From Paragemmobacter kunshanensis (lineage in GTDB: Bacteria > Pseudomonadota > Alphaproteobacteria > Rhodobacterales > Rhodobacteraceae): 64,000 nt of DNA. The notes under the pieces are model-generated. The model was not told the origin of the DNA and ran no database searches. It was given only the letters and a program-made list of their open reading frames with translations. Below are positions 1 to 64,000 of the stretch, one piece after another. The translations under genes were made by a program, and so were the position numbers. The DNA lies in assembly GCF_011059185.1 (NCBI RefSeq), contig NZ_JAALFE010000015.1:1-64000 (forward strand). The letters run 5' to 3'. Within the stretch, counting starts at the first letter, position 1; every line of letters starts with the position of its first letter.

Positions 1-37
1 GCCGTCAACGCCATGATTTATATGCGAAATATCACGA

Positions 38-595
38 TTACGACAGCGAAATCAGCGACTTACTTGGAGAATGTGGGGCAAAATCATCAGTCGGAATGGG
101 CAACAGAACCTTCAGCAAGGCCGCCCTGATTGCCGTGCAGCATCCCGCGATGTATCGGTTTGAGTCCGACCCCGTCACACGGATATTCCCCAACTGCGTG
201 ACGTTGCTGTGGTTCAATTCCCCGTCCGTGATGATCATGTCATTGATCGTCACCATCAGCTTCGGATCAGCCCGGAATTCCGCCTCTACCGTCGCCAGCT
301 TTTCGGGCAGCCAGACATCGTCCTGATCGCTCAGGAAGATCACCTCGCCCGAACACAGCGACAGCGCCTTCTCGAAGTTGCGCGCGAAACCCAGATTCTC
401 CGGGTTGCGGATCACCCGCACGGCAAAGGGGGCGGTGGCGGCAAAGGCATCGAGGATCGCCAGCGTGGCATCCTTCGATCCGTCATCGCAGACGACCAGT
501 TCATCGGGCAGCCTTGTCTGGGCGCTGAAACTGTCCAGTTGCTCGCGCAGGAATTTGGCCCCGTTGTAGGTGGCCATGGCGATGGAGATTTTCAT
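38..595 (-). CDS. Glycosyltransferase family 2, short C-terminus (possibly truncated)
   Basis: A GT-A fold glycosyltransferase of about 185 residues, beginning [12 protein letters not shown]. It shows the nucleotide-binding start (MATYNG), the CDDGS motif and the SDQDD metal-binding DxD-type motif near residue 95. Family members normally continue for another 80-150 residues, whereas this one stops soon after the acceptor-domain start (GCCTAIRAALLKVLLP). The other two forward frames close within a few codons, so no simple frameshift restores the missing part. The start is chosen because its ATG overlaps the stop of the upstream GT2 gene by 4 bp, and the sequence before it has no family similarity. 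The last roughly 100 bases are AT-richer than the neighbourhood, suggesting an old recombination end. It probably acts, if functional, in the same polysaccharide pathway as its neighbours. Confidence 0.7.
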   Translation of the reverse strand: MKISIAMATYNGAKFLREQLDSFSAQTRLPDELVVCDDGSKDATLAILDAFAATAPFAVRVIRNPENLGFARNFEKALSLCSGEVIFLSDQDDVWLPEKLATVEAEFRADPKLMVTINDMIITDGELNHSNVTQLGNIRVTGSDSNRYIAGCCTAIRAALLKVLLPIPTDDFAPHSPSKSLISLS

Positions 596-1587
596 TTGTA
601 TAGCCGCATCGTTCTGAACCGTGTTTCCGCAAGCCATGCCATGGCGTAGGCAGGGAACCGCATCGACGCCAGACCTTTCCAGAAGGCCGCGCGGTCCGTG
701 AGGTAGTCCCGCTGCGCACCAAGCCGCCAAAGCCTGTGCCGCAGCATCCTTGCGATGGTCTGGCGGTCCGGATGCTCCGACCGATCAAGATCGGCCAGCC
801 TTTGGGAAAGCGTCGCGATACGGCGCGTCATCAGCCTGACGCGCTGCGCGCGCCAATCCGGCTGCTTCCTGCTCTGAACGAAAGACACCCCGACATCGGT
901 TCGATACAGGACCAGAGGCTCGTCAATGTATCGCAATCCCCCGACCAGCGCCGCCCGAAAGCCGAGGATGATATCCTCATAGGTCTCGACATGGACGATA
1001 GGACCGAACCGCTGGAAGAAATCCCTGCGAAACGCGCCGGTCGCGCCGATGTAGATGGCCATTGCATATGCCAACTGGCGCGGATCGGGATCGTCGCTCT
1101 GCACGGGCGGCGCGAATGGCCCCCCCTGTTTTCCCGCCGCGTCAATGGTTTGCGTGCTCGAATGAACCAGCACGGCGCGCGGGTCTTCCTGCAACCGACG
1201 CACCAGAGTTGCCGTGCGCTGCGGCAGGGAAATGTCATCTCCCGCCGCAAACACGATGATCTCTGCCTCGACCATGCCGAAAACCAGATTGTAATGCGGG
1301 ATCACCCCCATGTTCTGCGCGTTCCTGCGCAGGATCACGCGGTGCGGGCCGCGATAGGCATCAACCAGATCCTGCATGATCTCGAAGGTGCGATCCGTCG
1401 AACAATCATCCGACAGGATGATCTCCAGCGGCTGATAGGTCTGGGCAAAGGCACCCAATACGGCGTCGCGAATGAAGGCTTCCTGATTGTAGGCAAACAG
1501 CGTCATCGTGACGGTCGGATTGCGGGGTGGCGGCGCAGCCTCGCGCGCGCCAGTGCCGCCGTTCTGATCGCCGGAACCGCCCATCAC
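592..1587 (-). CDS. Glycosyltransferase family 2
   Basis: A 331-residue protein with a GT2 core: [19 protein letters not shown] at residues 25-43, [10 protein letters not shown] as the first nucleotide-sugar motif, and [10 protein letters not shown] as the DxD-type region near residue 115. The C-terminal 100 residues are Arg-rich and carry no predicted membrane span. It would transfer a sugar from an NDP-donor onto a growing surface glycan at the cytoplasmic face. The start overlaps the stop of the preceding dehydrogenase gene by 4 bp and its own stop overlaps the next GT2 start, so it is translationally coupled on both sides. Donor and acceptor cannot be inferred from sequence. Confidence 0.85.
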
Positions 1588-2855
1588 AACCTCAGATCGC
1601 TTTCATCCGCCCCGAAGACGGATTTCAGGTCGCAGAACACATGCGCCGCGCGGCCATGGGCGCGCAGCGCCGCCGGGCCGCGCTTGCGATATTCCTCATG
1701 CGCCACGGCCAGCAGCACGCCGTCATAGGCCCCGGGCGCGGGGTCTGCCAGCGGCTCCAGCCCGTATTCCGCCCGCGCCTCAGCCGGATCGACCCAGGGG
1801 TCATGCACATCGACCGCGATGCCGTAATCCTGCAATTCGCGGATCACATCCACCACGCGGGTGTTGCGCAGGTCGGGGCAGTTCTCCTTGAAGGCCAGCC
1901 CCAGCACCAGAACCCGCGCCCCTTCCACCTGGATGCGCCGCTTCAGCATGGCCTTGACCATGCGCCCCGCCACATAGGCCCCCATCCCGTCATTGATCCG
2001 CCGCCCGGCCAGGATGACCTGCGGATGATAACCCAGCGCCTCGGCCTTGTGGGTCAGGTAATAGGGGTCCACCCCGATGCAATGCCCGCCCACCAGCCCG
2101 GGCCGGAAGGGCAGGAAGTTCCACTTCGTCCCCGCCGCATCCAGCACCGCCCCGGTATCCAGCCCCATCCGGTTGAAGATGATCGCCAGTTCGTTCACCA
2201 GCGCGATGTTCAGGTCGCGCTGGGTGTTCTCGATCACCTTCGCGGCCTCGGCCACCCGGATCGAGGGCGCGCGGTAGGTGCCCGCCGTGATGATCCCGGC
2301 ATAAAGCGCATCCACCGCCGCCGCCGCCTCGGGCGTCGATCCCGATGTCACCTTGCGGATCGTGGTCAGCCGATGCGCCCGGTCGCCCGGATTGATCCGC
2401 TCGGGGCTATAGCCGCAGTGGAAATCGCGGTTGAAGCGCAGGCCCGAGGCGCGTTCCAGCACAGGCACGCAATCCTCTTCCGTGGCGCCCGGATAGACGG
2501 TGGATTCATAGATCACCAGATCACCCGGCTTCAGCGCCCGCCCCACGGTTTCCGACGCCCGGAGGAGCGGCCCCAGATCAGGCCGCTTGTGGCTGTCGAT
2601 GGGCGTGGGCACGGTCACGATGAAGATCCGCGCCGCCCGCAGCGCCGCAGGATCCGCGCTCAGCGTCAGGTGCCGCGCCTCAGCCAGTTCCGCCGCCTCC
2701 ACCTCGCGCGTGTGGTCCTGCCCGGCGGCCAGCGCCGCGATGCGGGCGGGGTTGATGTCAAAGCCGATCACCGCCCGCTTCTTGCCGAACTCCACCGCCA
2801 GCGGCAGCCCGACATAGCCCAGCCCGATCACGGCAAGGGTCGCCTGATCATCCAT
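1584..2855 (-). CDS. tviB: UDP-N-acetylhexosamine 6-dehydrogenase, TviB/WbpA type
   Basis: A 423-residue member of the UDP-glucose/GDP-mannose dehydrogenase family. It starts with a Rossmann NAD-binding motif ([19 protein letters not shown]), carries TVPTPID and YESTVYPG, and has the catalytic cysteine in [19 protein letters not shown]. The full-length pattern, including SPERINPGD and [17 protein letters not shown], matches TviB/WbpO-type enzymes, which oxidise UDP-GlcNAc or UDP-GalNAc to the uronic acid. The ATG at 2855 is used because residues before it lack similarity and the true Rossmann strand begins four residues after MDDQ. It overlaps the GT25 stop by 8 bp. It should supply a HexNAcA precursor for the polysaccharide made by this cluster. 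Confidence 0.88.
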
Positions 2856-3660
2856 GCGGGTGCCCCCCTGCGGGAAATCTCGGGTTCGCGGCCAAGAGCG
2901 GCGAGGGCGCGTCCGAGACGATGATGTTGCGGCTGTGGATCTGCCGCAGCAGCCAGCGCCGCACCGCCACGATGCTGGAGACAAGCGGGATCCGGTTCGC
3001 GGCATCGGTGATGCGCCGCTTCAGCGTCCTTGCGCGGAAATGTTCAAGCGAGGATGGGAAAGGCCGCACCGAACAGGGGGTCGGATGCAGGATTCTGACA
3101 TGGTTGATCATGCCCTCGTCATGGAAACCGCGAAAATCATCGGCCAGATACCGCACCGGCATGTTGCCCGCCGCGATCCCGGCCGCCGCGGCCCGTTCGA
3201 TGACATAGGCCGCCGCCGTCCGCACATCCGCCATGTCGAAGGGCACCAGCAGATCCAGCCCGCGCCTGCTCGTCAGGGCCTCATGGCGCGAAAACGCGGT
3301 CTTCACCATCACCGGGTTGTAAAGCGAGATGACCTCGCCCAGCCGCAGCTTGCCGCCGATCTCGGCCACGATCGCATCGAAATCCGGCGGCAGGACGATG
3401 TCATCCTCCACCACCACAGCCCAGGGCAGCCCTTCCTCCACGATCCGCCGACAGGCCGCCACATGCGACAAGGCGCAGCCGATCTGCGGCGAGGGATAGG
3501 CCTTCTCATGCCGCCCGTCCCCGCCCGGATCATCGCGGTTCAGCCGCGTGCCATCCACGCCGATGACCTCGCTCGGCAGTCTCGATATGCGGGCGACATG
3601 GGCAATGACATAGCGATGTCGCTCTGCCAGTCGCGGTATGGCGGCGATAAAGACCTTCAT
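2848..3660 (-). CDS. Glycosyltransferase family 25 (LPS/EPS type)
   Basis: A 270-residue protein with the GT25 pattern. It begins [17 protein letters not shown], has the IGVDGTRL segment, and then [29 protein letters not shown], in which the ALSH and VVEDDI motifs are characteristic of bacterial GT25 enzymes of the LgtB/LpsA group. These transfer galactose or related sugars to lipooligosaccharide or exopolysaccharide. The C-terminal 60 residues are basic. It starts 4 bp after the stop of the upstream epimerase gene and overlaps the downstream dehydrogenase, so the three are one transcription unit. Confidence 0.85.
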
Positions 3661-3664
3661 CCCC

Positions 3665-4696
3665 TCATTTCCCGTAATAGTCGCGGAACCAGTCCACGAA
3701 ACGCCCGATGCCGTCGCGGAAATCGGTCCGGGGGCGATAGCCCGTCAGGCGTTGCAGCAGGCCCGCATCCGCCCAGGTCGCGGGCACGTCGCCCATCTGC
3801 ATCGGCATGTAATTCCGCCGCGCCTTCCGGCCGAGGCAATCCTCGATCGCCTCGATGAAATCCAGCAGCCGCACCTTCTCGGAATTGCCGATATTGACGA
3901 TGCGGAAGGGGGCAACGGGGGAAAGACTGTCGCCCTCGGCCACCGCATCGCCCGCTGCGGGGCGCTCCGGCACGGCGTCGATCAGCAGCCGGATCGCGCG
4001 CACCAGATCATCGACATAGGTGAAATCGCGATACATCTCGCCATGGTTGTAGATGTCGATGGGCCGGTCCTCGAGGATCGCATCCACGAATTTGAACAAT
4101 GCCAGATCAGGCCGCCCCCAGGGGCCATAGACGGTGAAGAAGCGGAACATCGTCGTGGGCAGGGTCCACAGATGGGCATAGGCATGGCCCATGCTTTCCG
4201 TGGCCTTCTTCGTCGCGGCATAGATCGTCAGCTGGGTATCGGCCTTCTCGGTCTCCGAAAACGGCATCTCCTCATTCGCGCCATAGACGGATGAGGTGGA
4301 GGCCATCAGCAGATGCCCCACCTGCAGCCGCCGCGCGGCCTCCATCACGTTGAAGGTGCCGATGACATTGGCATCCAGATAGGCGCGCGGATTCTCAAGG
4401 CTGTAGCGCACCCCCGCCTGGGCGGCGAGGTGGATGATCACCTCGGGGCGAAAGGCATCGGCCACCGCATCGAAACGCGCCTGATCCTCCAGCAGGGCCT
4501 CATCCGCCGAAAACTGCGGATGCTGCAACAGCATCGCATGGCGGCGCTGCTTCAGCGCGACGTCATAGTAGTCCGTCATCCCGTCATAGCCATGGACGCG
4601 AAAGCCCTCGGCCAGCAGAAGCCGCGCCAGATGAAAGCCGATGAACCCGGCCGTCCCCGTGATCAAGACCCGCTTGCCCGCCGCCGCATCCGCCAT
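3665..4696 (-). CDS. lpsL: UDP-glucuronate 4-epimerase (extended SDR)
   Basis: A 343-residue extended short-chain dehydrogenase/reductase. Residues 8-20 give the NAD-binding TGTAGFIGFHLA motif, followed by MTDYYDVALKQRR, AAQAGVRYSLENP, a SSVYG serine motif, and YAATKKA with the catalytic Tyr-x3-Lys. The NDYYD-type stretch and the AGVRYS-N-P signature are typical of UDP-glucuronate 4-epimerases (LpsL/CapI), which interconvert UDP-GlcA and UDP-GalA. The cluster's ugd at 24301-25605 makes the substrate. Upstream lies a 174-bp gap with an AT-rich patch that may hold a promoter. The symbol is assigned by family, not by tested activity. Confidence 0.82.
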   Translation of the reverse strand: MADAAAGKRVLITGTAGFIGFHLARLLLAEGFRVHGYDGMTDYYDVALKQRRHAMLLQHPQFSADEALLEDQARFDAVADAFRPEVIIHLAAQAGVRYSLENPRAYLDANVIGTFNVMEAARRLQVGHLLMASTSSVYGANEEMPFSETEKADTQLTIYAATKKATESMGHAYAHLWTLPTTMFRFFTVYGPWGRPDLALFKFVDAILEDRPIDIYNHGEMYRDFTYVDDLVRAIRLLIDAVPERPAAGDAVAEGDSLSPVAPFRIVNIGNSEKVRLLDFIEAIEDCLGRKARRNYMPMQMGDVPATWADAGLLQRLTGYRPRTDFRDGIGRFVDWFRDYYGK

Positions 4697-4734
4697 GCCT
4701 GTCCCGCCGTCCCTCCGGCCCGCCCCATCCGGGG

Positions 4735-4775
4735 CGACCGAGTAATTAACATGAATTAATTCTTGCTCAGCCTCT
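4735..4775. promoter_or_regulatory. AT-rich patch upstream of the epimerase gene
   Basis: The 174-bp gap between the YdcF gene and the epimerase gene contains a TAATTAACATGAATTAATT stretch that is close to self-complementary around a central CATG, in otherwise GC-rich sequence. It lies about 45-70 bp before the minus-strand epimerase start and could be a promoter or operator for the distal half of the operon. No clear -35/-10 pair is visible. Confidence 0.3.
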
Positions 4776-4870
4776 TAACGGCGACCGGGGCATGAGTCTA
4801 TCGGCCAGCCGCCCGGCATCGCGGCAAGCCGCCGCCGCATGGCGGGAAAGGCGCAGTTGCGGGCGGTGCT

Positions 4871-5656
4871 TCAGGGCGCGGCCAGCCGATAGGCGGCCAG
4901 CGCCACCCATTCCCGGATCGCCAGGTTCAGCAGCGCAAGATTGCGCAGCGGCTCCCAGCCGATCCCGTCGGCAAGCCCCGTGCTGCGGAAATCCACGGGC
5001 CAGGCCACCAGGCCCGGCCAGCCCTCCGCGCCAAAGCGCGGCAGCGCGCGCGGCATGTGAAAGGCGCTGGTGACCAGAATCCAGGTCTCCTCCGGGCGCG
5101 GGTCGGCCAAAGCCAGGCCCAGCCGGGCATTCTCGGCCGTGTTGCGCGATCCCGTCTCGGCCAGAAGCCGCCCCGGCGCGATGCCCTGCGCGGCCAGGAA
5201 CCGCGCGGCCACCTCGGCCTCGGCCGGGCCGGACCGCCCCGCCCCGTCGCGCAGCCGCCCGCCCGATCCCAGAAGCACCACCCGCGCCTCGGGAAAGCGT
5301 CGCGCCAGCATCGCCGCCGCCGCCAGCCGCTCACCCGCCTCGCCCAGTTGCGCCCCGCCCCAGCGGTCCGTCGCCGCCATGTCCTCGGCCCCGCCGGGCA
5401 CCAGAATGCCGTCCACCCGCTCCAAAGCAGGCGCGGCGGGAAAGCGCGCCTCCAGCGGGGCCAGCAGCCAGGATCCCAGCGGCAGCACCGCCACCACCAG
5501 CGCCCCGACGATCAGCCCCGCCAGCAGGTGCCGCGCCTGCGCCAGCCGTCCCCGCCGCAGCGCAAGCCAGGCCAGCACCAGCAGGGCAAAGCCCCAAAGC
5601 TCCACCCGCAAAAGCGCCCCCGCCACCTCGCTCAGCACAAAGAACGCGCCGTTCAT
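4871..5656 (-). CDS. YdcF/ElyC/SanA family (DUF218) membrane protein
   Basis: A 261-residue protein with two N-terminal hydrophobic segments (about residues 20-35 and 42-66) and then the DUF218 core: GILVPGGAEDM near residue 85, RVVLLGSGG, ETGSRNTAENA with the conserved T-x2-N-A-x-N pattern, and LVTSAFHMPRAL. In E. coli, ElyC and SanA of this family affect cell-envelope integrity and lipid-carrier use. The biochemical function is unsettled. It overlaps the upstream GT4 gene by 4 bp (ATGA), linking it to polysaccharide synthesis at the inner membrane. Confidence 0.8.
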   Translation of the reverse strand: MNGAFFVLSEVAGALLRVELWGFALLVLAWLALRRGRLAQARHLLAGLIVGALVVAVLPLGSWLLAPLEARFPAAPALERVDGILVPGGAEDMAATDRWGGAQLGEAGERLAAAAMLARRFPEARVVLLGSGGRLRDGAGRSGPAEAEVAARFLAAQGIAPGRLLAETGSRNTAENARLGLALADPRPEETWILVTSAFHMPRALPRFGAEGWPGLVAWPVDFRSTGLADGIGWEPLRNLALLNLAIREWVALAAYRLAAP

Positions 5657-6771
5657 CGCCCCGGCAGCCCGGCCAGCGCCTGCCGATAGGCGGCCACGAC
5701 GATGGCCTCGTCGAATTCGCGCTCCATCTTGGCACGCGCCGCCTGCCCCATCCCCTCCTGCGCCGCCCGTGGCAGCGCCAGAAAGCGCCGCATCGCCGCA
5801 GCCAGGCTTTCCGCATCGCGCGGCGCGCAGAAGAGGCCCGTCACCCCATCCTCCACCACCGCGCGGCAGCCCGGCACGTCGGTGGCGATCACCGGCCGCC
5901 CCATGGCCGATGCCTCGATCAGCGTGCGCGGCGCGCCCTCGCGGTAAGAGGGCAGCACGACACAGCTTGCCGCCCGCAGAAAGGGCCGCACATCCTCCTG
6001 CGTGCCCAGATAGTCGATCACGCCCGCGCGCTGCCAGGCCGCCACATCCGCCGGCCCGATGGCCGTGCGGTTGTCCGCCCCCGCCGCGCCGATCAGCTGA
6101 AACCGCGCCTCGGGCCGCTCGGCCCGGATGCGCCGCGCCGCCTCGACATATTCCAGCACGCCCTTGTCGCGCAGCAGGCGCGCGATCATCAGAAAGACCG
6201 GCGCCGCCTCTTGCGCCCCGGTCCCGCCCGGCATCGGGCGGAAATGATCCAGGTTGATCCCCGATCCCGGCAGCACCCGGTCCTGCCCCGGCGCGACCAG
6301 CCCCCGATCCAGGAACAGCGCCCGGTCATCCTCGTTCTGGAAGAACACGACCGGCAGCCCCGCAAAGGCCCGGCGATACAGCCCCTCGGCCACCAGCTTC
6401 AGCATCCCCCCCGACAGGAAGGCCGTGCCCAGCCCGGTGACATTGGGCAGGAACGCCACCCCCGCCCGCCGCGCGGCGATGGCCCCGAAGATGTTGTTCT
6501 TGATCGTGAAACCCAGCACGGCATCGGGCCGCTCGCGCCGGAAGATCGCCTGGAACCGGCGCATCAGGCCCAGATCGGCCAGCGGGTTCAGGCCCTTCAC
6601 GCTCATCTCCAGCGGCAGGAACCGGCAGCCCGCCGCCTCCAGCGCGGCGACGCTGTCATCTGGCGGGGCCAGCACCGTCACGCCATGCCCGTCGGCCAGC
6701 AGCGCCTCGACCAGCGGCCGCCGGAAATGCCAGACATTCCAGGCCGCATTCACGGTGATCAGGATGTTCAT
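5653..6771 (-). CDS. Glycosyltransferase family 4
   Basis: A 372-residue GT-B fold protein. The N-terminal domain begins MNILITVNAAWNVWHFRRPL and includes GFTIKNNIFGAIAARRAGV and the PNVTGLGTAF stretch common in capsule/EPS GT4 enzymes. The C-terminal domain has FLMIARLLRDKGVLEYVEA, SYREGAPRTLIEASAMGRPVI with the E-x7-E donor-binding pattern, and ATDVPGCR. It would add a sugar to an undecaprenyl-linked intermediate in the cytoplasm. It lies 61 bp downstream of the ATPase gene and overlaps the YdcF gene, so it is probably co-transcribed with both. Confidence 0.87.
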   Translation of the reverse strand: MNILITVNAAWNVWHFRRPLVEALLADGHGVTVLAPPDDSVAALEAAGCRFLPLEMSVKGLNPLADLGLMRRFQAIFRRERPDAVLGFTIKNNIFGAIAARRAGVAFLPNVTGLGTAFLSGGMLKLVAEGLYRRAFAGLPVVFFQNEDDRALFLDRGLVAPGQDRVLPGSGINLDHFRPMPGGTGAQEAAPVFLMIARLLRDKGVLEYVEAARRIRAERPEARFQLIGAAGADNRTAIGPADVAAWQRAGVIDYLGTQEDVRPFLRAASCVVLPSYREGAPRTLIEASAMGRPVIATDVPGCRAVVEDGVTGLFCAPRDAESLAAAMRRFLALPRAAQEGMGQAARAKMEREFDEAIVVAAYRQALAGLPGR

Positions 6772-6832
6772 GTTCCCGGTCCACAGCCCCCGGCCGCCCC
6801 CGGCAATCGACCGCCCGCGCCTTCCATCCGCC

Positions 6833-7732
6833 TCAGTCCTTCGATGCGGTCCGCATCCGCGTCACCGGTACCACCGGCTCCGCCGCCGGCGGCAGCACCA
6901 CCTGCCCGCCAAAGAACACGCCGTCCTTGATCACCTGCTGCACGGTCATCCGGTCGATCCGGTCATTGCCCTTGCTGAAGGCATAGACCATCGCGAAATC
7001 GCAAAGCTGGTTCACCTGCCGCGCGATGCCCGTCGTGCGTTCATGGATCAGTTCCACCGCCTCGTCCGAGAACAGGTCGACATCCCCCCCCACGGCCTGC
7101 AGACGGTGGCGGATATAGTCGCCCGTCGTCTCCACATCCATCACCGGCAGATGCGACGCCGCCCCGATCCGATGCGCCAGCGGCTGCAGTTCCGGCGCGA
7201 CGATCCGGTCGCGCAGGCCCGACAGCCCCACGAGGAAGACCTGCAGCAGTTCATCCGTGCCGGTATTCATGTTGGTCAGCGTGCGGATCTGCTCCAGCGC
7301 ATTGTCCGACAGGTTCTGCGCCTCGTCAAAGACCAGAACCACCCGCCGCCCGGCGGCATATTCCCGGATCAGCCGCGCCTCGAAGCGGGCGAAAAGCTCT
7401 ACCATCGTATCGGTCGGGGCCGCCTGTTCGCCCAGCGCCAGCAGCACCCAGGGCAGCACATCCTCGGCCGCGCCCCGCACCTGCGACACCACGCCAAAGA
7501 CCACGTCATCCCCCACGCTGCGCAACATGTGCTGGATCAGCAGGGTCTTGCCGGTGCCCACCTCGCCCGTCACCAGCGTGATGGGCGCCTTGGTCACGAT
7601 GGAATATTCCATCAGGGAATAGGCCCGCCGATGGCTCGACGACCAGAACAGAAGCCCGGGATCCGGGGCTATGGCAAAGGGCCGGGCCTTCAGCCCGAAA
7701 TAGCCCGTGTAGATGTCAAGGATCGTTCCCAT
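6833..7732 (-). CDS. AAA ATPase of the ExeA/exosortase-associated type
   Basis: A 299-residue P-loop ATPase. It opens with YTGYFGLKARPFAIAPDPGLLFWS, the typical start of ExeA-like and XrtA/EPS-associated ATPases, followed by Walker A (GEVGTGKT) and Walker B (VVLVFDEAQNL). An arginine-containing FLVGLSGLRDRI stretch follows. The ATG at 7732 is preferred because it has an AAGAGG ribosome-binding sequence about 11 nt upstream and because the family similarity starts there. Related proteins sit in exosortase and EPS gene clusters, where they are thought to power or organise export. Here it is divergent from the exosortase gene and heads the glycosyltransferase operon. Confidence 0.82.
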   Translation of the reverse strand: MGTILDIYTGYFGLKARPFAIAPDPGLLFWSSSHRRAYSLMEYSIVTKAPITLVTGEVGTGKTLLIQHMLRSVGDDVVFGVVSQVRGAAEDVLPWVLLALGEQAAPTDTMVELFARFEARLIREYAAGRRVVLVFDEAQNLSDNALEQIRTLTNMNTGTDELLQVFLVGLSGLRDRIVAPELQPLAHRIGAASHLPVMDVETTGDYIRHRLQAVGGDVDLFSDEAVELIHERTTGIARQVNQLCDFAMVYAFSKGNDRIDRMTVQQVIKDGVFFGGQVVLPPAAEPVVPVTRMRTASKD

Positions 7733-7858
7733 CCGCGAACATACCTCTTCTTGATCTTGACTGCGGTCACGACGATTCCCCCCCACCTATTTACAACGGC
7801 GCGGTTGTCGCATGTAGTATCGTAAATTTAACACAGACTAACGAAGAATGCCCGCCGG

Positions 7859-9493
7859 ATGCACAGCCGCCAGATCACCTCTGCCCCGACGACCCGCCTG
7901 CCCCTGAACTGGGCGGGCCTTGCCTGGCTTGCGCTGGCGCTGGTTGGGGCGGCGCTGCTGTTCTGGCCCGGCATCGCCCTTCTGCTGACCGTCTGGCAGA
8001 CCCCCGATTACAGCCATGGTCCGCTGATCCCCGTCCTCTCCGGCCTGCTTTTCCTGCGCCAGCTGAAGACCGAGCCGGTCCTGCATGGCCCCGTCAACCG
8101 CTGGCCCGGTCTTGTGCTTCTGGTCCTGTCGGTCACCTTCGGCCTTCTGGGCCAGATGGTCGACACCCCCATGGTCACCGCCATCGCCCTGATCGTCTGG
8201 TTCGGCGCAATCCTGCTTGTCTGCTTCGGCTGGGACCAGGGCCGCCGATTCTGGCCGCCGATCCTGCATCTCTGCTTCATGCTGCCGCTGCCCGGCACGA
8301 TCTATTACAAGATCTCGATCACGCTGCAGCTCATCTCGGCCGAACTGGGCGTCTGGCTGCTCCGGCTGGCCGATGTCCCGGTCTTCCTTGACGGCTACAT
8401 CATTGATCTGGGCGTGCTGAAACTCCACGTGGCCGAGGCCTGTTCCGGCCTGCGCTATCTCTTCCCCATCCTCAGCTTCTCCTACATCTTCGCGATCCTC
8501 TTCCAGGGTTCGCTCCTGACCAAGGGGATCATGCTGCTCTCCGCCGCCCCCATCGCGGTGCTGATGAATTCGGCCCGCATCGCCATCGCAGGCATGATCG
8601 TGCAGTATCAGGGGGCCGAGCATCTGGAGGGCTTCTCGCATTTCTTCGAAGGCTGGGTCATCTTCCTTCTGTCCATCATCATGCTCTTCGGCCTGGCCCG
8701 GCTGCTTCTGATGTTCCGCCGGGACCGGATCACGCTGGTCGATGCGCTGGATCTGGATTTCTCGGGCCTCATGCCGCAGGCCCGCCGCATCGCCCTGATC
8801 GAACCCAGCCGCGCCTTCGCAGCCTTCGCCATCCTCACCTTCGGCGCGGCGGCGCTCTGGCAGGTCTTCCCCACCGTGCGCAGCGTCGAACCCCCGCGTG
8901 CCGAATTCGCCTCCTTCCCCGATCAGATCGGCGATTGGGTGGGCGGCAGACGGCTGGCCCTCGATCCCGAGGTAGCCCGCGCCCTGGGCGCGCAGGACTA
9001 TGTCCTTGCCAATTTCACCAATTCCCGCAGCGAGCAGGTCGAACTCTTTGCCGCATGGTTCCGCGACCAGACCCTCAGCGGCGCGCATTCGCCCGAGGTC
9101 TGCCTTCCCAATGCCGGCTGGGAATTCGCCGCCTTCGACAGGCGCGACATCGGCGCCGAACTTGGCCTCGACAAGCCCTTCCCGATCAACCGCGCCATCG
9201 TCCAGAACGGCGAACAACGGCTTCTCGTCTATTACTACTTCGTCCAGAACGGCCGCCAGATCGCCTGGGATTTCGGCTCGAAGCTCTGGCTCTTCTGGGA
9301 CAGCATCCGCCACGGGCGCAAGGATGGGGGGCTGATCCGTCTGGTCACCGCCATCCCCAAGGGCGAACCCGTCGAAACGGCGGACCGCCGCCTTCAGGAC
9401 ATGGCCCGCGAACTCGACCAGCGCCTTGCCCGCTTCTTCCCCGCGGCCGATGCACGCGCCCAGCCGCAGATGACGCCCATCCCTGCGCCCTGA
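7859..9493 (+). CDS. xrtD: Exosortase fused to an EpsI (DUF3485) domain, XrtD-like
   Basis: A 544-residue polytopic membrane protein. Residues 1-290 form an exosortase with about eight membrane spans and the three conserved catalytic residues: Cys195 in EACSGLR, Arg240 in NSARIA and His261 in GFSHFFEGW. Residues 310-544 form an EpsI domain. Fused exosortase-EpsI proteins in Rhodobacterales are usually the VPLPA-CTERM type (XrtD), which cleaves C-terminal sorting signals at the cytoplasmic membrane in cells that make extracellular polysaccharide. I saw no VPLPA/PEP-CTERM substrate in this window, so its targets must be elsewhere. It ends 7 bp before the convergent glpR stop. Confidence 0.85.
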   Translation: MHSRQITSAPTTRLPLNWAGLAWLALALVGAALLFWPGIALLLTVWQTPDYSHGPLIPVLSGLLFLRQLKTEPVLHGPVNRWPGLVLLVLSVTFGLLGQMVDTPMVTAIALIVWFGAILLVCFGWDQGRRFWPPILHLCFMLPLPGTIYYKISITLQLISAELGVWLLRLADVPVFLDGYIIDLGVLKLHVAEACSGLRYLFPILSFSYIFAILFQGSLLTKGIMLLSAAPIAVLMNSARIAIAGMIVQYQGAEHLEGFSHFFEGWVIFLLSIIMLFGLARLLLMFRRDRITLVDALDLDFSGLMPQARRIALIEPSRAFAAFAILTFGAAALWQVFPTVRSVEPPRAEFASFPDQIGDWVGGRRLALDPEVARALGAQDYVLANFTNSRSEQVELFAAWFRDQTLSGAHSPEVCLPNAGWEFAAFDRRDIGAELGLDKPFPINRAIVQNGEQRLLVYYYFVQNGRQIAWDFGSKLWLFWDSIRHGRKDGGLIRLVTAIPKGEPVETADRRLQDMARELDQRLARFFPAADARAQPQMTPIPAP

Positions 9494-9500
9494 GGCCCGC

Positions 9501-10265
9501 TCAGGCCGGGGCGACAACCACCTCCGTGCCCCATTCCAGGCATTTCCGCTCCAGGTCCGCGGGCAGGGGCCGGTCGGTGAACAGCACCGTCACCTCGGCC
9601 AGCGAGGCAAGCCGCGCCGGCGCGCTCCGATCCAGCTTGGAATGATCGCAGACCAGAAACACCTTCCGCGCCTGCCGGATGATCGCCTTCGACACCCGCA
9701 CCTCGGCCAGGTCGAAATCCAGCAGATCCCCGTCCCGATCCAGCGCCGAGGCCCCGATCACCGCATAATCCACCTTGAACTGTTCGAAGAACTGCGTCGT
9801 CAGCTCCCCCACCAGCCCGCCATCCGACCGGCGCAGCGCGCCGCCCGCCACCATGATCTCGCAACCCGGATTGGCGGCCAGCGTATTGGCCACGTTCATG
9901 TTGTTCGTCACGACCGTGATGTTGCGATGCGCCAGCAATTCCTGCGCCACCGCCTCGGTCGTGGTGCCAAGGTTCATGATCAGGCTGCAATTCTCGGGGA
10001 TCGCCGCCGCGCAGGCGCGCGCAATGGCGGCCTTCGCCCCCTCGTTCATCCGCCGCCGCTGCTCATAGCCCAGATTGGCCACCCCGGTCTTCGGCACCGC
10101 GCCGCCATGCACGCGGTCCAGATGCCCCATATCGGCCAGTTCCGAAAGATCCCGCCGGATTGTCTGCAGCGTCACATCGAAGCGCTGCGCCAGATCCTCC
10201 ACCACCACCCGCCCCTCGGCGCGCGCCAGTTCCAGAATCTCGCTCTGCCGAAAGCTCAGCGCCAT
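9501..10265 (-). CDS. glpR: DeoR-family transcriptional repressor, GlpR-like
   Basis: A 254-residue DeoR-type regulator. The N-terminal winged helix (RQSEILELARAEGRVVVEDLA, then VTLQTIRRDLSELADMGHLDRVHGGA) covers residues 5-55. The rest is a sugar-phosphate-isomerase-like sensor domain with NLGTTTEAVAQ and FLVCDHSKLDRSAPARL. Start chosen at 10265 with an AAGGAA ribosome-binding site 7 nt upstream. It is divergent from glpD and the glycerol transporter, which makes it the expected local repressor, responding to glycerol-3-phosphate by analogy with GlpR. Effector specificity is inferred from context only. Confidence 0.85.
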   Translation of the reverse strand: MALSFRQSEILELARAEGRVVVEDLAQRFDVTLQTIRRDLSELADMGHLDRVHGGAVPKTGVANLGYEQRRRMNEGAKAAIARACAAAIPENCSLIMNLGTTTEAVAQELLAHRNITVVTNNMNVANTLAANPGCEIMVAGGALRRSDGGLVGELTTQFFEQFKVDYAVIGASALDRDGDLLDFDLAEVRVSKAIIRQARKVFLVCDHSKLDRSAPARLASLAEVTVLFTDRPLPADLERKCLEWGTEVVVAPA

Positions 10266-10446
10266 CGCGCGTTCCTTTTCCTTCGCCGGATAACCGCGCA
10301 GTTTCGTTATCCCGCGCGACCCGATCAAGCCGGAAAATTCTCTGCGCGCGCAGGCAGAAACCTTGCCGCAGCGCAGCGCGAAAATGCGCGCTTTAGCGGC
10401 AATCCCTTGATAATCAGCACTTTACGCAAGGTCACTTGCGCGCCAA

Positions 10447-10485
10447 TGTTCGCTTTCTATAAAATCGCGCAAAAGCGAAAAAAGT
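10447..10485. promoter_or_regulatory. Candidate GlpR operator upstream of glpD
   Basis: The 278-bp gap between glpR and glpD contains TTCGCTTT at 10449-10456 and its inverted partner AAAGCGAA at 10472-10479, with centres 23 bp apart, in AT-richer sequence. DeoR-family regulators commonly bind repeated TTCG-type half sites. A further TTTCGTTATCC lies near 10300-10310. No convincing promoter hexamers could be fixed. Confidence 0.45.
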
Positions 10486-10543
10486 GGATTGACCTATGAG
10501 TAAGATTCGTAACACCCTCTCAACCGCTAGGGAGGAGACTGGC

Positions 10544-12139
10544 GTGACCACAGGGCAACGGCCTGAAACGGCTGACCTCTTCATCATCGGCGGCGGCATC
10601 AACGGCTGCGGCATTGCGCGCGACGCCACGGGGCGCGGCCTCTCGGTCGTGCTGGCCGAACAGAACGATCTTGCCTCCGCCACCTCCTCCGCTTCGACCA
10701 AGCTCTTCCACGGCGGGTTGCGCTATCTCGAATATTTCGAATTCCGCCTCGTCCGCGAAGCGCTGGAGGAACGCGAAACCCTCCTCGTCGCCATGCCCCA
10801 CATCTCGTGGCCCATGCGCTTCGTCCTGCCCTACCACCCCGACATGCGCTTCGAAGGCGACACGCCCACGGGCCGCCTCCTCTCGCGCATCATGCCGTGG
10901 ATGAAGGGCCGCCGCCCCGCATGGCTCATCCGCCTTGGCCTGTTCCTCTATGACACGCTGGGCGGCCGCAAGATCCTGCCCGCCACCCGCACGCTGGACC
11001 TGACGCGCGATCCGGCGGGCAAGCCGCTGCAATCCCGCTTCCACCACGCCTATGAATATTCCGACTGCTGGGTGGAGGATTCCAAGCTCGTCTCCCTCAA
11101 CGCCCGCGACGCCGCCCAGCGCGGCGCGACGGTGCTGACCCGCACCCGCGTCACCTCGGCCACACGGGCAGGCGATCTGTGGGAAATCGTGACCGAAGGC
11201 CCCGAAGGCAGCCGCACCCACCACGCCCGCGCGCTGGTGAATGCAGGCGGCCCCTGGGTCGAAGACGTGATCCGCAACGTCGCCCGCATCAATTCCTCCG
11301 AAGGCGTCCGCCTCGTGCGCGGCTCGCATATCGTCACGAAGAAACTCTACGACCACGACCGCTGCTATTTCTTCCAGGGCACCGATGGCCGCATCATCTT
11401 CGCCATCCCGTATGAGCAGGACTTCACCCTGATCGGCACCACCGACAAGGACCACAAGGCCGCCCCGAAAGACGCCACCTGCACGGATGAGGAACGCGAT
11501 TACCTGCTGAAATTCGCCTCGCAATACTTCGCCAAGCCCGTCACCGTGAAGGACGTGGTCTGGACTTATTCCGGCGTCCGTCCCCTCTACAACGACGGCG
11601 CGAAATCCGCGACGGCGGCGACCCGCGACTATGTCCTCTCGCTCGACGGCAACGGCGCACCGCTTCTGAACGTCTTCGGCGGCAAGATCACGACCTACCG
11701 CCGCCTCGCCGAATCCGCGCTGGAGAAACTCCAACCCTTCTTCCCGCAGGCCACCGGCCCCTGGACCGCCCGCGTCGCCCTGCCGGGTGGCGATTTCGCC
11801 CATGACGCCGTCCCCGCCCTGACCGCCGCGCTGAAATCGCGCTTCCCCTTCCTGACCGATTACTGGGCCGCCCGCCTGATCCGCGCCTACGGGTCCGAAG
11901 CGGAAACCCTGCTCGGCAACGCGCAAACCGCCGCCGACCTCGGCCGCGACTTCGGCGCCACCCTGACCGAGGCCGAGGTGCGCTGGCTCATGCAGCACGA
12001 ATTCGCCCGCGCCGCCGCAGACATCGTCTGGCGGCGCACCAAACTCGGCCTTCGCCTGTCGAAGGACCAGATCGCTGCGCTTGACGCTTACATGTCAGGC
12101 GCCGCAACCCACGGGGCGGTCAGCCCCGCGGCGGAATGA
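10544..12139 (+). CDS. glpD: Glycerol-3-phosphate dehydrogenase (FAD)
   Basis: A 531-residue flavoenzyme that oxidises glycerol-3-phosphate to dihydroxyacetone phosphate at the cytoplasmic membrane and passes electrons to quinone. The FAD-binding motif FIIGGGINGCGIARDATGRG is near the N-terminus, followed by SSASTKLFHGGLRYLEYFEFRLVREAL, which is characteristic of GlpD. A DAO-type C-terminal domain follows. I choose the GTG at 10544 because a strong GGAGGAG ribosome-binding site sits 6 nt before it. An in-frame ATG at 10496 would add 16 residues, but has no good ribosome-binding site. It is the first gene of the glycerol operon and lies 9 bp before glpS. Confidence 0.92.
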   Translation: MTTGQRPETADLFIIGGGINGCGIARDATGRGLSVVLAEQNDLASATSSASTKLFHGGLRYLEYFEFRLVREALEERETLLVAMPHISWPMRFVLPYHPDMRFEGDTPTGRLLSRIMPWMKGRRPAWLIRLGLFLYDTLGGRKILPATRTLDLTRDPAGKPLQSRFHHAYEYSDCWVEDSKLVSLNARDAAQRGATVLTRTRVTSATRAGDLWEIVTEGPEGSRTHHARALVNAGGPWVEDVIRNVARINSSEGVRLVRGSHIVTKKLYDHDRCYFFQGTDGRIIFAIPYEQDFTLIGTTDKDHKAAPKDATCTDEERDYLLKFASQYFAKPVTVKDVVWTYSGVRPLYNDGAKSATAATRDYVLSLDGNGAPLLNVFGGKITTYRRLAESALEKLQPFFPQATGPWTARVALPGGDFAHDAVPALTAALKSRFPFLTDYWAARLIRAYGSEAETLLGNAQTAADLGRDFGATLTEAEVRWLMQHEFARAAADIVWRRTKLGLRLSKDQIAALDAYMSGAATHGAVSPAAE

Positions 12140-12148
12140 GGGGGACCT

Positions 12149-13237
12149 ATGGCGCTTGAACTACAAGCCGTCAGCCGTGTCGTGAAGGGGCAGGTGCATA
12201 TCGCCCCCACGACGCTGACGCTGGAAAAGGGGACGATGAACGTCCTCCTCGGCCCCACGCTGTCGGGCAAGACCTCGCTGATGCGCCTGATGGCGGGGCT
12301 GGATGCCCCCACCACGGGCCGCATCCTCTGGCACGGCACCGACGTGACGGGCGTCCGCGTGCAGGACCGCAAGGTCGCGATGGTCTATCAGCAGTTCATC
12401 AACTACCCCGGCCTGACCGTCTATGAAAACATCGCCTCGCCCATGCGCCTGATGGGCAAGGACCGCGCCGCGATCGACCGCGCCGTCCGCGAAACGGCGG
12501 AAATGCTGAAACTCACCCCCATGCTCGACCGCAAACCGCTGGAACTTTCCGGCGGCCAGCAACAACGCTGCGCACTCGCCCGCGCGCTGGTCAAGGGCGC
12601 GGGCCTCGTCCTGCTCGACGAACCGCTGGCAAACCTCGACTACAAGCTCCGCGAAGAACTCCGCGCCGAAATCCCCCGCATCTTCGAAGAATCCGGCGCG
12701 ATCTTCGTCTACGCCACCACCGAACCGGAGGAAGCCCTCCTCCTCGGCGGCAACACCGCCACGCTGTGGGAAGGCCGCGTCACCCAATTCGGCCCCACCC
12801 CCACCGTCTACCGCCAACCCGCCGACGCCACGACCGCGCGCGTGTTCTCCGATCCGCCGATGAACTTCGTCTCCTGCTTCAAGCAAGGCCACCGCATCAA
12901 CTTCGGCGGCAACGCCAACGCCCCCGCAGACGGCGCCTTCGCGTCACTGCCGGATGGCCGCTACACCGCAGGCTTCCGCGCCAACCACCTGCACCTGAAC
13001 ACCCATTCCGGGCAGGCCGTGGAATTCCGCTGCACCCTCGGCGTCACGGAAATCACGGGCTCCGAGACCTTCCTCCACCTGACGCATGGCACCGACCGCT
13101 GGGTCGGCCTCGTCCACGGGGTCCACGACCTGGCACCGGGGTCCGAGGTCAGCGTCTGGCTCGACCCCACCCATGTCTACATCTTCGACGCCGAAGGACG
13201 CCTTGCCGCGCCCGCGGCCTATGCGGCGGCGGCCTGA
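12149..13237 (+). CDS. glpS: Glycerol ABC transporter ATP-binding protein GlpS
   Basis: A 362-residue ABC ATPase with a C-terminal TOBE-like region. Walker A is GPTLSGKT (35-42), signature LSGGQ (133-137) and Walker B LVLLDE (153-158). The switch histidine expected after the D-loop is missing: the stretch reads VYATTEPEEA, with Thr191 where His normally stands. The partner GlpT has the opposite defect, so the two probably form a heterodimer with one working and one degenerate ATP site. Gene order matches the glpD-glpSTPQUV glycerol-uptake operon described in Rhizobium leguminosarum. The gene follows glpD by 9 bp. Confidence 0.88.
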   Translation: MALELQAVSRVVKGQVHIAPTTLTLEKGTMNVLLGPTLSGKTSLMRLMAGLDAPTTGRILWHGTDVTGVRVQDRKVAMVYQQFINYPGLTVYENIASPMRLMGKDRAAIDRAVRETAEMLKLTPMLDRKPLELSGGQQQRCALARALVKGAGLVLLDEPLANLDYKLREELRAEIPRIFEESGAIFVYATTEPEEALLLGGNTATLWEGRVTQFGPTPTVYRQPADATTARVFSDPPMNFVSCFKQGHRINFGGNANAPADGAFASLPDGRYTAGFRANHLHLNTHSGQAVEFRCTLGVTEITGSETFLHLTHGTDRWVGLVHGVHDLAPGSEVSVWLDPTHVYIFDAEGRLAAPAAYAAAA

Positions 13238-13241
13238 TCCC

Positions 13242-14324
13242 ATGTCCCAGATCACCCTCAAGAACCTCGCCCACAGCTACCACGCCAACCCGCGCGGCGA
13301 ACAGGACTTCGCGCTGAAGGAGATGGACCACGTCTGGGACGACGGCGGCGCCTATGCGCTGCTCGGCTCCTCCGGCTGTGGCAAGACCACGCTCCTCAAC
13401 ATCATCTCCGGCCTCCTGCGCCCAAGCCAAGGCCGCGTCCTCTTCGGCGACCGCGACGTGACCGACGCCGAAACGGCGGAAAGGAACATCGCGCAGGTCT
13501 TCCAGTTCCCGGTCGTCTACGACACCATGACCGTGCGCGAAAACCTCGCCTTCCCGCTGCGCAACCGGGGCATGGACGCCGCCTACATCAAGGCCCGCGT
13601 CACCCAGATCGCCGCCATGATCGGCATGGACCACATCCTCGACCGCAAGGCGCGCGGCCTCACCGCCGACGCCAAACAGAAGATCTCCCTCGGTCGCGGC
13701 ATGGTGCGCGAAGACGTCAACGCGATCCTCTTCGACGAACCGCTGACCGTCATCGACCCCCACATGAAATGGGAACTCCGCACGCAGCTGAAACAGCTGC
13801 ACCGCGAATTCGGCCATACGATGATCTACGTCACCCATGACCAGACCGAGGCGCTGACATTCGCCGACAAGGTCGTCGTCATGTATGACGGCCGCGTCGT
13901 GCAGATGGGCACGCCCGAAGAACTCTTCGAAACCCCCGCCCATACCTTCGTGGGCTATTTCATCGGCTCGCCGGGCATGAACCTTCTGCCCGCCGAAATA
14001 CGGGGCGGCACCGCGCAGCTGCAAGGCGCCGCCGTCCCGCTGGGTGCGGCCTACGGGCCAATTTCGGGTCGCACCCAGATCGGAATCCGCCCCGAATACT
14101 GCGTCCTGACCGAAGGTGACGGCCTGCCCATCACCATCAAACGGGTCGAGGATGTGGGCCGCCACCGCATCATCCGGGGCGATGTCGCGGGCAGCACGGT
14201 CAACGTGATCGCGCCCGAAGGCATGGCCGTCGGCGCGTCCCTGACCCATGTCCGCTTCACGCCGGACCGCATCAACGTCTATGCCGACGACTGGCGCGTC
14301 GCACCGATCGGGGGGGCCGTCTGA
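13242..14324 (+). CDS. glpT: Glycerol ABC transporter ATP-binding protein GlpT
   Basis: A 360-residue ABC ATPase of the sugar-importer type. Walker A GSSGCGKT is at 42-49, Walker B ILFDE near 162-166 and the switch His199 is in YVTHDQTEA. The signature loop is degenerate: where LSGGQ is expected the protein reads LTADAKQKISLGRG. Start at 13242, 4 bp after glpS, where the family similarity begins (MSQITLKNLAHSY). The C-terminal 110 residues form a TOBE/OB-type regulatory region. It works with GlpS under the GlpPQ channel. Note that this symbol is distinct from the E. coli GlpT glycerol-phosphate antiporter. Confidence 0.88.
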   Translation: MSQITLKNLAHSYHANPRGEQDFALKEMDHVWDDGGAYALLGSSGCGKTTLLNIISGLLRPSQGRVLFGDRDVTDAETAERNIAQVFQFPVVYDTMTVRENLAFPLRNRGMDAAYIKARVTQIAAMIGMDHILDRKARGLTADAKQKISLGRGMVREDVNAILFDEPLTVIDPHMKWELRTQLKQLHREFGHTMIYVTHDQTEALTFADKVVVMYDGRVVQMGTPEELFETPAHTFVGYFIGSPGMNLLPAEIRGGTAQLQGAAVPLGAAYGPISGRTQIGIRPEYCVLTEGDGLPITIKRVEDVGRHRIIRGDVAGSTVNVIAPEGMAVGASLTHVRFTPDRINVYADDWRVAPIGGAV

Positions 14325-15196
14325 TGGACAAGACCCAGAACAACAAGGCGTGGTTCCTTGTCCTTCCGGTCCTCGTGATCGTCGCCTTCTCGGCCATCAT
14401 CCCGCTGATGACGGTCGTCAACTACTCGGTCAACGACACCTTCGGCGACAATCAGTTCTTCTGGGCCGGGCTGGAATGGTTCGAGGAAATGGTCACCTCC
14501 GACCGCCTGCACGAAGCGCTTGGCCGCCAGATCCTCTTCTCCGCCATCATCCTCGCGATCGAGGTGCCTCTGGGCATCTACATCGCGCTCAACATGCCGA
14601 AAAAGGGCTTCTGGGCCTCGGTCTGCCTCGTCCTCATGGCGCTGCCGTTGCTCATTCCCTTCAACGTCGTCGGCACCATCTGGCAGATCTTCGGCCGCGT
14701 CGATATCGGCCTCCTGGGCCATTACCTCGCGGAACTGGGCATCGACTACAACTACACCAACGATCCGCTTGACGCCTGGATCACCGTCATCGTCATGGAT
14801 GTCTGGCACTGGACCAGCCTCGTTGCGCTTCTGTGCTACGCAGGCCTGCAATCCATCCCCAACGCCTATTATCAGGCCGCCCGCGTGGATCAGGCCAGCC
14901 GCTGGGCCGTCTTCCGCTACATCGAACTGCCCAAGATGGCGGGTGTCCTGCTGATCGCGGTCCTTCTGCGCTTCATGGACAGCTTCATGATCTATACCGA
15001 ACCCTTCGTCGTCACCGGCGGCGGGCCGGGCAATTCCACCACTTTCCTGTCCATCGACCTCGTGAAGATGGCGATCGGCCAGTTCGACCTCGGCCCCGCC
15101 GCCGCCTTCTCGATCATGTATTTCCTCGTGATCCTGCTGGTGTCCTGGGTCTTCTACACCGTGATGACCAATCTCGACAAAGAGGAGGGCAAGTAA
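14324..15196 (+). CDS. glpP: Glycerol ABC transporter permease GlpP
   Basis: A 290-residue inner-membrane permease with six predicted spans and the MalF/UgpA-type EAA loop (AARVDQASRWAVFRYIELPKMAG, around residues 185-207), which contacts the ATPases. The start overlaps the glpT stop (TGATGG), indicating translational coupling. It pairs with GlpQ to form the glycerol translocation path and is followed by glpQ after 1 bp. Confidence 0.9.
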   Translation: MDKTQNNKAWFLVLPVLVIVAFSAIIPLMTVVNYSVNDTFGDNQFFWAGLEWFEEMVTSDRLHEALGRQILFSAIILAIEVPLGIYIALNMPKKGFWASVCLVLMALPLLIPFNVVGTIWQIFGRVDIGLLGHYLAELGIDYNYTNDPLDAWITVIVMDVWHWTSLVALLCYAGLQSIPNAYYQAARVDQASRWAVFRYIELPKMAGVLLIAVLLRFMDSFMIYTEPFVVTGGGPGNSTTFLSIDLVKMAIGQFDLGPAAAFSIMYFLVILLVSWVFYTVMTNLDKEEGK

Positions 15197-15197
15197 C

Positions 15198-16001
15198 ATG
15201 CGCCTGCGCGGCTCCGCCCTTGTGATGACGCTCTACCTCTTGTTCCTGCTGATCCCGATCTACTGGCTCGTGAACATGAGCCTGAAAACCAATACCGAGA
15301 TCACCTCGACCTTCACCCTCTTCCCCAATGACCTGACCTTCCGCAACTACGCGGTGATCCTCACCGATCCGTCCTGGTACATGGGCTATGTGAACTCGAT
15401 CATCTATGTGGTGATGAACACGGTGATCTCCATCACCGTGGCCCTGCCCGCCGCCTACGCCTTCTCGCGCTACAGCTTCATGGGCGACAAGCACCTCTTC
15501 TTCTGGCTGCTGACGAACCGCATGGCCCCTCCGGCCGTCTTCGCCCTGCCCTTCTTCCAGCTCTACTCCTCGGTCGGCCTTTTCGACACCCACATCGCCG
15601 TGGCACTGGCACACTGCCTCTTCAACGTGCCGCTCGCCGTCTGGATCCTCGAAGGCTTCATGCGCGGGGTTCCGAAGGAAATTGATGAGACCGCCTATAT
15701 CGACGGCTATTCCTTCGGGCATTTCTTCCTCAAGATCTTCACCCCCCTGATCGCAAGCGGCATCGGCGTCGCGGCCTTCTTCTGCTTCATGTTCTCCTGG
15801 GTGGAACTGCTGCTCTCGCGCACGCTGACCTCCGTCAACGCCAAACCCATCGCCGCCACCATGACCCGCACCGTCAGCGCCTCGGGCATGGACTGGGGCG
15901 TGTTGGCCGCCGCGGGGGTGCTGACCATCATCCCCGGCGCGCTCGTGATCTACTTCGTCCGCAACTACATCGCCAAGGGCTTCGCCCTGGGAAGGGTGTG
16001 A
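15198..16001 (+). CDS. glpQ: Glycerol ABC transporter permease GlpQ
   Basis: A 267-residue permease of the MalG type with six predicted spans. The EAA loop is recognisable in PKEIDETAYIDGYSFGHFFLKIFTPL. The N-terminal span plus the TNTEITSTFTLFPNDLTFRNY periplasmic loop is typical of sugar and glycerol ABC permeases. It completes the membrane part of the transporter. The next gene is an atypical ORF, after which the standard operon order resumes with glpU. Confidence 0.9.
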   Translation: MRLRGSALVMTLYLLFLLIPIYWLVNMSLKTNTEITSTFTLFPNDLTFRNYAVILTDPSWYMGYVNSIIYVVMNTVISITVALPAAYAFSRYSFMGDKHLFFWLLTNRMAPPAVFALPFFQLYSSVGLFDTHIAVALAHCLFNVPLAVWILEGFMRGVPKEIDETAYIDGYSFGHFFLKIFTPLIASGIGVAAFFCFMFSWVELLLSRTLTSVNAKPIAATMTRTVSASGMDWGVLAAAGVLTIIPGALVIYFVRNYIAKGFALGRV

Positions 16002-16003
16002 TC

Positions 16004-16459
16004 ATGGATTGGCTCACAGAGGGGGTTGGGATCGCCATAGCTTCAATCTTGAGCAGCAGTATTGTCGCTGCAATTATTTCTAACCGAGCTGCCTACAGGT
16101 CGATTGCTGTAGAGGCGATCACAAAGGAAAGAATCGTTTGGTTGGATGAACTGCGTGAAGTTGCGGTTGAGTTAACCACGAAACTTGCCGCACTAAACCG
16201 CCAAGATTTTGAAGCGACGGCGGGAGAGATCGAAGCAGCCGATCGATTGATTGCACGCCTTGAACTGCACCTGAACCCTGATGGTAGCAAAGAGGCGCAG
16301 ATAATGAGGCTCTCTGAAGAACTCAGAGCGTCAGCCGAGAGGAAGTCGGAGTATCGATCAATAGAGAAGGCCTTCATGCGAGCAGTAAGGGACCTGCTTA
16401 AGGAAGAGTGGGAAAAAGCCAAAGCGGAAGCAGGCGTAAAAAAAAAGGTGAATTCATGA
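16004..16459 (+). CDS. Unrecognised small protein: one membrane span plus helical tail (foreign-looking)
   Basis: A 151-residue protein I cannot assign. It has one N-terminal hydrophobic segment (about residues 6-28) followed by a long charged, probably coiled-coil region that begins KERIVWLDELREVAVELTTKL and ends with a lysine-rich tail. The ATG at 16004 has a GGAAGG ribosome-binding sequence 7 nt upstream. A GTG at 15998 is also possible. Its bases are clearly AT-richer than those of glpQ and glpU, and it sits between two genes that are otherwise adjacent in glp operons, so it was probably acquired. It still overlaps glpU by 4 bp (ATGA), so it is co-translated with the operon. The KERI-W-x2-LR pattern resembles small membrane proteins of unknown function in other bacteria. 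Confidence 0.7.
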   Translation: MDWLTEGVGIAIASILSSSIVAAIISNRAAYRSIAVEAITKERIVWLDELREVAVELTTKLAALNRQDFEATAGEIEAADRLIARLELHLNPDGSKEAQIMRLSEELRASAERKSEYRSIEKAFMRAVRDLLKEEWEKAKAEAGVKKKVNS

Positions 16460-16857
16460 CCGCCTCTCGCTGGACCACCATCTACCTCGTCACGGGCGGC
16501 ATCCTCGCCGCCATCCTCGCGGCGCTCATCGCCTCCGTCCCCCGCACGGAAGACGGGATCGACTGGTTCGCCCCCCTCATCCCCGGCGGCTGGATGGCCT
16601 GGACCTTCCCCGTCGCCCTCTTCTTCTTCGTGATCGCCTGCCTGCTGATCCTCTTCACCCTACTCGCGATCCGCTTTCCCGAAACCCCGCGCCGCGGCGT
16701 CCTTCGCATCGAAACCACGCGCGGCGACCGGCTCTTCATCTCGCTCTTGGGCTCGGCCTTCCTCTGCGTGGGCTGGCTCTTCTTCTTCGGCGCTCCCCTC
16801 TGGGGCGCGCTGATCGGTTGCCTGATCTATGCCGCAGCGGTCTTCCGCTGGGTCTGA
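16456..16857 (+). CDS. glpU: Glycerol operon membrane protein GlpU (DUF2160)
   Basis: A 133-residue integral membrane protein with about four hydrophobic segments, beginning MTASRWTTIYLVTGGILAAIL. It has the size, topology and operon position of the DUF2160 protein GlpU found between the permease and binding-protein genes of rhizobial glycerol transporters. Its exact role is not established. Start at 16456, where an AGGTG sequence lies 7 nt upstream. The longer upstream reading overlaps the preceding ORF and is not needed. Confidence 0.82.
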   Translation: MTASRWTTIYLVTGGILAAILAALIASVPRTEDGIDWFAPLIPGGWMAWTFPVALFFFVIACLLILFTLLAIRFPETPRRGVLRIETTRGDRLFISLLGSAFLCVGWLFFFGAPLWGALIGCLIYAAAVFRWV

Positions 16858-16949
16858 TCCAAGGCATGACAGCGCCGGGGGGGGCGGATGCGACCCCTCT
16901 CCCCCGGCAGAACGAAGACAGGACGTCTCACATTCTGGGAGGAAAACGC

Positions 16950-18677
16950 ATGAGACTCAGACAGACAGCAACCGCGATGGCGCTTGCGCTGATCGCCTTC
17001 GGCTCGGCCCCGGCCTGGGCCGACATGGAGGCCGCCAAGGCCTTCCTCGACGCGGAGATCGGCGATCTCTCCACCCTCTCCCGCGCCGATCAAGAGGCCG
17101 AGATGCAGTGGTTCATCGACGCCGCCGCCCCCTTCGCCGGGATGGAGATCAAGGTGGTGTCGGAAACCATCACCACCCATGAATACGAAGCCAAGGTCCT
17201 CGCCCCGGCCTTCACCGCCATCACCGGCATCAAGGTCACCCATGACCTGATCGGCGAAGGCGATGTGGTGGAAAAGCTGCAGACGCAGATGCAGTCGGGC
17301 GAGAACATCTATGACGCCTATATCAACGACTCGGATCTGATCGGCACCCACTGGCGCTACCAGCAGGCCCGCAACCTGACCGACTGGATGGCCGGCGAAG
17401 GTGCCGCCGTCACCAACCCGAATATCGACATGGCCGATTTCATCGGCCTGAAATTCACCACCGGCCCGGATGGCAAGGTCTACCAGCTGCCCGACCAGCA
17501 ATTCGCCAACCTCTACTGGTTCCGCTACGACTGGTTCAACGACCAGAAGACCAAGGACGACTTCAAGGCCAAGTATGGCTACGATCTCGGCGTCCCGCTG
17601 AACTGGTCGGCTTATGAGGATATCGCGGAATTCTTCACCGGCCGCGACATGTCCTATGCGGGCGGCCCGGCCACCGGCGTCTATGGCAACATGGACTACG
17701 GCAAGAAGGACCCGTCGCTGGGCTGGCGCTACACCGATGCCTGGATGTCCATGGCCGGCATGGGCGACGTGGGTGAACCCAACGGCCTTCCGGTCGATGA
17801 ATGGGGCATCCGCGTGAACGAGAACTCGCAGCCCGTCGGCTCCTGCGTTGCCCGTGGCGGTGCCACGAACGACGCCGCCGCCGTCTATGCCGTGACCAAG
17901 GCCATCGACTGGCTGCAGCGCTTCTCCCCGCCCGAAGCACAGGGCATGACCTTCGGCGAGGCAGGCCCCGTCCCGGCACAGGGCAACATCGCCCAGCAGA
18001 TGTTCTGGTACACTGCCTTCACCGCCGACATGGTCAAGCCCGGCCCCGTGATGAACGAGGATGGCACGCCGAAATGGCGCATGGCCCCCTCGCCGCATGG
18101 CGCCTACTGGCAGGAGGGCATGAAGGTCGGCTATCAGGACGCCGGCTCCTGGACGCTGATGAAGTCCACCCCCGTCGACCGCGCACAGGCCGCATGGCTC
18201 TATGCGCAGTTCGTCACCTCCAAGACCGTGGATGTGAAGAAGTCCCATGTGGGCCTCACCTTCATCCGTGAATCCACGATCCAGCACCAGTCCTTCACCG
18301 ACCGCGCGCCGCAACTCGGCGGTCTGGTGGAATTCTACCGCTCGCCCGCCCGCGTCCAGTGGTCGCCCACCGGCACCAACGTGCCGGACTATCCGAAGCT
18401 GGCGCAGCTGTGGTGGCAGAACATCGGCGACGCCATGTCGGGGGCCAAGACCCCGCAGGAAGCGCTCGATGCCCTCTGCGAAGAGCAGGAAAAGGTGCTG
18501 GAGCGTCTGGAACGTGCCGGCGTGCAGGGCGACATCGGCCCGAAGATGAACGAACCGCAGGATCCGCAGGTCTGGATCGACGAACCCGGTTCGCCCGTCG
18601 GCAAGCTGGAGAACGAAAAGCCCGCAGGCGAAACGATCTCCTATGACGAGCTGATCAAGTCCTGGCAGCAGGGCTGA
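16950..18677 (+). CDS. glpV: Glycerol ABC transporter substrate-binding protein GlpV
   Basis: A 575-residue periplasmic binding protein. An N-terminal signal peptide of about 24 residues ([20 protein letters not shown], cleavage near AWA-DM) precedes a long family-1-type binding domain. At 575 residues it is longer than ordinary sugar-binding proteins (about 420), as is usual for GlpV. The start has a GGGAGG ribosome-binding site 7 nt upstream. It delivers glycerol to GlpPQ. A strong hairpin terminator follows immediately, so this ends the glpD-glpV unit. Confidence 0.9.
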
Positions 18678-18685
18678 TCCATCAA

Positions 18686-18720
18686 GGCGGGCGTCCCCAA
18701 GGACGCCCGCCCCTTCTTTC
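18686..18720 (+). terminator. Rho-independent terminator after glpV
   Basis: Perfect 11-bp stem (GGCGGGCGTCC at 18686-18696 and its complement at 18701-18711) with a 4-nt loop, followed by a pyrimidine run CCTTCTTTC. Confidence 0.85.
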
Positions 18721-18825
18721 TGGCCGAGCCACTCCCCCGCGGACCGCGCGTCCCGCTTGCGCCGCTCCCTGCGCATGGGCGAGTGTCTCCGCCAGCAAGA
18801 AGAAACGGACCAAGGGGGACAACCC

Positions 18826-20308
<1,483 letters not shown>

Positions 20309-20310
<2 letters not shown>

Positions 20311-20331
20311 CCCCCTCCCCGACCCTCCCCC
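20309..20331. repeat. Intergenic GC-rich repeat, copy 1 (inverted)
   Basis: A 23-bp element identical, in inverse orientation, to the copies at 20392-20414 and 21677-21699. Core GACCCCCTCCCCGACCCT. With the next copy it brackets about 100 bp after glpK, and each copy neighbours its own CCCTCCCCC/GGGGGAGGG hairpin. It overlaps the glpK stop codon. Confidence 0.75.
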
Positions 20332-20391
20332 GCCCGCGGGGGAGGGAGAAGTCAGCCCACCCCGCCGCCACCTTCCCCCTCCCCCACCTTT

Positions 20392-20414
20392 GGGGGAGGG
20401 TCGGGGAGGGGGTC
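20392..20414. repeat. Intergenic GC-rich repeat, copy 2
   Basis: A 23-bp element (core GGGGGAGGGTCGGGGAGGG) that forms a hairpin with CCCTCCCCCA just upstream, loop CCTT. It may act as the end of the glpK message. It lies directly before the alcohol dehydrogenase gene. Confidence 0.75.
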
Positions 20415-20441
20415 CACACCAGAATGAAACCGGAGCCCCCC

Positions 20442-21581
20442 ATGCCCCCCTTCGCCATCGCCATGCCCCAGCGCATCCTCTTCGGCCGGGGCGAGGCGCA
20501 GAAGGCCCCCACCCTCCTCGCCCCCTTCGGCCCGCGCGGCCTGATCATCCACGGCGCCTCTGCCGCCCGCGCGCAATGGCTCCTCGACGCCCTCCACGCC
20601 GCAGGCATCGAAACCCTCGCCCTCCCCTGCCCGTCAGAACCCACCCTGCCGATGCTGGACGCAGCCCTCGCCCGGTCCCGCCCCTTCGCGCCCCTCTGGG
20701 TCGCGTCCCTCGGCGGCGGCGCGGCGCTCGACCTCGGCAAGGCGCTCGCCGCCCTCATCCCCGCCTCCACCCACCCGCTCGACCATCTGGAACTCGTGGG
20801 CAAAGGCCTCCCCCTCGCCGCCCCGCCCCTCCCCTTCATCGCCATCCCCACCACCGCAGGCACAGGGGCCGAGGCGACCAAGAACGCCGTCATCGGCCTC
20901 CCCGATCACGGCCGCAAGGTCAGCCTCCGCGACGACCGCATGCTCGCCCGCCTCGCCATCGTCGACCCGGCGCTGACCGACCACACCCCCCGCGCCACCA
21001 CCCTCGCCTCCGGCCTCGACGCCATCACGCAGGTCATCGAACCCTACGTCTCGTCCAAGGCCACCCCCTTCACCGACGCCCTCACCGCCCCCGCCATCCC
21101 GCGGGGCCTCGCGGCCCTCAAACGCCTGATGGAAGCGGAAGACCCCGACGCCCGCGACGCCCTCGCCCACACCTCCCTGACGGGCGGCATCGCGCTCGCC
21201 AATGCAGGCCTCGGCGCCGTCCACGGCCTCGCCGGCGTCATCGGCGGCCTCACCCCCGCCCCCCATGGCGCGATCTGCGGCGCGCTCCTCGCCCCCATCC
21301 TCCGCCTCAACCGCGCGCAGGCCACGGGCGAAACCGCCCGCCGCCTCGACACCGTCTTCCACCACATCGCGCAAACCTTCGGCGGCACGCCGGACACCGC
21401 CCCCGAAACCCTCGCCCGCTGGGCGCGCGCCTCCGGCCTGCCCGGCCTCACCGCCCAGGGTCTCCCTGCCTCACTCCACGAAGAAACGGCCCAGGCCGCC
21501 CTCGTCTCCTCCTCGATGAAGGGCAACCCCGTCCCGCTCACCGCGCAAGACCTCACCGCCGCCCTGCGCTCCGCAGCCTGA
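20442..21581 (+). CDS. Iron-type alcohol dehydrogenase / maleylacetate reductase-like
   Basis: A 379-residue group III dehydrogenase. The dinucleotide-binding GGGAALDLGK is at 91-100 and IPTTAGTGAEATKNAVI at 135-151. Of the four metal ligands of FucO-type enzymes, Asp193, His261 (VHG) and His275 (PHG) are present, but the second (His in DALTHA) is Gln197 here. The metal site or substrate may therefore differ from classical iron ADHs. The ATG at 20442 has GGAG 6 nt upstream. An ATG at 20424 would add six residues. Position after glpK suggests a role with glycerol-derived or other short-chain alcohols or aldehydes, but the substrate is not evident. Confidence 0.8.
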   Translation: MPPFAIAMPQRILFGRGEAQKAPTLLAPFGPRGLIIHGASAARAQWLLDALHAAGIETLALPCPSEPTLPMLDAALARSRPFAPLWVASLGGGAALDLGKALAALIPASTHPLDHLELVGKGLPLAAPPLPFIAIPTTAGTGAEATKNAVIGLPDHGRKVSLRDDRMLARLAIVDPALTDHTPRATTLASGLDAITQVIEPYVSSKATPFTDALTAPAIPRGLAALKRLMEAEDPDARDALAHTSLTGGIALANAGLGAVHGLAGVIGGLTPAPHGAICGALLAPILRLNRAQATGETARRLDTVFHHIAQTFGGTPDTAPETLARWARASGLPGLTAQGLPASLHEETAQAALVSSSMKGNPVPLTAQDLTAALRSAA

Positions 21582-21676
21582 CCCGCCCCTTCGTCCCGGC
21601 CCAAATACCCCGGGGTCCGGGGCAGCACCCCGACGCTCGCCACCTGCAGGACCACCCTCTCCCTCCCCCTTCTTCA

Positions 21677-21699
21677 GGGGGAGGGTCGGGGAGGGGGTC
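21677..21699. repeat. Intergenic GC-rich repeat, copy 3
   Basis: Same 23 bp as at 20392-20414, again next to a CCCTCCCCCT/AGGGGGAGGG hairpin (21661-21685). It lies between the convergent alcohol dehydrogenase and galE genes, where it may terminate both transcripts. Confidence 0.75.
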
Positions 21700-21704
21700 G
21701 CCTC

Positions 21705-22682
21705 TCAGAAACCCCGTCCCTGCGACCAGCGCCAGGCATCGCGGATCATCGCGTCCAGTCCCCGCTCCGGCGCCCAGCCCAACTCCTCGCGCGCCCGCGC
21801 CGATCCGCAGACCAGCGCCGCCGCATCGCCCGCGCGCCGCGCGCCCTCGACAATGGGCACGGCGCGGTTCGTCACCACCCGCGCATGGTCGATCACCTCG
21901 CGCACCGAATAGCCCGTCCCCGTCCCAAGGCAGAAGACCCGGCTCCCCCGCCCGTCCTGCAACCAGCGCAATCCCCGCACATGGGCCTCGGCCAGATCCG
22001 TCACATGCACGTAATCCCGCAGGCAGGTGCCATCCGCCGTCGCATAATCCGACCCGAACACCGTCAGCGCCGCGCGCTTGCCCTCCACCGCATCCAGCAT
22101 CAGGGGGATCAGATGCGTCTCCGGCTCATGCCTTTCCCCCACCTCGCCCTCCGGGTCCGCCCCCGCCACGTTGAAATAGCGGAAGATCACCGATTGCAGC
22201 CCATGGCTCGCCCCGAAATTCCCCAGCATCTGCTCGATCGCCAGTTTCGACGCGCCATAGGCATTGATCGGGCGCTGCGGCGTCTCCTCGTCCAGCACGA
22301 CACCATCCTGATCGCCATAGGTCGCGCAGGTGGAGGAAAAGACGAACCGCCCCACCCCTTCCGCCAGACAGGCCTCGATCAGGTTCAGCGCGCCGCCCAC
22401 ATTCACCCGCCAGTATCGCCCGGGATCGGTCATGGAGTCCCCCACCAGCGACAGCGCCGCAAAATGCATCACCGCCACCGGCTTCCAGCGCGCAAGCGCC
22501 GCCCTGATCGCGGCCGCGTCCATCAGATCGCCCCGCTCCAGCGGCCCGAACTTCACCGCCGCTTCCCAACCGGTGCTGAGATTGTCGAAACAGACCGGCA
22601 CATAGCCCGCCCGTGCCAACGCCTTGCAGGCATGCGCCCCGATATACCCTGCCCCACCCGTCACCAACACATGTTCCGGCAC
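21705..22682 (-). CDS. galE: UDP-glucose 4-epimerase
   Basis: A 325-residue extended SDR. It has VLVTGGAGYIGAHACKALA at the N-terminus, CFDNLSTGW, HFAALSLVGDSM, SSTCATYGDQ with the catalytic serine/threonine, and YGASKLAIEQML with Tyr-x3-Lys. Then come RYFNVAGAD and RDYVHVTDLAEAHV, all typical of GalE/ExoB. It interconverts UDP-glucose and UDP-galactose for exopolysaccharide or lipid glycans. It is divergent from the DUF2793 gene across 180 bp. Confidence 0.92.
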   Translation of the reverse strand: MPEHVLVTGGAGYIGAHACKALARAGYVPVCFDNLSTGWEAAVKFGPLERGDLMDAAAIRAALARWKPVAVMHFAALSLVGDSMTDPGRYWRVNVGGALNLIEACLAEGVGRFVFSSTCATYGDQDGVVLDEETPQRPINAYGASKLAIEQMLGNFGASHGLQSVIFRYFNVAGADPEGEVGERHEPETHLIPLMLDAVEGKRAALTVFGSDYATADGTCLRDYVHVTDLAEAHVRGLRWLQDGRGSRVFCLGTGTGYSVREVIDHARVVTNRAVPIVEGARRAGDAAALVCGSARAREELGWAPERGLDAMIRDAWRWSQGRGF

Positions 22683-22862
22683 GTCCCGTCACTCCCGCAC
22701 AATCTTCCGCCCGGATGCTAGCCAAGCGCGGCCCGGATGGTAAGGCCCGCCCGCGCTTTTTCCGCGCGCCCCCCCGCCCCGGCCACCGTGCGGCGCGTTT
22801 CCCCCGCCTTCATCCCTTCGCCCCAGCCTGCCCTGTGATCACCCATGGCCAAAGGTTGCACG

Positions 22863-24170
22863 ATGCCGGACGATACCCCCCTCCTCTCCCTTCCCCTGCT
22901 TCAGCCCGCACAGGCCCAGAAGCACGTCACCCATAACGAGGCGCTGCGCCTCCTCGACCTGCTGACGCAGCTTGCCGTGGCGGATCGCAGCCGCACTACC
23001 CCCCCGCCGCTTCCCGCCGAAGGCGACCGGCACCTCGTCGCCGCCCCCGCCAGCGGGGCCTGGCAAGGGCAAGAGGGCCGGATCGCCGCCTTCTGGGATG
23101 GGACTTGGGTCTTCCTCGCCCCGCGTCCGGGCTGGCAACTCTGGGTCGTGGCCGAAAACACCGCCCTTGCCTTCAACGGCACCGGCTGGGTCGCGCCCGC
23201 CCAGACGCCCGAAACCCTGCCCCGGCTCGGCATTTCGGCCACGGCGGATACGGTGAACCGGCTTGCCGTCGCCTCCCCCGCCACGCTCTTCAATCACGCG
23301 GGCCAGGGTCATCAGCTCAAGATCAACAAGGCCGCTCCGGCCCAGACGGCCAGCCTGCTGTTCCAGACCGCCTTCTCCGGCCGCGCCGAGATGGGCCTTG
23401 CCGGCTCGGATGCCTTCGCCATCCGCGTCAGCGCCAATGGCACCACCTTCACCACCGCGCTTTCCGTCGATCCCGCCACGGGCCAGACCAGCTTTCCCGC
23501 CCCGGCCATCCTGTCGCCCCTGGCCGCCGATCCGGCCAGCCCGGGCAATGGCACGATCTGGCATCACGGATCTGACGCGCATCTGCGCGCCCGGCTGGGC
23601 GGGCGCAGCGTGATCCTTGACGGCCAGCAATGCGTGCCCTGCCTGGTCCCGCCCGCGGGCGAACTGGTGCAATCCACCGTCGGCACGGGCGGGGCGGCCA
23701 CGGTCAATGTCGCGGGTGCCGCGAACCGGATCGACATCTTTCCCTTCCTGCCGCGCGCCGATCTGGGCGTCGATGCCCTCCTCCTCAACTGCACCACGGC
23801 GCAGCCGGGCGCGCAGGCCCGCCTGCTGGTCTATTCCGCCGATGCCCAGGGCCGGCCCGCGGCGCGGCTGCATCAGACGGGCCTCATCGACCTGTCCGAT
23901 ACGGGCGCAAAGACCGCCGCCCTCACCCTCACGCTGCCGCAGGGGGTGACGGTCTGGCTCGGCCTGCACCATTCCGCCAATGCCACGGTCTCGGCCTGGC
24001 CCGGTTCCGCCTCGCCCGACCTGAACGGCGGCACCCTGCCAGCCACCACCGCGCGCAAGGCGCTGCGCCGCTTCGTGGATTTCGCCGATGGCGGCCCGGT
24101 CACCTGGGGCTACACCGCCGCGGAAATCGTGGGGGGCAACGTCCCCGCGATCTGGCTTCGCATGGCCTGA
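22863..24170 (+). CDS. DUF2793 domain protein
   Basis: A 435-residue protein starting MPDDTPLLSLPLLQPAQAQK, whose first 90 residues carry the DUF2793 pattern (QKHVTHNEALRLLD, then GAWQGQEGRIAAFWDGTW). The middle is rich in Ala, Thr and Gly, with short beta-type repeats, and the last 150 residues resemble a carbohydrate-binding or fibre-like beta fold. DUF2793 proteins in Rhodobacterales include phage-tail and gene-transfer-agent fibre proteins, but no other phage genes lie here. Start at 22863 with AAAGG 7 nt upstream. A surface or fibre role near the UDP-sugar genes is conjecture. Confidence 0.72.
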   Translation: MPDDTPLLSLPLLQPAQAQKHVTHNEALRLLDLLTQLAVADRSRTTPPPLPAEGDRHLVAAPASGAWQGQEGRIAAFWDGTWVFLAPRPGWQLWVVAENTALAFNGTGWVAPAQTPETLPRLGISATADTVNRLAVASPATLFNHAGQGHQLKINKAAPAQTASLLFQTAFSGRAEMGLAGSDAFAIRVSANGTTFTTALSVDPATGQTSFPAPAILSPLAADPASPGNGTIWHHGSDAHLRARLGGRSVILDGQQCVPCLVPPAGELVQSTVGTGGAATVNVAGAANRIDIFPFLPRADLGVDALLLNCTTAQPGAQARLLVYSADAQGRPAARLHQTGLIDLSDTGAKTAALTLTLPQGVTVWLGLHHSANATVSAWPGSASPDLNGGTLPATTARKALRRFVDFADGGPVTWGYTAAEIVGGNVPAIWLRMA

Positions 24171-24184
24171 CACCCCCCGCACCC

Positions 24185-24210
24185 GCCCCTGCCCCCAAGG
24201 GGGCAGGGGC
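24185..24210. terminator. GC-rich stem-loop after the DUF2793 gene
   Basis: Perfect 12-bp inverted repeat GCCCCTGCCCCC / GGGGGCAGGGGC separated by AA. There is no T-run, so it may stabilise or weakly terminate the transcript rather than act as a classical terminator. Confidence 0.45.
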
Positions 24211-24231
24211 AACCCGCATCACCCGCGGCGT

Positions 24232-24260
24232 TTGACAGGGCGAATCGCCCTGCCCTAAAC
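24232..24260 (+). promoter_or_regulatory. Candidate ugd promoter with palindromic operator in the spacer
   Basis: A perfect -35 hexamer TTGACA at 24232-24237 is followed after 17 bp by CTAAAC (or TAAACA one base later). The spacer is filled by a 15-bp palindrome, AGGGCGA-A-TCGCCCT at 24237-24251. A protein binding there would block RNA polymerase. The ugd start lies about 40 bp downstream. Confidence 0.5.
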
Positions 24261-24300
24261 AGGCAGCAGCGACCGATGTTCGGCCAACGGGTGAAGAGTC

Positions 24301-25605
24301 ATGAAGATTGCGATGATCGGGACAGGCTATGTCGGCCTCGTCTCGGGGGTGTGTTTCTCGGATTTCGGCCATGACGTGATCTGCGTCGACAAGGATCCCG
24401 CCAAGATCGACCGCCTCCGCGCGGGCGAGATCCCGATCTTCGAACCCGGCCTGCAGGACCTGATGGCCAAGAACGTGGCCGCAGGCCGCCTCTCCTTCTC
24501 CCTCGATCTGGCCGAGGCGGTGGCCGGGGCCGATGCCGTCTTCATCGCCGTGGGCACGCCCACGCGCCGCGGCGACGGCCATGCCGACCTGCGCTATGTC
24601 ATGGCCGCGGCCGAGGAAATCGGCCGCGCCCTCACCGGCCATGCCGTCATCGTCACCAAATCCACCGTCCCCGTCGGCACCAACCGCAAGGTGGCCGAGG
24701 CCGTCCGCGCCTCCAGCCCCGATGCCGATTTCGACATCGCCTCCAACCCCGAATTCCTGCGCGAAGGCGCGGCCATCGACGATTTCATGCGCCCCGACCG
24801 CGTGGTGGTGGGGATCGAGAATGACCGCGCCAAGAAGGTCATGTCCGATATCTACCGCCCGCTCTTCCTGCGCGACTTTCCCATCGTCTTCACCGACCTC
24901 GAGTCAGCCGAGATGATCAAATACGCCGCCAACGCCTTCCTCGCGACCAAGATCACCTTCATCAACGAAATCGCAGCACTCTGCGAACGCGTGGGGGCGG
25001 ATATCAAGTCCGTCTCAAAGGGCATCGGCCTCGATGGCCGGATCGGCAACAAGTTCCTCCATGCAGGCCCCGGCTATGGCGGATCGTGCTTTCCCAAGGA
25101 TACCAAGGCGCTCGCCCGCATCGGGCAGGAACATGCCGTGCCCATGCAGATCGTGGAAACCGTCATCAAGGTGAACGATCAGGTCAAGCAGCGCATGCTC
25201 GACAAGATCGTCGACCTTCTCGATGGCAGCATCAACGGCAAGACGGTGGGCATCCTCGGCGTCACCTTCAAGCCCAATACCGATGACATGCGCGATGCGC
25301 CCTCGCTCACCATCGTGCCCGCGCTGGTGGGGGCCGGGGCCAAGGTCCGCGTCATGGATCCCCAGGGCCAGCACGAGGGCGAGGCGCTGCTCCCCCATGT
25401 CCGCTGGGTGGAAAACGCCTATCACGCCGCGCAGGCCGCCGATGTGCTGGTGATCCTGACGGAATGGAACGAATTCCGCGCGCTCGATCTGGCGAAACTC
25501 GCGCGCAAGATGAACACCCCCCGCATGGCCGACCTGCGCAACATCTACAACCGCGAAGACGTGCTGGCGGCGGGTTTCGAAACCTATGTGGGCGTCGGGC
25601 GGTAA
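24301..25605 (+). CDS. ugd: UDP-glucose 6-dehydrogenase
   Basis: A 434-residue NAD-dependent enzyme that oxidises UDP-glucose to UDP-glucuronate. It begins MKIAMIGTGYVGLVSGVCFS and carries FIAVGTPTRRGDGHAD, KSTVPVGTN, SNPEFLREGAAIDDFMRPDR, KYAANAFLATKITFINE, and the catalytic cysteine in GPGYGGSCFPKDTKAL. Length and motifs are standard. The product is the substrate for the UDP-glucuronate 4-epimerase at 3665-4696. Expression probably starts at the promoter at 24232, and a GC-rich repeat region follows the stop. Confidence 0.95.
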   Translation: MKIAMIGTGYVGLVSGVCFSDFGHDVICVDKDPAKIDRLRAGEIPIFEPGLQDLMAKNVAAGRLSFSLDLAEAVAGADAVFIAVGTPTRRGDGHADLRYVMAAAEEIGRALTGHAVIVTKSTVPVGTNRKVAEAVRASSPDADFDIASNPEFLREGAAIDDFMRPDRVVVGIENDRAKKVMSDIYRPLFLRDFPIVFTDLESAEMIKYAANAFLATKITFINEIAALCERVGADIKSVSKGIGLDGRIGNKFLHAGPGYGGSCFPKDTKALARIGQEHAVPMQIVETVIKVNDQVKQRMLDKIVDLLDGSINGKTVGILGVTFKPNTDDMRDAPSLTIVPALVGAGAKVRVMDPQGQHEGEALLPHVRWVENAYHAAQAADVLVILTEWNEFRALDLAKLARKMNTPRMADLRNIYNREDVLAAGFETYVGVGR

Positions 25606-25677
25606 GGCAAAAGGCCCGGGCGCGCGCGCGCGCGCCCAATCCCGAACCCTCCCCCCGCGCCCCATCTCTGCAAGGAC

Positions 25678-25707
25678 AGGGGGGTGCGGGGGGACGACCG
25701 TCCCCCC
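25678..25707. repeat. Dispersed hairpin repeat (AGGGGGGTGCGGGGGGACG type), copy 1
   Basis: A 19-bp sequence shared exactly with 48171-48189, continuing into a GGGGGGAC/GTCCCCCC hairpin at both sites. It lies between ugd and sdhB, which converge. The preceding 25620-25634 is a (GC)n run. Confidence 0.7.
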
Positions 25708-25716
25708 GCTGCAACG

Positions 25717-25743
25717 CAAAAAGCCCGGACGCCGGGTCCGGGC
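25717..25743 (-). terminator. Rho-independent terminator of the sdh operon
   Basis: Read on the minus strand this is an 8-bp GC stem (GCCCGGAC / GTCCGGGC, 5-nt loop) followed by TTTTTG, 28 bp after the sdhB stop codon. Confidence 0.85.
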
Positions 25744-25770
25744 CTTCCAGGGCAGGGTGCAAGGGGCGGA

Positions 25771-26547
25771 TCAGACCACCCGCTCCACCATCATCTTCTT
25801 GATCTCGGCAATCGCCTTGGCGGGGTTCAGCCCCTTGGGGCAGGTCTTGGCGCAGTTCATGATCGTGTGGCAACGATACAGCTTGAACGGATCCTCAAGC
25901 TGGTCCAGCCGCTCCGGCGTCGCCTCGTCGCGGCTGTCGATGATCCAGCGATAGGCATGCAGCAGCGCCGCAGGCCCCAGATACTTGTCGCTGTTCCACC
26001 AGTAGCTCGGGCAGGACGTGCTGCAGGACGCGCACATCACGCATTCATAAAGCCCGTCCAGCTTCTTCCGATCCTCGATCGACTGCCGCCACTCCTTGGC
26101 CGGGCGGTTCGTCTTCGTCTCCAGCCAGGGCATGATGGACGCATGCTGGGCGTAGAAATGCGTCAGGTCCGGGATCAGGTCCTTGATCACCGGCATATGC
26201 GGCAGGGGATAGATCTTCACATCCCCCTTCACCTCATCCAGCCCATAGATGCAGGCCAGCGTATTGATCCCGTCGATGTTCATCGCGCAAGACCCACAGA
26301 TCCCCTCGCGGCAGGACCGGCGGAAGGTCAGCGTCGGGTCGATCTCGTTCTTGATCTTGATCAGCGCGTCCAGAACCATCGGCCCGCAGGTATCCATATC
26401 CACGAAATAGGTATCCACCCGCGGATTTTCCCCGTCATCGGGGTTCCAGCGATAGATCTGGAACTTCCGCACATTCTTCCCCGCAGGCTTCGGCCATGTC
26501 TTGCCGGTGCGGACCTTGCTGTTCTTGGGAAGCGTGAACTGAACCAT
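25771..26547 (-). CDS. sdhB: Succinate dehydrogenase iron-sulfur subunit
   Basis: A 258-residue subunit of complex II that relays electrons from FAD to quinone. The [2Fe-2S] ligands are in [20 protein letters not shown], the [4Fe-4S] ligands in [12 protein letters not shown] and the [3Fe-4S] ligands in [15 protein letters not shown]. The proximal quinone-site region ([20 protein letters not shown]) is intact. It is the last gene of the operon and ends just before a good terminator. Two small lipoprotein genes separate it from sdhA. Confidence 0.97.
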
Positions 26548-26550
26548 TTC

Positions 26551-26847
26551 CTATCCCCTCCATTCCGGGAACGAATAAAGCGGCCGCGTCGGCGGCTCGC
26601 CCGATTTCTGATAGACACAGGCGTCGAAGACCGCCGAAGGATCGCGCCCCATGATGTAATCGGACGAGATCTGCAGCTTCAGCCCCGCCTTCGCATCGCC
26701 ACTCGATGTCGCCCCGACGCTGACCATCCCGCGCGGCTTTGCCGCCAGACGCGCCCGGTCAAGGCATTGCTGCTCCGCCCGGTCCACCGGGATCGGCCCG
26801 CAGGCCGCCAGCATCGCCACCGGGATCAGCCACAGCCCCCGCATCAT
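26551..26847 (-). CDS. Small putative lipoprotein in the sdh operon (second)
   Basis: A 98-residue unrecognised protein. Its start MMRGLWLIPVAMLAACG is a short signal sequence ending in a LAAC lipobox, so the mature protein is probably a lipid-anchored periplasmic protein of about 83 residues with two further cysteines (EQQCLD and DACVYQ) that could form a disulfide. It overlaps the preceding gene by 4 bp (ATGA) and ends 3 bp before sdhB, so it is embedded in the sdh transcript. A role in complex II assembly is possible but not shown. Confidence 0.75.
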   Translation of the reverse strand: MMRGLWLIPVAMLAACGPIPVDRAEQQCLDRARLAAKPRGMVSVGATSSGDAKAGLKLQISSDYIMGRDPSAVFDACVYQKSGEPPTRPLYSFPEWRG

Positions 26848-27161
26848 GCCCCCAGCGCCACGCCAGCGGCGGCGAGGCAGGATTGCGTCTCGCTCCGCGC
26901 CACGATCGCCCAGACCACAGCCTCGGTCGAGGTGCCTGCATAGACACCCACATCCCGCGCAAGGCTCTGCACCTCGGCGGCGCTGGCATTCTGCACCACG
27001 CAGCGCGTCGCCGCATCGGCCTGTGGCCCGGTCAGGCGGTTGTCCACAATGGGCCGCACCACGGTTTCCGCCGTGCGGCGGCCGATCTTGTCGGCCATAT
27101 CCTGCGGCGAACAGGCGGCAAGGGTCAGGGGCACAAGGGCAAGCATCAGGGCGGCGCGCAT
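26844..27161 (-). CDS. Small putative lipoprotein in the sdh operon (first)
   Basis: A 105-residue unrecognised protein. MRAALMLALVPLTLAACSPQD is a lipoprotein signal with a LAAC lipobox. The mature part includes DKIGRRTAETVVRPIVDNRL and CVVQNASAAEVQSLARDVGV, predicted helical, with a second cysteine pair similar in spacing to its neighbour. The ATG at 27161 has GGAG about 9 nt upstream. The reading frame stays open further upstream, but that part has no signal-like character. It lies 122 bp after sdhA and overlaps the next lipoprotein gene. Confidence 0.75.
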   Translation of the reverse strand: MRAALMLALVPLTLAACSPQDMADKIGRRTAETVVRPIVDNRLTGPQADAATRCVVQNASAAEVQSLARDVGVYAGTSTEAVVWAIVARSETQSCLAAAGVALGA

Positions 27162-27283
27162 GGGGAAAACTCCGGTTGCAGACGATGCCTGCATCCTGCC
27201 ACGCCCCGGCAGTGCCGCGCAGCCCCGCCGCGCCATGGCGCGACCGGGGCGGCGCATCCCCGCCGATGCAAGCCCGTTCCCCA

Positions 27284-29086
27284 TCAGAACTTCCGCTCCG
27301 CAGGCGCGATCTTCTTCAGGCTGATCCCGCCTTCCGCTTCCGTGGTCAGCGGGTCCACATGCACGCCGCGATAGCCCAGCGTGACCTTGTTCCCCTCGAC
27401 CCATGCCAGCGAATGCTTGCGCCAGTTGGCATCGTCGCGGTTCGGGTAATCCTCATGGGCATGCGCCCCCCGGCTCTCCGTCCGCGCATGCGCGCCATAG
27501 ATCGTGGCCAGCGCATTCGGCATCAGGTTCGCCAGTTCCAGCGTCTCCATAAGGTCGGAGTTCCAGACCAACGACCGATCCGTGACCTTCAGATCGCCCA
27601 TCTTCCCGGCAATCGCCGTCATCTTCCGCTCGCCCTCGGCCAGCGTCGCCTCGGCCCGGAACACGGCAGCGTCGGACTGCATGGTCTTCTGCATCTCCAA
27701 CCGCAGCTCCGCCGTCGGCACCGCGCCATTGGCATGCCGCATCGCATCGAACCGCGTCAGCGCCTTGTCCACTTCCGTCCGGTTCACCGGCGCGACGGGG
27801 GCCTTCGGATCCACGATCTGCCCCGCCCGGATCGCCGCAGCCCGCCCGAACACCACAAGGTCGATCAGACTGTTCGACCCCAGCCGGTTCGCCCCATGCA
27901 CCGAGGCACAGCCCGCCTCGCCCACGGCCATCAGACCGGGGAAGACCGCATCGGGGTTATCGGCGGTGGGGTTCAACACCTCGCCCCAATAATTCGTGGG
28001 AATCCCGCCCATGTTGTAATGCACGGTGGGCAGGACCGGGATCGGCTCCTTCGTCAGGTCCACGCCCGCAAAGATGCGCGCCGATTCCGAAATCCCCGGC
28101 AGCCGCAGCTCCAGCGTCTCTTTCGGCAGGTGGTTCAGGTGCAAATGGATATGGTCGCCATTGGCACCAACCCCACGCCCCTCGCGGATTTCCAGCGTCA
28201 TGCAGCGGCTGACATAATCGCGCGGCGCCAGATCCTTGTAATGCGGCGCATAGCGCTCCATGAACCGCTCGCCATTGGCGTTGGTCAGATAGCCACCCTC
28301 GCCCCGCGCGCCTTCGGTAATCAGGCAGCCGGAGCCATAGATGCCGGTCGGATGGAACTGCACGAATTCCATATCCTGCAGCGGCAGGCCAGCCCGCGCC
28401 ACCATCCCGCCGCCATCCCCGGTGCAGGTATGGGCAGAGGTCGCGCTGAAATAGGCCCGCCCGTAACCGCCCGTCGCCAGCACCACCATCTTCGCGTTGA
28501 AGACATGGATCGTGCCATCATCCAGCTTCCACGCCACGACGCCCGTGCAGGCCCCATCCGTGATGATCAGGTCCAGCGCGAAATATTCGATGAAGAATTC
28601 CGCGTTGTTCTTCAGGCTCTGACCATAAAGTGTGTGCAGGATCGCATGCCCCGTCCGGTCCGCCGCCGCACAGGTGCGCTGCACAGGCGGCCCCTCGCCG
28701 AACTCCGTCGTATGCCCGCCAAAGGGGCGCTGATAGATCTTGCCCTCTTCCGTCCGGGAAAACGGCACCCCGTAATGCTCCAGCTCATAGACCGCCTTCG
28801 GGGCCTCGCGCGCCAGATACTCCATCGCATCCGTGTCGCCCAGCCAGTCCGACCCCTTCACGGTGTCATACATGTGCCACTGCCACGAATCCGGCCCCAT
28901 ATTCCCAAGGCTGGCGGCAATGCCGCCCTGCGCCGCCACCGTATGGCTCCGCGTCGGGAAAACCTTCGTCACGCAGGCCGTGCGCAGCCCCTGCTCCGCC
29001 ATGCCCAGCGTCGCGCGCAGACCCGCGCCGCCCGCCCCCACCACGACCACGTCATAGTCATGCACTTCATACGGATAAGCCGTCAT
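27284..29086 (-). CDS. sdhA: Succinate dehydrogenase flavoprotein subunit
   Basis: A 600-residue catalytic subunit oxidising succinate to fumarate. The N-terminal [20 protein letters not shown] binds [20 protein letters not shown] holds His48, the covalent FAD attachment residue. [30 protein letters not shown] and the C-terminal [14 protein letters not shown]-like stretch ([18 protein letters not shown]) are standard. The ATG at 29086 is used, since upstream only a TTG could extend it by six residues. It lies 14 bp after sdhD. Confidence 0.97.
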
Positions 29087-29100
29087 CTCAGCCCCAGTTC

Positions 29101-29472
29101 TCAAAGCGCGATGCGGACAAGGGCATAGAACCCCGTCGCCATCACCACGTAGGAAAGCGAAATCGCCGCGATCACGAGGGCCTTCTTCGTATGCCCCCGC
29201 GCATAATCCTCGATCATCATCTGCGCGCCCTTGGCGAAGTGGCGCATCGACACGAACAGCACCAGCCCCGTCACGATCGCCGGAAATGGCCGCGCGAATG
29301 TGGCCATCACCGCCTCATGCCCCTGCCCCAGGGCGCTGCCGAAGATGTAAACCCAGACGGGCAGCAGGAAGGCCAGCGCCACCGCGCTCACCTGCATGTA
29401 CCAGTGATGCTCGGTCCCGCTATGCCCCGCGCCCTTGCCCACGGCGCGCTTGCGGTCGGTCAGATAACGCAT
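29101..29472 (-). CDS. sdhD: Succinate dehydrogenase membrane anchor subunit
   Basis: A 123-residue protein starting [20 protein letters not shown], a conserved alphaproteobacterial SdhD opening, with three membrane spans. [18 protein letters not shown] provides the helix-loop region that usually includes the heme and quinone ligands (HxxxGxQxxxEDY). It joins SdhC to anchor SdhAB and bind heme b. It lies 14 bp after sdhC. Confidence 0.92.
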
Positions 29473-29486
29473 CCTCCGCCCCCCCC

Positions 29487-29870
29487 TTACACGATGACGA
29501 TGGTAAGGACGGTCAGCACGACCGATCCGATGATGCAGGCCCAGCCCAGCTTTTCCGCCGTCGGGATGTCCAGCCCGCGGCCCGCATCGTAAATCAGGTG
29601 CCGGATGCCAGCCAGATAGTGATACCACAGCGCCCAGGCCGACAGCGTGAAGACCAGATCGCCGAACCAGCTCGTCGCCACCGCATCCGCCACCGCGAAA
29701 TATTCGGGCGACACCGCCGCCGACAGCAGCCACCACACCGCCAGCATCGTCCCCACGATCAGCCCGTTCCCCGTGATCCGCGTCAGGATCGACGTCAGCA
29801 TGGGCAACTGCCACCGATAAATCTGCAAGTGCGGAGAAAGGGGCCGTTCGACCCGCTTCACATCAGCCAT
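29487..29870 (-). CDS. sdhC: Succinate dehydrogenase cytochrome b556 subunit
   Basis: A 127-residue membrane protein. ERPLSPHLQIYRWQLPMLTS and TRITGNG are the SdhC signature, and WYHYLAGIRHLIYDAG carries the heme-ligand histidine. Three membrane spans are evident. Start at 29870, since the residues before it are not family-like. First gene of sdhC-sdhD-sdhA-(2 lipoproteins)-sdhB. Upstream at 30028-30060 is a pair of GTGATCAC palindromes that probably regulates the operon. Confidence 0.94.
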   Translation of the reverse strand: MADVKRVERPLSPHLQIYRWQLPMLTSILTRITGNGLIVGTMLAVWWLLSAAVSPEYFAVADAVATSWFGDLVFTLSAWALWYHYLAGIRHLIYDAGRGLDIPTAEKLGWACIIGSVVLTVLTIVIV

Positions 29871-30027
29871 CTCGGTTCCCTTCGTCGCTGGCTTGCCCGT
29901 CCAGTCGGACCGGCGGGCGCGCGTTCTTGGCTTATGACGTGTTTGAATAGCGGATTTTAGCGGCAAGTCACGCTCTACGATGCCGCAGGCGCAGCATGTT
30001 GGCGCTAAAATGACTAAAAACTTCGCT

Positions 30028-30060
30028 TTGTGATCACGCCCGGAAAATTTGTGATCACGC
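30028..30060. promoter_or_regulatory. Tandem GTGATCAC palindromes upstream of sdhC
   Basis: GTGATCAC occurs at 30030-30037 and 30051-30058, starts exactly 21 bp apart (two helical turns), each in a TTTGTGATCACG context. The same paired arrangement occurs upstream of sucC. It is about 160-190 bp upstream of the sdhC start codon on the minus strand. Confidence 0.7.
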
Positions 30061-30065
30061 TTCCG

Positions 30066-30872
30066 TCACTCAGCCGGATAGGTGGATTCGATATAGGCCG
30101 CCATCTCGCTGCACATGGTGATCATCTTCGCCTCCGGGTCATAGAAGGCATTCGCCTCTTCGCAGGCGGCCACCTGCACGCCCACCGGTTCCGGCAGGGT
30201 CCAGATCGAATTCAGATAGTCCACCTCTTCCAGGATCGCCGCCGAAACGAAATCCCCGGGCGCGGCCTCGCCCTGCCAGACCAGGCTTTCCCCCGGCCCC
30301 GCCGCCTCCAGCTCATCCAGGAACACGCCCCAAGAGGCAGCGGCCAGATCGAATTCGTCCGGGCAGGTCGCGGCGCGATCCTCGGGCAGGCCGAAATCAA
30401 TCGCCAGCGCCTCGCGCTCGTCCGGTGCGCCGCCGTAATACAGGCAAAGATAGGTGAAATAGCGCCGCTCATCCGGCGAATGCACGCCCCAGAAGGCGGG
30501 CTCATAGCCCGCCTGCGCCGATTCCACCGCGCTCGCCGCCCAGAAACTCGCCGCCGCTGCCACCTTCGCTTCCGAGGATTCGGCATCCCAGATGCGGTCG
30601 ATCATCACCACCGACAGCACATCCGCCGCGTCTTCTTCCAGCCCCAGAACCGGCAACTGCATCACGTCGATCAGCGCATGGCCCAGTTCGTGGTAAAAGA
30701 TCGCCAGCATCACGTCGCGGACATGCCATTCCGCATCGGTCAGCTCCAGTTCCTCACCGGCCAGCGCTTCGCCTGCCCCGCCCTCCGCCGGACCCTTGTA
30801 GCCAAGACCCTCTGCCGCCGCCCCGAAGGCCAGCGAAAGGAAAACAAGCAGGGCACCGATCACACGCGACAT
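30066..30872 (-). CDS. Putative metallopeptidase, DUF4344 family
   Basis: A 268-residue secreted or periplasmic protein. An N-terminal signal (MSRVIGALLVFLSLAFGAAA) is followed by the zinc motif FYHELGHALIDV, His61-Glu62-His65, and then an acidic body with VLGLEEDAADVLSVV, in which the Glu/Asp residues could complete the metal site. DUF4344 proteins are predicted zinc peptidases of unknown target. An in-frame ATG at 30884 would add four residues; neither start has a strong ribosome-binding site. A perfect TTGTGATCACAA palindrome lies just upstream, tying it to the TCA-cycle genes' putative regulator. Confidence 0.78.
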   Translation of the reverse strand: MSRVIGALLVFLSLAFGAAAEGLGYKGPAEGGAGEALAGEELELTDAEWHVRDVMLAIFYHELGHALIDVMQLPVLGLEEDAADVLSVVMIDRIWDAESSEAKVAAAASFWAASAVESAQAGYEPAFWGVHSPDERRYFTYLCLYYGGAPDEREALAIDFGLPEDRAATCPDEFDLAAASWGVFLDELEAAGPGESLVWQGEAAPGDFVSAAILEEVDYLNSIWTLPEPVGVQVAACEEANAFYDPEAKMITMCSEMAAYIESTYPAE

Positions 30873-30915
30873 GGCCCATATCATGCCGAAAGAAATCCGC
30901 CGATCAAGCCCGATC

Positions 30916-30927
30916 TTGTGATCACAA
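30916..30927. promoter_or_regulatory. Perfect TTGTGATCACAA palindrome upstream of the DUF4344 gene
   Basis: A 12-bp perfect palindrome containing the same GTGATCAC core as the sdh and suc sites. It lies 2 bp from the mch stop codon and about 45 bp before the DUF4344 start. Only a single copy is present here. Confidence 0.55.
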
Positions 30928-30928
30928 A

Positions 30929-31960
30929 TCACATCGGCACCAGCGCCCAGCAATCCAGATCCAGCAGAACCTCGGGCAGGTATTTCCCGTCCTCGCCCTT
31001 CAGGGCGAAAGGCGCGGCCCCGTCCTTCACCGCCACCAGCCGCAACCGCAAGGCCCCCACACCGGGCGCCCCCGTCTCGGCCTTGTCCAGCACTTCCGAC
31101 CACGCCCGCACCGTATCCCCGGCAAAGCAGGGGTTCGCATGCGCCCCCGCATTCAGCGCCACGATCATCTGCGCATTGGCCAGCCCGTTGAAACTCAACG
31201 CCCGCGCCAGCGAAATCACATGGCCCCCATAGATCAACCGCCGCCCATCCGCGCGCTGGGTCACGTCGAAATGCACCTTGCTGGTGTTCTGCCACAGCCG
31301 CGTCGCCAGCAGGTGATCGGCTTCCTCCACCGTCACCCCATCCACATGGTCGATCCTCTCGCCGACCGTGTAATCCCCCCAGCGATGCCGCTCTCCCGCC
31401 AGCGCGAAATCATAGCGCGAAAAGTCGAGGCCATCCGGCACCACCAGCGCCTCGGGCGCGACCACCGGCGACAGCACCGGCACCACCGCCTCGGGCGCGG
31501 GCGCGTCCAGACGCGCCTTCTTCACCATCACCCAGCGGACATAGTCCAGCACCGCCTCGCCCCGCTGGTTGATGCCCCTCGTCCGCACATAGACGACACC
31601 CGACTTGCCGTTGGAATTCTCCTTCAGCCCGATCACGGTCGATTCCGACCGCAGCGTATCGCCGGGCCAGACCGGGGCCAGCCAGCGCCCCTCGGCATAG
31701 CCCAGATTGGCCACCGCGTTCAGGCTGATATCGGGAACGGTCTTTCCAAAGACCACATGGAAGGCGATCAGGTCATCCACCGGCGCGGCAGGCAACCCGC
31801 AGCCCCGCGCGAATTCATCCGATGAATAAAGCGCCCCGCGCGCCGGATAAAGCGCATGGTACAGCGCCCGCTCCCCGCCCGAAACCGTGCGCGGCACGGC
31901 ATGGGTGATCGTCTCGCCCAAGCGGTAATCCTCGAAGAACCGCCCCGGATTGGTCTTCAT
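30929..31960 (-). CDS. mch: Mesaconyl-CoA hydratase (double MaoC domain)
   Basis: A 343-residue protein with two hot-dog folds. It begins MKTNPGRFFEDYRLGETITH, the opening of Rhodobacter mesaconyl-CoA hydratase. PAAPVDDLIAFHVVFGKTVPDIS and ANLGYAEGRWLAPVWPGDTL mark the first domain, and ERIDHVDGVTVEEADHLLAT starts the second. The enzyme hydrates mesaconyl-CoA to beta-methylmalyl-CoA in the ethylmalonyl-CoA pathway for acetyl-CoA assimilation. Start at 31960 with AGGAGA upstream. The next gene in the run, mcl2, belongs to the same pathway. Confidence 0.88.
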   Translation of the reverse strand: MKTNPGRFFEDYRLGETITHAVPRTVSGGERALYHALYPARGALYSSDEFARGCGLPAAPVDDLIAFHVVFGKTVPDISLNAVANLGYAEGRWLAPVWPGDTLRSESTVIGLKENSNGKSGVVYVRTRGINQRGEAVLDYVRWVMVKKARLDAPAPEAVVPVLSPVVAPEALVVPDGLDFSRYDFALAGERHRWGDYTVGERIDHVDGVTVEEADHLLATRLWQNTSKVHFDVTQRADGRRLIYGGHVISLARALSFNGLANAQMIVALNAGAHANPCFAGDTVRAWSEVLDKAETGAPGVGALRLRLVAVKDGAAPFALKGEDGKYLPEVLLDLDCWALVPM

Positions 31961-31995
31961 CGCCGTCTCTCCTGCAAGTGGCCCGAAGGCCACCC

Positions 31996-32199
31996 CTATT
32001 GCTCGCCCAGTTTCACCTCCGGGCTATAGTCGCCCGGCACTTCCTTCACCACCGCCTGCCCGCAGCGCATCACACCGCGCGCGGCGTCGAAGGCATAGCT
32101 GGGGGAACCATGCAGTTCCCACCCCTTGTTCAACGCCGCCGTCACCTTGTGACAGAAGGCCGAGGTGTCATCCTCCGACAGGAACCGATAAAGCTTCAT
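31996..32199 (-). CDS. DUF1737 small protein
   Basis: A 67-residue protein, MKLYRFLSEDDTSAFCHKVT, with ALNKGWELHGSPSYAFDA and a C-terminal Glu-rich tail. This is the DUF1737 pattern: a small single domain of unknown function common in proteobacteria. It lies 15 bp after the NnrU gene and 35 bp before mch, so it is likely co-transcribed. Confidence 0.8.
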   Translation of the reverse strand: MKLYRFLSEDDTSAFCHKVTAALNKGWELHGSPSYAFDAARGVMRCGQAVVKEVPGDYSPEVKLGEQ

Positions 32200-32214
32200 G
32201 CCCGCCTCCCCCGA

Positions 32215-32763
32215 TCAGCCCCAGGGCTGATAGCCCAGCCAGTTGTGGATCAGCATGATCACGACCGTCACGATCACCGTCCCCAGGATGGCCTTCACCT
32301 CTGCCCCGGGCTTCGCCACAGGCGGCACCCAATCCCTTTGCGCCCGGTTGATCACGATCACCGAAACCACGGCCCAGGCCAGCAGCCCGCCGAACAGCAC
32401 GACCGACGGCAGATCGCCATTCACCAGCAGATGCGCCAGCGCCCAGACCTTCACCGCCGTCAATTGCGGATGCCGGATGCGCCGCGCCAGCGCGGCCCGC
32501 GTGCCGGACACCGCATAAAGATAGACGGCAAAGACCATCAGCAGGTTGTTGATCCCCACCAGCGCGGGGTTGCGCCCCCACCAGACATCCGCCGTCTCCT
32601 TCGCCGCGCCATAGCCGAAATACATCAGCACGACCGAGGCAAGGATCGCCACCGCCGCGACGCCCTTCCCGGCATTGCCCATCCGCGCCCGCGCCTCCGG
32701 CGCCACGCGCTTGAACAGATGCGCCGCCCACCACAGCGCCAAACCAAGGATCAACAGGGTCAT
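32215..32763 (-). CDS. NnrU family membrane protein
   Basis: A 182-residue membrane protein with five or six predicted spans. It starts LILGLALWWAAHLFKRVAPEAR and contains YAVSGTRAALARRIRHPQLT and AHLLVNGDLPSVVLFGGLLAWAV, the NnrU pattern. NnrU was named for genes near denitrification loci, but its function is not defined; some homologues resemble isoprenoid or heme-related membrane enzymes. Here it sits among ethylmalonyl-CoA and TCA genes with no denitrification genes nearby. Confidence 0.83.
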   Translation of the reverse strand: MTLLILGLALWWAAHLFKRVAPEARARMGNAGKGVAAVAILASVVLMYFGYGAAKETADVWWGRNPALVGINNLLMVFAVYLYAVSGTRAALARRIRHPQLTAVKVWALAHLLVNGDLPSVVLFGGLLAWAVVSVIVINRAQRDWVPPVAKPGAEVKAILGTVIVTVVIMLIHNWLGYQPWG

Positions 32764-32803
32764 CGCTCACACCTCCCGGCAATTGACGCCGCGCAGCCTG
32801 CCC

Positions 32804-33667
32804 TCAATCGGCCCCGACCGCAATTCGCTGTGCGTCAATCGCCGCGGCCTTGGCCAGCACCGCCTGCGCCGTCACCACATGCAGGTTCTCCACGATCCGC
32901 CCGTCCAGCACCGCCACGCCCTGCCCCTCGGCCTGCGCCGCGTTGAAGGCCGCGATCTGCCGCCGCGCCAGATCGACCTCTTCCGCGCTCGGCGCAAAGG
33001 CCGCGTTGCAGATCTCCAGCTGCGCCGGATGGATCAGCGTCTTGCCGTCAAATCCCATGTCGCGCCCCTGTGCGCATTCCGCGGCCAGCCCCGCCTCGTC
33101 CTTGAAGGCGTTATAGACCCCGTCCACGATCACACGGCCATGGGCCCGCGCCGCCAGCAGGCACAGCCCCAGCCCCGCCTGCAACGGCAGGCGATCCGCC
33201 CGGAACCGGCAGCCCAGTTCCTTGGCCAGATCGTTGGTCCCCATGACCATCCCCTCCAGCCGCCCATGCCCGGCAATCGCCGCCGCATTCAGCATCCCCG
33301 CCGCCGTCTCCATCATCGCCCAAAGCGGCTTTGCCCCCGCCACCGCCGCCACGGCATCCAGATCGGCCGGCCCGTTCACCTTGGGCACCAGCACCGCATC
33401 CGCGCCCGCATGCCCGGCAAAGGCCGCCGCATCCGCCCGCCCCCATTCCGTGTCGAACCCGTTGATCCGCACGATCCGGTAGCGCGGCGCGTAATCCACT
33501 TCCTCCAGGAACCGCGCCAGCGTCTCGCGCGCCGCCGCCTTCTCATCCGGGGCGACGGCATCCTCCAGATCGAAGATGATCGCATCCGCCGCCAGCTCGC
33601 GCGCCTTCTCCAGCGCCCGCGCCTTCGAACCCGGGATATACAGCACCGAACGGAAAGGTCGCGTCAT
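32804..33667 (-). CDS. mcl2: (3S)-malyl-CoA thioesterase / CitE-like lyase
   Basis: A 287-residue CitE-like TIM-barrel protein. RSVLYIPGSKARALEKA, IIFDLEDAVAPDEKAAAR with the metal-binding region, RINGFDTEWG, and METAAGMLNAAAIAG followed by GTNDLAKELG are all present. In Rhodobacter, the Mcl2 paralogue in this context hydrolyses (S)-malyl-CoA to malate, complementing Mcl1. Length (287) is shorter than Mcl1 (about 318), favouring Mcl2. A malyl-CoA lyase activity cannot be ruled out from sequence alone. A 17-bp palindrome lies just before the start. Start at 33667. Confidence 0.82.
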   Translation of the reverse strand: MTRPFRSVLYIPGSKARALEKARELAADAIIFDLEDAVAPDEKAAARETLARFLEEVDYAPRYRIVRINGFDTEWGRADAAAFAGHAGADAVLVPKVNGPADLDAVAAVAGAKPLWAMMETAAGMLNAAAIAGHGRLEGMVMGTNDLAKELGCRFRADRLPLQAGLGLCLLAARAHGRVIVDGVYNAFKDEAGLAAECAQGRDMGFDGKTLIHPAQLEICNAAFAPSAEEVDLARRQIAAFNAAQAEGQGVAVLDGRIVENLHVVTAQAVLAKAAAIDAQRIAVGAD

Positions 33668-33680
33668 CTGAGTCGTCCTC

Positions 33681-33697
33681 GCGAAAGATTCTTTCGC
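33681..33697. promoter_or_regulatory. 17-bp perfect palindrome upstream of mcl2
   Basis: GCGAAAGA-T-TCTTTCGC, eight-base arms with a one-base centre, 14-30 bp upstream of the mcl2 start on the minus strand. Its position is right for an operator over the promoter or for a leader hairpin. Confidence 0.45.
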
Positions 33698-33758
33698 CCA
33701 AAGGCACGATTTCAAAAGTTTCGGCAAGCCCAAAAATGCCGCATCGCAGCAAACGCCC

Positions 33759-35644
<1,886 letters not shown>

Positions 35645-35668
35645 TCGCCAAACCCGTGTTAACCAGCA

Positions 35669-35703
35669 GGGGCGTCCCGCCACGGGACGCCCCTTCTTCT
35701 TTC
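35669..35703 (+). terminator. Rho-independent terminator after mdh
   Basis: Ten-base stem GGGGCGTCCC / GGGACGCCCC with loop GCCAC, followed by TTCTTCTTT. Confidence 0.85.
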
Positions 35704-35720
35704 CCTGAAAGGCCCCGACG

Positions 35721-35888
35721 ATGGACTACGGCAAGAACGGCAACCCCAAGATGGCCAAGGACAGCCACCACCCGCTCGACCAACCCCGCCGCGGCGCGCC
35801 CAAGGGCGATGATGCAGCGGCGAAGAAAAAGGCCGAACTGCTGGCCCGCATGAAGGCCGCAGCCGAGGCGCGCAAGTCCAAGGATTGA
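35721..35888 (+). CDS. Small basic hypothetical protein
   Basis: A 55-residue reading frame starting MDYGKNGNPKMAKDSHHPLD, with a GAAAGG ribosome-binding sequence 8 nt upstream. It is highly charged: the C-terminal half is a predicted lysine-rich helix (AAAKKKAELLARMKAAAEAR). It lies between the mdh terminator and the next secreted-protein gene, 17 bp before that start, so the two may share a transcript. No family is recognised; resemblance to small conserved Rhodobacterales proteins is a weak recollection. Confidence 0.6.
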   Translation: MDYGKNGNPKMAKDSHHPLDQPRRGAPKGDDAAAKKKAELLARMKAAAEARKSKD

Positions 35889-35905
35889 CCTGACCGGAGG
35901 CACCC

Positions 35906-37108
35906 ATGCCCCTTTCCCTTTCCCCCAAAGCCCTTTTCCTGACCGCCCTTTCCCTCGCCCCCCTGCCCGCCACGGCGCAGGACCTCTCGGCCGAAGTTGC
36001 CACCTCCGGCCTCGCCGCGACTGTCGCGCGCCTCGAAACCCTCGCCGCGCCCACCGAGTCCGACCGCTTCGCCCTGGGTGGCCTCCGCTTCCTGCGCGCG
36101 GTAGAGACCACCTATCAGACCCGCTGGCGCACCGGCCTTGACGATCCCTCGGGCATGATCCCCCTGCTGCGGCTCGAACAGGGCGTCTCGCCCACGGCCG
36201 CCTCCACCCCCGGCGATGTGGCCGGCCTCTTCGCGCAGGCCGCGCAGGACATGGAAGCCGCCCGCGCGCCCTTGCACGGCCTCGCCACCGGCCCCGAATT
36301 CTCCGTCGAAATCCGCCTCGCCGACCTCTGGTTCGACGTGAACGCCGATGGCACCCGCACGCCGGATGAAGACCTGATGCAACTCCTCGGCCCCACCCTG
36401 ATGGGCTGGCGCTGGTTCGACCGCGACCCCGCTGCCCCCGCCCCGACGATCCGCTTCGACCGCGCCGATGCCGCATGGCTCTCCGCCTATACCCACCTGC
36501 TCGAAGGCGCAGCCAAGACGATCCTCGCCTATGATCCGACCGATGCCCTCACCCGTGCCGCAGCCGCCCGCGACGCGATGGAGGCCATCTCGCCCCCCTA
36601 TGCCGAAGAGATCTTCGTCATCCGCCCCTGGGTCGATGCGCTCTGGGTCATGCTCGATGCGCTGGACCAGCAGCCCGATGCTGCCCGCCTGACACAGGCG
36701 CAGAACCATTTCCTCTCCGTGATCGCAGAGAACCGCGCCTTCTGGACCGCGGTGGAAGCCGAATCCGACAACGATGCCGAATGGCTCCCCAATGCGCGCC
36801 AGACCTCTGCGCTTGGCCTGACGCTGCCGCCGGAAACCGGCCCCACATGGCTCGCCGTGCTGGCCGATGGCGAGGCGCTGCTCAAGGGCGAGAAACTCAT
36901 CCCCTACTGGCGCCTCGGCGATGGCGGCGGCGTCAACCTCGCCCGCATGTTCACCAACCCGGCCCCGATCGACGTGAAGGACTGGATCCAAGGGTCCGGT
37001 GCCCTGCCCTATCTGGAACAGGGCGCAACCGTCAGCGCCGAAAGCTGGCGCGCCTTCGAAGCCATGATGGGCGGCGAGGCGATGCTGATGTCCATCTGGC
37101 TGAACTGA
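35906..37108 (+). CDS. Hypothetical secreted protein
   Basis: A 400-residue protein that I do not recognise. A signal peptide (MPLSLSPKALFLTALSLAPL, cleavage near ATA-QD) suggests a periplasmic location. The mature part is helical and acidic, with FDVNADGTRTPDEDL at about 148-162, which looks like a calcium-binding EF-hand-type loop. LLEGAAKTILAYDPTDAL and the repeated W-A-L segments follow. No catalytic motif is evident. It is 17 bp after a small basic protein gene. Confidence 0.75.
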   Translation: MPLSLSPKALFLTALSLAPLPATAQDLSAEVATSGLAATVARLETLAAPTESDRFALGGLRFLRAVETTYQTRWRTGLDDPSGMIPLLRLEQGVSPTAASTPGDVAGLFAQAAQDMEAARAPLHGLATGPEFSVEIRLADLWFDVNADGTRTPDEDLMQLLGPTLMGWRWFDRDPAAPAPTIRFDRADAAWLSAYTHLLEGAAKTILAYDPTDALTRAAAARDAMEAISPPYAEEIFVIRPWVDALWVMLDALDQQPDAARLTQAQNHFLSVIAENRAFWTAVEAESDNDAEWLPNARQTSALGLTLPPETGPTWLAVLADGEALLKGEKLIPYWRLGDGGGVNLARMFTNPAPIDVKDWIQGSGALPYLEQGATVSAESWRAFEAMMGGEAMLMSIWLN

Positions 37109-37116
37109 CCGGGGGC

Positions 37117-37138
37117 GGCGGGGTGAACCCCGCCCTAC
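37117..37138. repeat. Dispersed repeat GGCGGGGTGAACCCCGCC, copy 1
   Basis: A 22-bp element, itself a near-palindrome ending in CTAC, found exactly again at 46132-46153. It directly follows a gene stop at both sites, consistent with a REP-like or transcript-end element. Confidence 0.75.
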
Positions 37139-37247
37139 AGCACCCTGCCCCCCGCCCGAAGGCCCCGGATCACGTCCGGGGCGGGGTCATCCTCTGTGCG
37201 TCGGCGCACCCTTAACCACGAACCCGCGCCCCGCCCTCTCGGGATTT

Positions 37248-37291
37248 GTATGCACAGCCGTCTGCACTGCGCTGCTGCACTGCGCCGCTGA
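37248..37291 (+). promoter_or_regulatory. Shared 20-bp element with possible leader peptide, copy 1 (pepT)
   Basis: GTATGCACAGCCGTCTGCAC at 37248-37267 is identical to 46616-46635 upstream of lpd. From the ATG at 37250 it can be read as a 13-codon frame, MHSRLHCAAALRR, with GGGA 5 nt upstream. It is followed by further CTGCAC-type units. The element could be a leader ORF or a set of DNA half sites. A TTGACA hexamer at 37341-37346 lies between it and pepT. Confidence 0.45.
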
Positions 37292-37391
37292 ACGCCTCAA
37301 ATCCGCAATCCCCCGGAATTGCACAACAATCCGCCCGCCATTGACAAGCCGCGCGCCCCACGGTCCCATCCCGGCAAAGGGGACATACCGC

Positions 37392-38624
37392 ATGACCACA
37401 CGCACCGAAGACCTCGCCGCCCGCCTGATGCGCTACTGCGCCGTCGACACCCAATCCGATGCCGACAGCCCCAGCCAGCCGTCAACCGCGATCCAGCTGA
37501 CCCTCGCCCGCATGCTGGTGCAAGAGCTTGAAACCATTGGCGCATCCGACATCACCCTCACCGATTACGGCACCGTCCTTGCCACCATCCCCGCCACCGC
37601 GCCGGGGCCGACCATCGGCTTCCTCGCCCATATGGACACCGCCCCCCAGTTCAACGCCACCGGCGTCAAACCCCGCCTGATCCCCGGCTACAACGGCGGC
37701 GCGATCACCTATCCCGACAACCCGGCCCTGACGCTCACCCCCGAAACCTCGCCTAACCTGTTGAAAAAGCTGGGCCACGACATCGTCACCGCCTCCGGCA
37801 CCACGCTTCTGGGCGCCGATGACAAGGCCGGCATCGCCATCATCCTGCATACCGCGCAAACCCTCCTGAACGACCCCAGCATCCCCCACGGCCCCATCCG
37901 CCTCGCCTTCACCCCGGACGAAGAAATCGGCCGCGGCGTCGACAGACGCCTCCCCAAGGACCTCAACGTCGACTGGGCCTATACCTTCGACGGCGGCGAA
38001 GCAGGCGAGATCGAGTATGAAACCTTCTCCGCCGACGGTGCCGAAATCCGCATCGAAGGCGTCTCGATCCACCCCGGCCTCGCCAAGGGCAAGATGGTCA
38101 ACGCCATCCACCTCGCGTCCAAGATCATCGCGGCGCTGCCGCAGCATACGATGCTGCCCGAACTCACCGATCACCGCGACGGCTTCATCCACGCGACCGA
38201 CATGACAGGCGGCTCCTCCGCCATGACACTCCGCTTCATCCTGCGCGATTTCGAACGCGAAGGGCTTGAGGAAAAGGGAAAAATCCTCCGCGCCGTCTGC
38301 GACGCGGTGCAGGCAACCGAACCCCGCGCCACCATCACCTGCACCATCACCCCCCAATACCGCAACATGCGCTACTGGCTGGAAAAGGACATGCGCCCCG
38401 TCGAACTGGCGCAAGCCGCCTGCCGCGACATCGGGCTCGCCCCCGTCTCCGTCCCCATCCGCGGCGGCACCGACGGCTCGCGCCTCACGGAAATGGGCGT
38501 CCCCTGCCCCAATCTCTTCACCGGCATGCAGGAAATCCACGGGCCGCTGGAATGGGTATCCGTACAGGACATGGAACGCGCCAGCGACCTGATGCTCGCC
38601 ATCCTCCGCCGCGCGGTCCAGTGA
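37392..38624 (+). CDS. pepT: Peptidase T (tripeptide aminopeptidase)
   Basis: A 410-residue M20 metallopeptidase that removes N-terminal residues from tripeptides in the cytoplasm. Zinc ligands are recognisable: His80 and Asp82 in GFLAHMDTAP, the Asp in LLGADDKAGIA (about 143), the catalytic Glu in TPDEEIGRG (about 177), and downstream GGTDGSRLTEMGVPCPNLFTG. PQYRNMRYWLEKD is PepT-specific. Start at 37392. It overlaps the methyltransferase gene by 4 bp (GTGA). Confidence 0.93.
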   Translation: MTTRTEDLAARLMRYCAVDTQSDADSPSQPSTAIQLTLARMLVQELETIGASDITLTDYGTVLATIPATAPGPTIGFLAHMDTAPQFNATGVKPRLIPGYNGGAITYPDNPALTLTPETSPNLLKKLGHDIVTASGTTLLGADDKAGIAIILHTAQTLLNDPSIPHGPIRLAFTPDEEIGRGVDRRLPKDLNVDWAYTFDGGEAGEIEYETFSADGAEIRIEGVSIHPGLAKGKMVNAIHLASKIIAALPQHTMLPELTDHRDGFIHATDMTGGSSAMTLRFILRDFEREGLEEKGKILRAVCDAVQATEPRATITCTITPQYRNMRYWLEKDMRPVELAQAACRDIGLAPVSVPIRGGTDGSRLTEMGVPCPNLFTGMQEIHGPLEWVSVQDMERASDLMLAILRRAVQ

Positions 38625-39283
38625 CCCATCCTTCCCCCTATGCCGCCCCCGGCTTCTACGACGACGCCCTGCGCAAGGGCCGCCACCGCGATATCGTCGG
38701 CGGCCGCTGGGATGAAACACCGCGGATCGTGCTGCCCCTGCTGGCGCAGCACGGCCTTTCCGAAACCGACCACCTGCTGGATATCGGCGCAGGCGCGCTG
38801 CGCCTGGGCCGCCACCTCGCCCCGATGGTCACGGAATACTGGGCCACCGACGCCTCCCGCGCCCTGATGCTTAAGGGTTGGGAAACCGAACTGGACGAGG
38901 CTACCCGCAAACGCCTCCCGCAAGACCACCTGATCGAAGACGCAACCTTCGCCTATCCGCAGATCCCCGACAGCATCACCGCCGCCCTCGCCTTCGCCGT
39001 CTTCACCCACCTGCCCGCCCGCAGCCTTCACGATGCCTTAACCAACCTCCGCCCCCGCTTCCCCCACCTCCGCCACGTTTTCTTCACCCTCTTCCTCTGC
39101 CCCGAAGGCCATACCGGCCCCCATCGCCAGAAGGATGGCGTCGTCACCCATCCCGACCGCTTCCCCTGGCACATGACCGAAACCCAGGCGCTGACCATCG
39201 CCGAAACCGCAGGCTTCCCCGCCACCGCCCAGCCCCACCGCCTGCCCCGCGGCCAGATCCTGTTCACCGCCCAGCCCCTCTGA
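38621..39283 (+). CDS. SAM-dependent methyltransferase, class I
   Basis: A 220-residue protein starting at a GTG that overlaps the pepT stop by 4 bp. Motif I is HLLDIGAGALRLGRHLAP near residues 48-65, followed by EYWATDASRALM (acidic residue after strand 2) and a PDSITAALAFAVFTHL motif IV region. The substrate is unknown. Translational coupling to pepT suggests joint expression but no clear shared pathway. A large inverted repeat follows the stop codon. Confidence 0.75.
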   Translation: MTHPSPYAAPGFYDDALRKGRHRDIVGGRWDETPRIVLPLLAQHGLSETDHLLDIGAGALRLGRHLAPMVTEYWATDASRALMLKGWETELDEATRKRLPQDHLIEDATFAYPQIPDSITAALAFAVFTHLPARSLHDALTNLRPRFPHLRHVFFTLFLCPEGHTGPHRQKDGVVTHPDRFPWHMTETQALTIAETAGFPATAQPHRLPRGQILFTAQPL

Positions 39284-39291
39284 AACCCCGT

Positions 39292-39366
39292 CCCGGGCCT
39301 GACCCGGGACCTCCGGGAAGACCGGCTGGCACAAGGCCCCGGGTCAGGCCCGGGGTCAGGCCCGGG
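39292..39366. repeat. Long inverted repeat after the methyltransferase gene
   Basis: CCCGGGCCTGACCCGGG at 39292-39308 is the exact reverse complement of 39338-39354, with a 29-bp loop, and a further partial copy (GGTCAGGCCCGGGG) follows to 39366. It probably forms a strong transcript-end structure ahead of the suc promoter. Confidence 0.7.
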
Positions 39367-39412
39367 GCGGGGTCGCCCGACGAATCAGCCTTTATCGCTA
39401 ACAGATTACAAC

Positions 39413-39445
39413 TTGTGATCACACGTTTTCGGCGTGTGATCACAA
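39413..39445. promoter_or_regulatory. Tandem GTGATCAC palindromes upstream of sucC
   Basis: GTGATCAC at 39415-39422 and 39436-39443, starts exactly 21 bp apart, in CTTGTGATCACACG and GTGTGATCACAAAA contexts. The spacing is identical to the pair before sdhC. They lie 109-137 bp upstream of the sucC start. Confidence 0.72.
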
Positions 39446-39551
39446 AATGTCGATTTTTGCCCCGAAACTCCGGTATACCGTAGAATACCGTTTCAACGCT
39501 GCCCATTTCCATGGCAATAGGCCCCAAAACCACAATGATGGGACGGTTGCG

Positions 39552-40745
39552 ATGAACATCCACGAATATCAGGCCAAGGCGCTGCTGCGCTCCTACGGCG
39601 TCCCGGTATCCGATGGCCGCGTGGTGCTGAAGGCCGAAGAGGCCAAGACAGCGGCCGGCGAACTTGATGGCCCGCTCTGGGTGGTCAAGGCCCAGATCCA
39701 TGCCGGCGGTCGCGGCAAGGGCCATTTCAAGGAACCCGAAGCCGGCGAAAAGGGCGGCGTCCGCCTTGCCCGCTCGGTCGAAGAGGCCAACCAGTTCGCC
39801 CGCCAGATGCTGGGCCGCACCCTCGTCACCATCCAGACCGGCCCGGCAGGCAAGCAGGTCAACCGCATCTATATCGAAGACGGCTCCGACATCGCGCGCG
39901 AGCTTTACCTCGCCATCCTGATCGACCGGCAGACCTCGCGCATCTCCTTCGTCGCCTCCACCGAAGGCGGCATGTCGATCGAGGATGTGGCCCATGACAC
40001 GCCCGAAAAGATCGTCTCCTTCTCGGTCGATCCCGCCACGGGCCTGTCGGATTTCCACGGCCGCCGCGTCGCCTTTGCCCTGAAACTCGAAGGCCAGCAG
40101 GTCAAGCAATGCGTCGCCATGGTGAAGAACCTCTACCGGCTCTTCATCGAGAAAGACATGGAGATGCTGGAGATCAACCCCCTCGTGGTGATGACCGACG
40201 GCAACCTGAAATGCCTTGACGCCAAGATGGGCTTTGACTCGAACGCCCTCTACCGCCACGCCGACATCGCCGCCCTGCGGGACGAGACGGAGGAAGATCC
40301 CAAGGAACTCGCCGCCTCCAAGTTCGACCTGAACTACATCGCGCTGGACGGTGAAATCGGCTGCATGGTCAACGGCGCGGGCCTTGCCATGGCCACGATG
40401 GACATCATCAAGCTCTACGGTGCTGAACCCGCCAACTTCCTTGATGTGGGCGGCGGCGCGACGAAGGAAAAGGTGACCGAGGCCTTCAAGATCATCACCT
40501 CCGATCCCAACGTCAAAGGCATCCTCGTCAACATCTTCGGCGGCATCATGCGCTGCGACATCATCGCCGAAGGCGTGATCGCGGCGGTCAAGGAAGTGGG
40601 TCTCAAGGTGCCGCTGGTCGTCCGGCTTGAGGGCACCAATGTCGAACTCGGCAAGGACATCATCAACAAATCCGGTCTCAACGTGATCGCCGCCGACAAC
40701 CTGTCGGACGCCGCCCAGAAGATCGTCAAAGCGGTGAAGGGGTAA
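39552..40745 (+). CDS. sucC: Succinate-CoA ligase (ADP-forming) beta subunit
   Basis: A 397-residue ATP-grasp subunit. [42 protein letters not shown], and the C-terminal [16 protein letters not shown] with [16 protein letters not shown] are standard. It converts succinyl-CoA to succinate with nucleotide phosphorylation, together with SucD. Start at 39552; 35 residues of open frame upstream are not family-like. It is the first gene of the suc operon, 4 bp before sucD. Confidence 0.97.
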
Positions 40746-40749
40746 TCCA

Positions 40750-41634
40750 ATGGCCGTTCTCGTCAACGAAAACACCCGCGTCATCTGCCAGGGCTTCACC
40801 GGCAGCCAGGGCACTTTCCACTCCGAACAGGCCATCGCCTACGGGACCAAGATGGTCGGCGGCGTGACCCCCGGCAAAGGTGGCACGACGCACCTTAACC
40901 TTCCGGTATTCGATTCCGTGCATGAAGCCAGGGCCATGACCCAAGCCAATGCATCCGTGATCTATGTCCCCCCGCCCTTCGCTGCGGATTCGATCCTCGA
41001 GGCCATCGACGCCGAGATGGAACTGATCGTCTGCATCACCGAAGGCATCCCGGTGCTGGACATGATGAAGGTCAAGCGCGCGCTGGAAGGGTCGAAATCC
41101 CGCCTGATCGGGCCGAACTGCCCCGGCGTCATCACGCCCGATGCCTGCAAGATCGGCATCATGCCCGGCCATATCCACAAGCGCGGCTCCGTCGGCGTGG
41201 TCTCCCGCTCCGGCACCCTCACCTATGAGGCGGTCAAGCAGACCTCCGATCTCGGCCTCGGCCAATCTTCCGCCGTGGGCATCGGCGGCGACCCGATCAA
41301 GGGCACCGAACATATCGACGTGCTGGAAATGTTCCTCGCCGACCCGGAAACCCAGTCGATCATCATGATCGGCGAAATCGGCGGCAGCGCCGAAGAAGAA
41401 GCCGCGCAGTTCCTGAAGGATGAGGCGAAGCGCGGCCGCGCCAAGCCCTGCGCGGGCTTCATCGCGGGCCGCACCGCGCCCCCCGGCCGCCGCATGGGCC
41501 ATGCTGGCGCGATCGTTGCAGGGGGCAAGGGCGACGCGGAATCGAAGATCGAGGCGATGCGCTCCGCAGGCATCGTGGTGGCCGACAGCCCCGCGACGCT
41601 GGGCGAGGCGGTGATGAAGTCGCTGGGCAAATGA
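40750..41634 (+). CDS. sucD: Succinate-CoA ligase alpha subunit
   Basis: A 294-residue CoA-binding subunit. [20 protein letters not shown] binds Co[12 protein letters not shown] and the phosphohistidine His251 in [15 protein letters not shown] are present, with [15 protein letters not shown]. Together with SucC it forms the TCA-cycle substrate-level phosphorylation step. The downstream gene is a short membrane protein and then sucA. Confidence 0.97.
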
Positions 41635-41657
41635 CAGGCCGGGCCATGGAGACCGGG

Positions 41658-41798
41658 ATGATGGATGCACGCACCAAAACAGTCATCGCCTCTTTCATGG
41701 CCCTCTTCGGCATTCTCGCCCTCGCGGCCTGGGCCTCGCTGAACCAGGCACAGCCTAATGCGGCGCTCACCCGCGCCGTATTCGGACAGACGGAATAG
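41658..41798 (+). CDS. Small single-span membrane protein in the suc operon
   Basis: A 46-residue frame (MMDARTKTVIASFMALFGIL onward) with one clear membrane span (about residues 8-28) and a short polar tail ending FGQTE. GGAG lies 6 nt before the ATG at 41658, a strong site. In-frame ATGs at 41631 (overlapping the sucD stop) and 41646 would lengthen it. It sits between sucD and sucA, 64 bp before sucA, inside the 2-oxoglutarate dehydrogenase operon. I do not recognise a family. Confidence 0.65.
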   Translation: MMDARTKTVIASFMALFGILALAAWASLNQAQPNAALTRAVFGQTE

Positions 41799-41862
41799 AA
41801 GATCCCATCCCGGCGGCAGGAGACGTCCTGCCGCCTTTCCCATGAAGGGGAGACGAAAGTTA

Positions 41863-44829
41863 ATGACCGAGCATTCGCCGAACGACCAGTTCCACGCCTC
41901 CAGCTTCCTGCAAGGCCACAACGCCGAATATATCGACCAGCTTCAGGCCCGCTACGCCGCCGATCCGAACACGGTCGATGCGCAATGGGCCGAATTCTTC
42001 CGCGCCCTCGGCGACAGCGAGATGGACGCCAAGCGTCAGGCCGCAGGCCCCTCCTGGGCGCGCGCCGACTGGCCGCCCGCCCCCGCCGATGACCTGACCG
42101 CCGCCATGACCGGCGAATGGCCCGCCGCCCCGGTGAAAGAGGCCCGCGCCGCCGCTGCCAAGATCTCCGACAAGGCCGCCGAAAAGGGCGTCTCCCTCTC
42201 CGACGCGCAGCTTCAACGCGCCGTGCTGGACAGCATCCGCGCCCTGATGATCATCCGCGCCTATCGCATCCGGGGCCATCTGGTGGCCGATCTCGATCCG
42301 CTGGGGATGCGCGAAACGACGCCCCACCCCGAGCTTGACCCCGCCTCCTACGGCTTCACCGAGGCCGACATGGACCGGCCAATCTTCATCGACAAGGTGC
42401 TGGGTCTGGAAACCGCCTCCATGCGGCAGATCATCGACATCGTGAAGCGCACCTATTGCGGCACTTTCGCCCTGCAATACATGCACATCTCCGATCCCGA
42501 ACAGGCCAGCTGGCTGAAGGAGCGGATCGAAGGCTACGGCAAGGAAATCGCCTTCACGCGTGAAGGCCGCCGCGCCATCCTGAACAAGCTGGTCGAGGCG
42601 GAAGGTTTCGAAAAATTCCTCCATGTCAAATACATGGGCACCAAACGCTTCGGTCTTGACGGGGGCGAGGCGCTCATCCCCGCGATGGAACAGATCATCA
42701 AGCGGGGCGGCGCGCTCGGCGTGAAGGAAATCGTCATCGGCATGCCCCACCGGGGCCGCCTGTCGGTGCTGGCCAATGTCCTGGCCAAACCCTATCGCGC
42801 CATCTTCCACGAATTCCAGGGTGGCTCCTACAAGCCCGAGGATGTGGATGGATCGGGTGACGTGAAATACCATCTCGGCGCCTCCTCCGACCGCACCTTC
42901 GACGGCAACACCGTCCACCTGTCGCTGACCGCCAACCCCTCGCACCTTGAGGCGGTGAACCCCGTCGTCCTCGGCAAGGTCCGCGCGAAGCAGGATCAAC
43001 TGGGCGACCAGACCACCCGCTCCTCCGTCCTGCCGATCCTGCTGCACGGCGACGCGGCCTTCGCGGGCCAGGGCGTGGTGGCCGAATGCTTCGGCCTGTC
43101 GGGCCTGCGCGGCCACCGCACCGGCGGCACCATGCATATCGTGGTGAACAACCAGATCGGCTTCACCACCGCGCCCCACTTCTCGCGCTCGTCGCCCTAT
43201 CCGACGGATATCGCGCTGATGGTCGAGGCCCCCATCTTCCACGTCAACGGCGACGACCCCGAGGCCGTGGTCCACGCCGCCCGCGTGGCCACCGAATTCC
43301 GCCAGAAGTTCCACAAGGACGTGGTGCTGGACATCTTCTGCTATCGCCGCTTCGGCCATAACGAAGGCGACGAGCCGATGTTCACCAACCCGGCGATGTA
43401 TACCCGCATCAAGAAGCAGAAGACGACGCTTCAGCTTTACACCGAACGCCTCGTGAAGGACGGCCTCATCCCGGAAGGCGAGATCGAGGATATGAAGGCC
43501 GCCTTCCAGGCCAAGCTCAACGAAGAGTTCGAGATCGGCAAGAACTTCAAGCCGAACAAGGCCGACTGGCTGGATGGCCGCTGGTCCGGCCTCGATCGCG
43601 AGAAAGAGGAATACCAGGCCGGCCAGACCGCGATCAAACCCGAAACCATGAAGGAAATCGGCGCGGCCCTGACGCGCATCCCCGAAGGCTTCGACATCCA
43701 CAAGACCGTGGCCCGCCAACTGGAGGCCAAGTCGAAGATGTTCGAAACCGGCAAGGGATTTGACTGGGCCACGGCCGAGGCGCTGGCCTTCGGTTCGCTT
43801 GCGACAGAAGGCTTCCCCGTCCGTCTGGCCGGGCAGGACTGCACGCGCGGCACCTTCTCGCAGCGCCACTCCGCCTTCATCGACCAGTCGACCGAGGAAC
43901 GCCACTATCCCCTGAACCACATCCGCGCGGGTCAGGCCCGGTATGAAGTCATCGACTCGATGCTCTCGGAATATGCGGTCTTGGGCTTCGAATACGGCTA
44001 CTCGCTGGCCGAACCCAATGCCCTCGTGATGTGGGAGGCGCAGTTCGGCGATTTCGCCAACGGCGCGCAGATCATGTTCGACCAGTTCATCAACTCGGGC
44101 GAACGCAAATGGCTGCGGATGTCGGGCCTTGTGATGCTGCTGCCCCACGGCTTCGAAGGCCAGGGTCCGGAACATTCCTCCGCCCGCCTCGAACGCTTCC
44201 TGCAGCTTTCGGCCGAGGATAACTGGATCGTCGCCAACTGCTCTACCCCGGCGAACTATTTCCACATCCTGCGCCGCCAGATCCACCGCAGCTTCCGCAA
44301 GCCGCTGGTGCTGATGACGCCGAAATCGCTCCTGCGCCATCCGATGTGCATCTCGGATGCCGATGATTTCACCACCGGCTCCACCTTCCACCGCGTCCTC
44401 TGGGACGATGCGCAAAAGGGCCATTCGGACCTGAAGCTGAAGGCGGATGCCAAGATCAAGCGCGTCGTGATCTGCTCGGGCAAGGTCTATTACGACCTGC
44501 TGGCGGAACGCGACAAGCGGGGCCTTGACGATGTCTACCTGCTGCGCCTCGAACAGTTCTACCCCTTCCCGGCCATGTCCATGGTCAAGGAACTGGAACG
44601 CTTCAAGGGCGCGGAAATCATCTGGTGTCAGGAAGAACCCAAGAACCAGGGGGCCTGGACCTTCGTCGAACCCAATCTCGAATGGGTGCTCACCCGCATC
44701 GGCGCAAGGAACAAGCGCGCCGCCTATGCCGGGCGCGCCGCTTCGGCCTCGCCCGCAACCGGCCTCGCCTCGCGGCACAAGGCCGAACAGGACGCGCTGG
44801 TGAACGAAGCCCTTGGCACAACCGCCTGA
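41863..44829 (+). CDS. sucA: 2-oxoglutarate dehydrogenase E1 component
   Basis: A 988-residue thiamine-diphosphate enzyme that decarboxylates 2-oxoglutarate and transfers the succinyl group to lipoyl-E2. The N-terminal [19 protein letters not shown] is the E2-contact region. The central [40 protein letters not shown] and NNQIGFTT bind ThDP and magnesium. The transketolase-like C-terminal half contains [13 protein letters not shown] and [18 protein letters not shown]. Start at 41863 with GGGGAG upstream. The gene is followed by sucB after 76 bp. Confidence 0.97.
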
Positions 44830-44905
44830 ACCTATCGCGCCCGCGCCAGATCGGGCGCGGGCCACCCAGATCAGCAAGCCGCCAGAGGCGGCGCGGAGGA
44901 AGAAG

Positions 44906-46126
44906 ATGACCGATGTTATGGTGCCCGCCCTCGGGGAAAGCGTGTCCGAGGCCACGGTGTCGACCTGGTTCAAGAAGCCCGGCGACTTCGTGAAACAGGA
45001 CGAGATGCTCTGCGAACTTGAAACCGACAAGGTCTCGGTCGAAGTGCCCGCCCCCGTCTCGGGCGTGCTGGCCGAAATCATCGCCCCCGAAGGCGCGACC
45101 GTGGCCGCCAATGCCCGCCTCGCCATCATGACCGAAGGCGGCGCCGCTGCCGCGCCCGCCCCCAAGGCCGAAGCCGCGCCCGCCGCAGCCGCCCCCGCGC
45201 CCGCGCCTGCGGCCAAGGATGTGGAAGATGCCCCCGCCGCCAAGAAGGCGCTGGCCGAGGCCGGCCTGTCGCGTGATCAGGTGCAGGCCACCGGCCGTGA
45301 TGGCCGCGTGATGAAGGACGATGTCGCCCGCGCCGTGGCAGGTGCCGCAGGCGCCGCCGCCGCAGCAGCGGCCCCCGCGCCTGCGCCCGCCGCCATCCCC
45401 CGCGCCCCCGTCCCCGCCGACGATGCCGCCCGGGAAGAGCGGGTCAAGATGACCCGCCTCCGCCAGACCATCGCCCGCCGCCTGAAAGACGCGCAGAACA
45501 CCGCCGCGATGCTCACGACCTATAACGAGGTCGACATGTCCGGCATCATGGAACTCCGCAACACCTACAAGGACGCGTTCGAGAAGAAGCACGGCGTCAA
45601 GATGGGCTTCATGTCCTTCTTCGTGAAGGCCTGCACCCATGCCCTGAAGGAAGTGCCCGAGGTCAACGCCGAAATCGACGGCACCGACGTCGTCTACAAG
45701 AACTATGTCCATATGGGCGTGGCTGTCGGCACGCCCTCCGGCCTCGTCGTCCCGGTGGTGCGCGACGCCGATCAGATGGGCTTTGCCCAGATCGAAAAGA
45801 AGATCGCCGAACTGGGCATCCGCGCCCGCGACGGCAAGCTCAGCATGGCCGAGATGCAGGGCGGCTCCTTCACCATCTCGAACGGCGGCGTCTACGGCTC
45901 GCTCATGTCCTCGCCGATCCTGAACCCGCCGCAATCGGGCATCCTCGGCATGCACAAGATCCAGGACCGCCCCGTGGTCGTGAACGGCCAGATCGTCATC
46001 CGCCCGATGATGTATCTCGCCCTCTCCTACGACCACCGGATCGTGGACGGCAAGGGCGCGGTGACCTTCCTCGTCCGCGTGAAAGAGGCGCTGGAAGACC
46101 CGCGCCGCCTGCTGATGGACCTGTGA
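44906..46126 (+). CDS. sucB: Dihydrolipoyl succinyltransferase (E2 of 2-oxoglutarate dehydrogenase)
   Basis: A 406-residue E2. The lipoyl domain (residues 1-77) carries the lipoyl lysine Lys42 in [10 protein letters not shown]. Ala/Pro-rich linkers flank an E3-binding domain (about 114-146, [20 protein letters not shown]). The catalytic domain ends with [17 protein letters not shown], where His377 and Asp381 are the active residues. Start at 44906 after GGAGGAAGA. An inverted GC-rich repeat follows the stop. Confidence 0.96.
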
Positions 46127-46131
46127 GGAGC

Positions 46132-46184
46132 GGCGGGGTGAACCCCGCCCTACCGCGCCATCGTAGGGCGGGGTTAACCCCGCC
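46132..46184. repeat. Inverted pair of the GGCGGGGT-AACCCCGCC repeat
   Basis: 46132-46153 repeats 37117-37138 exactly. 46163-46184 is nearly its reverse complement (GTAGGGCGGGGTTAACCCCG), so the pair forms a long hairpin with a 9-bp loop between sucB and the MAPEG gene. It probably ends the suc transcript. Confidence 0.75.
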
Positions 46185-46211
46185 TTACGCCGCCGCAAGG
46201 AACCCGATCCC

Positions 46212-46607
46212 ATGACCCCCGAACTCACCGCCCTCACCCTCGCAGGCCTGCTGCAAATGGTGCAGTTCATCCTCTTCGCGGTCCCCGCCAATATGGAGCT
46301 TGGCACCCGCTACACCTCCGGCCCCCGCGACCGCGCGCCGGAACGGCCCTTCTCCACCCTGACGGGCCGCCTGCAACGCGCCATGAACAACCATTTCGAA
46401 GGGCTGATCCTCTTTACCCTCGCGGTCGTGGTCGTCACCCTTTCGGGCCAGTCCAGCGCTGCCACCGCCACCTGCGCCTGGGCCTATCTCGTGGCCCGCC
46501 TCCTCTATATCCCGGCCTATGCCTGGGGCTGGCGCCCCTGGCGCTCCGCCATCTGGGCGGTGGGCTGGTTCGCCACGCTCGGCCTCATGCTGGCCGCGCT
46601 GATCTGA
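46212..46607 (+). CDS. MAPEG family membrane protein
   Basis: A 131-residue protein with four predicted spans. The pattern TGRLQRAMNNHFEGLILFTL is the MAPEG hallmark (an R-x3-N-x2-E type motif), and the next helices include YLVARLLYIPAYAWG. MAPEG proteins are membrane glutathione or lipid-modifying enzymes; the bacterial substrates are mostly unknown. It stands between sucB and lpd, as often in Rhodobacteraceae-type suc clusters (from memory), though a link to the TCA cycle is not evident. Confidence 0.83.
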   Translation: MTPELTALTLAGLLQMVQFILFAVPANMELGTRYTSGPRDRAPERPFSTLTGRLQRAMNNHFEGLILFTLAVVVVTLSGQSSAATATCAWAYLVARLLYIPAYAWGWRPWRSAIWAVGWFATLGLMLAALI

Positions 46608-46615
46608 CATGACAG

Positions 46616-46701
46616 GTATGCACAGCCGTCTGCACCGCACGCTGCACCAACCGCTGCACGCTGCAAATGGCCCCGAACAGAAGGAAACGACCCATGGCTG
46701 A
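46616..46701 (+). promoter_or_regulatory. Shared 20-bp element with possible leader peptide, copy 2 (lpd)
   Basis: The same 20 bp as at 37248-37267 begins at 46616. From the ATG at 46618 a 27-codon frame ([20 protein letters not shown] onward) runs to a TGA at 46699-46701, overlapping the lpd start by 8 bp in another frame. It has repeated CTGCAC units every 9-12 bp. Its ribosome-binding site is poor. Confidence 0.45.
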
Positions 46702-48082
46702 GTTTGACGTCATCATCATCGGCGGTGGCCCCGGCGGCTATGTCTGCGCCATCCGCTGCGCGCAACTCGGCCTGAAGACCGCCGTGGTCGAAGGGCGCGA
46801 AACGCTGGGCGGCACCTGCCTGAACGTGGGCTGCATCCCGTCGAAGGCGCTGCTGAATGCCACCCACCACCTGCACGAAGCCCATGAAAACTTTGAAAAA
46901 ATGGGCCTGATGGGCGCGAAACCCACGGTCGATTGGGCGCGCATGCTGGGCTACAAGGACGATGTGATCGGCCAGAACACCAAGGGCATCGAATTCCTGT
47001 TCAAGAAGAACAAGGTGACATGGCTCAAAGGCTGGGGCAGCATCCCCGCCCCGGGCCAGGTCAAGGTGGGCGACGAGGTTCACAGCGCGAAAAACATCGT
47101 GATTGCAACGGGTTCCGAATCCTCCCCGCTGAACGGCGTCACCATTGACGAGAAAACCGTCGTCACCTCCACCGGCGCCCTGACATTGGAAAAGGTCCCC
47201 GGCAAGCTTGTGGTGATCGGTGCAGGCGTGATCGGCCTTGAAATGGGCAGCGTCTATGCCCGCCTCGGGGCCGAGGTGACGGTTGTCGAATATCTCGACG
47301 CCATCACCCCCGGGATGGATGCCGAAGTGGCCAAATCCTTCCAGCGCATCCTGCAGAAACAAGGGCTCAAGTTCATCCTCGGCGCGGCTGTGCAGGGCGT
47401 GGACGTCTCGAAGAAGGGCGCCAAGGTCCGCTACAAGCTCCGCAAGGATGACAGCGACGCCACGCTCGACGCCGACACCGTCCTCGTGGCCACCGGCCGC
47501 CGCCCCTATACCGCCGGTCTGGGGCTGGAGGCGCTGGGGGTCGAGATGCTGCCCCGCGGCCAGGTCAAGACCGACGCGCATTTCTCCACCAATATCAAGG
47601 GCCTCTATGCCATCGGCGATGCCATCACGGGCCCCATGCTCGCCCACAAGGCCGAGGATGAGGGGATGGCCCTGGCCGAAATCCTCGCCGGCAAGGCGGG
47701 CCACGTGAATTACGGCGTCATCCCCGGCGTGATCTATACCACGCCCGAAGTCGCCAGCGTCGGCAAGACCGAAGAGCAACTGAAAGAGGAAGGCCGCGCC
47801 TACAAGGTCGGCAAGTTCTCCTTCATGGGCAACGGCCGCGCCAAGGCCGTGTTCCAGGGCGAAGGCTTCGTCAAGCTCCTGGCCGACAAGGCAACCGACC
47901 GCATCCTCGGCGCGCATATCATCGGCCCCGCGGCAGGCGACCTGATCCACGAAATCTGCGTCGCCATGGAATTCGGCGCCTCCGCTCAAGATCTTGCGCT
48001 AACCTGCCACGCCCACCCCACCTATAGCGAAGCGGTGCGCGAGGCGGCCCTTGCCTGCGGCGACGGCGCCATCCACGCCTGA
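46694..48082 (+). CDS. lpd: Dihydrolipoyl dehydrogenase (E3)
   Basis: A 462-residue flavoprotein disulfide reductase that reoxidises dihydrolipoyl E2 with NAD. It begins [20 protein letters not shown]. Redox cysteines Cys42 and Cys47 are in [19 protein letters not shown] binding is by [20 protein letters not shown], and the C-terminal [10 protein letters not shown] gives the His441/Glu446 dyad. Start at 46694 with AAGGAA 7 nt upstream. It closes the suc cluster and probably also serves other lipoyl complexes. Confidence 0.97.
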
Positions 48083-48170
48083 CCGGAACCACAGGGTCAG
48101 GCCCCTTCGTCTCGGCCCGAATACCCAAATCCCGGCCAGCAATCCACGGCAAGGCCCGGAACATGCGCCA

Positions 48171-48200
48171 AGGGGGGTGCGGGGGGACGCCTGTCCCCCC
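48171..48200. repeat. Dispersed hairpin repeat (AGGGGGGTGCGGGGGGACG type), copy 2
   Basis: Exact 19-bp match to 25678-25696 followed by GTCCCCCC closing a hairpin. It lies between the convergent lpd and MFS genes, as copy 1 lies between convergent ugd and sdhB. Confidence 0.7.
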
Positions 48201-48204
48201 GCCC

Positions 48205-49332
48205 TTACCTCTGCCGCAGCGCATCCCCCAGGGCAGGCAGCACACAGGCGGCCGCCAGCACCGCACATGCGGAAAACCCCCATCCCGCCTCCACCCAGCC
48301 GAAGAGCGGCGTCGCGACGAACATCGCAAGATAGGTCACCCCGGAATTCAACCCCAGAACCGCCCCCCGCCGCGCCGGATCAAGGCCCGCCAGCCGCCCC
48401 ACGATCAGGTTCAGCCCCAGATGGTTGATCATCCCCCAGCTCAGGCACCCCGCCACCAGCGCCCAGCCCTGCCCGGCGACCGTGGCCAGCACCAGGTATT
48501 GCAAGACCAGAACGCCATAGACCCAGGGGGCCACCCGCCGCGCCCCGAACCGGTCGATCCACGGATCGCCCAGCGAGGCCAGCCCGAACCCGATCCCATA
48601 GACCAGCGGCACCGTCCCGACCATCCAGACAGCCCAACCAAGCCCTGCCTGCAGATGCGGTGCGACATAGGCATAAAGCCCATAGAACGCCGCCATATAG
48701 CCCCCCGCCACAGCCAGCGCCGACCCGATCCCCGGAACGCGCAGGCCCGCCCAGGGACTGGCCCCTTGCGCGGCCCGCACCTCTCCCATCCGCGGCGACA
48801 CAGCCAGCGCCAGCAGCACCAGCAGCCCCAGCCCGGCCAGAACCCCATGCACGGCCCGCCACCCCGCGACATCGGCGATCAGCGCAGCGGCCGAGGCGCC
48901 AAAGACCAGCGACAGGGTCCACCCCATCAGGACCCGGCCCAGAAAGGTGCTTTCGCGTCCCTTCGGCGCGATCTCGGCCGCCAGCCCATAGGTCGCGGGC
49001 AGCGCCACACCCGAGCCCAGCCCCGCCACGGCCTGCGCCATCCAGACGACATGCAATGTCGGCGCGGCAGCCGTTCCCGCCATCCCCAGGACAAGCACGC
49101 AAAGGGCGATTGCCAATGCCCGCGACAGGCCGATCCGGTCCGCGAAAGGCGCAATCCCCACCGCCGCGCCCGCCGTTCCCGCCCCGAAAAGGGATGCGGC
49201 GACAAGCACCTCCTGCGCCTGTGCCCCACCGAAACCGCGCCCGATCTCCAGCGCGATGGGCGACAGGGCCAGCGAATTGGATCCCACGATGGTGACAGCC
49301 GCCATCAGCAGCAGAAGCGGGGGAAAGCGCAT
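48205..49332 (-). CDS. MFS transporter
   Basis: A 375-residue protein with about 12 hydrophobic segments. The MFS motif A is recognisable after span 2 (GIAPFADRIGLSRALAIAL), and GLGSGVALPATYGLAAEIAPKGRES marks the span 4-5 region, typical of sugar or drug efflux-type carriers. The substrate is unknown. It lies 7 bp after the GntR regulator on the same strand, which probably controls it. Confidence 0.85.
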   Translation of the reverse strand: MRFPPLLLLMAAVTIVGSNSLALSPIALEIGRGFGGAQAQEVLVAASLFGAGTAGAAVGIAPFADRIGLSRALAIALCVLVLGMAGTAAAPTLHVVWMAQAVAGLGSGVALPATYGLAAEIAPKGRESTFLGRVLMGWTLSLVFGASAAALIADVAGWRAVHGVLAGLGLLVLLALAVSPRMGEVRAAQGASPWAGLRVPGIGSALAVAGGYMAAFYGLYAYVAPHLQAGLGWAVWMVGTVPLVYGIGFGLASLGDPWIDRFGARRVAPWVYGVLVLQYLVLATVAGQGWALVAGCLSWGMINHLGLNLIVGRLAGLDPARRGAVLGLNSGVTYLAMFVATPLFGWVEAGWGFSACAVLAAACVLPALGDALRQR

Positions 49333-49339
49333 GTTCAGA

Positions 49340-49990
49340 TCATCCTGCCAGATGCCGCAGCCCTTGCGTCACATCCGTTCGAACCGCCAGCCGCAACCCC
49401 GGTTCGTCCCCCGCCTTCAGCGCGGCAAGGATCATGCGGTGATGCTGCGGCGGCTCCTTCCGGCGCAGCCGGGAATAGAGGGCACGCATCGTGGGCCCAA
49501 GCTGCAGCCAGACGGTTTCGCAGATCGCCAGCATCGCCGGGGCCTGCGCCCGCAGGTAAAGCGTCCGGTGAAACTCCAGATTGGTGCGCACATAGGCCAC
49601 GGCATCCTGCTTCACCACGGCCTCTGCGTTCAGGGCATTGATCGCGGCCAAACGCTCGATCAGCGCGAAATGCGCGCGCGGCAAGGCGCGCGCGGCCATT
49701 TCCGGCTCCAGCAGCGCCCGGATCGCGGCAAGTTCCTCGATCCTTTCGGGTGTCAGTTCGGGCGTCGAGATCCGCCCCGACGAAGACAACGTCAGCGCGC
49801 CCTCCGCCACAAGGCGCCGCACCGCTTCCCGGGCGGGCGTCATGCTGACGCCGAACTGCTTGCCAAGCCCGCGCAGGGTCATCGCCTGCCCCGGAGGCAG
49901 TTCGCCATGCATCACCTGCTGTCGCAGGGTGCGGTAAAGCCGCTCATGTGCGGCGGCGTTCGGATCGGTCTGACGCGGGGTTATCGGCAT
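49340..49990 (-). CDS. GntR family regulator with FCD domain
   Basis: A 216-residue regulator. The N-terminal winged helix (ERLYRTLRQQVMHGELPPGQ, then LRGLGKQFGVSMTPAREAVRRL) is followed by an all-helical FCD ligand-binding domain (about 80-210) with FHRTLYLRAQAPAMLAICETVW. FCD regulators sense organic acids and often bind TTGTATACAA-type dyads. Here the adjacent MFS gene is the simplest target, but the mdh upstream palindrome is a possible second. Start at 49990. Confidence 0.87.
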   Translation of the reverse strand: MPITPRQTDPNAAAHERLYRTLRQQVMHGELPPGQAMTLRGLGKQFGVSMTPAREAVRRLVAEGALTLSSSGRISTPELTPERIEELAAIRALLEPEMAARALPRAHFALIERLAAINALNAEAVVKQDAVAYVRTNLEFHRTLYLRAQAPAMLAICETVWLQLGPTMRALYSRLRRKEPPQHHRMILAALKAGDEPGLRLAVRTDVTQGLRHLAG

Positions 49991-50022
49991 GGATGCAGCC
50001 AAGCATCGGCAGGCCGAAGAAA

Positions 50023-50709
50023 TCAATCCCCGAAACGATACTGGTGCAGCGCCTGGCCAGAGGAATGCAGCCATTTCCGCTGCTCCTGCCAGCCGGGGCA
50101 AAGCCTTTCGACCACCGCCCAGAAATCGGCGGAATGGTTCATTTCCACCATATGCGCCACTTCATGGGCAGCCACGTAATCCAGCACTGTCGGGGGCGCC
50201 ATGACAAGCCGCCACGAATACATCAGCGCCCCGTCCTGCGCACAGGATCCCCAGCGGGAACGCGTGTCGCGCAGGGTGACGCGCTCGACCCGGCGTCCGA
50301 TCAGGGCGGCGTAACGGTCCGAAGCGGCCACCAGCCTTTCCCGCGCCAGGGCGCGCAGAAAGGCCCCGGTCCGCGCCCCGATCTGCCCGGGATCGCCAGG
50401 CACCAGAAGCGAATCGCCTTCGCGGCGCACCGTCCGCCCCGCCGCGCTTTCCAGTCGCAGGAACTGCCCTTCGACCGGCACCACAGACCCGATCCCGACC
50501 CCCTCGCGCAGCGGAATCTCGGCCAGGGCAGACCGGATCCACCCTTCTTGCGAACGGGCAAAGGCCATGGCTTCCGACTCCCGCGCCCGCAGGGGCAGCG
50601 ACAGCGTCACCCGACCGTCAAGCCGCGACACGCGCAAGGAAAACCTTCGCGCCTGCGCAGACCGCTTCAACCGGATCTCGACCGGGGGGGCCCCGGGAAG
50701 GACAGGCAT
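50023..50709 (-). CDS. YgjP-type (M48-like) zinc metallopeptidase domain protein
   Basis: A 228-residue protein of the YgjP/DUF45 family. The N-terminal VEIRLKRSAQARRFSLRVSR and the middle DTRSRWGSCAQDGALMYSWRL are diagnostic. The zinc site is in DYVAAHEVAHMVEMNHSADFW with His182, Glu183, His186 and a nearby His192. Members are cytoplasmic SprT/M48-like predicted peptidases with unclear targets. Start at 50709. Confidence 0.87.
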   Translation of the reverse strand: MPVLPGAPPVEIRLKRSAQARRFSLRVSRLDGRVTLSLPLRARESEAMAFARSQEGWIRSALAEIPLREGVGIGSVVPVEGQFLRLESAAGRTVRREGDSLLVPGDPGQIGARTGAFLRALARERLVAASDRYAALIGRRVERVTLRDTRSRWGSCAQDGALMYSWRLVMAPPTVLDYVAAHEVAHMVEMNHSADFWAVVERLCPGWQEQRKWLHSSGQALHQYRFGD

Positions 50710-50861
50710 TCGCCACCTCTTGCTTGTTGCGTGCAGGATAACCACTTGCCCCTTGCGCGCAACGCTGCAAAAGCCTTTGACACCCGCCTTGCCTTGTGGC
50801 AAGCGACCTCGACTCCGGACCTACCATCCGACCAACGACCAGCCTGAACAAGGGGACGACA

Positions 50862-51197
50862 ATGCCCAATCCTGAATGGGGCACGAAGCGCATTTGCCCG
50901 ACGACCGGCAAGCGTTTCTATGACCTGAACCGCACGCCCATCGTTTCGCCCTATACCGGCGAAGTGGTCGATATCGAATCCGCGCGCCGCAAGATGGCGG
51001 CAGCGGTGATCAGCCGTGCCGTGCCGGAAAAGGACGATGACGTTCTCGTCGATGATCTGGAAGCGGATGATGATCTGCTGGAAGCCGGCGTGTCCGACGA
51101 TGCGGAACTGGACGATGATCTGCTCGAAGACGACGCGGATGACAACGTCTCCCTCGACGATCTGGCCGATGTCGCCAGCGACGAGGAAGAAGTCTGA
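50862..51197 (+). CDS. FYDLN acid domain protein (TIGR02300)
   Basis: A 111-residue protein. It begins MPNPEWGTKRICPTTGKRFY, continuing with the FYDLN motif and PIVSPYTGEVV, and ends with a very acidic Asp/Glu tail from residue 58. The TGK cysteine region is a possible zinc-ribbon-like knuckle. This alphaproteobacterial family has no firm function. Start at 50862 after AAGGGGA. It precedes the tRNA-Ala gene. Confidence 0.88.
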   Translation: MPNPEWGTKRICPTTGKRFYDLNRTPIVSPYTGEVVDIESARRKMAAAVISRAVPEKDDDVLVDDLEADDDLLEAGVSDDAELDDDLLEDDADDNVSLDDLADVASDEEEV

Positions 51198-51210
51198 ACA
51201 CTGGCTGTAA

Positions 51211-51256
51211 GGGCGCGGAAAAAGGTGCGATTTTCCCCTTGCACCCCACCGCGCCC
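51211..51256. terminator. Extended stem-loop after the FYDLN gene
   Basis: GGGCGCGG pairs with CCGCGCCC (51211-51218 and 51249-51256), with an inner GGTGC/GCACC stem. There is no downstream T-run, so termination is uncertain. Confidence 0.4.
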
Positions 51257-51303
51257 TCCACTAGACAGCCCTCATTGAAGCGGTAACGCTTCAGACCTCC
51301 GGT

Positions 51304-51379
<76 letters not shown>

Positions 51380-51640
51380 ATTCATCCCTTGATGTGAATC
51401 TCTGGCGATCATGGCCAGATGGCGCCTTCCGGGCGCTGCACACCCTGGCCGCGCAGGCCTGCTGAGCTGCAGCGTTTCACCTGTCCGTCAGCCAGGTAGC
51501 CGCAGGAAAATTCCGTCAGATCAGGAGTTGCGCGACGTGCTGGCCGTGGCCCTTGGGGGCTTGATCAGCCTTCAGCGACATGTGGAAGACCATGGGCTTG
51601 CGCGTGGTTGGCTGGGGGCCCTCACAGGGCCCCCGCAGGC
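51380..51640. other. Gap between tRNA-Ala and the outer-membrane gene
   Basis: I see no convincing gene, strong hairpin or repeat here. The sequence is ordinary intergenic GC-rich DNA; short open frames present lack ribosome-binding sites and family-like composition. Confidence 0.5.
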
Positions 51641-52849
51641 TCAGAAACTCTGCCCCAAGGCAAGGAAGACCAGGGGCGATGTCGCCCGCCCGCCGGCATC
51701 ATCCCGCGTCCGATAGCGCAGGCCAACGTCCAGGGTCGCCCGCTCGGCCACAAGACGGCTGTAGGTTGCCCCGACTTCGGTCTCTTCGACCCGCTCCGAT
51801 GGCGCGTCGCTCACTTCCCAGCTGAAATCCAGAAGCATGGAAGACTGCGCATTGATGCTCCGCTCCCAGGCGAGGGCAAGCGACGTGTCGACGGTCGTCT
51901 CGGCGGCGGCAGCGTCGTATGAGACCGCCCGCGCGACGGACAGGGTTACTTCTCCGTCAGGAAGCTCCTGCGTCAGGTCCAGTCCACCGATCACATCGGT
52001 TCCGCCCAGATCCGAATTGGTTGCCCCGATCCGGGCCACCAGAACGGCGCTGGGGAAATCGTAGCTGCGCGAAAGCTCAAGCGTCGTCCTGTCTTCGGTA
52101 TCGCCGGTGTCGAAGGTCAGCACGGCCGAAGCGGTGCCGGTTGGCAACAGGAAATCCAGCCCGGCTGTCGTGGTCGTGGTGTCCGTCACGACGCCGCTAT
52201 CTTCCACCTCACGCGTGCTGCCCAGGCTCAGCGTGCCGGTCAGCACTTCGGAAAAGCGCAGGCGCGAACCAAGGGTCAGGCCAAGCGTATCGCTTCCGAT
52301 CAAGCCGGGATCGACCGTGTTTTCATACTCGGTCGCATCATAGGTCCCCACCACGAAGATGCTGACGGGCGATGTCCGCAGCGCCTCGTAGGTGATTGTC
52401 GCACCATAGTCGATCTGCGTCCCCACGGCATCGGCATCGGCCAGATCATCTGTCAGGTCCGCGACATCGCCACGCAGATACCGGCCCGTCACGCCAAACA
52501 GGGCATCGGGGATTTCGCGGGTATAGGCCACTGTCACTTCGGGGCGGTCGAACTCGACCTCCGTTCCCGTCGTGGAGGGGGAATTCTCGATCACCAGCGC
52601 GCCGGAAGCGGTAAAGGCGAAACGGTCCAAAGGCGTCTCGCTCAGGATGCCGAAGGTCAGCGTCGTCGCCGAAATGGCGCTGGACCCGTCGGCAGGCACC
52701 GCAAGATCCACGTTCCGCCCGTATTCAAAGCGCTGTTCCACATCAAAGGTGAACCGCACGCCACCGGCATCCTGCGCATGCAGCGGGCCTGCCAGAAGGC
52801 AGGCCGTTGAAAGCAGAAACGCGCCGCGAAGGGATGTCCTTGCCTGCAT
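51641..52849 (-). CDS. Outer-membrane beta-barrel protein associated with polysaccharide export
   Basis: A 402-residue protein with a signal peptide (MQARTSLRGAFLLSTACLLA, cleavage near HA-QD), alternating beta-strand pattern with many Thr/Asp turns (TTTTTAGLDFLLPTG and similar), and a terminal phenylalanine (LALGQSF), typical of outer-membrane barrels. It follows the Wza-like gene by 8 bp, as barrels do in exosortase/EPS clusters. No specific family is assigned. It probably acts in the outer membrane with the export protein. Confidence 0.78.
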   Translation of the reverse strand: MQARTSLRGAFLLSTACLLAGPLHAQDAGGVRFTFDVEQRFEYGRNVDLAVPADGSSAISATTLTFGILSETPLDRFAFTASGALVIENSPSTTGTEVEFDRPEVTVAYTREIPDALFGVTGRYLRGDVADLTDDLADADAVGTQIDYGATITYEALRTSPVSIFVVGTYDATEYENTVDPGLIGSDTLGLTLGSRLRFSEVLTGTLSLGSTREVEDSGVVTDTTTTTAGLDFLLPTGTASAVLTFDTGDTEDRTTLELSRSYDFPSAVLVARIGATNSDLGGTDVIGGLDLTQELPDGEVTLSVARAVSYDAAAAETTVDTSLALAWERSINAQSSMLLDFSWEVSDAPSERVEETEVGATYSRLVAERATLDVGLRYRTRDDAGGRATSPLVFLALGQSF

Positions 52850-52857
52850 GGCCCCGA

Positions 52858-53454
52858 TTACTCGAACAGGCGGCGTTGCGGAACGACGATCACATCGCCA
52901 TCGACAAGCCGGGTCGAACCGAAGTTCGAAGCACCCCGTTCGATCGCATCATAGTCGACGGGATAGATCTTCTCGTTCCCCGCCTTGTCCACGCGGCGCA
53001 GCTGGATCCGCTTTTCGGCCGCGAAGGGCGACAGGCCACCGGCCGCCGACAGCCCCTGCAGCAAGGTCGACCCCGGCGGAACCTCTACCCGGCCGGGCGT
53101 GTTTGCCGCACCAAGGATGAAGATGTCGATGGTCCGCTCCGGACGGTCAATGCGCTCGGCCAGCGAGGCCAGCGACACATAGACCGTGGGCGGCGTGGCA
53201 AAGCTGGGCGACAGCCGGGCTGCCACATCTTCCTGCACTTGCTGCAGCGTGCGACCTGCAGCGCGGACAGAGCCGATCTGCGGGATCGAGATCTGCCCGT
53301 CCGGAAGGATCAGCGCCTGCCTCGTAAGGCTGCCGTCCTCCAGAACCTCGATCTGGATGCTGTCCCCGCGCTGAAGACGGTAATCTTGTGCAACAGCCTG
53401 AGATGCAAGAAGCGGCATCATCAGGACCGCCATCAACGTCTGCAGAATCTTCAT
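52858..53454 (-). CDS. Polysaccharide biosynthesis/export protein, Wza-like
   Basis: A 198-residue periplasmic protein. The signal MKILQTLMAVLMMPLLASQA precedes the Poly_export domain (YRLQRGDSIQIEVLEDGSLT and LPDGQISIPQIGSV) and one SLBB-type segment (FILGAANTPGRVEVPPGSTL). It lacks a lipobox and is shorter than Wza (about 380), resembling the short export proteins of EPS clusters. It is divergent from the PKS gene across 525 bp. Confidence 0.87.
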   Translation of the reverse strand: MKILQTLMAVLMMPLLASQAVAQDYRLQRGDSIQIEVLEDGSLTRQALILPDGQISIPQIGSVRAAGRTLQQVQEDVAARLSPSFATPPTVYVSLASLAERIDRPERTIDIFILGAANTPGRVEVPPGSTLLQGLSAAGGLSPFAAEKRIQLRRVDKAGNEKIYPVDYDAIERGASNFGSTRLVDGDVIVVPQRRLFE

Positions 53455-53694
53455 CTTGCTTCCCTTCCCTACTTCCGGGCGCGACTTGCTTGGATCGTCC
53501 CGCTCCGGGCAATTGGCAACCTGCCGGATCCTAGATCAGGCAATAGCCCTTCCGAAGCCCGGGCAAAAGTTTTTTTTAACACTTTCTAACCGCACAGGGG
53601 CCAAAGTCCGATGCACTGCGCCCCCAAAGCCGCATTTCCGCGCGACCGAGGGCTCGGACCAGCCCGCAGCCTTGGCCGGACTTGTGGCGCATCA

Positions 53695-53709
53695 TGCCGC
53701 AATGCGGCA
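53695..53709. promoter_or_regulatory. TGCCGCA-A-TGCGGCA palindrome
   Basis: A perfect 15-bp palindrome in the middle of the divergent region, about 240 bp from the export gene start and 270 bp from the PKS start. Dyads of TGC/GCA are bound by several alphaproteobacterial regulators; which one acts here is unknown. Confidence 0.45.
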
Positions 53710-53932
53710 ATTGTGCCCCCGAAATGCACCTGTCCTGCCTTGCTGAGGGCTACCTTCGCGACGTAAACTCACAACCGGACTTGCTCTCGCGGAGTGGGGC
53801 AACACCAGTTCCGCGCTCTTTTTCCTGACGGAAGGCGGTCATCATTCCGCCATAGAGTATCGGCATTTCCACCGCCCGTCGGGCAAGTACCGTGTCGTAT
53901 CAGTTTTCTCCGTTTACCCAGTCTTCAATGTG

Positions 53933-53956
53933 ATGCCTGCCGCCCCCTGCAGGCAT
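53933..53956 (+). promoter_or_regulatory. Hairpin in the PKS leader
   Basis: ATGCCTGC at 53933-53940 pairs perfectly with GCAGGCAT at 53949-53956 over an 8-nt loop, ending 23 nt before the PKS ATG and 14 nt before its AAGG ribosome-binding site. It could influence translation of the PKS mRNA. Confidence 0.4.
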
Positions 53957-53979
53957 TTGGGAACGATCAGAAGGTTCAT

Positions 53980-56900
53980 ATGGATACGGGTGAAACCCAC
54001 ATCGCCATCGTCGGGATGGCGGCGCATCTTCCGGGCGCACCGGACATCGGTCGCTATTGGGAAAACCTGCGCGAAGGGCGCTCTGCCGTCCGCCGCCTGT
54101 CGGAGGAAGAGTTGATCGCCGCCGGCGAAAGCCCGGCCATGCTGAAGAACCCCGCCTATGTGCCTTTCGCAGCACCGCTCGAAGGTTTTGATCGTTTCGA
54201 CGCCGAGTTCTTTGGCTTTTCCCCGAAGGAAGCCGCGATCCTTGATCCTCAGCACCGCCATTTCCTCGAAACCGCCTGGGAGGCGCTGGAAACGGCCGGC
54301 CATCCGCCTGAATCCTTCAAGGGGCGCATCGGTGTCTTTGCCGGCTGCGGGATGGGCAGCTATTTCTATTTCAACCTGTGTTCGAACCGGTCTCTGGTTG
54401 AAAGCACCGGGATGTTCCTGTTGCGCCATACGGGCAATGACAAGGACTTCCTTTCTACCCGCGTCAGCCACATTTTCGATCTGAAGGGACCGTCGCTGTC
54501 GCTTCAGACGGCGTGTTCAACCTCTCTCGTCGCTGTCCATTACGCCACCCAGGCCCTGCTGAACGGCGAATGCGACATGGCCCTTGCCGGCGGCGTGACG
54601 ATCGAACTGCCGCAGAACCGCGGCTACATCTACAAGGAGGGCGAAGTCCTTTCGCCCGACGGAATGTGCCATGCCTTCGATCATCGCGGTCAGGGAACGG
54701 TCTTCGGATCCGGCGCGGGCACCGTCGTACTGCGCCGTCTGGAAGACGCGATTGCCGATGGCGATCACATCTGGGCTGTCATCCGGGGAAGCGCCGTCAA
54801 CAATGACGGGGCCGCCAAGGCGGGCTACCTTGCCCCCTCGGTCGAGGGGCAGGCAGCCTGCATCGCCGAGGCATTGCAGATCAGCGGCGTGACCGCCGAC
54901 ACGGTGGATTACATCGAATGCCACGGGACCGGCACCTATCTGGGCGACCCGATCGAAGTCGCAGCCCTGACCGAAGCCTTCCGCCGCACCACCGCCGAGA
55001 CCGGCTTTGCGCGTATCGGCAGCGTCAAGACGAATATCGGCCATCTGGACACCGCCGCGGGCGTCGCCAGTCTGATCAAGGCCACCCTGTCGCTGCATCA
55101 CCGCCAGTTGCCGCCCAGCCTGAACTTCGAAAAACCCAATCCGGCCATTGATTTCGACAACAGCCCCTTCCGCGTGAATGACCGCCTTTCCGACTGGCCG
55201 CGCCGCAAGGGGCCGCGTCGGGCCGGGATCAACTCGCTCGGGGTCGGCGGCACGAATGCCCATGTGATCCTCGAAGAGGCGCCAGAGGTTTCCGCCTCCG
55301 AACAAAGCGACTGGCCCTTCCAACTCCTGACCCTGTCCGCCCGAACGCAGACAGCCCTGAACGAGGCCTCGCAGCGGCTGGCCGCCCATCTGCGCGCGCA
55401 TCCGGAACAGCCATTGGCCGATATTGCCTACACCCTGAAGGAAGGTCGCCGCGCTTTCGAACATCGCCGGGTCATCGTCGCCGCAGATCACGCCGAAGCG
55501 GCTGCGATGCTCGAAGCCGCAGATCCGCGCCGCGTCTTCACGCAGCGCCGCGTGGGGGATCATCCCGACGTTGTCTTCATGTTCCCCGGCGGCGGCGCGC
55601 AATACCCCAACATGGCGCGCGATCTTTATGAAACCGAGCCGGTCTTCGCAGAATGGATGGACAAGGGGCTCGACATCCTCGCCGGTCTGACGACCGAGGA
55701 TATCCGCGCCCTCTGGCTGCCGGAACCCGGGGCCGAGTCTGCCGCAGCCGAGCGGTTGCGCCGTCCCTCCCTGCAACTGCCGCTGATCCTGATCGTGGAA
55801 ATCGCGCTGGCCCGGCTTTGGGAAAGCTGGGGCGTTCGCCCGGCTGCCCTGATCGGCCATTCCATGGGCGAGAATGCCGCGGCCTGCATTGCTGGCGTGA
55901 TGACGCTGGAAGGCGTGATCGGCCTCGTCCATCTGCGCGGCAAGCTGTTCGATACCGTTCCCGCGGGCGGCATGCTTTCGGTGCCGCTTTCCGAAGCGGC
56001 CCTTGCCCCCTATCTTGGCGCTCTCGACATTGCATCGGTCAATGCGCCCGAACTTACCGTGGTGTCCGGTCCGGATGCCGGTCTGCAATCGCTGGCCGAA
56101 CGCCTCAAGGCCGACGGGATCGACACCACGCGCATCGCCATCGACATCGCCGCGCACAGCAAGATGCTGGAGCCGATCCTTGCGGATTTCCGCGCGCATC
56201 TTGCTGGCATGACGCTTTCAGCCCCGCGCATTCCGATCATCTCCAACCGCACGGGCGAACCGCTTACCCCGGCCGAGGCAACCAGCCCTGATTACTGGGT
56301 CGCCCATCTGCGCGGCACGGTGCGCTTTGCCGCCGGGATCGCGACGCTGCGGAAGACCGCGGATCGCGTCTACCTCGAGGTGGGCCCCGGCCGGGCGCTC
56401 TCGACGCTGGCGCAGGCAAATGGCGTGATGGGGGGGCAACCCGTTCCGTCCAGCCTGCGGCATCCGGATGACAAGACATCGGATGATCGGCATTTCATCG
56501 CGACGCTCGGTCGCCTCTGGGCCTGCGGGGCAAATCCCGACTGGTCGCAGATCTGGGGGGAGGCCCGCCGCCGTCGGGTGCCGCTACCCACCTATCCGTT
56601 CCAGCGCGCGCGCTATTTCGTGGAACCCAGCCAGCAGACCACGATCGAAGTGGCCGATGTCCTGCCTGCCCGCCATTCCAGCGTGGCCGATTTCGGCTAT
56701 CGCCTTGCCTGGCGCGCGGCTCCGTCCAACTGCCTTGTGGACGTGGAAACCGATCTTGGTCCCGCGCTCACATGGCTTGTCTTTGCCGATGACGCGGGTC
56801 TGGCGCGCGGGGCCGTGCAGCGGCTGCGGTCTGCGGGGCATCGTGTCATCACGGTGCATGCAGGAGACGCGTTTTCCCGCACCGGCGAAGGCACCTATAC

Positions 56901-59900
56901 CCTGGCGCCCGAGCATGGGCGAGAAGGCTATGATGCGCTGCTGGCCGATCTGGCGATGCGCGAACTTGTGCCGGACCGGATCGCGCATTTCTGGCTGGTC
57001 ACCGATGCCGAGACGTTCCGTCCCGGCTCCAGCTTCTTCCACAGGAACCTTGAACAGGGCTTCTGGAGCCTGTTCTTCCTGGGTCAGGCGATGGGCGAGG
57101 CCGGGCTGAAACCGCTGCCGCACCTGTCCGTCTTCACGTCTGGCGCGATGCAGGTGCGCAACGAGGCCCTGCCCTATCCGGAAAAGGCCACCATCGCCGG
57201 CCCGACCCGCGTCATGCCGCGCGAATTCCCGGGGCTTACGGCGACGCTGCTTGATGTCGGCATGCCGAAGGACAAGCGCGGCATCCCTGCGGAAACGATC
57301 TCCTTCGTGCTTGAGGAAATGCTGGCCACGCCAGGCAACAGCGTGGCCGCCTTGCGCGGATCGCGCCGATATGAAACGCGCCTGACTCGTGACGCGCTGC
57401 CCGATCCGGCAGAGATCCCGGAAGGATCCGTCTGGGTTGTCACCGGCGGCTTCGGTGGCATCGGCGTCACGATTGCCGAACGCCTCCTGCGCGAAAGAAA
57501 GGCAAAGATCGCGCTGATCGGCCGGTCGCTTCCCGCGCCCGAAAGCCTGCGCGCGGGCGTCCTGTCACGGCTGCAACGACTGGGCGAGGTCGCCCCCTTC
57601 GCGGCGGATGTCTGCAATCCCGAAGACATGCGCAGCGCCCTTGATCAGATCCGCGCGCGGTTCGGCCAGATCCATGGCGTGATCCACGCCGCTGGCACCG
57701 TCGATGATGCGCCGCTTCTGGGCAAGGATGCAGGTGCGGCCGAGGCGGTGCTTTCGCCAAAGGTCCACGGCACCAAGCTGCTGGACAATCTCTTCCCGGA
57801 TGGCAGCATCGCGCATCTCGTGCTGTTTTCCTCGACCTCCACCGTGATCGCACCGGCAGGGCAATCCGATTACGTGGCCGCGAACGAATATCTGAACGCC
57901 TTTGCCAAATCGCGCAGCGGCGGCAAGACCAGGGTGACCGCGATCGACTGGGGCATCTGGTCCAGCATCGGCATGGCTGCCGACGCCGCCGCGCGGCGGC
58001 AGGGCGAAGCTGCCGCCGAGTCCCCCTTGCCCGGGCTGCCGATCCTGGAACGCATGGCCCGCACGCCGGAAGGCGCGCGTTTCTCGACAAGCCTCTCCAC
58101 TGCCCAATGGGTGATGGATGATCACCGCCTGAAGGATGGAACGGCCATCCTGCCGGGGGCAGCCTGGCCTGAAATCGTGGCAGAGGCACTCTCTTCCATG
58201 GAAGAGGGCACCGCCTTCACCCTGACGGGACTGACCGTCTTCCGCCCCATCCGGCTCGAGGCAGACGCCCCCCGCGATCTGCGCGTCACACTACTGCGCG
58301 AAAAAGGCGGACAACACCGGCTTGAGGCACGGACGCGCGAAACCGCAGGCTGGGCCCTTGCCGTCGAAGCCGAGATCGCCCCCGCTGCAACCCGCGCGGA
58401 CAGTCTTGATCTGGCGGCCATCCTCCTGCGCTGTCCGAACCGGCAGCTGGCACGCGATGGCGTCGCCCTGCCCAGCGCGCAGGAAGACCGGCTTGCCTTT
58501 GGTCCGCGGTGGCAGGTCCTCCGCAGCACCGCCCTTGGCGAAGGAGAGGGACTCGCAACCCTGTCCCTGCCCACCCATGCCACGGCAGACACGGCAACCT
58601 GCGCCTTGCATCCTGCACTTTATGACATTGGCACGGGCTGGGGGCTTGCCATGCTGCCCGACGCCCCCGAAGGCGAGATCTGGGTTCCGGTCACATCGGG
58701 AACGGTAACGGTTCTGGCACCCTTGCCCGCCGAGATCCGCAGCTGGGCGCGCCTCAAGGGCCAACCCGGGCAGGATACCGCCAGCTTTGACGTGACGCTG
58801 ACCGATCCTTCAGGCCGTATCCTTGTCGAAGTCGAAGGGATCACCTTCCGTTCGGTGGCCGCAGAACAGGTTCTTGCCCGCCCGGCAGCCCCGACACCTG
58901 CCGAAGTGATCGCCGATGGGGATGGCCCACGCGCGCAATCGCCCGCTGAACTGCGGCTGCTTCAGGCGCTCGAAGATGGCATCCGTCCTGCGGAAGGGGC
59001 CGAAGCCTTCCTTCGGGCTCTGACCGTCGGTCAACCGCAGGTGCTTGTGTCTTCCCTGGATCTGGCGGCCCTTGTGCAGCAGGCAGATCAGGCCGAACGC
59101 CCGGCCGAATCCGAAGGGCCCGGCTTTGCAAGGCCGGAACTTGAGACCGCCTATGTCGCCCCCCGGACCGAAGTCGAACGCACGCTCGTCGGTTTCTGGT
59201 CCGATCTTCTTGGGGTTGGAGAAGTCGGGGTCGAGGACGATTTCTTTGCCCTTGGCGGCCATTCCCTGATTGCCGTGCGCCTGTTCGCGATGATCCGCAG
59301 GCAGTGGAAGCTGGAATTCCCGATCTCGATCCTGTTCGAGGCCCCGACGATCGCCCGCTGTGCGGCCCTGATCGCCGAACGCATCGGACCCGAGGATGAG
59401 AAAGCCGCAGATCCGACGGCGAAAGCCAATCCCGCCGGGCCGAAGTTCACGCATCTTGTCGCCATGCATGGCGGCGAGGGTGGCAAGAAGACGCCCTTCT
59501 TCCTGGTCGCCGGGATGTTCGGAAACGTGCTGAACCTGCGCCATCTCGCCCATCTTGTCGGGGCAGAGCGTCCCTTCTACGGCCTGCAGGCCCGCGGCCT
59601 CTTTGGTGATGCGGCCCCCCATGACACATTGGTCGAGGCGGCCACCGATTGCATCGCCGAACTGCGCCAGATCCAGCCGCACGGCCCCTATCTTCTGGGT
59701 GGCTTCTCGGGCGGTGGCCTGACGGCATGGGAAATGGGGCGGCAGTTGCGTGCCGCAGGCGAAGAAGTCGCGCTGGTCGTCCTTCTCGACACGCCGATGC
59801 CGGTGCCGCCACCTCTCAGCCGTGCGGACAGGGCGCTGATCAAGCTGGCCGAGCTGCGCGAAGGCGGCCCGCGCTTCATCGCCGAATGGGCGCGCCGCCG

Positions 59901-60312
59901 GATCGAGTGGGAACGCTCCAAGAAGGCGCGTGCCGCGGGCGAGCCTGATCCCACGGTGCCCTCTTTCCACAATGCGGCCATCGAGGCCGCATTCCGACGC
60001 GCGATCGGTGTCTATCAGCTTGAGCCATGGCCCGAAGGCAATGTGGTTCTTTACCGCCCGCCCCTTGATCGTCACTGGAAGGTGACGGGCGGGAACTGGG
60101 TGAACCGGGAACGCGACTATGTCTTCGCCGACAACCAGTGGACAGCCTTCGCCCCCCGGATCGACGTGATCGAAGTCCCCGGCGACCATGATTCCATGGT
60201 TCTGGAGCCGAATGTAAGGGTGCTTGCCGCACGGCTTCGCGCAGCCCTCGCCCAGGCCGAAAGCGGCCAGACTGCCGGATCCGACGACCAACGCAAGCTT
60301 GCTGCTGAATGA
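53980..60312 (+). CDS. Type I polyketide synthase, KS-AT-KR-DH-ACP-TE
   Basis: A 2110-residue single-module PKS. Ketosynthase, about 1-430: active Cys179 in TACSTSLVAVHY, His315 in ECHGTGT, His355 in KTNIGHLD. Acyltransferase, about 560-870: GHSMGE with Ser628, and His726 in AAHS, closer to malonyl- than methylmalonyl-type. A structural half and then ketoreductase, about 900-1330: TGGFGGIG at 1155 and Ser/Tyr1298/Asn1302. Hot-dog dehydratase, about 1360-1640: His1382 and Asp1549. Acyl carrier: Ser1762 in GGHSL. Thioesterase: Ser1910 in GFSGGG, Asp1937, His2070 in GDHDSM. KR before DH is the reverse of the usual order. Start at 53980 after AAGG. It is 14 bp upstream of the NRPS gene. Confidence 0.9.
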   Translation: MDTGETHIAIVGMAAHLPGAPDIGRYWENLREGRSAVRRLSEEELIAAGESPAMLKNPAYVPFAAPLEGFDRFDAEFFGFSPKEAAILDPQHRHFLETAWEALETAGHPPESFKGRIGVFAGCGMGSYFYFNLCSNRSLVESTGMFLLRHTGNDKDFLSTRVSHIFDLKGPSLSLQTACSTSLVAVHYATQALLNGECDMALAGGVTIELPQNRGYIYKEGEVLSPDGMCHAFDHRGQGTVFGSGAGTVVLRRLEDAIADGDHIWAVIRGSAVNNDGAAKAGYLAPSVEGQAACIAEALQISGVTADTVDYIECHGTGTYLGDPIEVAALTEAFRRTTAETGFARIGSVKTNIGHLDTAAGVASLIKATLSLHHRQLPPSLNFEKPNPAIDFDNSPFRVNDRLSDWPRRKGPRRAGINSLGVGGTNAHVILEEAPEVSASEQSDWPFQLLTLSARTQTALNEASQRLAAHLRAHPEQPLADIAYTLKEGRRAFEHRRVIVAADHAEAAAMLEAADPRRVFTQRRVGDHPDVVFMFPGGGAQYPNMARDLYETEPVFAEWMDKGLDILAGLTTEDIRALWLPEPGAESAAAERLRRPSLQLPLILIVEIALARLWESWGVRPAALIGHSMGENAAACIAGVMTLEGVIGLVHLRGKLFDTVPAGGMLSVPLSEAALAPYLGALDIASVNAPELTVVSGPDAGLQSLAERLKADGIDTTRIAIDIAAHSKMLEPILADFRAHLAGMTLSAPRIPIISNRTGEPLTPAEATSPDYWVAHLRGTVRFAAGIATLRKTADRVYLEVGPGRALSTLAQANGVMGGQPVPSSLRHPDDKTSDDRHFIATLGRLWACGANPDWSQIWGEARRRRVPLPTYPFQRARYFVEPSQQTTIEVADVLPARHSSVADFGYRLAWRAAPSNCLVDVETDLGPALTWLVFADDAGLARGAVQRLRSAGHRVITVHAGDAFSRTGEGTYTLAPEHGREGYDALLADLAMRELVPDRIAHFWLVTDAETFRPGSSFFHRNLEQGFWSLFFLGQAMGEAGLKPLPHLSVFTSGAMQVRNEALPYPEKATIAGPTRVMPREFPGLTATLLDVGMPKDKRGIPAETISFVLEEMLATPGNSVAALRGSRRYETRLTRDALPDPAEIPEGSVWVVTGGFGGIGVTIAERLLRERKAKIALIGRSLPAPESLRAGVLSRLQRLGEVAPFAADVCNPEDMRSALDQIRARFGQIHGVIHAAGTVDDAPLLGKDAGAAEAVLSPKVHGTKLLDNLFPDGSIAHLVLFSSTSTVIAPAGQSDYVAANEYLNAFAKSRSGGKTRVTAIDWGIWSSIGMAADAAARRQGEAAAESPLPGLPILERMARTPEGARFSTSLSTAQWVMDDHRLKDGTAILPGAAWPEIVAEALSSMEEGTAFTLTGLTVFRPIRLEADAPRDLRVTLLREKGGQHRLEARTRETAGWALAVEAEIAPAATRADSLDLAAILLRCPNRQLARDGVALPSAQEDRLAFGPRWQVLRSTALGEGEGLATLSLPTHATADTATCALHPALYDIGTGWGLAMLPDAPEGEIWVPVTSGTVTVLAPLPAEIRSWARLKGQPGQDTASFDVTLTDPSGRILVEVEGITFRSVAAEQVLARPAAPTPAEVIADGDGPRAQSPAELRLLQALEDGIRPAEGAEAFLRALTVGQPQVLVSSLDLAALVQQADQAERPAESEGPGFARPELETAYVAPRTEVERTLVGFWSDLLGVGEVGVEDDFFALGGHSLIAVRLFAMIRRQWKLEFPISILFEAPTIARCAALIAERIGPEDEKAADPTAKANPAGPKFTHLVAMHGGEGGKKTPFFLVAGMFGNVLNLRHLAHLVGAERPFYGLQARGLFGDAAPHDTLVEAATDCIAELRQIQPHGPYLLGGFSGGGLTAWEMGRQLRAAGEEVALVVLLDTPMPVPPPLSRADRALIKLAELREGGPRFIAEWARRRIEWERSKKARAAGEPDPTVPSFHNAAIEAAFRRAIGVYQLEPWPEGNVVLYRPPLDRHWKVTGGNWVNRERDYVFADNQWTAFAPRIDVIEVPGDHDSMVLEPNVRVLAARLRAALAQAESGQTAGSDDQRKLAAE

Positions 60313-60326
60313 CAGGACAAGACCAG

Positions 60327-63300
60327 ATGCCCCTTTCCGCTCTTCTCATCGGGAATGAAAGCCTCACCGCCGAATGCGGGAACTCCTGGCAAGACCGGGG
60401 TCACACCATCAGCGCGGTGATCACCCGAGAGCCGAAGGTCGCCGAATGGGCGACCGGGCATGGCATCCGGGTGATTGCGCCTGGGGCAGGGCTGGCAGGA
60501 CGTGTCGCCGGGCTGGCGGTGGACTGGGTGCTGTCGGTTGCCAATCTGTCGCTCGTTGCGCCCGAGGTTCTGGCCTGCGCCCGCCAAGGGGGCGTCAATT
60601 TCCATGACGGCCCGCTGCCGGGATATGCCGGGCTGAATGCGCCTGTCTGGGCGATGCTTGCCGGAGAGACGCAGCATGGCATCACCTGGCACCTGATGAC
60701 CGCCGGCATTGACGAGGGCGAGGTGCTTGCAACCCGAATGTTCGACCTTGCCCCGGACGATACGGCCTTCACGGTGAATGCGCGCTGCTTTGCGGCCGCG
60801 GTGGAAAGCTTTCCCGAAGTCATGGCCGCGCTGGAAGCCGGTGGTCATCCCCGCCAGCCGCAGGCCGCGGGGCAGCGTCGGGTCTTCTATCGGGCGGATC
60901 GCCCCGCCGCTGCGGCGCGACTGGATTTCAACCAGCCGGCAGAGGCCGTAATCCGCATGCTGCGCGCGCTTGACCATGGCGGATACCGCAATCCGCTTGC
61001 CGTTCCGAAGATCGAGGTTTCGGGAAGGGTGCTGGCAATCGGTTCGGGCGAAGTCGAAACCGGCGCAGGCCAGCCCGGCGATGTTCTGGAGGCGACCGAG
61101 GCCGGTCTTGTCGTGGCCTGTGCAAGCGGCGCTGTGCGCCTTTTCGGGCTGTGCGACATGGGCGGCGCGCCTGTCTGCCCGCGAACCCTGAGGGTGTCGC
61201 GGATCGATTCGCCCACGGACGAGGCAGCGCAGCGCCTGACCGCCATTCTGCGCCCGATTGCAGAGGCCGAACAGCATGCCCGCAGCCTGCTCTTGCGCAG
61301 CGATCCGCTGGACCTTGGCTCTGCACCGGGTGCGGCCGCAGACTGGCATGCCGTCCCGCTTGATCTCGCCGGGGCGAGTGTCGCGCGCGCGTCCCTTGCC
61401 CTCTTGCGCGCAGCAGGCAGGACCGGGGGCGATCTCGTCGCTTCCGCCGGGCCGTCGCCTGCACCCGGCTATGTTCTGCCATGGTATCCCTTGCGACTGG
61501 TCGCCAGCGGCGCTGCAGGCGCGGCCGAGGCCGCCGCCACGCGGGCCATTGACGCGGCACTGAAGGCAGGGGGACTCGCCGCCGATCTCGCCCTGCGCGA
61601 GCCTGGCATCGGGACGCTCGCCCCCTTCCCGGTTGGCCTTTCGTCGATGGATGCGCCTGTGGAAGGCACGGCACTGACCCTGTCCTTCGGCCCCAAGGGT
61701 GCAACCCTCTGGCATGATGCGTCCCGGATGGATGCCGCGCAGGCCGGGACGATTGCGCAACGGGTGACGCGGCTTTCTGCCGCCATTGCCGCTGCGCCCG
61801 ATGGCGAGCTTGCGGCGATGTCCGCCCTTGCACCGGAAGAACTGGCCGCCTTGTCAGGCGCCCTCGCTGCAACCGCCAAGGACTATGATCGCAACCTGAC
61901 GATCACCGCCGCCGTCCTGGCCGAAGCGGCGCGCCGTCCGGCCCATGTGGCCGTGATCGCAGGCGGCACCAGACTGACCTATGCCGAGCTTGTCTCCCGC
62001 GCTGCGCGCATCGCACATCTTCTGCGTGGCATGGGCGTGAAACGGGGCACGCTTGTCGGCCTGGCCTGCCACCGTGGCGCGGACATGATCGCCGCCGCGC
62101 TGGGCATCCAGATGGCTGGCGGTGCCTATGTGCCAATGGATCCGGCCTATCCTGCCGATCGCCTCGCCCTTTACGCCGAAGATTCCGGCGCGCCCGTGAT
62201 CGTGACGGAATCCTCGGTCGCCCCAGCCCTTCCCGAAGGCCCGGCGCGACTGATCCTCGACACCGATACCCGCTTGTCGGTCGCGCCCGAAATCCCGCCA
62301 TCCGAGGGGCCGCTGGCCGAGGATCTGGCCTATGTCATCTATACTTCAGGCTCCACCGGGCGCCCCAAGGGCGTGATGGTGACCCATCGCAACGTGATCA
62401 ATTTCTTTGCGGGAATGGATGACGCCGTGGGAAGCGAGCCCGGGACATGGCTTGCCGTAACGTCGATGTCCTTCGATATCTCCGTGCTGGAACTGTTCTG
62501 GACATTGACCCGCGGCTTCACCGTCGTTGTTGCGGATGATGCCGCAAGGCTCAGCCCTTCGGGCGGGCCGGCGGTGGAAGTCTCGGATCGCGGGATGGAA
62601 TTCAGCCTGTATTACTGGGGCAATGACGGTGGGTCGGGCCCCAAGAAATACGAACTCCTGCTGGAAGGCGCGAAATTCGCCGACAGCCACGGCTTCTGTG
62701 CCGTCTGGACGCCAGAGCGCCACTTCCACGCCTTTGGCGGCCCCTATCCGAACCCCTCTGTCACCGGGGCCGCAGTCGCGGCGGTGACGCGGAACATCGG
62801 TGTGCGCGCGGGCAGCTGCGTGGCCCCCCTGCATCACCCCGCCCGGATCGCCGAGGAATGGGCCATCATCGACAACCTGACCAATGGCAGGGCGGGCCTT
62901 GCCATCGCCTCCGGCTGGCAGCCGGACGATTTCGTCCTGCGCCCCGAGAATACCCCTCCCGCGAACCGGCAGGCCATGCTCGACTCGATCACCACCCTGC
63001 GCCGCCTTTGGAAGGGCGAAGCGGTGGAATTCCCGCGCAAGGATGGCAGCCCCTTTGCCGTCGTCACCCAGCCGCGCCCGGTTTCCCCTGACCTGCCGGT
63101 CTGGGTAACCACCGCAGGCAACCCGGAAACCTGGCGCGATGCCGGGCGCCTGGGCGCGAATGTGCTGACCCACCTTCTGGGACAGTCGATCGCCGAGGTG
63201 GGCGACAAGGTGAAGATCTACCGTGCGGCCCTGGCAGAGGCGGGCCACGATCCTTCGGCGTTCAAGGTAACGCTGATGCTGCACACCTATATCGCGGCAG

Positions 63301-64000
63301 ATCGGGAAGCCGCTCGGGAAACGGCGCGCGGCCCGATGAAGGATTACCTGCGCAGCGCGGCCACGCTGATCAAGCAATACGCCTGGGCCTTTCCGGCCTT
63401 CAAGAAACCGCAAGGCATCGCCAATCCGATGGAAATCGACCTTGGCTCCCTGGATGCCGAGGAGTTGGAAGCGATCCTCGACTTCGCCTTCCAGCGCTAT
63501 TTCGAGGAGTCCGGTCTGTTTGGAACGGTCGAGGATTGCGTGACCCGCGTCGAAGAGGTGAAGGCGATCGACGTGGACGAGGTCGCCTGTCTGATCGACT
63601 ATGGCATTCCTTCCGCCAAGGTCCTGGAAGGGCTGATCCCGCTGGCCGAGGTCCTGCAGCGCGCCAATGGATCCGCCGCGTCCGACGGGTCGCTGGCCGG
63701 GCTGATCCGCACGCATCGGGTGACGCATATGCAATGCACGCCCTCGATGGCGCGCATGCTGTCCGAAGATGACGGCGCGCGCTCGGCCCTGCAGGGGCTC
63801 AGACGCCTGCTCGTCGGCGGCGAGGCCCTGCCCGGCCGGCTGGCAACGGATCTCTCCCGATTGATCGACGGACCTGTGCTGAACATGTACGGCCCGACCG
63901 AAACCACCATCTGGTCGTCGGTGGAAAGCACAAGCGGCGCGGAAGGGACGGTCAATATCGGGCAACCCATCGCCAATACGGCGCTGTATGTTCTGGACCA
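60327..64000 (+). CDS. NRPS with formyltransferase and luciferase-like monooxygenase inserted in the adenylation domain (partial)
   Basis: An open frame of at least 1224 codons with no stop before the window edge. Residues 1-290 form a methionyl-tRNA-formyltransferase-like domain with the catalytic Asn91 and His93 (NFHDGPLPGYAG) and Asp129 (GIDEGEVL). Residues 290-530 resemble the second half of a condensation domain but lack HHxxxDG. The adenylation domain begins near 540: SGSTGRPKG at about 674 and FDIS at 716. From 757 to about 1090 lies an FMN luciferase-like monooxygenase of the MupA/Atu3671 type (MEFSLYYWGND, TPERHFHAFGGPYPNPS). A-domain motifs resume (MYGPTET, 1187). The carrier domain would follow beyond 64000. 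It is 14 bp after the PKS. Confidence 0.88.
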   Translation, partial: MPLSALLIGNESLTAECGNSWQDRGHTISAVITREPKVAEWATGHGIRVIAPGAGLAGRVAGLAVDWVLSVANLSLVAPEVLACARQGGVNFHDGPLPGYAGLNAPVWAMLAGETQHGITWHLMTAGIDEGEVLATRMFDLAPDDTAFTVNARCFAAAVESFPEVMAALEAGGHPRQPQAAGQRRVFYRADRPAAAARLDFNQPAEAVIRMLRALDHGGYRNPLAVPKIEVSGRVLAIGSGEVETGAGQPGDVLEATEAGLVVACASGAVRLFGLCDMGGAPVCPRTLRVSRIDSPTDEAAQRLTAILRPIAEAEQHARSLLLRSDPLDLGSAPGAAADWHAVPLDLAGASVARASLALLRAAGRTGGDLVASAGPSPAPGYVLPWYPLRLVASGAAGAAEAAATRAIDAALKAGGLAADLALREPGIGTLAPFPVGLSSMDAPVEGTALTLSFGPKGATLWHDASRMDAAQAGTIAQRVTRLSAAIAAAPDGELAAMSALAPEELAALSGALAATAKDYDRNLTITAAVLAEAARRPAHVAVIAGGTRLTYAELVSRAARIAHLLRGMGVKRGTLVGLACHRGADMIAAALGIQMAGGAYVPMDPAYPADRLALYAEDSGAPVIVTESSVAPALPEGPARLILDTDTRLSVAPEIPPSEGPLAEDLAYVIYTSGSTGRPKGVMVTHRNVINFFAGMDDAVGSEPGTWLAVTSMSFDISVLELFWTLTRGFTVVVADDAARLSPSGGPAVEVSDRGMEFSLYYWGNDGGSGPKKYELLLEGAKFADSHGFCAVWTPERHFHAFGGPYPNPSVTGAAVAAVTRNIGVRAGSCVAPLHHPARIAEEWAIIDNLTNGRAGLAIASGWQPDDFVLRPENTPPANRQAMLDSITTLRRLWKGEAVEFPRKDGSPFAVVTQPRPVSPDLPVWVTTAGNPETWRDAGRLGANVLTHLLGQSIAEVGDKVKIYRAALAEAGHDPSAFKVTLMLHTYIAADREAARETARGPMKDYLRSAATLIKQYAWAFPAFKKPQGIANPMEIDLGSLDAEELEAILDFAFQRYFEESGLFGTVEDCVTRVEEVKAIDVDEVACLIDYGIPSAKVLEGLIPLAEVLQRANGSAASDGSLAGLIRTHRVTHMQCTPSMARMLSEDDGARSALQGLRRLLVGGEALPGRLATDLSRLIDGPVLNMYGPTETTIWSSVESTSGAEGTVNIGQPIANTALYVLD

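What the first reader, a model, noticed from the sequence alone, without database searches (positions are those of the whole stretch)
53980..64000. Hybrid PKS/NRPS locus whose domain combination looks unusual
A one-module PKS (KS-AT-KR-DH-ACP-TE) lies 14 bp upstream of an NRPS that starts with a formyltransferase and has a monooxygenase built into its adenylation domain. Two features seem to compete for the ends of the line: the PKS has a thioesterase of its own, and the NRPS has a formyltransferase that in linear gramicidin-type systems starts synthesis. Possible readings are two separate products, a TE used for transfer or proofreading, or an NRPS product that is passed to the PKS. I cannot name the product. 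This is the best candidate in the window for an undescribed pathway.
Basis: partly seen in the sequence, partly recalled or inferred. Interest (0 to 1): 0.85.

Follow-up and report, generated by a model that had tools for sequence, protein, structure and literature searches.

The report
Two-enzyme acyl line for exopolysaccharide
Two giant enzymes that probably build a small modified-glycine acid sit, with their helper genes, inside a slime-polysaccharide gene cluster, as they do in many related bacteria, which suggests that the acid decorates the polysaccharide; what they make has not been shown.

Summary
The PKS is KS-AT-KR-DH-ACP-TE. The NRPS, cut by the window end, is a complete 1531-aa protein: formyltransferase (FT), condensation-domain remnant, glycine adenylation domain split by a luciferase-like monooxygenase (MOX), carrier. 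A phosphopantetheinyl transferase and an SGNH-type protein follow, inside an exopolysaccharide (EPS) cluster. It is no oddity: 76 of 248 sampled family genomes have a near full-length NRPS, and 108 of the 110 closest loci read have the PKS beside it (the other two are cut short), mostly with a glycosyltransferase between. Catalytic residues are conserved; the adenylation code equals one published for glycine/MOX domains. The two 'ends' do not compete: the NRPS has no active condensation domain and none was found in the draft genome, so the FT module should start synthesis and the PKS finish it. Relatives agree: NRPS gene upstream of PKS gene, PKS ending in C or C-A-PCP-TE. Most likely a formylglycyl-type starter is extended, reduced and released as a small acyl group for the EPS. 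Direction is well supported; product, fate of the oxidised glycine and attachment to sugar are inferred. The EPS link fails in a sister clade. Orphan but widespread; new variant of a known kind.

The parts
53980..60312 (+). Type I PKS, 2110 aa, KS-AT-KR-DH-ACP-TE
   Evidence: orthologue beside the NRPS in 108 of 110 loci, own locus included
53998..55131 (+). Ketosynthase (Cys179, His315, His355)
   Evidence: PF00109/PF02801; residues 73 of 73 rows
55573..56388 (+). Acyltransferase; Ser628, Arg653; motif IAAH (neither HAFH nor YASH, motifs recalled)
   Evidence: PF00698; 73 of 73 rows
57430..57963 (+). Ketoreductase
   Evidence: PF08659; Ser1285, Ser1287, Tyr1298, Lys1261 73 of 73 rows, Ser1284 57 of 73
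58039..58869 (+). Dehydratase, placed after the KR
   Evidence: PF21089 and PF14765; His1382 and Asp1549 73 of 73 rows
59182..59373 (+). Acyl carrier domain
   Evidence: PF00550; Ser1762 73 of 73 rows
59440..60249 (+). Thioesterase (Ser1910, Asp1937, His2070); limits are mine, the Pfam stretch is 1864-1941
   Evidence: PF00975; 73, 73 and 72 of 73 rows (one gap)
60309..64000 (+). NRPS FT-(C lobe)-A-MOX-A-PCP, 1531 aa; continues outside the window to contig position 64904
60309..61193 (+). Formyltransferase domain, Asn97, His99, Asp135
   Evidence: PF00551/PF02911; 109 of 109 rows; model close to Met-tRNA formyltransferase and ArnA
61206..61886 (+). Remnant C-terminal lobe of a condensation domain, no HHxxxDG half
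   Evidence: profile match of its last 60 positions to the C-terminal end of C domains and the C-A linker; weak Pfam hits in 3 of 40 members, not in the window's own; confident alpha/beta model
61923..62555 (+). Adenylation domain, first part
   Evidence: PF00501
62601..63653 (+). Luciferase-like monooxygenase inserted in the adenylation domain
   Evidence: TIGR04020; closest solved relative PuwE 6ket
63672..64000 (+). Adenylation domain, second part (continues to about 64466 outside the window); glycine code DILQLGMIWK; then carrier domain 64560-64754
52858..53454 (-). Polysaccharide export protein (Wza-like), part of the surrounding EPS cluster
   Evidence: PF02563/PF10531; TIGR03027 97.5 bits, under its cut-off of 180
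51641..52849 (-). Outer-membrane-like protein (my label) that travels with the export gene
   Evidence: found in 14 of 110 loci, as Wza is; no family hit

Best explanation
The two proteins form one short assembly line that runs against the gene order. The NRPS starts it: the A domain loads glycine on its carrier, the formyltransferase formylates the amino group, and the monooxygenase can hydroxylate the alpha carbon. The acyl group passes to the PKS ketosynthase, is extended once with a malonyl-type unit, reduced (KR) and possibly dehydrated (DH), and is released by the TE as a C4-type acid bearing a formamido group or what remains of it. The PPTase encoded next arms the carriers. In the exopolysaccharide clade the acyl group is then put on a sugar or polymer, with the intercalated glycosyltransferase and the SGNH protein as partners. 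Shown by sequence: domains, conserved residues, glycine code, absence of a C domain, operon, EPS setting in many loci. Inferred: flow of intermediates, one round of extension, product, attachment to glycan.
For: Glycine: code DILQ(M/L/F)GMIW in 107 of 109 rows, the other two having an X and a V; a paper reports four MOX-bearing Gly domains with the identical code DILQLGMIWK (PMC12283262, passages). MOX on glycine: SolF, myxothiazol, melithiazol (PMC10204066, passages). FT as initiator: Asn/His/Asp kept in 109 of 109; the linker looks like a C-domain remnant without the catalytic half; no condensation-domain candidate in the own draft genome. Direction: NRPS gene upstream of PKS gene on the same strand in L138, L139, L142, L143 (L139 and L142 are near twins) and L179; Deinococcus L138 carries its FT as a separate gene; Aliiroseovarius L191 has the FT module followed by one protein KS-AT-KR-DH-ACP-C-A-PCP-TE; the Deinococcus PKS ends in ACP-C. 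EPS: PPTase match directly after the NRPS in 72 of 80 loci; at least one EPS marker in 76 of 80 loci against 3 of 12 control C-domain NRPS loci; of the eight annotated FT-type plasmid loci that I read, seven list polysaccharide genes in their own annotation and one does not. Glycosyltransferase between PKS and NRPS in 60 of 80 loci.
Against: No chemistry was seen. Why an N-formyl group and an alpha-hydroxylating MOX act on the same glycine is unexplained; in myxothiazol such hydroxylation cleaves the glycine. One round of extension is assumed, not tested. The EPS link does not hold in the sister clade (L143 beside a zinc-type ABC transporter; L191 beside nos genes), and only 5 of 13 distant loci had an EPS marker by my profiles. 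The marker profiles were built from the case loci themselves. In G586 (L143) the FT His is replaced by Phe. The AT motif IAAH gives no extender preference that I know. By sequence the FT is closer to tRNA and sugar-nucleotide formyltransferases than to the LgrA FT. The SGNH resemblance to glycan acyl enzymes is weak.
Confidence: 0.5

Rival explanations
1. Same assembly line, but the product is a free secreted small molecule (signal, metallophore or similar) and its genes only travel with EPS genes.
For: TE would give a free acid; sister-clade copies lie outside EPS clusters, one beside a ZnuA/ABC-3 transporter; a survey paper treats the hybrid cluster on the Paracoccus marcusii plasmid as an ordinary secondary-metabolite cluster without known relative (PMC8273931, passages).
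Against: Association with EPS genes, and an intercalated glycosyltransferase, in Rhodobacteraceae and Hydrogenophaga loci; EPS genes also around the Aminobacter and Shinella copies.
Confidence: 0.25
2. MtaG-like reading: the PKS acyl chain goes to the glycine on the NRPS, the MOX hydroxylates and cleaves it, leaving a primary amide.
For: Same kind of A(Gly)-MOX unit as in MtaG, MelG and SolF; PKS gene precedes the NRPS gene here.
Against: No active C domain in the protein and no candidate in the draft genome; the PKS has its own TE; FT would have no role; reversed order and C-A-PCP-TE fusion in relatives.
Confidence: 0.1
3. The NRPS makes N-formyl-alpha-hydroxyglycyl, which breaks down to formamide and a glyoxylyl thioester; the PKS then starts from glyoxylate and makes an aldehyde-bearing C4 acid. 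The formyl group is a throw-away cap.
For: Carbinolamide cleavage to a glyoxylyl thioester is described for myxothiazol and melithiazol (PMC10204066, passages); explains why FT and MOX occur together.
Against: In solanimycin B the hydroxyglycine survives; no direct evidence here.
Confidence: 0.15
4. Two separate products from two neighbouring enzymes.
For: Each has its own carrier; FT and TE are on different proteins.
Against: The pair is together in 108 of 110 loci and also in divergent and reversed arrangements; the NRPS has no release domain of its own.
Confidence: 0.05

Closest known systems
Linear gramicidin synthetase LgrA initiation module (F-A-PCP)
   Same: N-terminal formyltransferase on an NRPS that starts a chain; LgrA matches P0002 in four stretches
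   Different: FT similarity to LgrA is weak (31-33 bits, against 69-71 bits to Met-tRNA formyltransferase and ArnA); a C-lobe remnant lies between FT and A; MOX inserted; glycine, not valine (LgrA substrate recalled)
MtaG / MelG (myxothiazol, melithiazol) and SolF (solanimycin) Gly-MOX modules
   Same: Glycine A domain with built-in monooxygenase; same ten-letter code as four published Gly-MOX domains
   Different: Those act on a chain already made; here FT stands in place of an active C domain and no TE follows in the same protein
MupA/Atu3671 family luciferase-like monooxygenases (TIGR04020), PuwE
   Same: 478 bits against 244.45; PuwE 6ket E 2e-100
   Different: MupA and PuwE are free-standing enzymes (recalled); here the domain is an insertion in A
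Unnamed PKS/NRPS genes already listed in genome papers: Phaeobacter inhibens Inhi_1972/Inhi_1974, Paracoccus marcusii CP157 hybrid cluster
   Same: The system is on P. marcusii plasmid pCP157_02, where the paper places its hybrid HSR/NRPS/T1PKS cluster; the P. inhibens tags fit PKS - one gene - NRPS (PMC4062626 passages). Neither was matched gene by gene
   Different: Described only as secondary-metabolite genes; no EPS link, direction or product in the passages read

Membership tests
Gramicidin-type initiation module | Formyltransferase domain at the N terminus with its catalytic residues | tested here: met
   Asn97, His99, Asp135 in 109 of 109 rows; residue roles recalled
Gramicidin-type initiation module | No active condensation domain before A | tested here: met
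   no PF00668 in P0002 at E up to 0.01; only a C-terminal remnant
Gramicidin-type initiation module | Formyl-aminoacyl thioester is made | not testable with these tools
   needs enzyme assay
MtaG-type Gly-MOX amide-forming module | Glycine code with MOX inserted in A | tested here: met
MtaG-type Gly-MOX amide-forming module | C domain that joins an upstream chain to glycine | tested here: not met
TIGR04020 monooxygenase family | Score over the curated cut-off | tested here: met
   478 against 244.45 bits
Modular type I PKS | KS, AT, ACP with active residues | tested here: met
Modular type I PKS | Usual order DH before KR (recalled) | tested here: not met
   KR 1151-1328 precedes DH 1354-1630; also in the Deinococcus and Aliiroseovarius relatives
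XrtA-type EPS export system (neighbouring genes) | NCBIfam cut-offs of TIGR03027, TIGR03007, TIGR03015 | tested here: not met
   97.5/180, 185.2/278.85, 249.1/324.5 bits: related, not members
Known natural-product cluster (MIBiG) | Same domain order with known product | not testable with these tools
   MIBiG not held; paper searches listed under Tried and rejected showed no such cluster

The most novel reading that the evidence does not exclude
A PKS/NRPS assembly line dedicated to an extracellular polysaccharide: it makes a glycine-derived acyl unit (formamido acid, or after MOX cleavage an aldehyde acid that could crosslink the slime) that is fixed to sugars, so that many Rhodobacteraceae carry polyketide-peptide decorated EPS rather than a free metabolite.
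Probability: 0.4. Interest if true: 0.8.

Novelty: new variant of a known kind. Interest (0 to 1): 0.6.

Why it matters
If right, an orphan PKS/NRPS pair that is common in a major aquatic bacterial family is not an antibiotic maker but part of the surface-polysaccharide machine. That would change how genome-mining tools count it, give a route to a polysaccharide decoration built on an assembly line, and offer a small two-protein system in which to learn what a monooxygenase does to a formylated glycine.

Tried and rejected
Fragment NRPS: rejected, the gene is complete to contig position 64904. PKS-to-NRPS amide formation: disfavoured for lack of a C domain. Chance neighbours: rejected. Linker as a separate enzyme: I prefer a C-lobe remnant; the Foldseek search listed only the FT half in its 50 rows (formyltransferases, formyl-THF dehydrogenases, HypX) and gave nothing on the linker, and the Pfam scan of the linkers also had equally weak hits to unrelated families (EAD1 in 3 of 40, best 0.0021). 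Not tested: one round of extension against iteration, AT specificity, KS phylogeny. Literature: (0 papers); no paper on this pair in an EPS role was seen in the listings. Papers read in passages only: PMC10204066, PMC8739492, PMC8273931, PMC9860996, PMC12283262, PMC4062626, PMC5064897, PMC4818494.

Limits of the counts. The 110 loci are the best 80 of 509 relatives that one search found (a capped list) plus the 30 best-scoring loci; they favour close relatives, include the own locus (L091), and some come from the same species (L018 and L092 share their SGNH sequence as far as printed). In one search, 72 of 108 PKS and 108 of 110 NRPS sequences passed the length filter; the own reference was added to each. 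For the control, 12 of 14 fetched C-domain loci were used; L184 and L185 (under 4 kb) were left out before the count; the 12 come from 10 genomes and several are short. The Fisher value 1.6e-7 ignores relatedness and the circular markers. Of the plasmid hits I read nine FT-type loci (one, L139, bears no annotation) and three MOX-NRPS without FT. Deinococcus sits on a long branch and its place in the tree is unsure.
Full report
WHAT IS THERE. The window is the first 64000 bases of a 123316-base contig of a 4.46-Mb draft genome in 117 contigs. The PKS at 53980-60312 has KS-AT-KR-DH-ACP-TE. The NRPS starts at 60309 (or at the second ATG, 60327) and ends at 64904: FT, a linker of about 220 aa, an adenylation domain split by a luciferase-like monooxygenase, and one carrier domain. 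The next genes on the same strand follow within a few bases: a PPTase (64907-65560; family hit, coordinates) and an SGNH-like protein (65557-66507). So this looks like a four-gene operon. Around it lie genes whose best family hits are polysaccharide export, chain-length determinant, tyrosine autokinase, XrtA-associated ATPase, undecaprenyl-phosphate sugar transferase, several glycosyltransferases, an ABC transporter and a UbiA/HAD protein, plus an O-antigen-ligase-like gene (my label; its Ruegeria counterpart scores 24.3 bits, under the Pfam cut-off of 31.7). The EPS export genes resemble the XrtA type but stay under its cut-offs.

HOW COMMON. Of 248 family genomes searched (own included), 112 match the NRPS at E<=1e-50; by my reading of the table, 78 matches in 76 genomes span at least 1400 of 1531 residues. 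The one genome of the same genus in that sample lacks it (G104). With the FT-plus-linker part as query, 13 of 385 class genomes and 29 of 398 phylum genomes match at E<=1e-20; most of the weaker hits are FT alone or FT in NRPSs where I saw no MOX. Outside the family, FT-A-MOX-A-PCP beside a PKS was confirmed in G528 and G586 and in G756, G862 and G900. Annotated plasmids add Aminobacter, Shinella, Paracoccus, Ruegeria, Deinococcus and others. Seven Hydrogenophaga loci carry it.

SYNTENY. In 110 loci (the best 80 of 509, and 30, own locus included) the PKS is beside the NRPS in 108; the two misses are a contig edge (L061) and a short fetched locus (L118). In the 80 longer loci: a glycosyltransferase between PKS and NRPS 60, direct contact 15 (the window's clade), other 4, PKS frame missing 1. 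A PPTase match starts within -300 to 900 bp of the NRPS stop in 72 of 80; of the other eight, three end too soon and five have none. SGNH homologues are in 47 of 80. At least one EPS marker lies in 76 of 80 loci, in 3 of 12 control loci that hold C-domain NRPSs from the same family, and in 5 of 13 distant loci. The markers were built from the case loci, so independent annotation matters: of eight annotated FT-type plasmid loci read, seven list polysaccharide genes (L135, L136, L137, L138, L192, L193, L194) and L191 does not.

ACTIVE SITES. FT Asn97, His99 and Asp135: 109 of 109 rows (own protein counted twice). Glycine code: DILQMGMIW 72, DILQLGMIW 26, DILQFGMIW 9, two others. KS, AT, DH, ACP, TE Ser and Asp, KR Tyr and Lys: 73 of 73 rows; TE His 72 of 73 (one gap); of the KR serines two are 73 of 73 and one 57 of 73. 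A paper on A-domain codes states that four Gly domains with MOX share exactly DILQLGMIWK (PMC12283262, passages). That paper puts such inserts between motifs A8 and A9; here the insert lies after FDIS (residue 722) and before YGPTE (from residue 1195), so the place differs from that statement.

THE LINKER. A profile of 40 linkers matches, over its last 60 positions, the C-terminal end of condensation domains and the C-A junction (8hlk, E 2.7e-9). Three of 40 members weakly hit Pfam Condensation (best 0.002), the window's own does not, and unrelated families score as weakly. AlphaFold gives a confident alpha/beta fold (mean pLDDT 95.8 over FT and linker). I read it as the C lobe of a C domain whose catalytic half was replaced by the FT. 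The first look at the own genome gave no C-domain candidate, so the NRPS is unlikely to extend an incoming chain in the usual way.

DIRECTION. A tree of the A-MOX-A-PCP part (33 rows, midpoint root) gives an EPS-type clade (26 rows, 100/100) and a second clade with Methylobacterium, G586, Aliiroseovarius and G900 (100/99), with Deinococcus on a long branch. In the second clade and in Deinococcus the NRPS gene lies upstream of the PKS gene on the same strand; in Aminobacter, Shinella and the unnamed G756 and G862 the two are divergent. In Aliiroseovarius the second protein is KS-AT-KR-DH-ACP-C-A-PCP-TE, and the Deinococcus PKS ends in a condensation domain with HHLAADA. There the FT module is the natural start. 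I therefore read the line as NRPS first, PKS second.

CHEMISTRY, INFERRED. Formyl-glycyl carrier, optional alpha-hydroxylation, one malonyl-type extension, ketoreduction, perhaps dehydration, release by TE (or by C in Deinococcus). Whether the MOX leaves the hydroxyglycine in place (as in solanimycin B) or cleaves it (as in myxothiazol), both described in PMC10204066 (passages), decides between a formamido acid and a glyoxylate-derived acid. The SGNH neighbour was modelled through its L011 orthologue (pLDDT 94.8). Only two PDB matches fall below 1e-3, a DUF4886 protein and a putative lipase of Bacteroides; weaker ones include PatB, OatA, an LPS acetyltransferase and carbohydrate esterases. That fits handling of acyl groups on a glycan but does not prove it.

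VERDICT. The new point is the EPS setting. My confidence in direction is about 0.75, in EPS use about 0.6, in the exact product low.

Noticed in passing
window 7985-9442: XrtD (VPLPA-CTERM exosortase), 576 bits over a cut-off of 400; in Ruegeria conchae XrtD lies in the same stretch as the PKS.
   Followed up: partly
L143 2795-7719: The sister-clade copy in G586 lies next to a ZnuA/ABC-3 metal transporter and a TPP enzyme, which hints at a metal-related product there; its FT motif has Phe in place of the catalytic His.
   Followed up: partly
L136 14992-19583, L138 11785-17108; G186, G040, G005, G044, G208, G217: FT is a separate gene in Paracoccus marcusii and Deinococcus; six near full-length NRPS matches in family genomes show one stop codon inside, split gene or assembly error not distinguished.
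   Followed up: no
L191 12025-25764: Aliiroseovarius plasmid: FT-A(Gly)-MOX-PCP followed by KS-AT-KR-DH-ACP-C-A-PCP-TE with no EPS genes annotated around it; looks like a complete free-standing line.
   Followed up: partly
G126 and G132: Two near full-length NRPS copies in each of these genomes.
   Followed up: no
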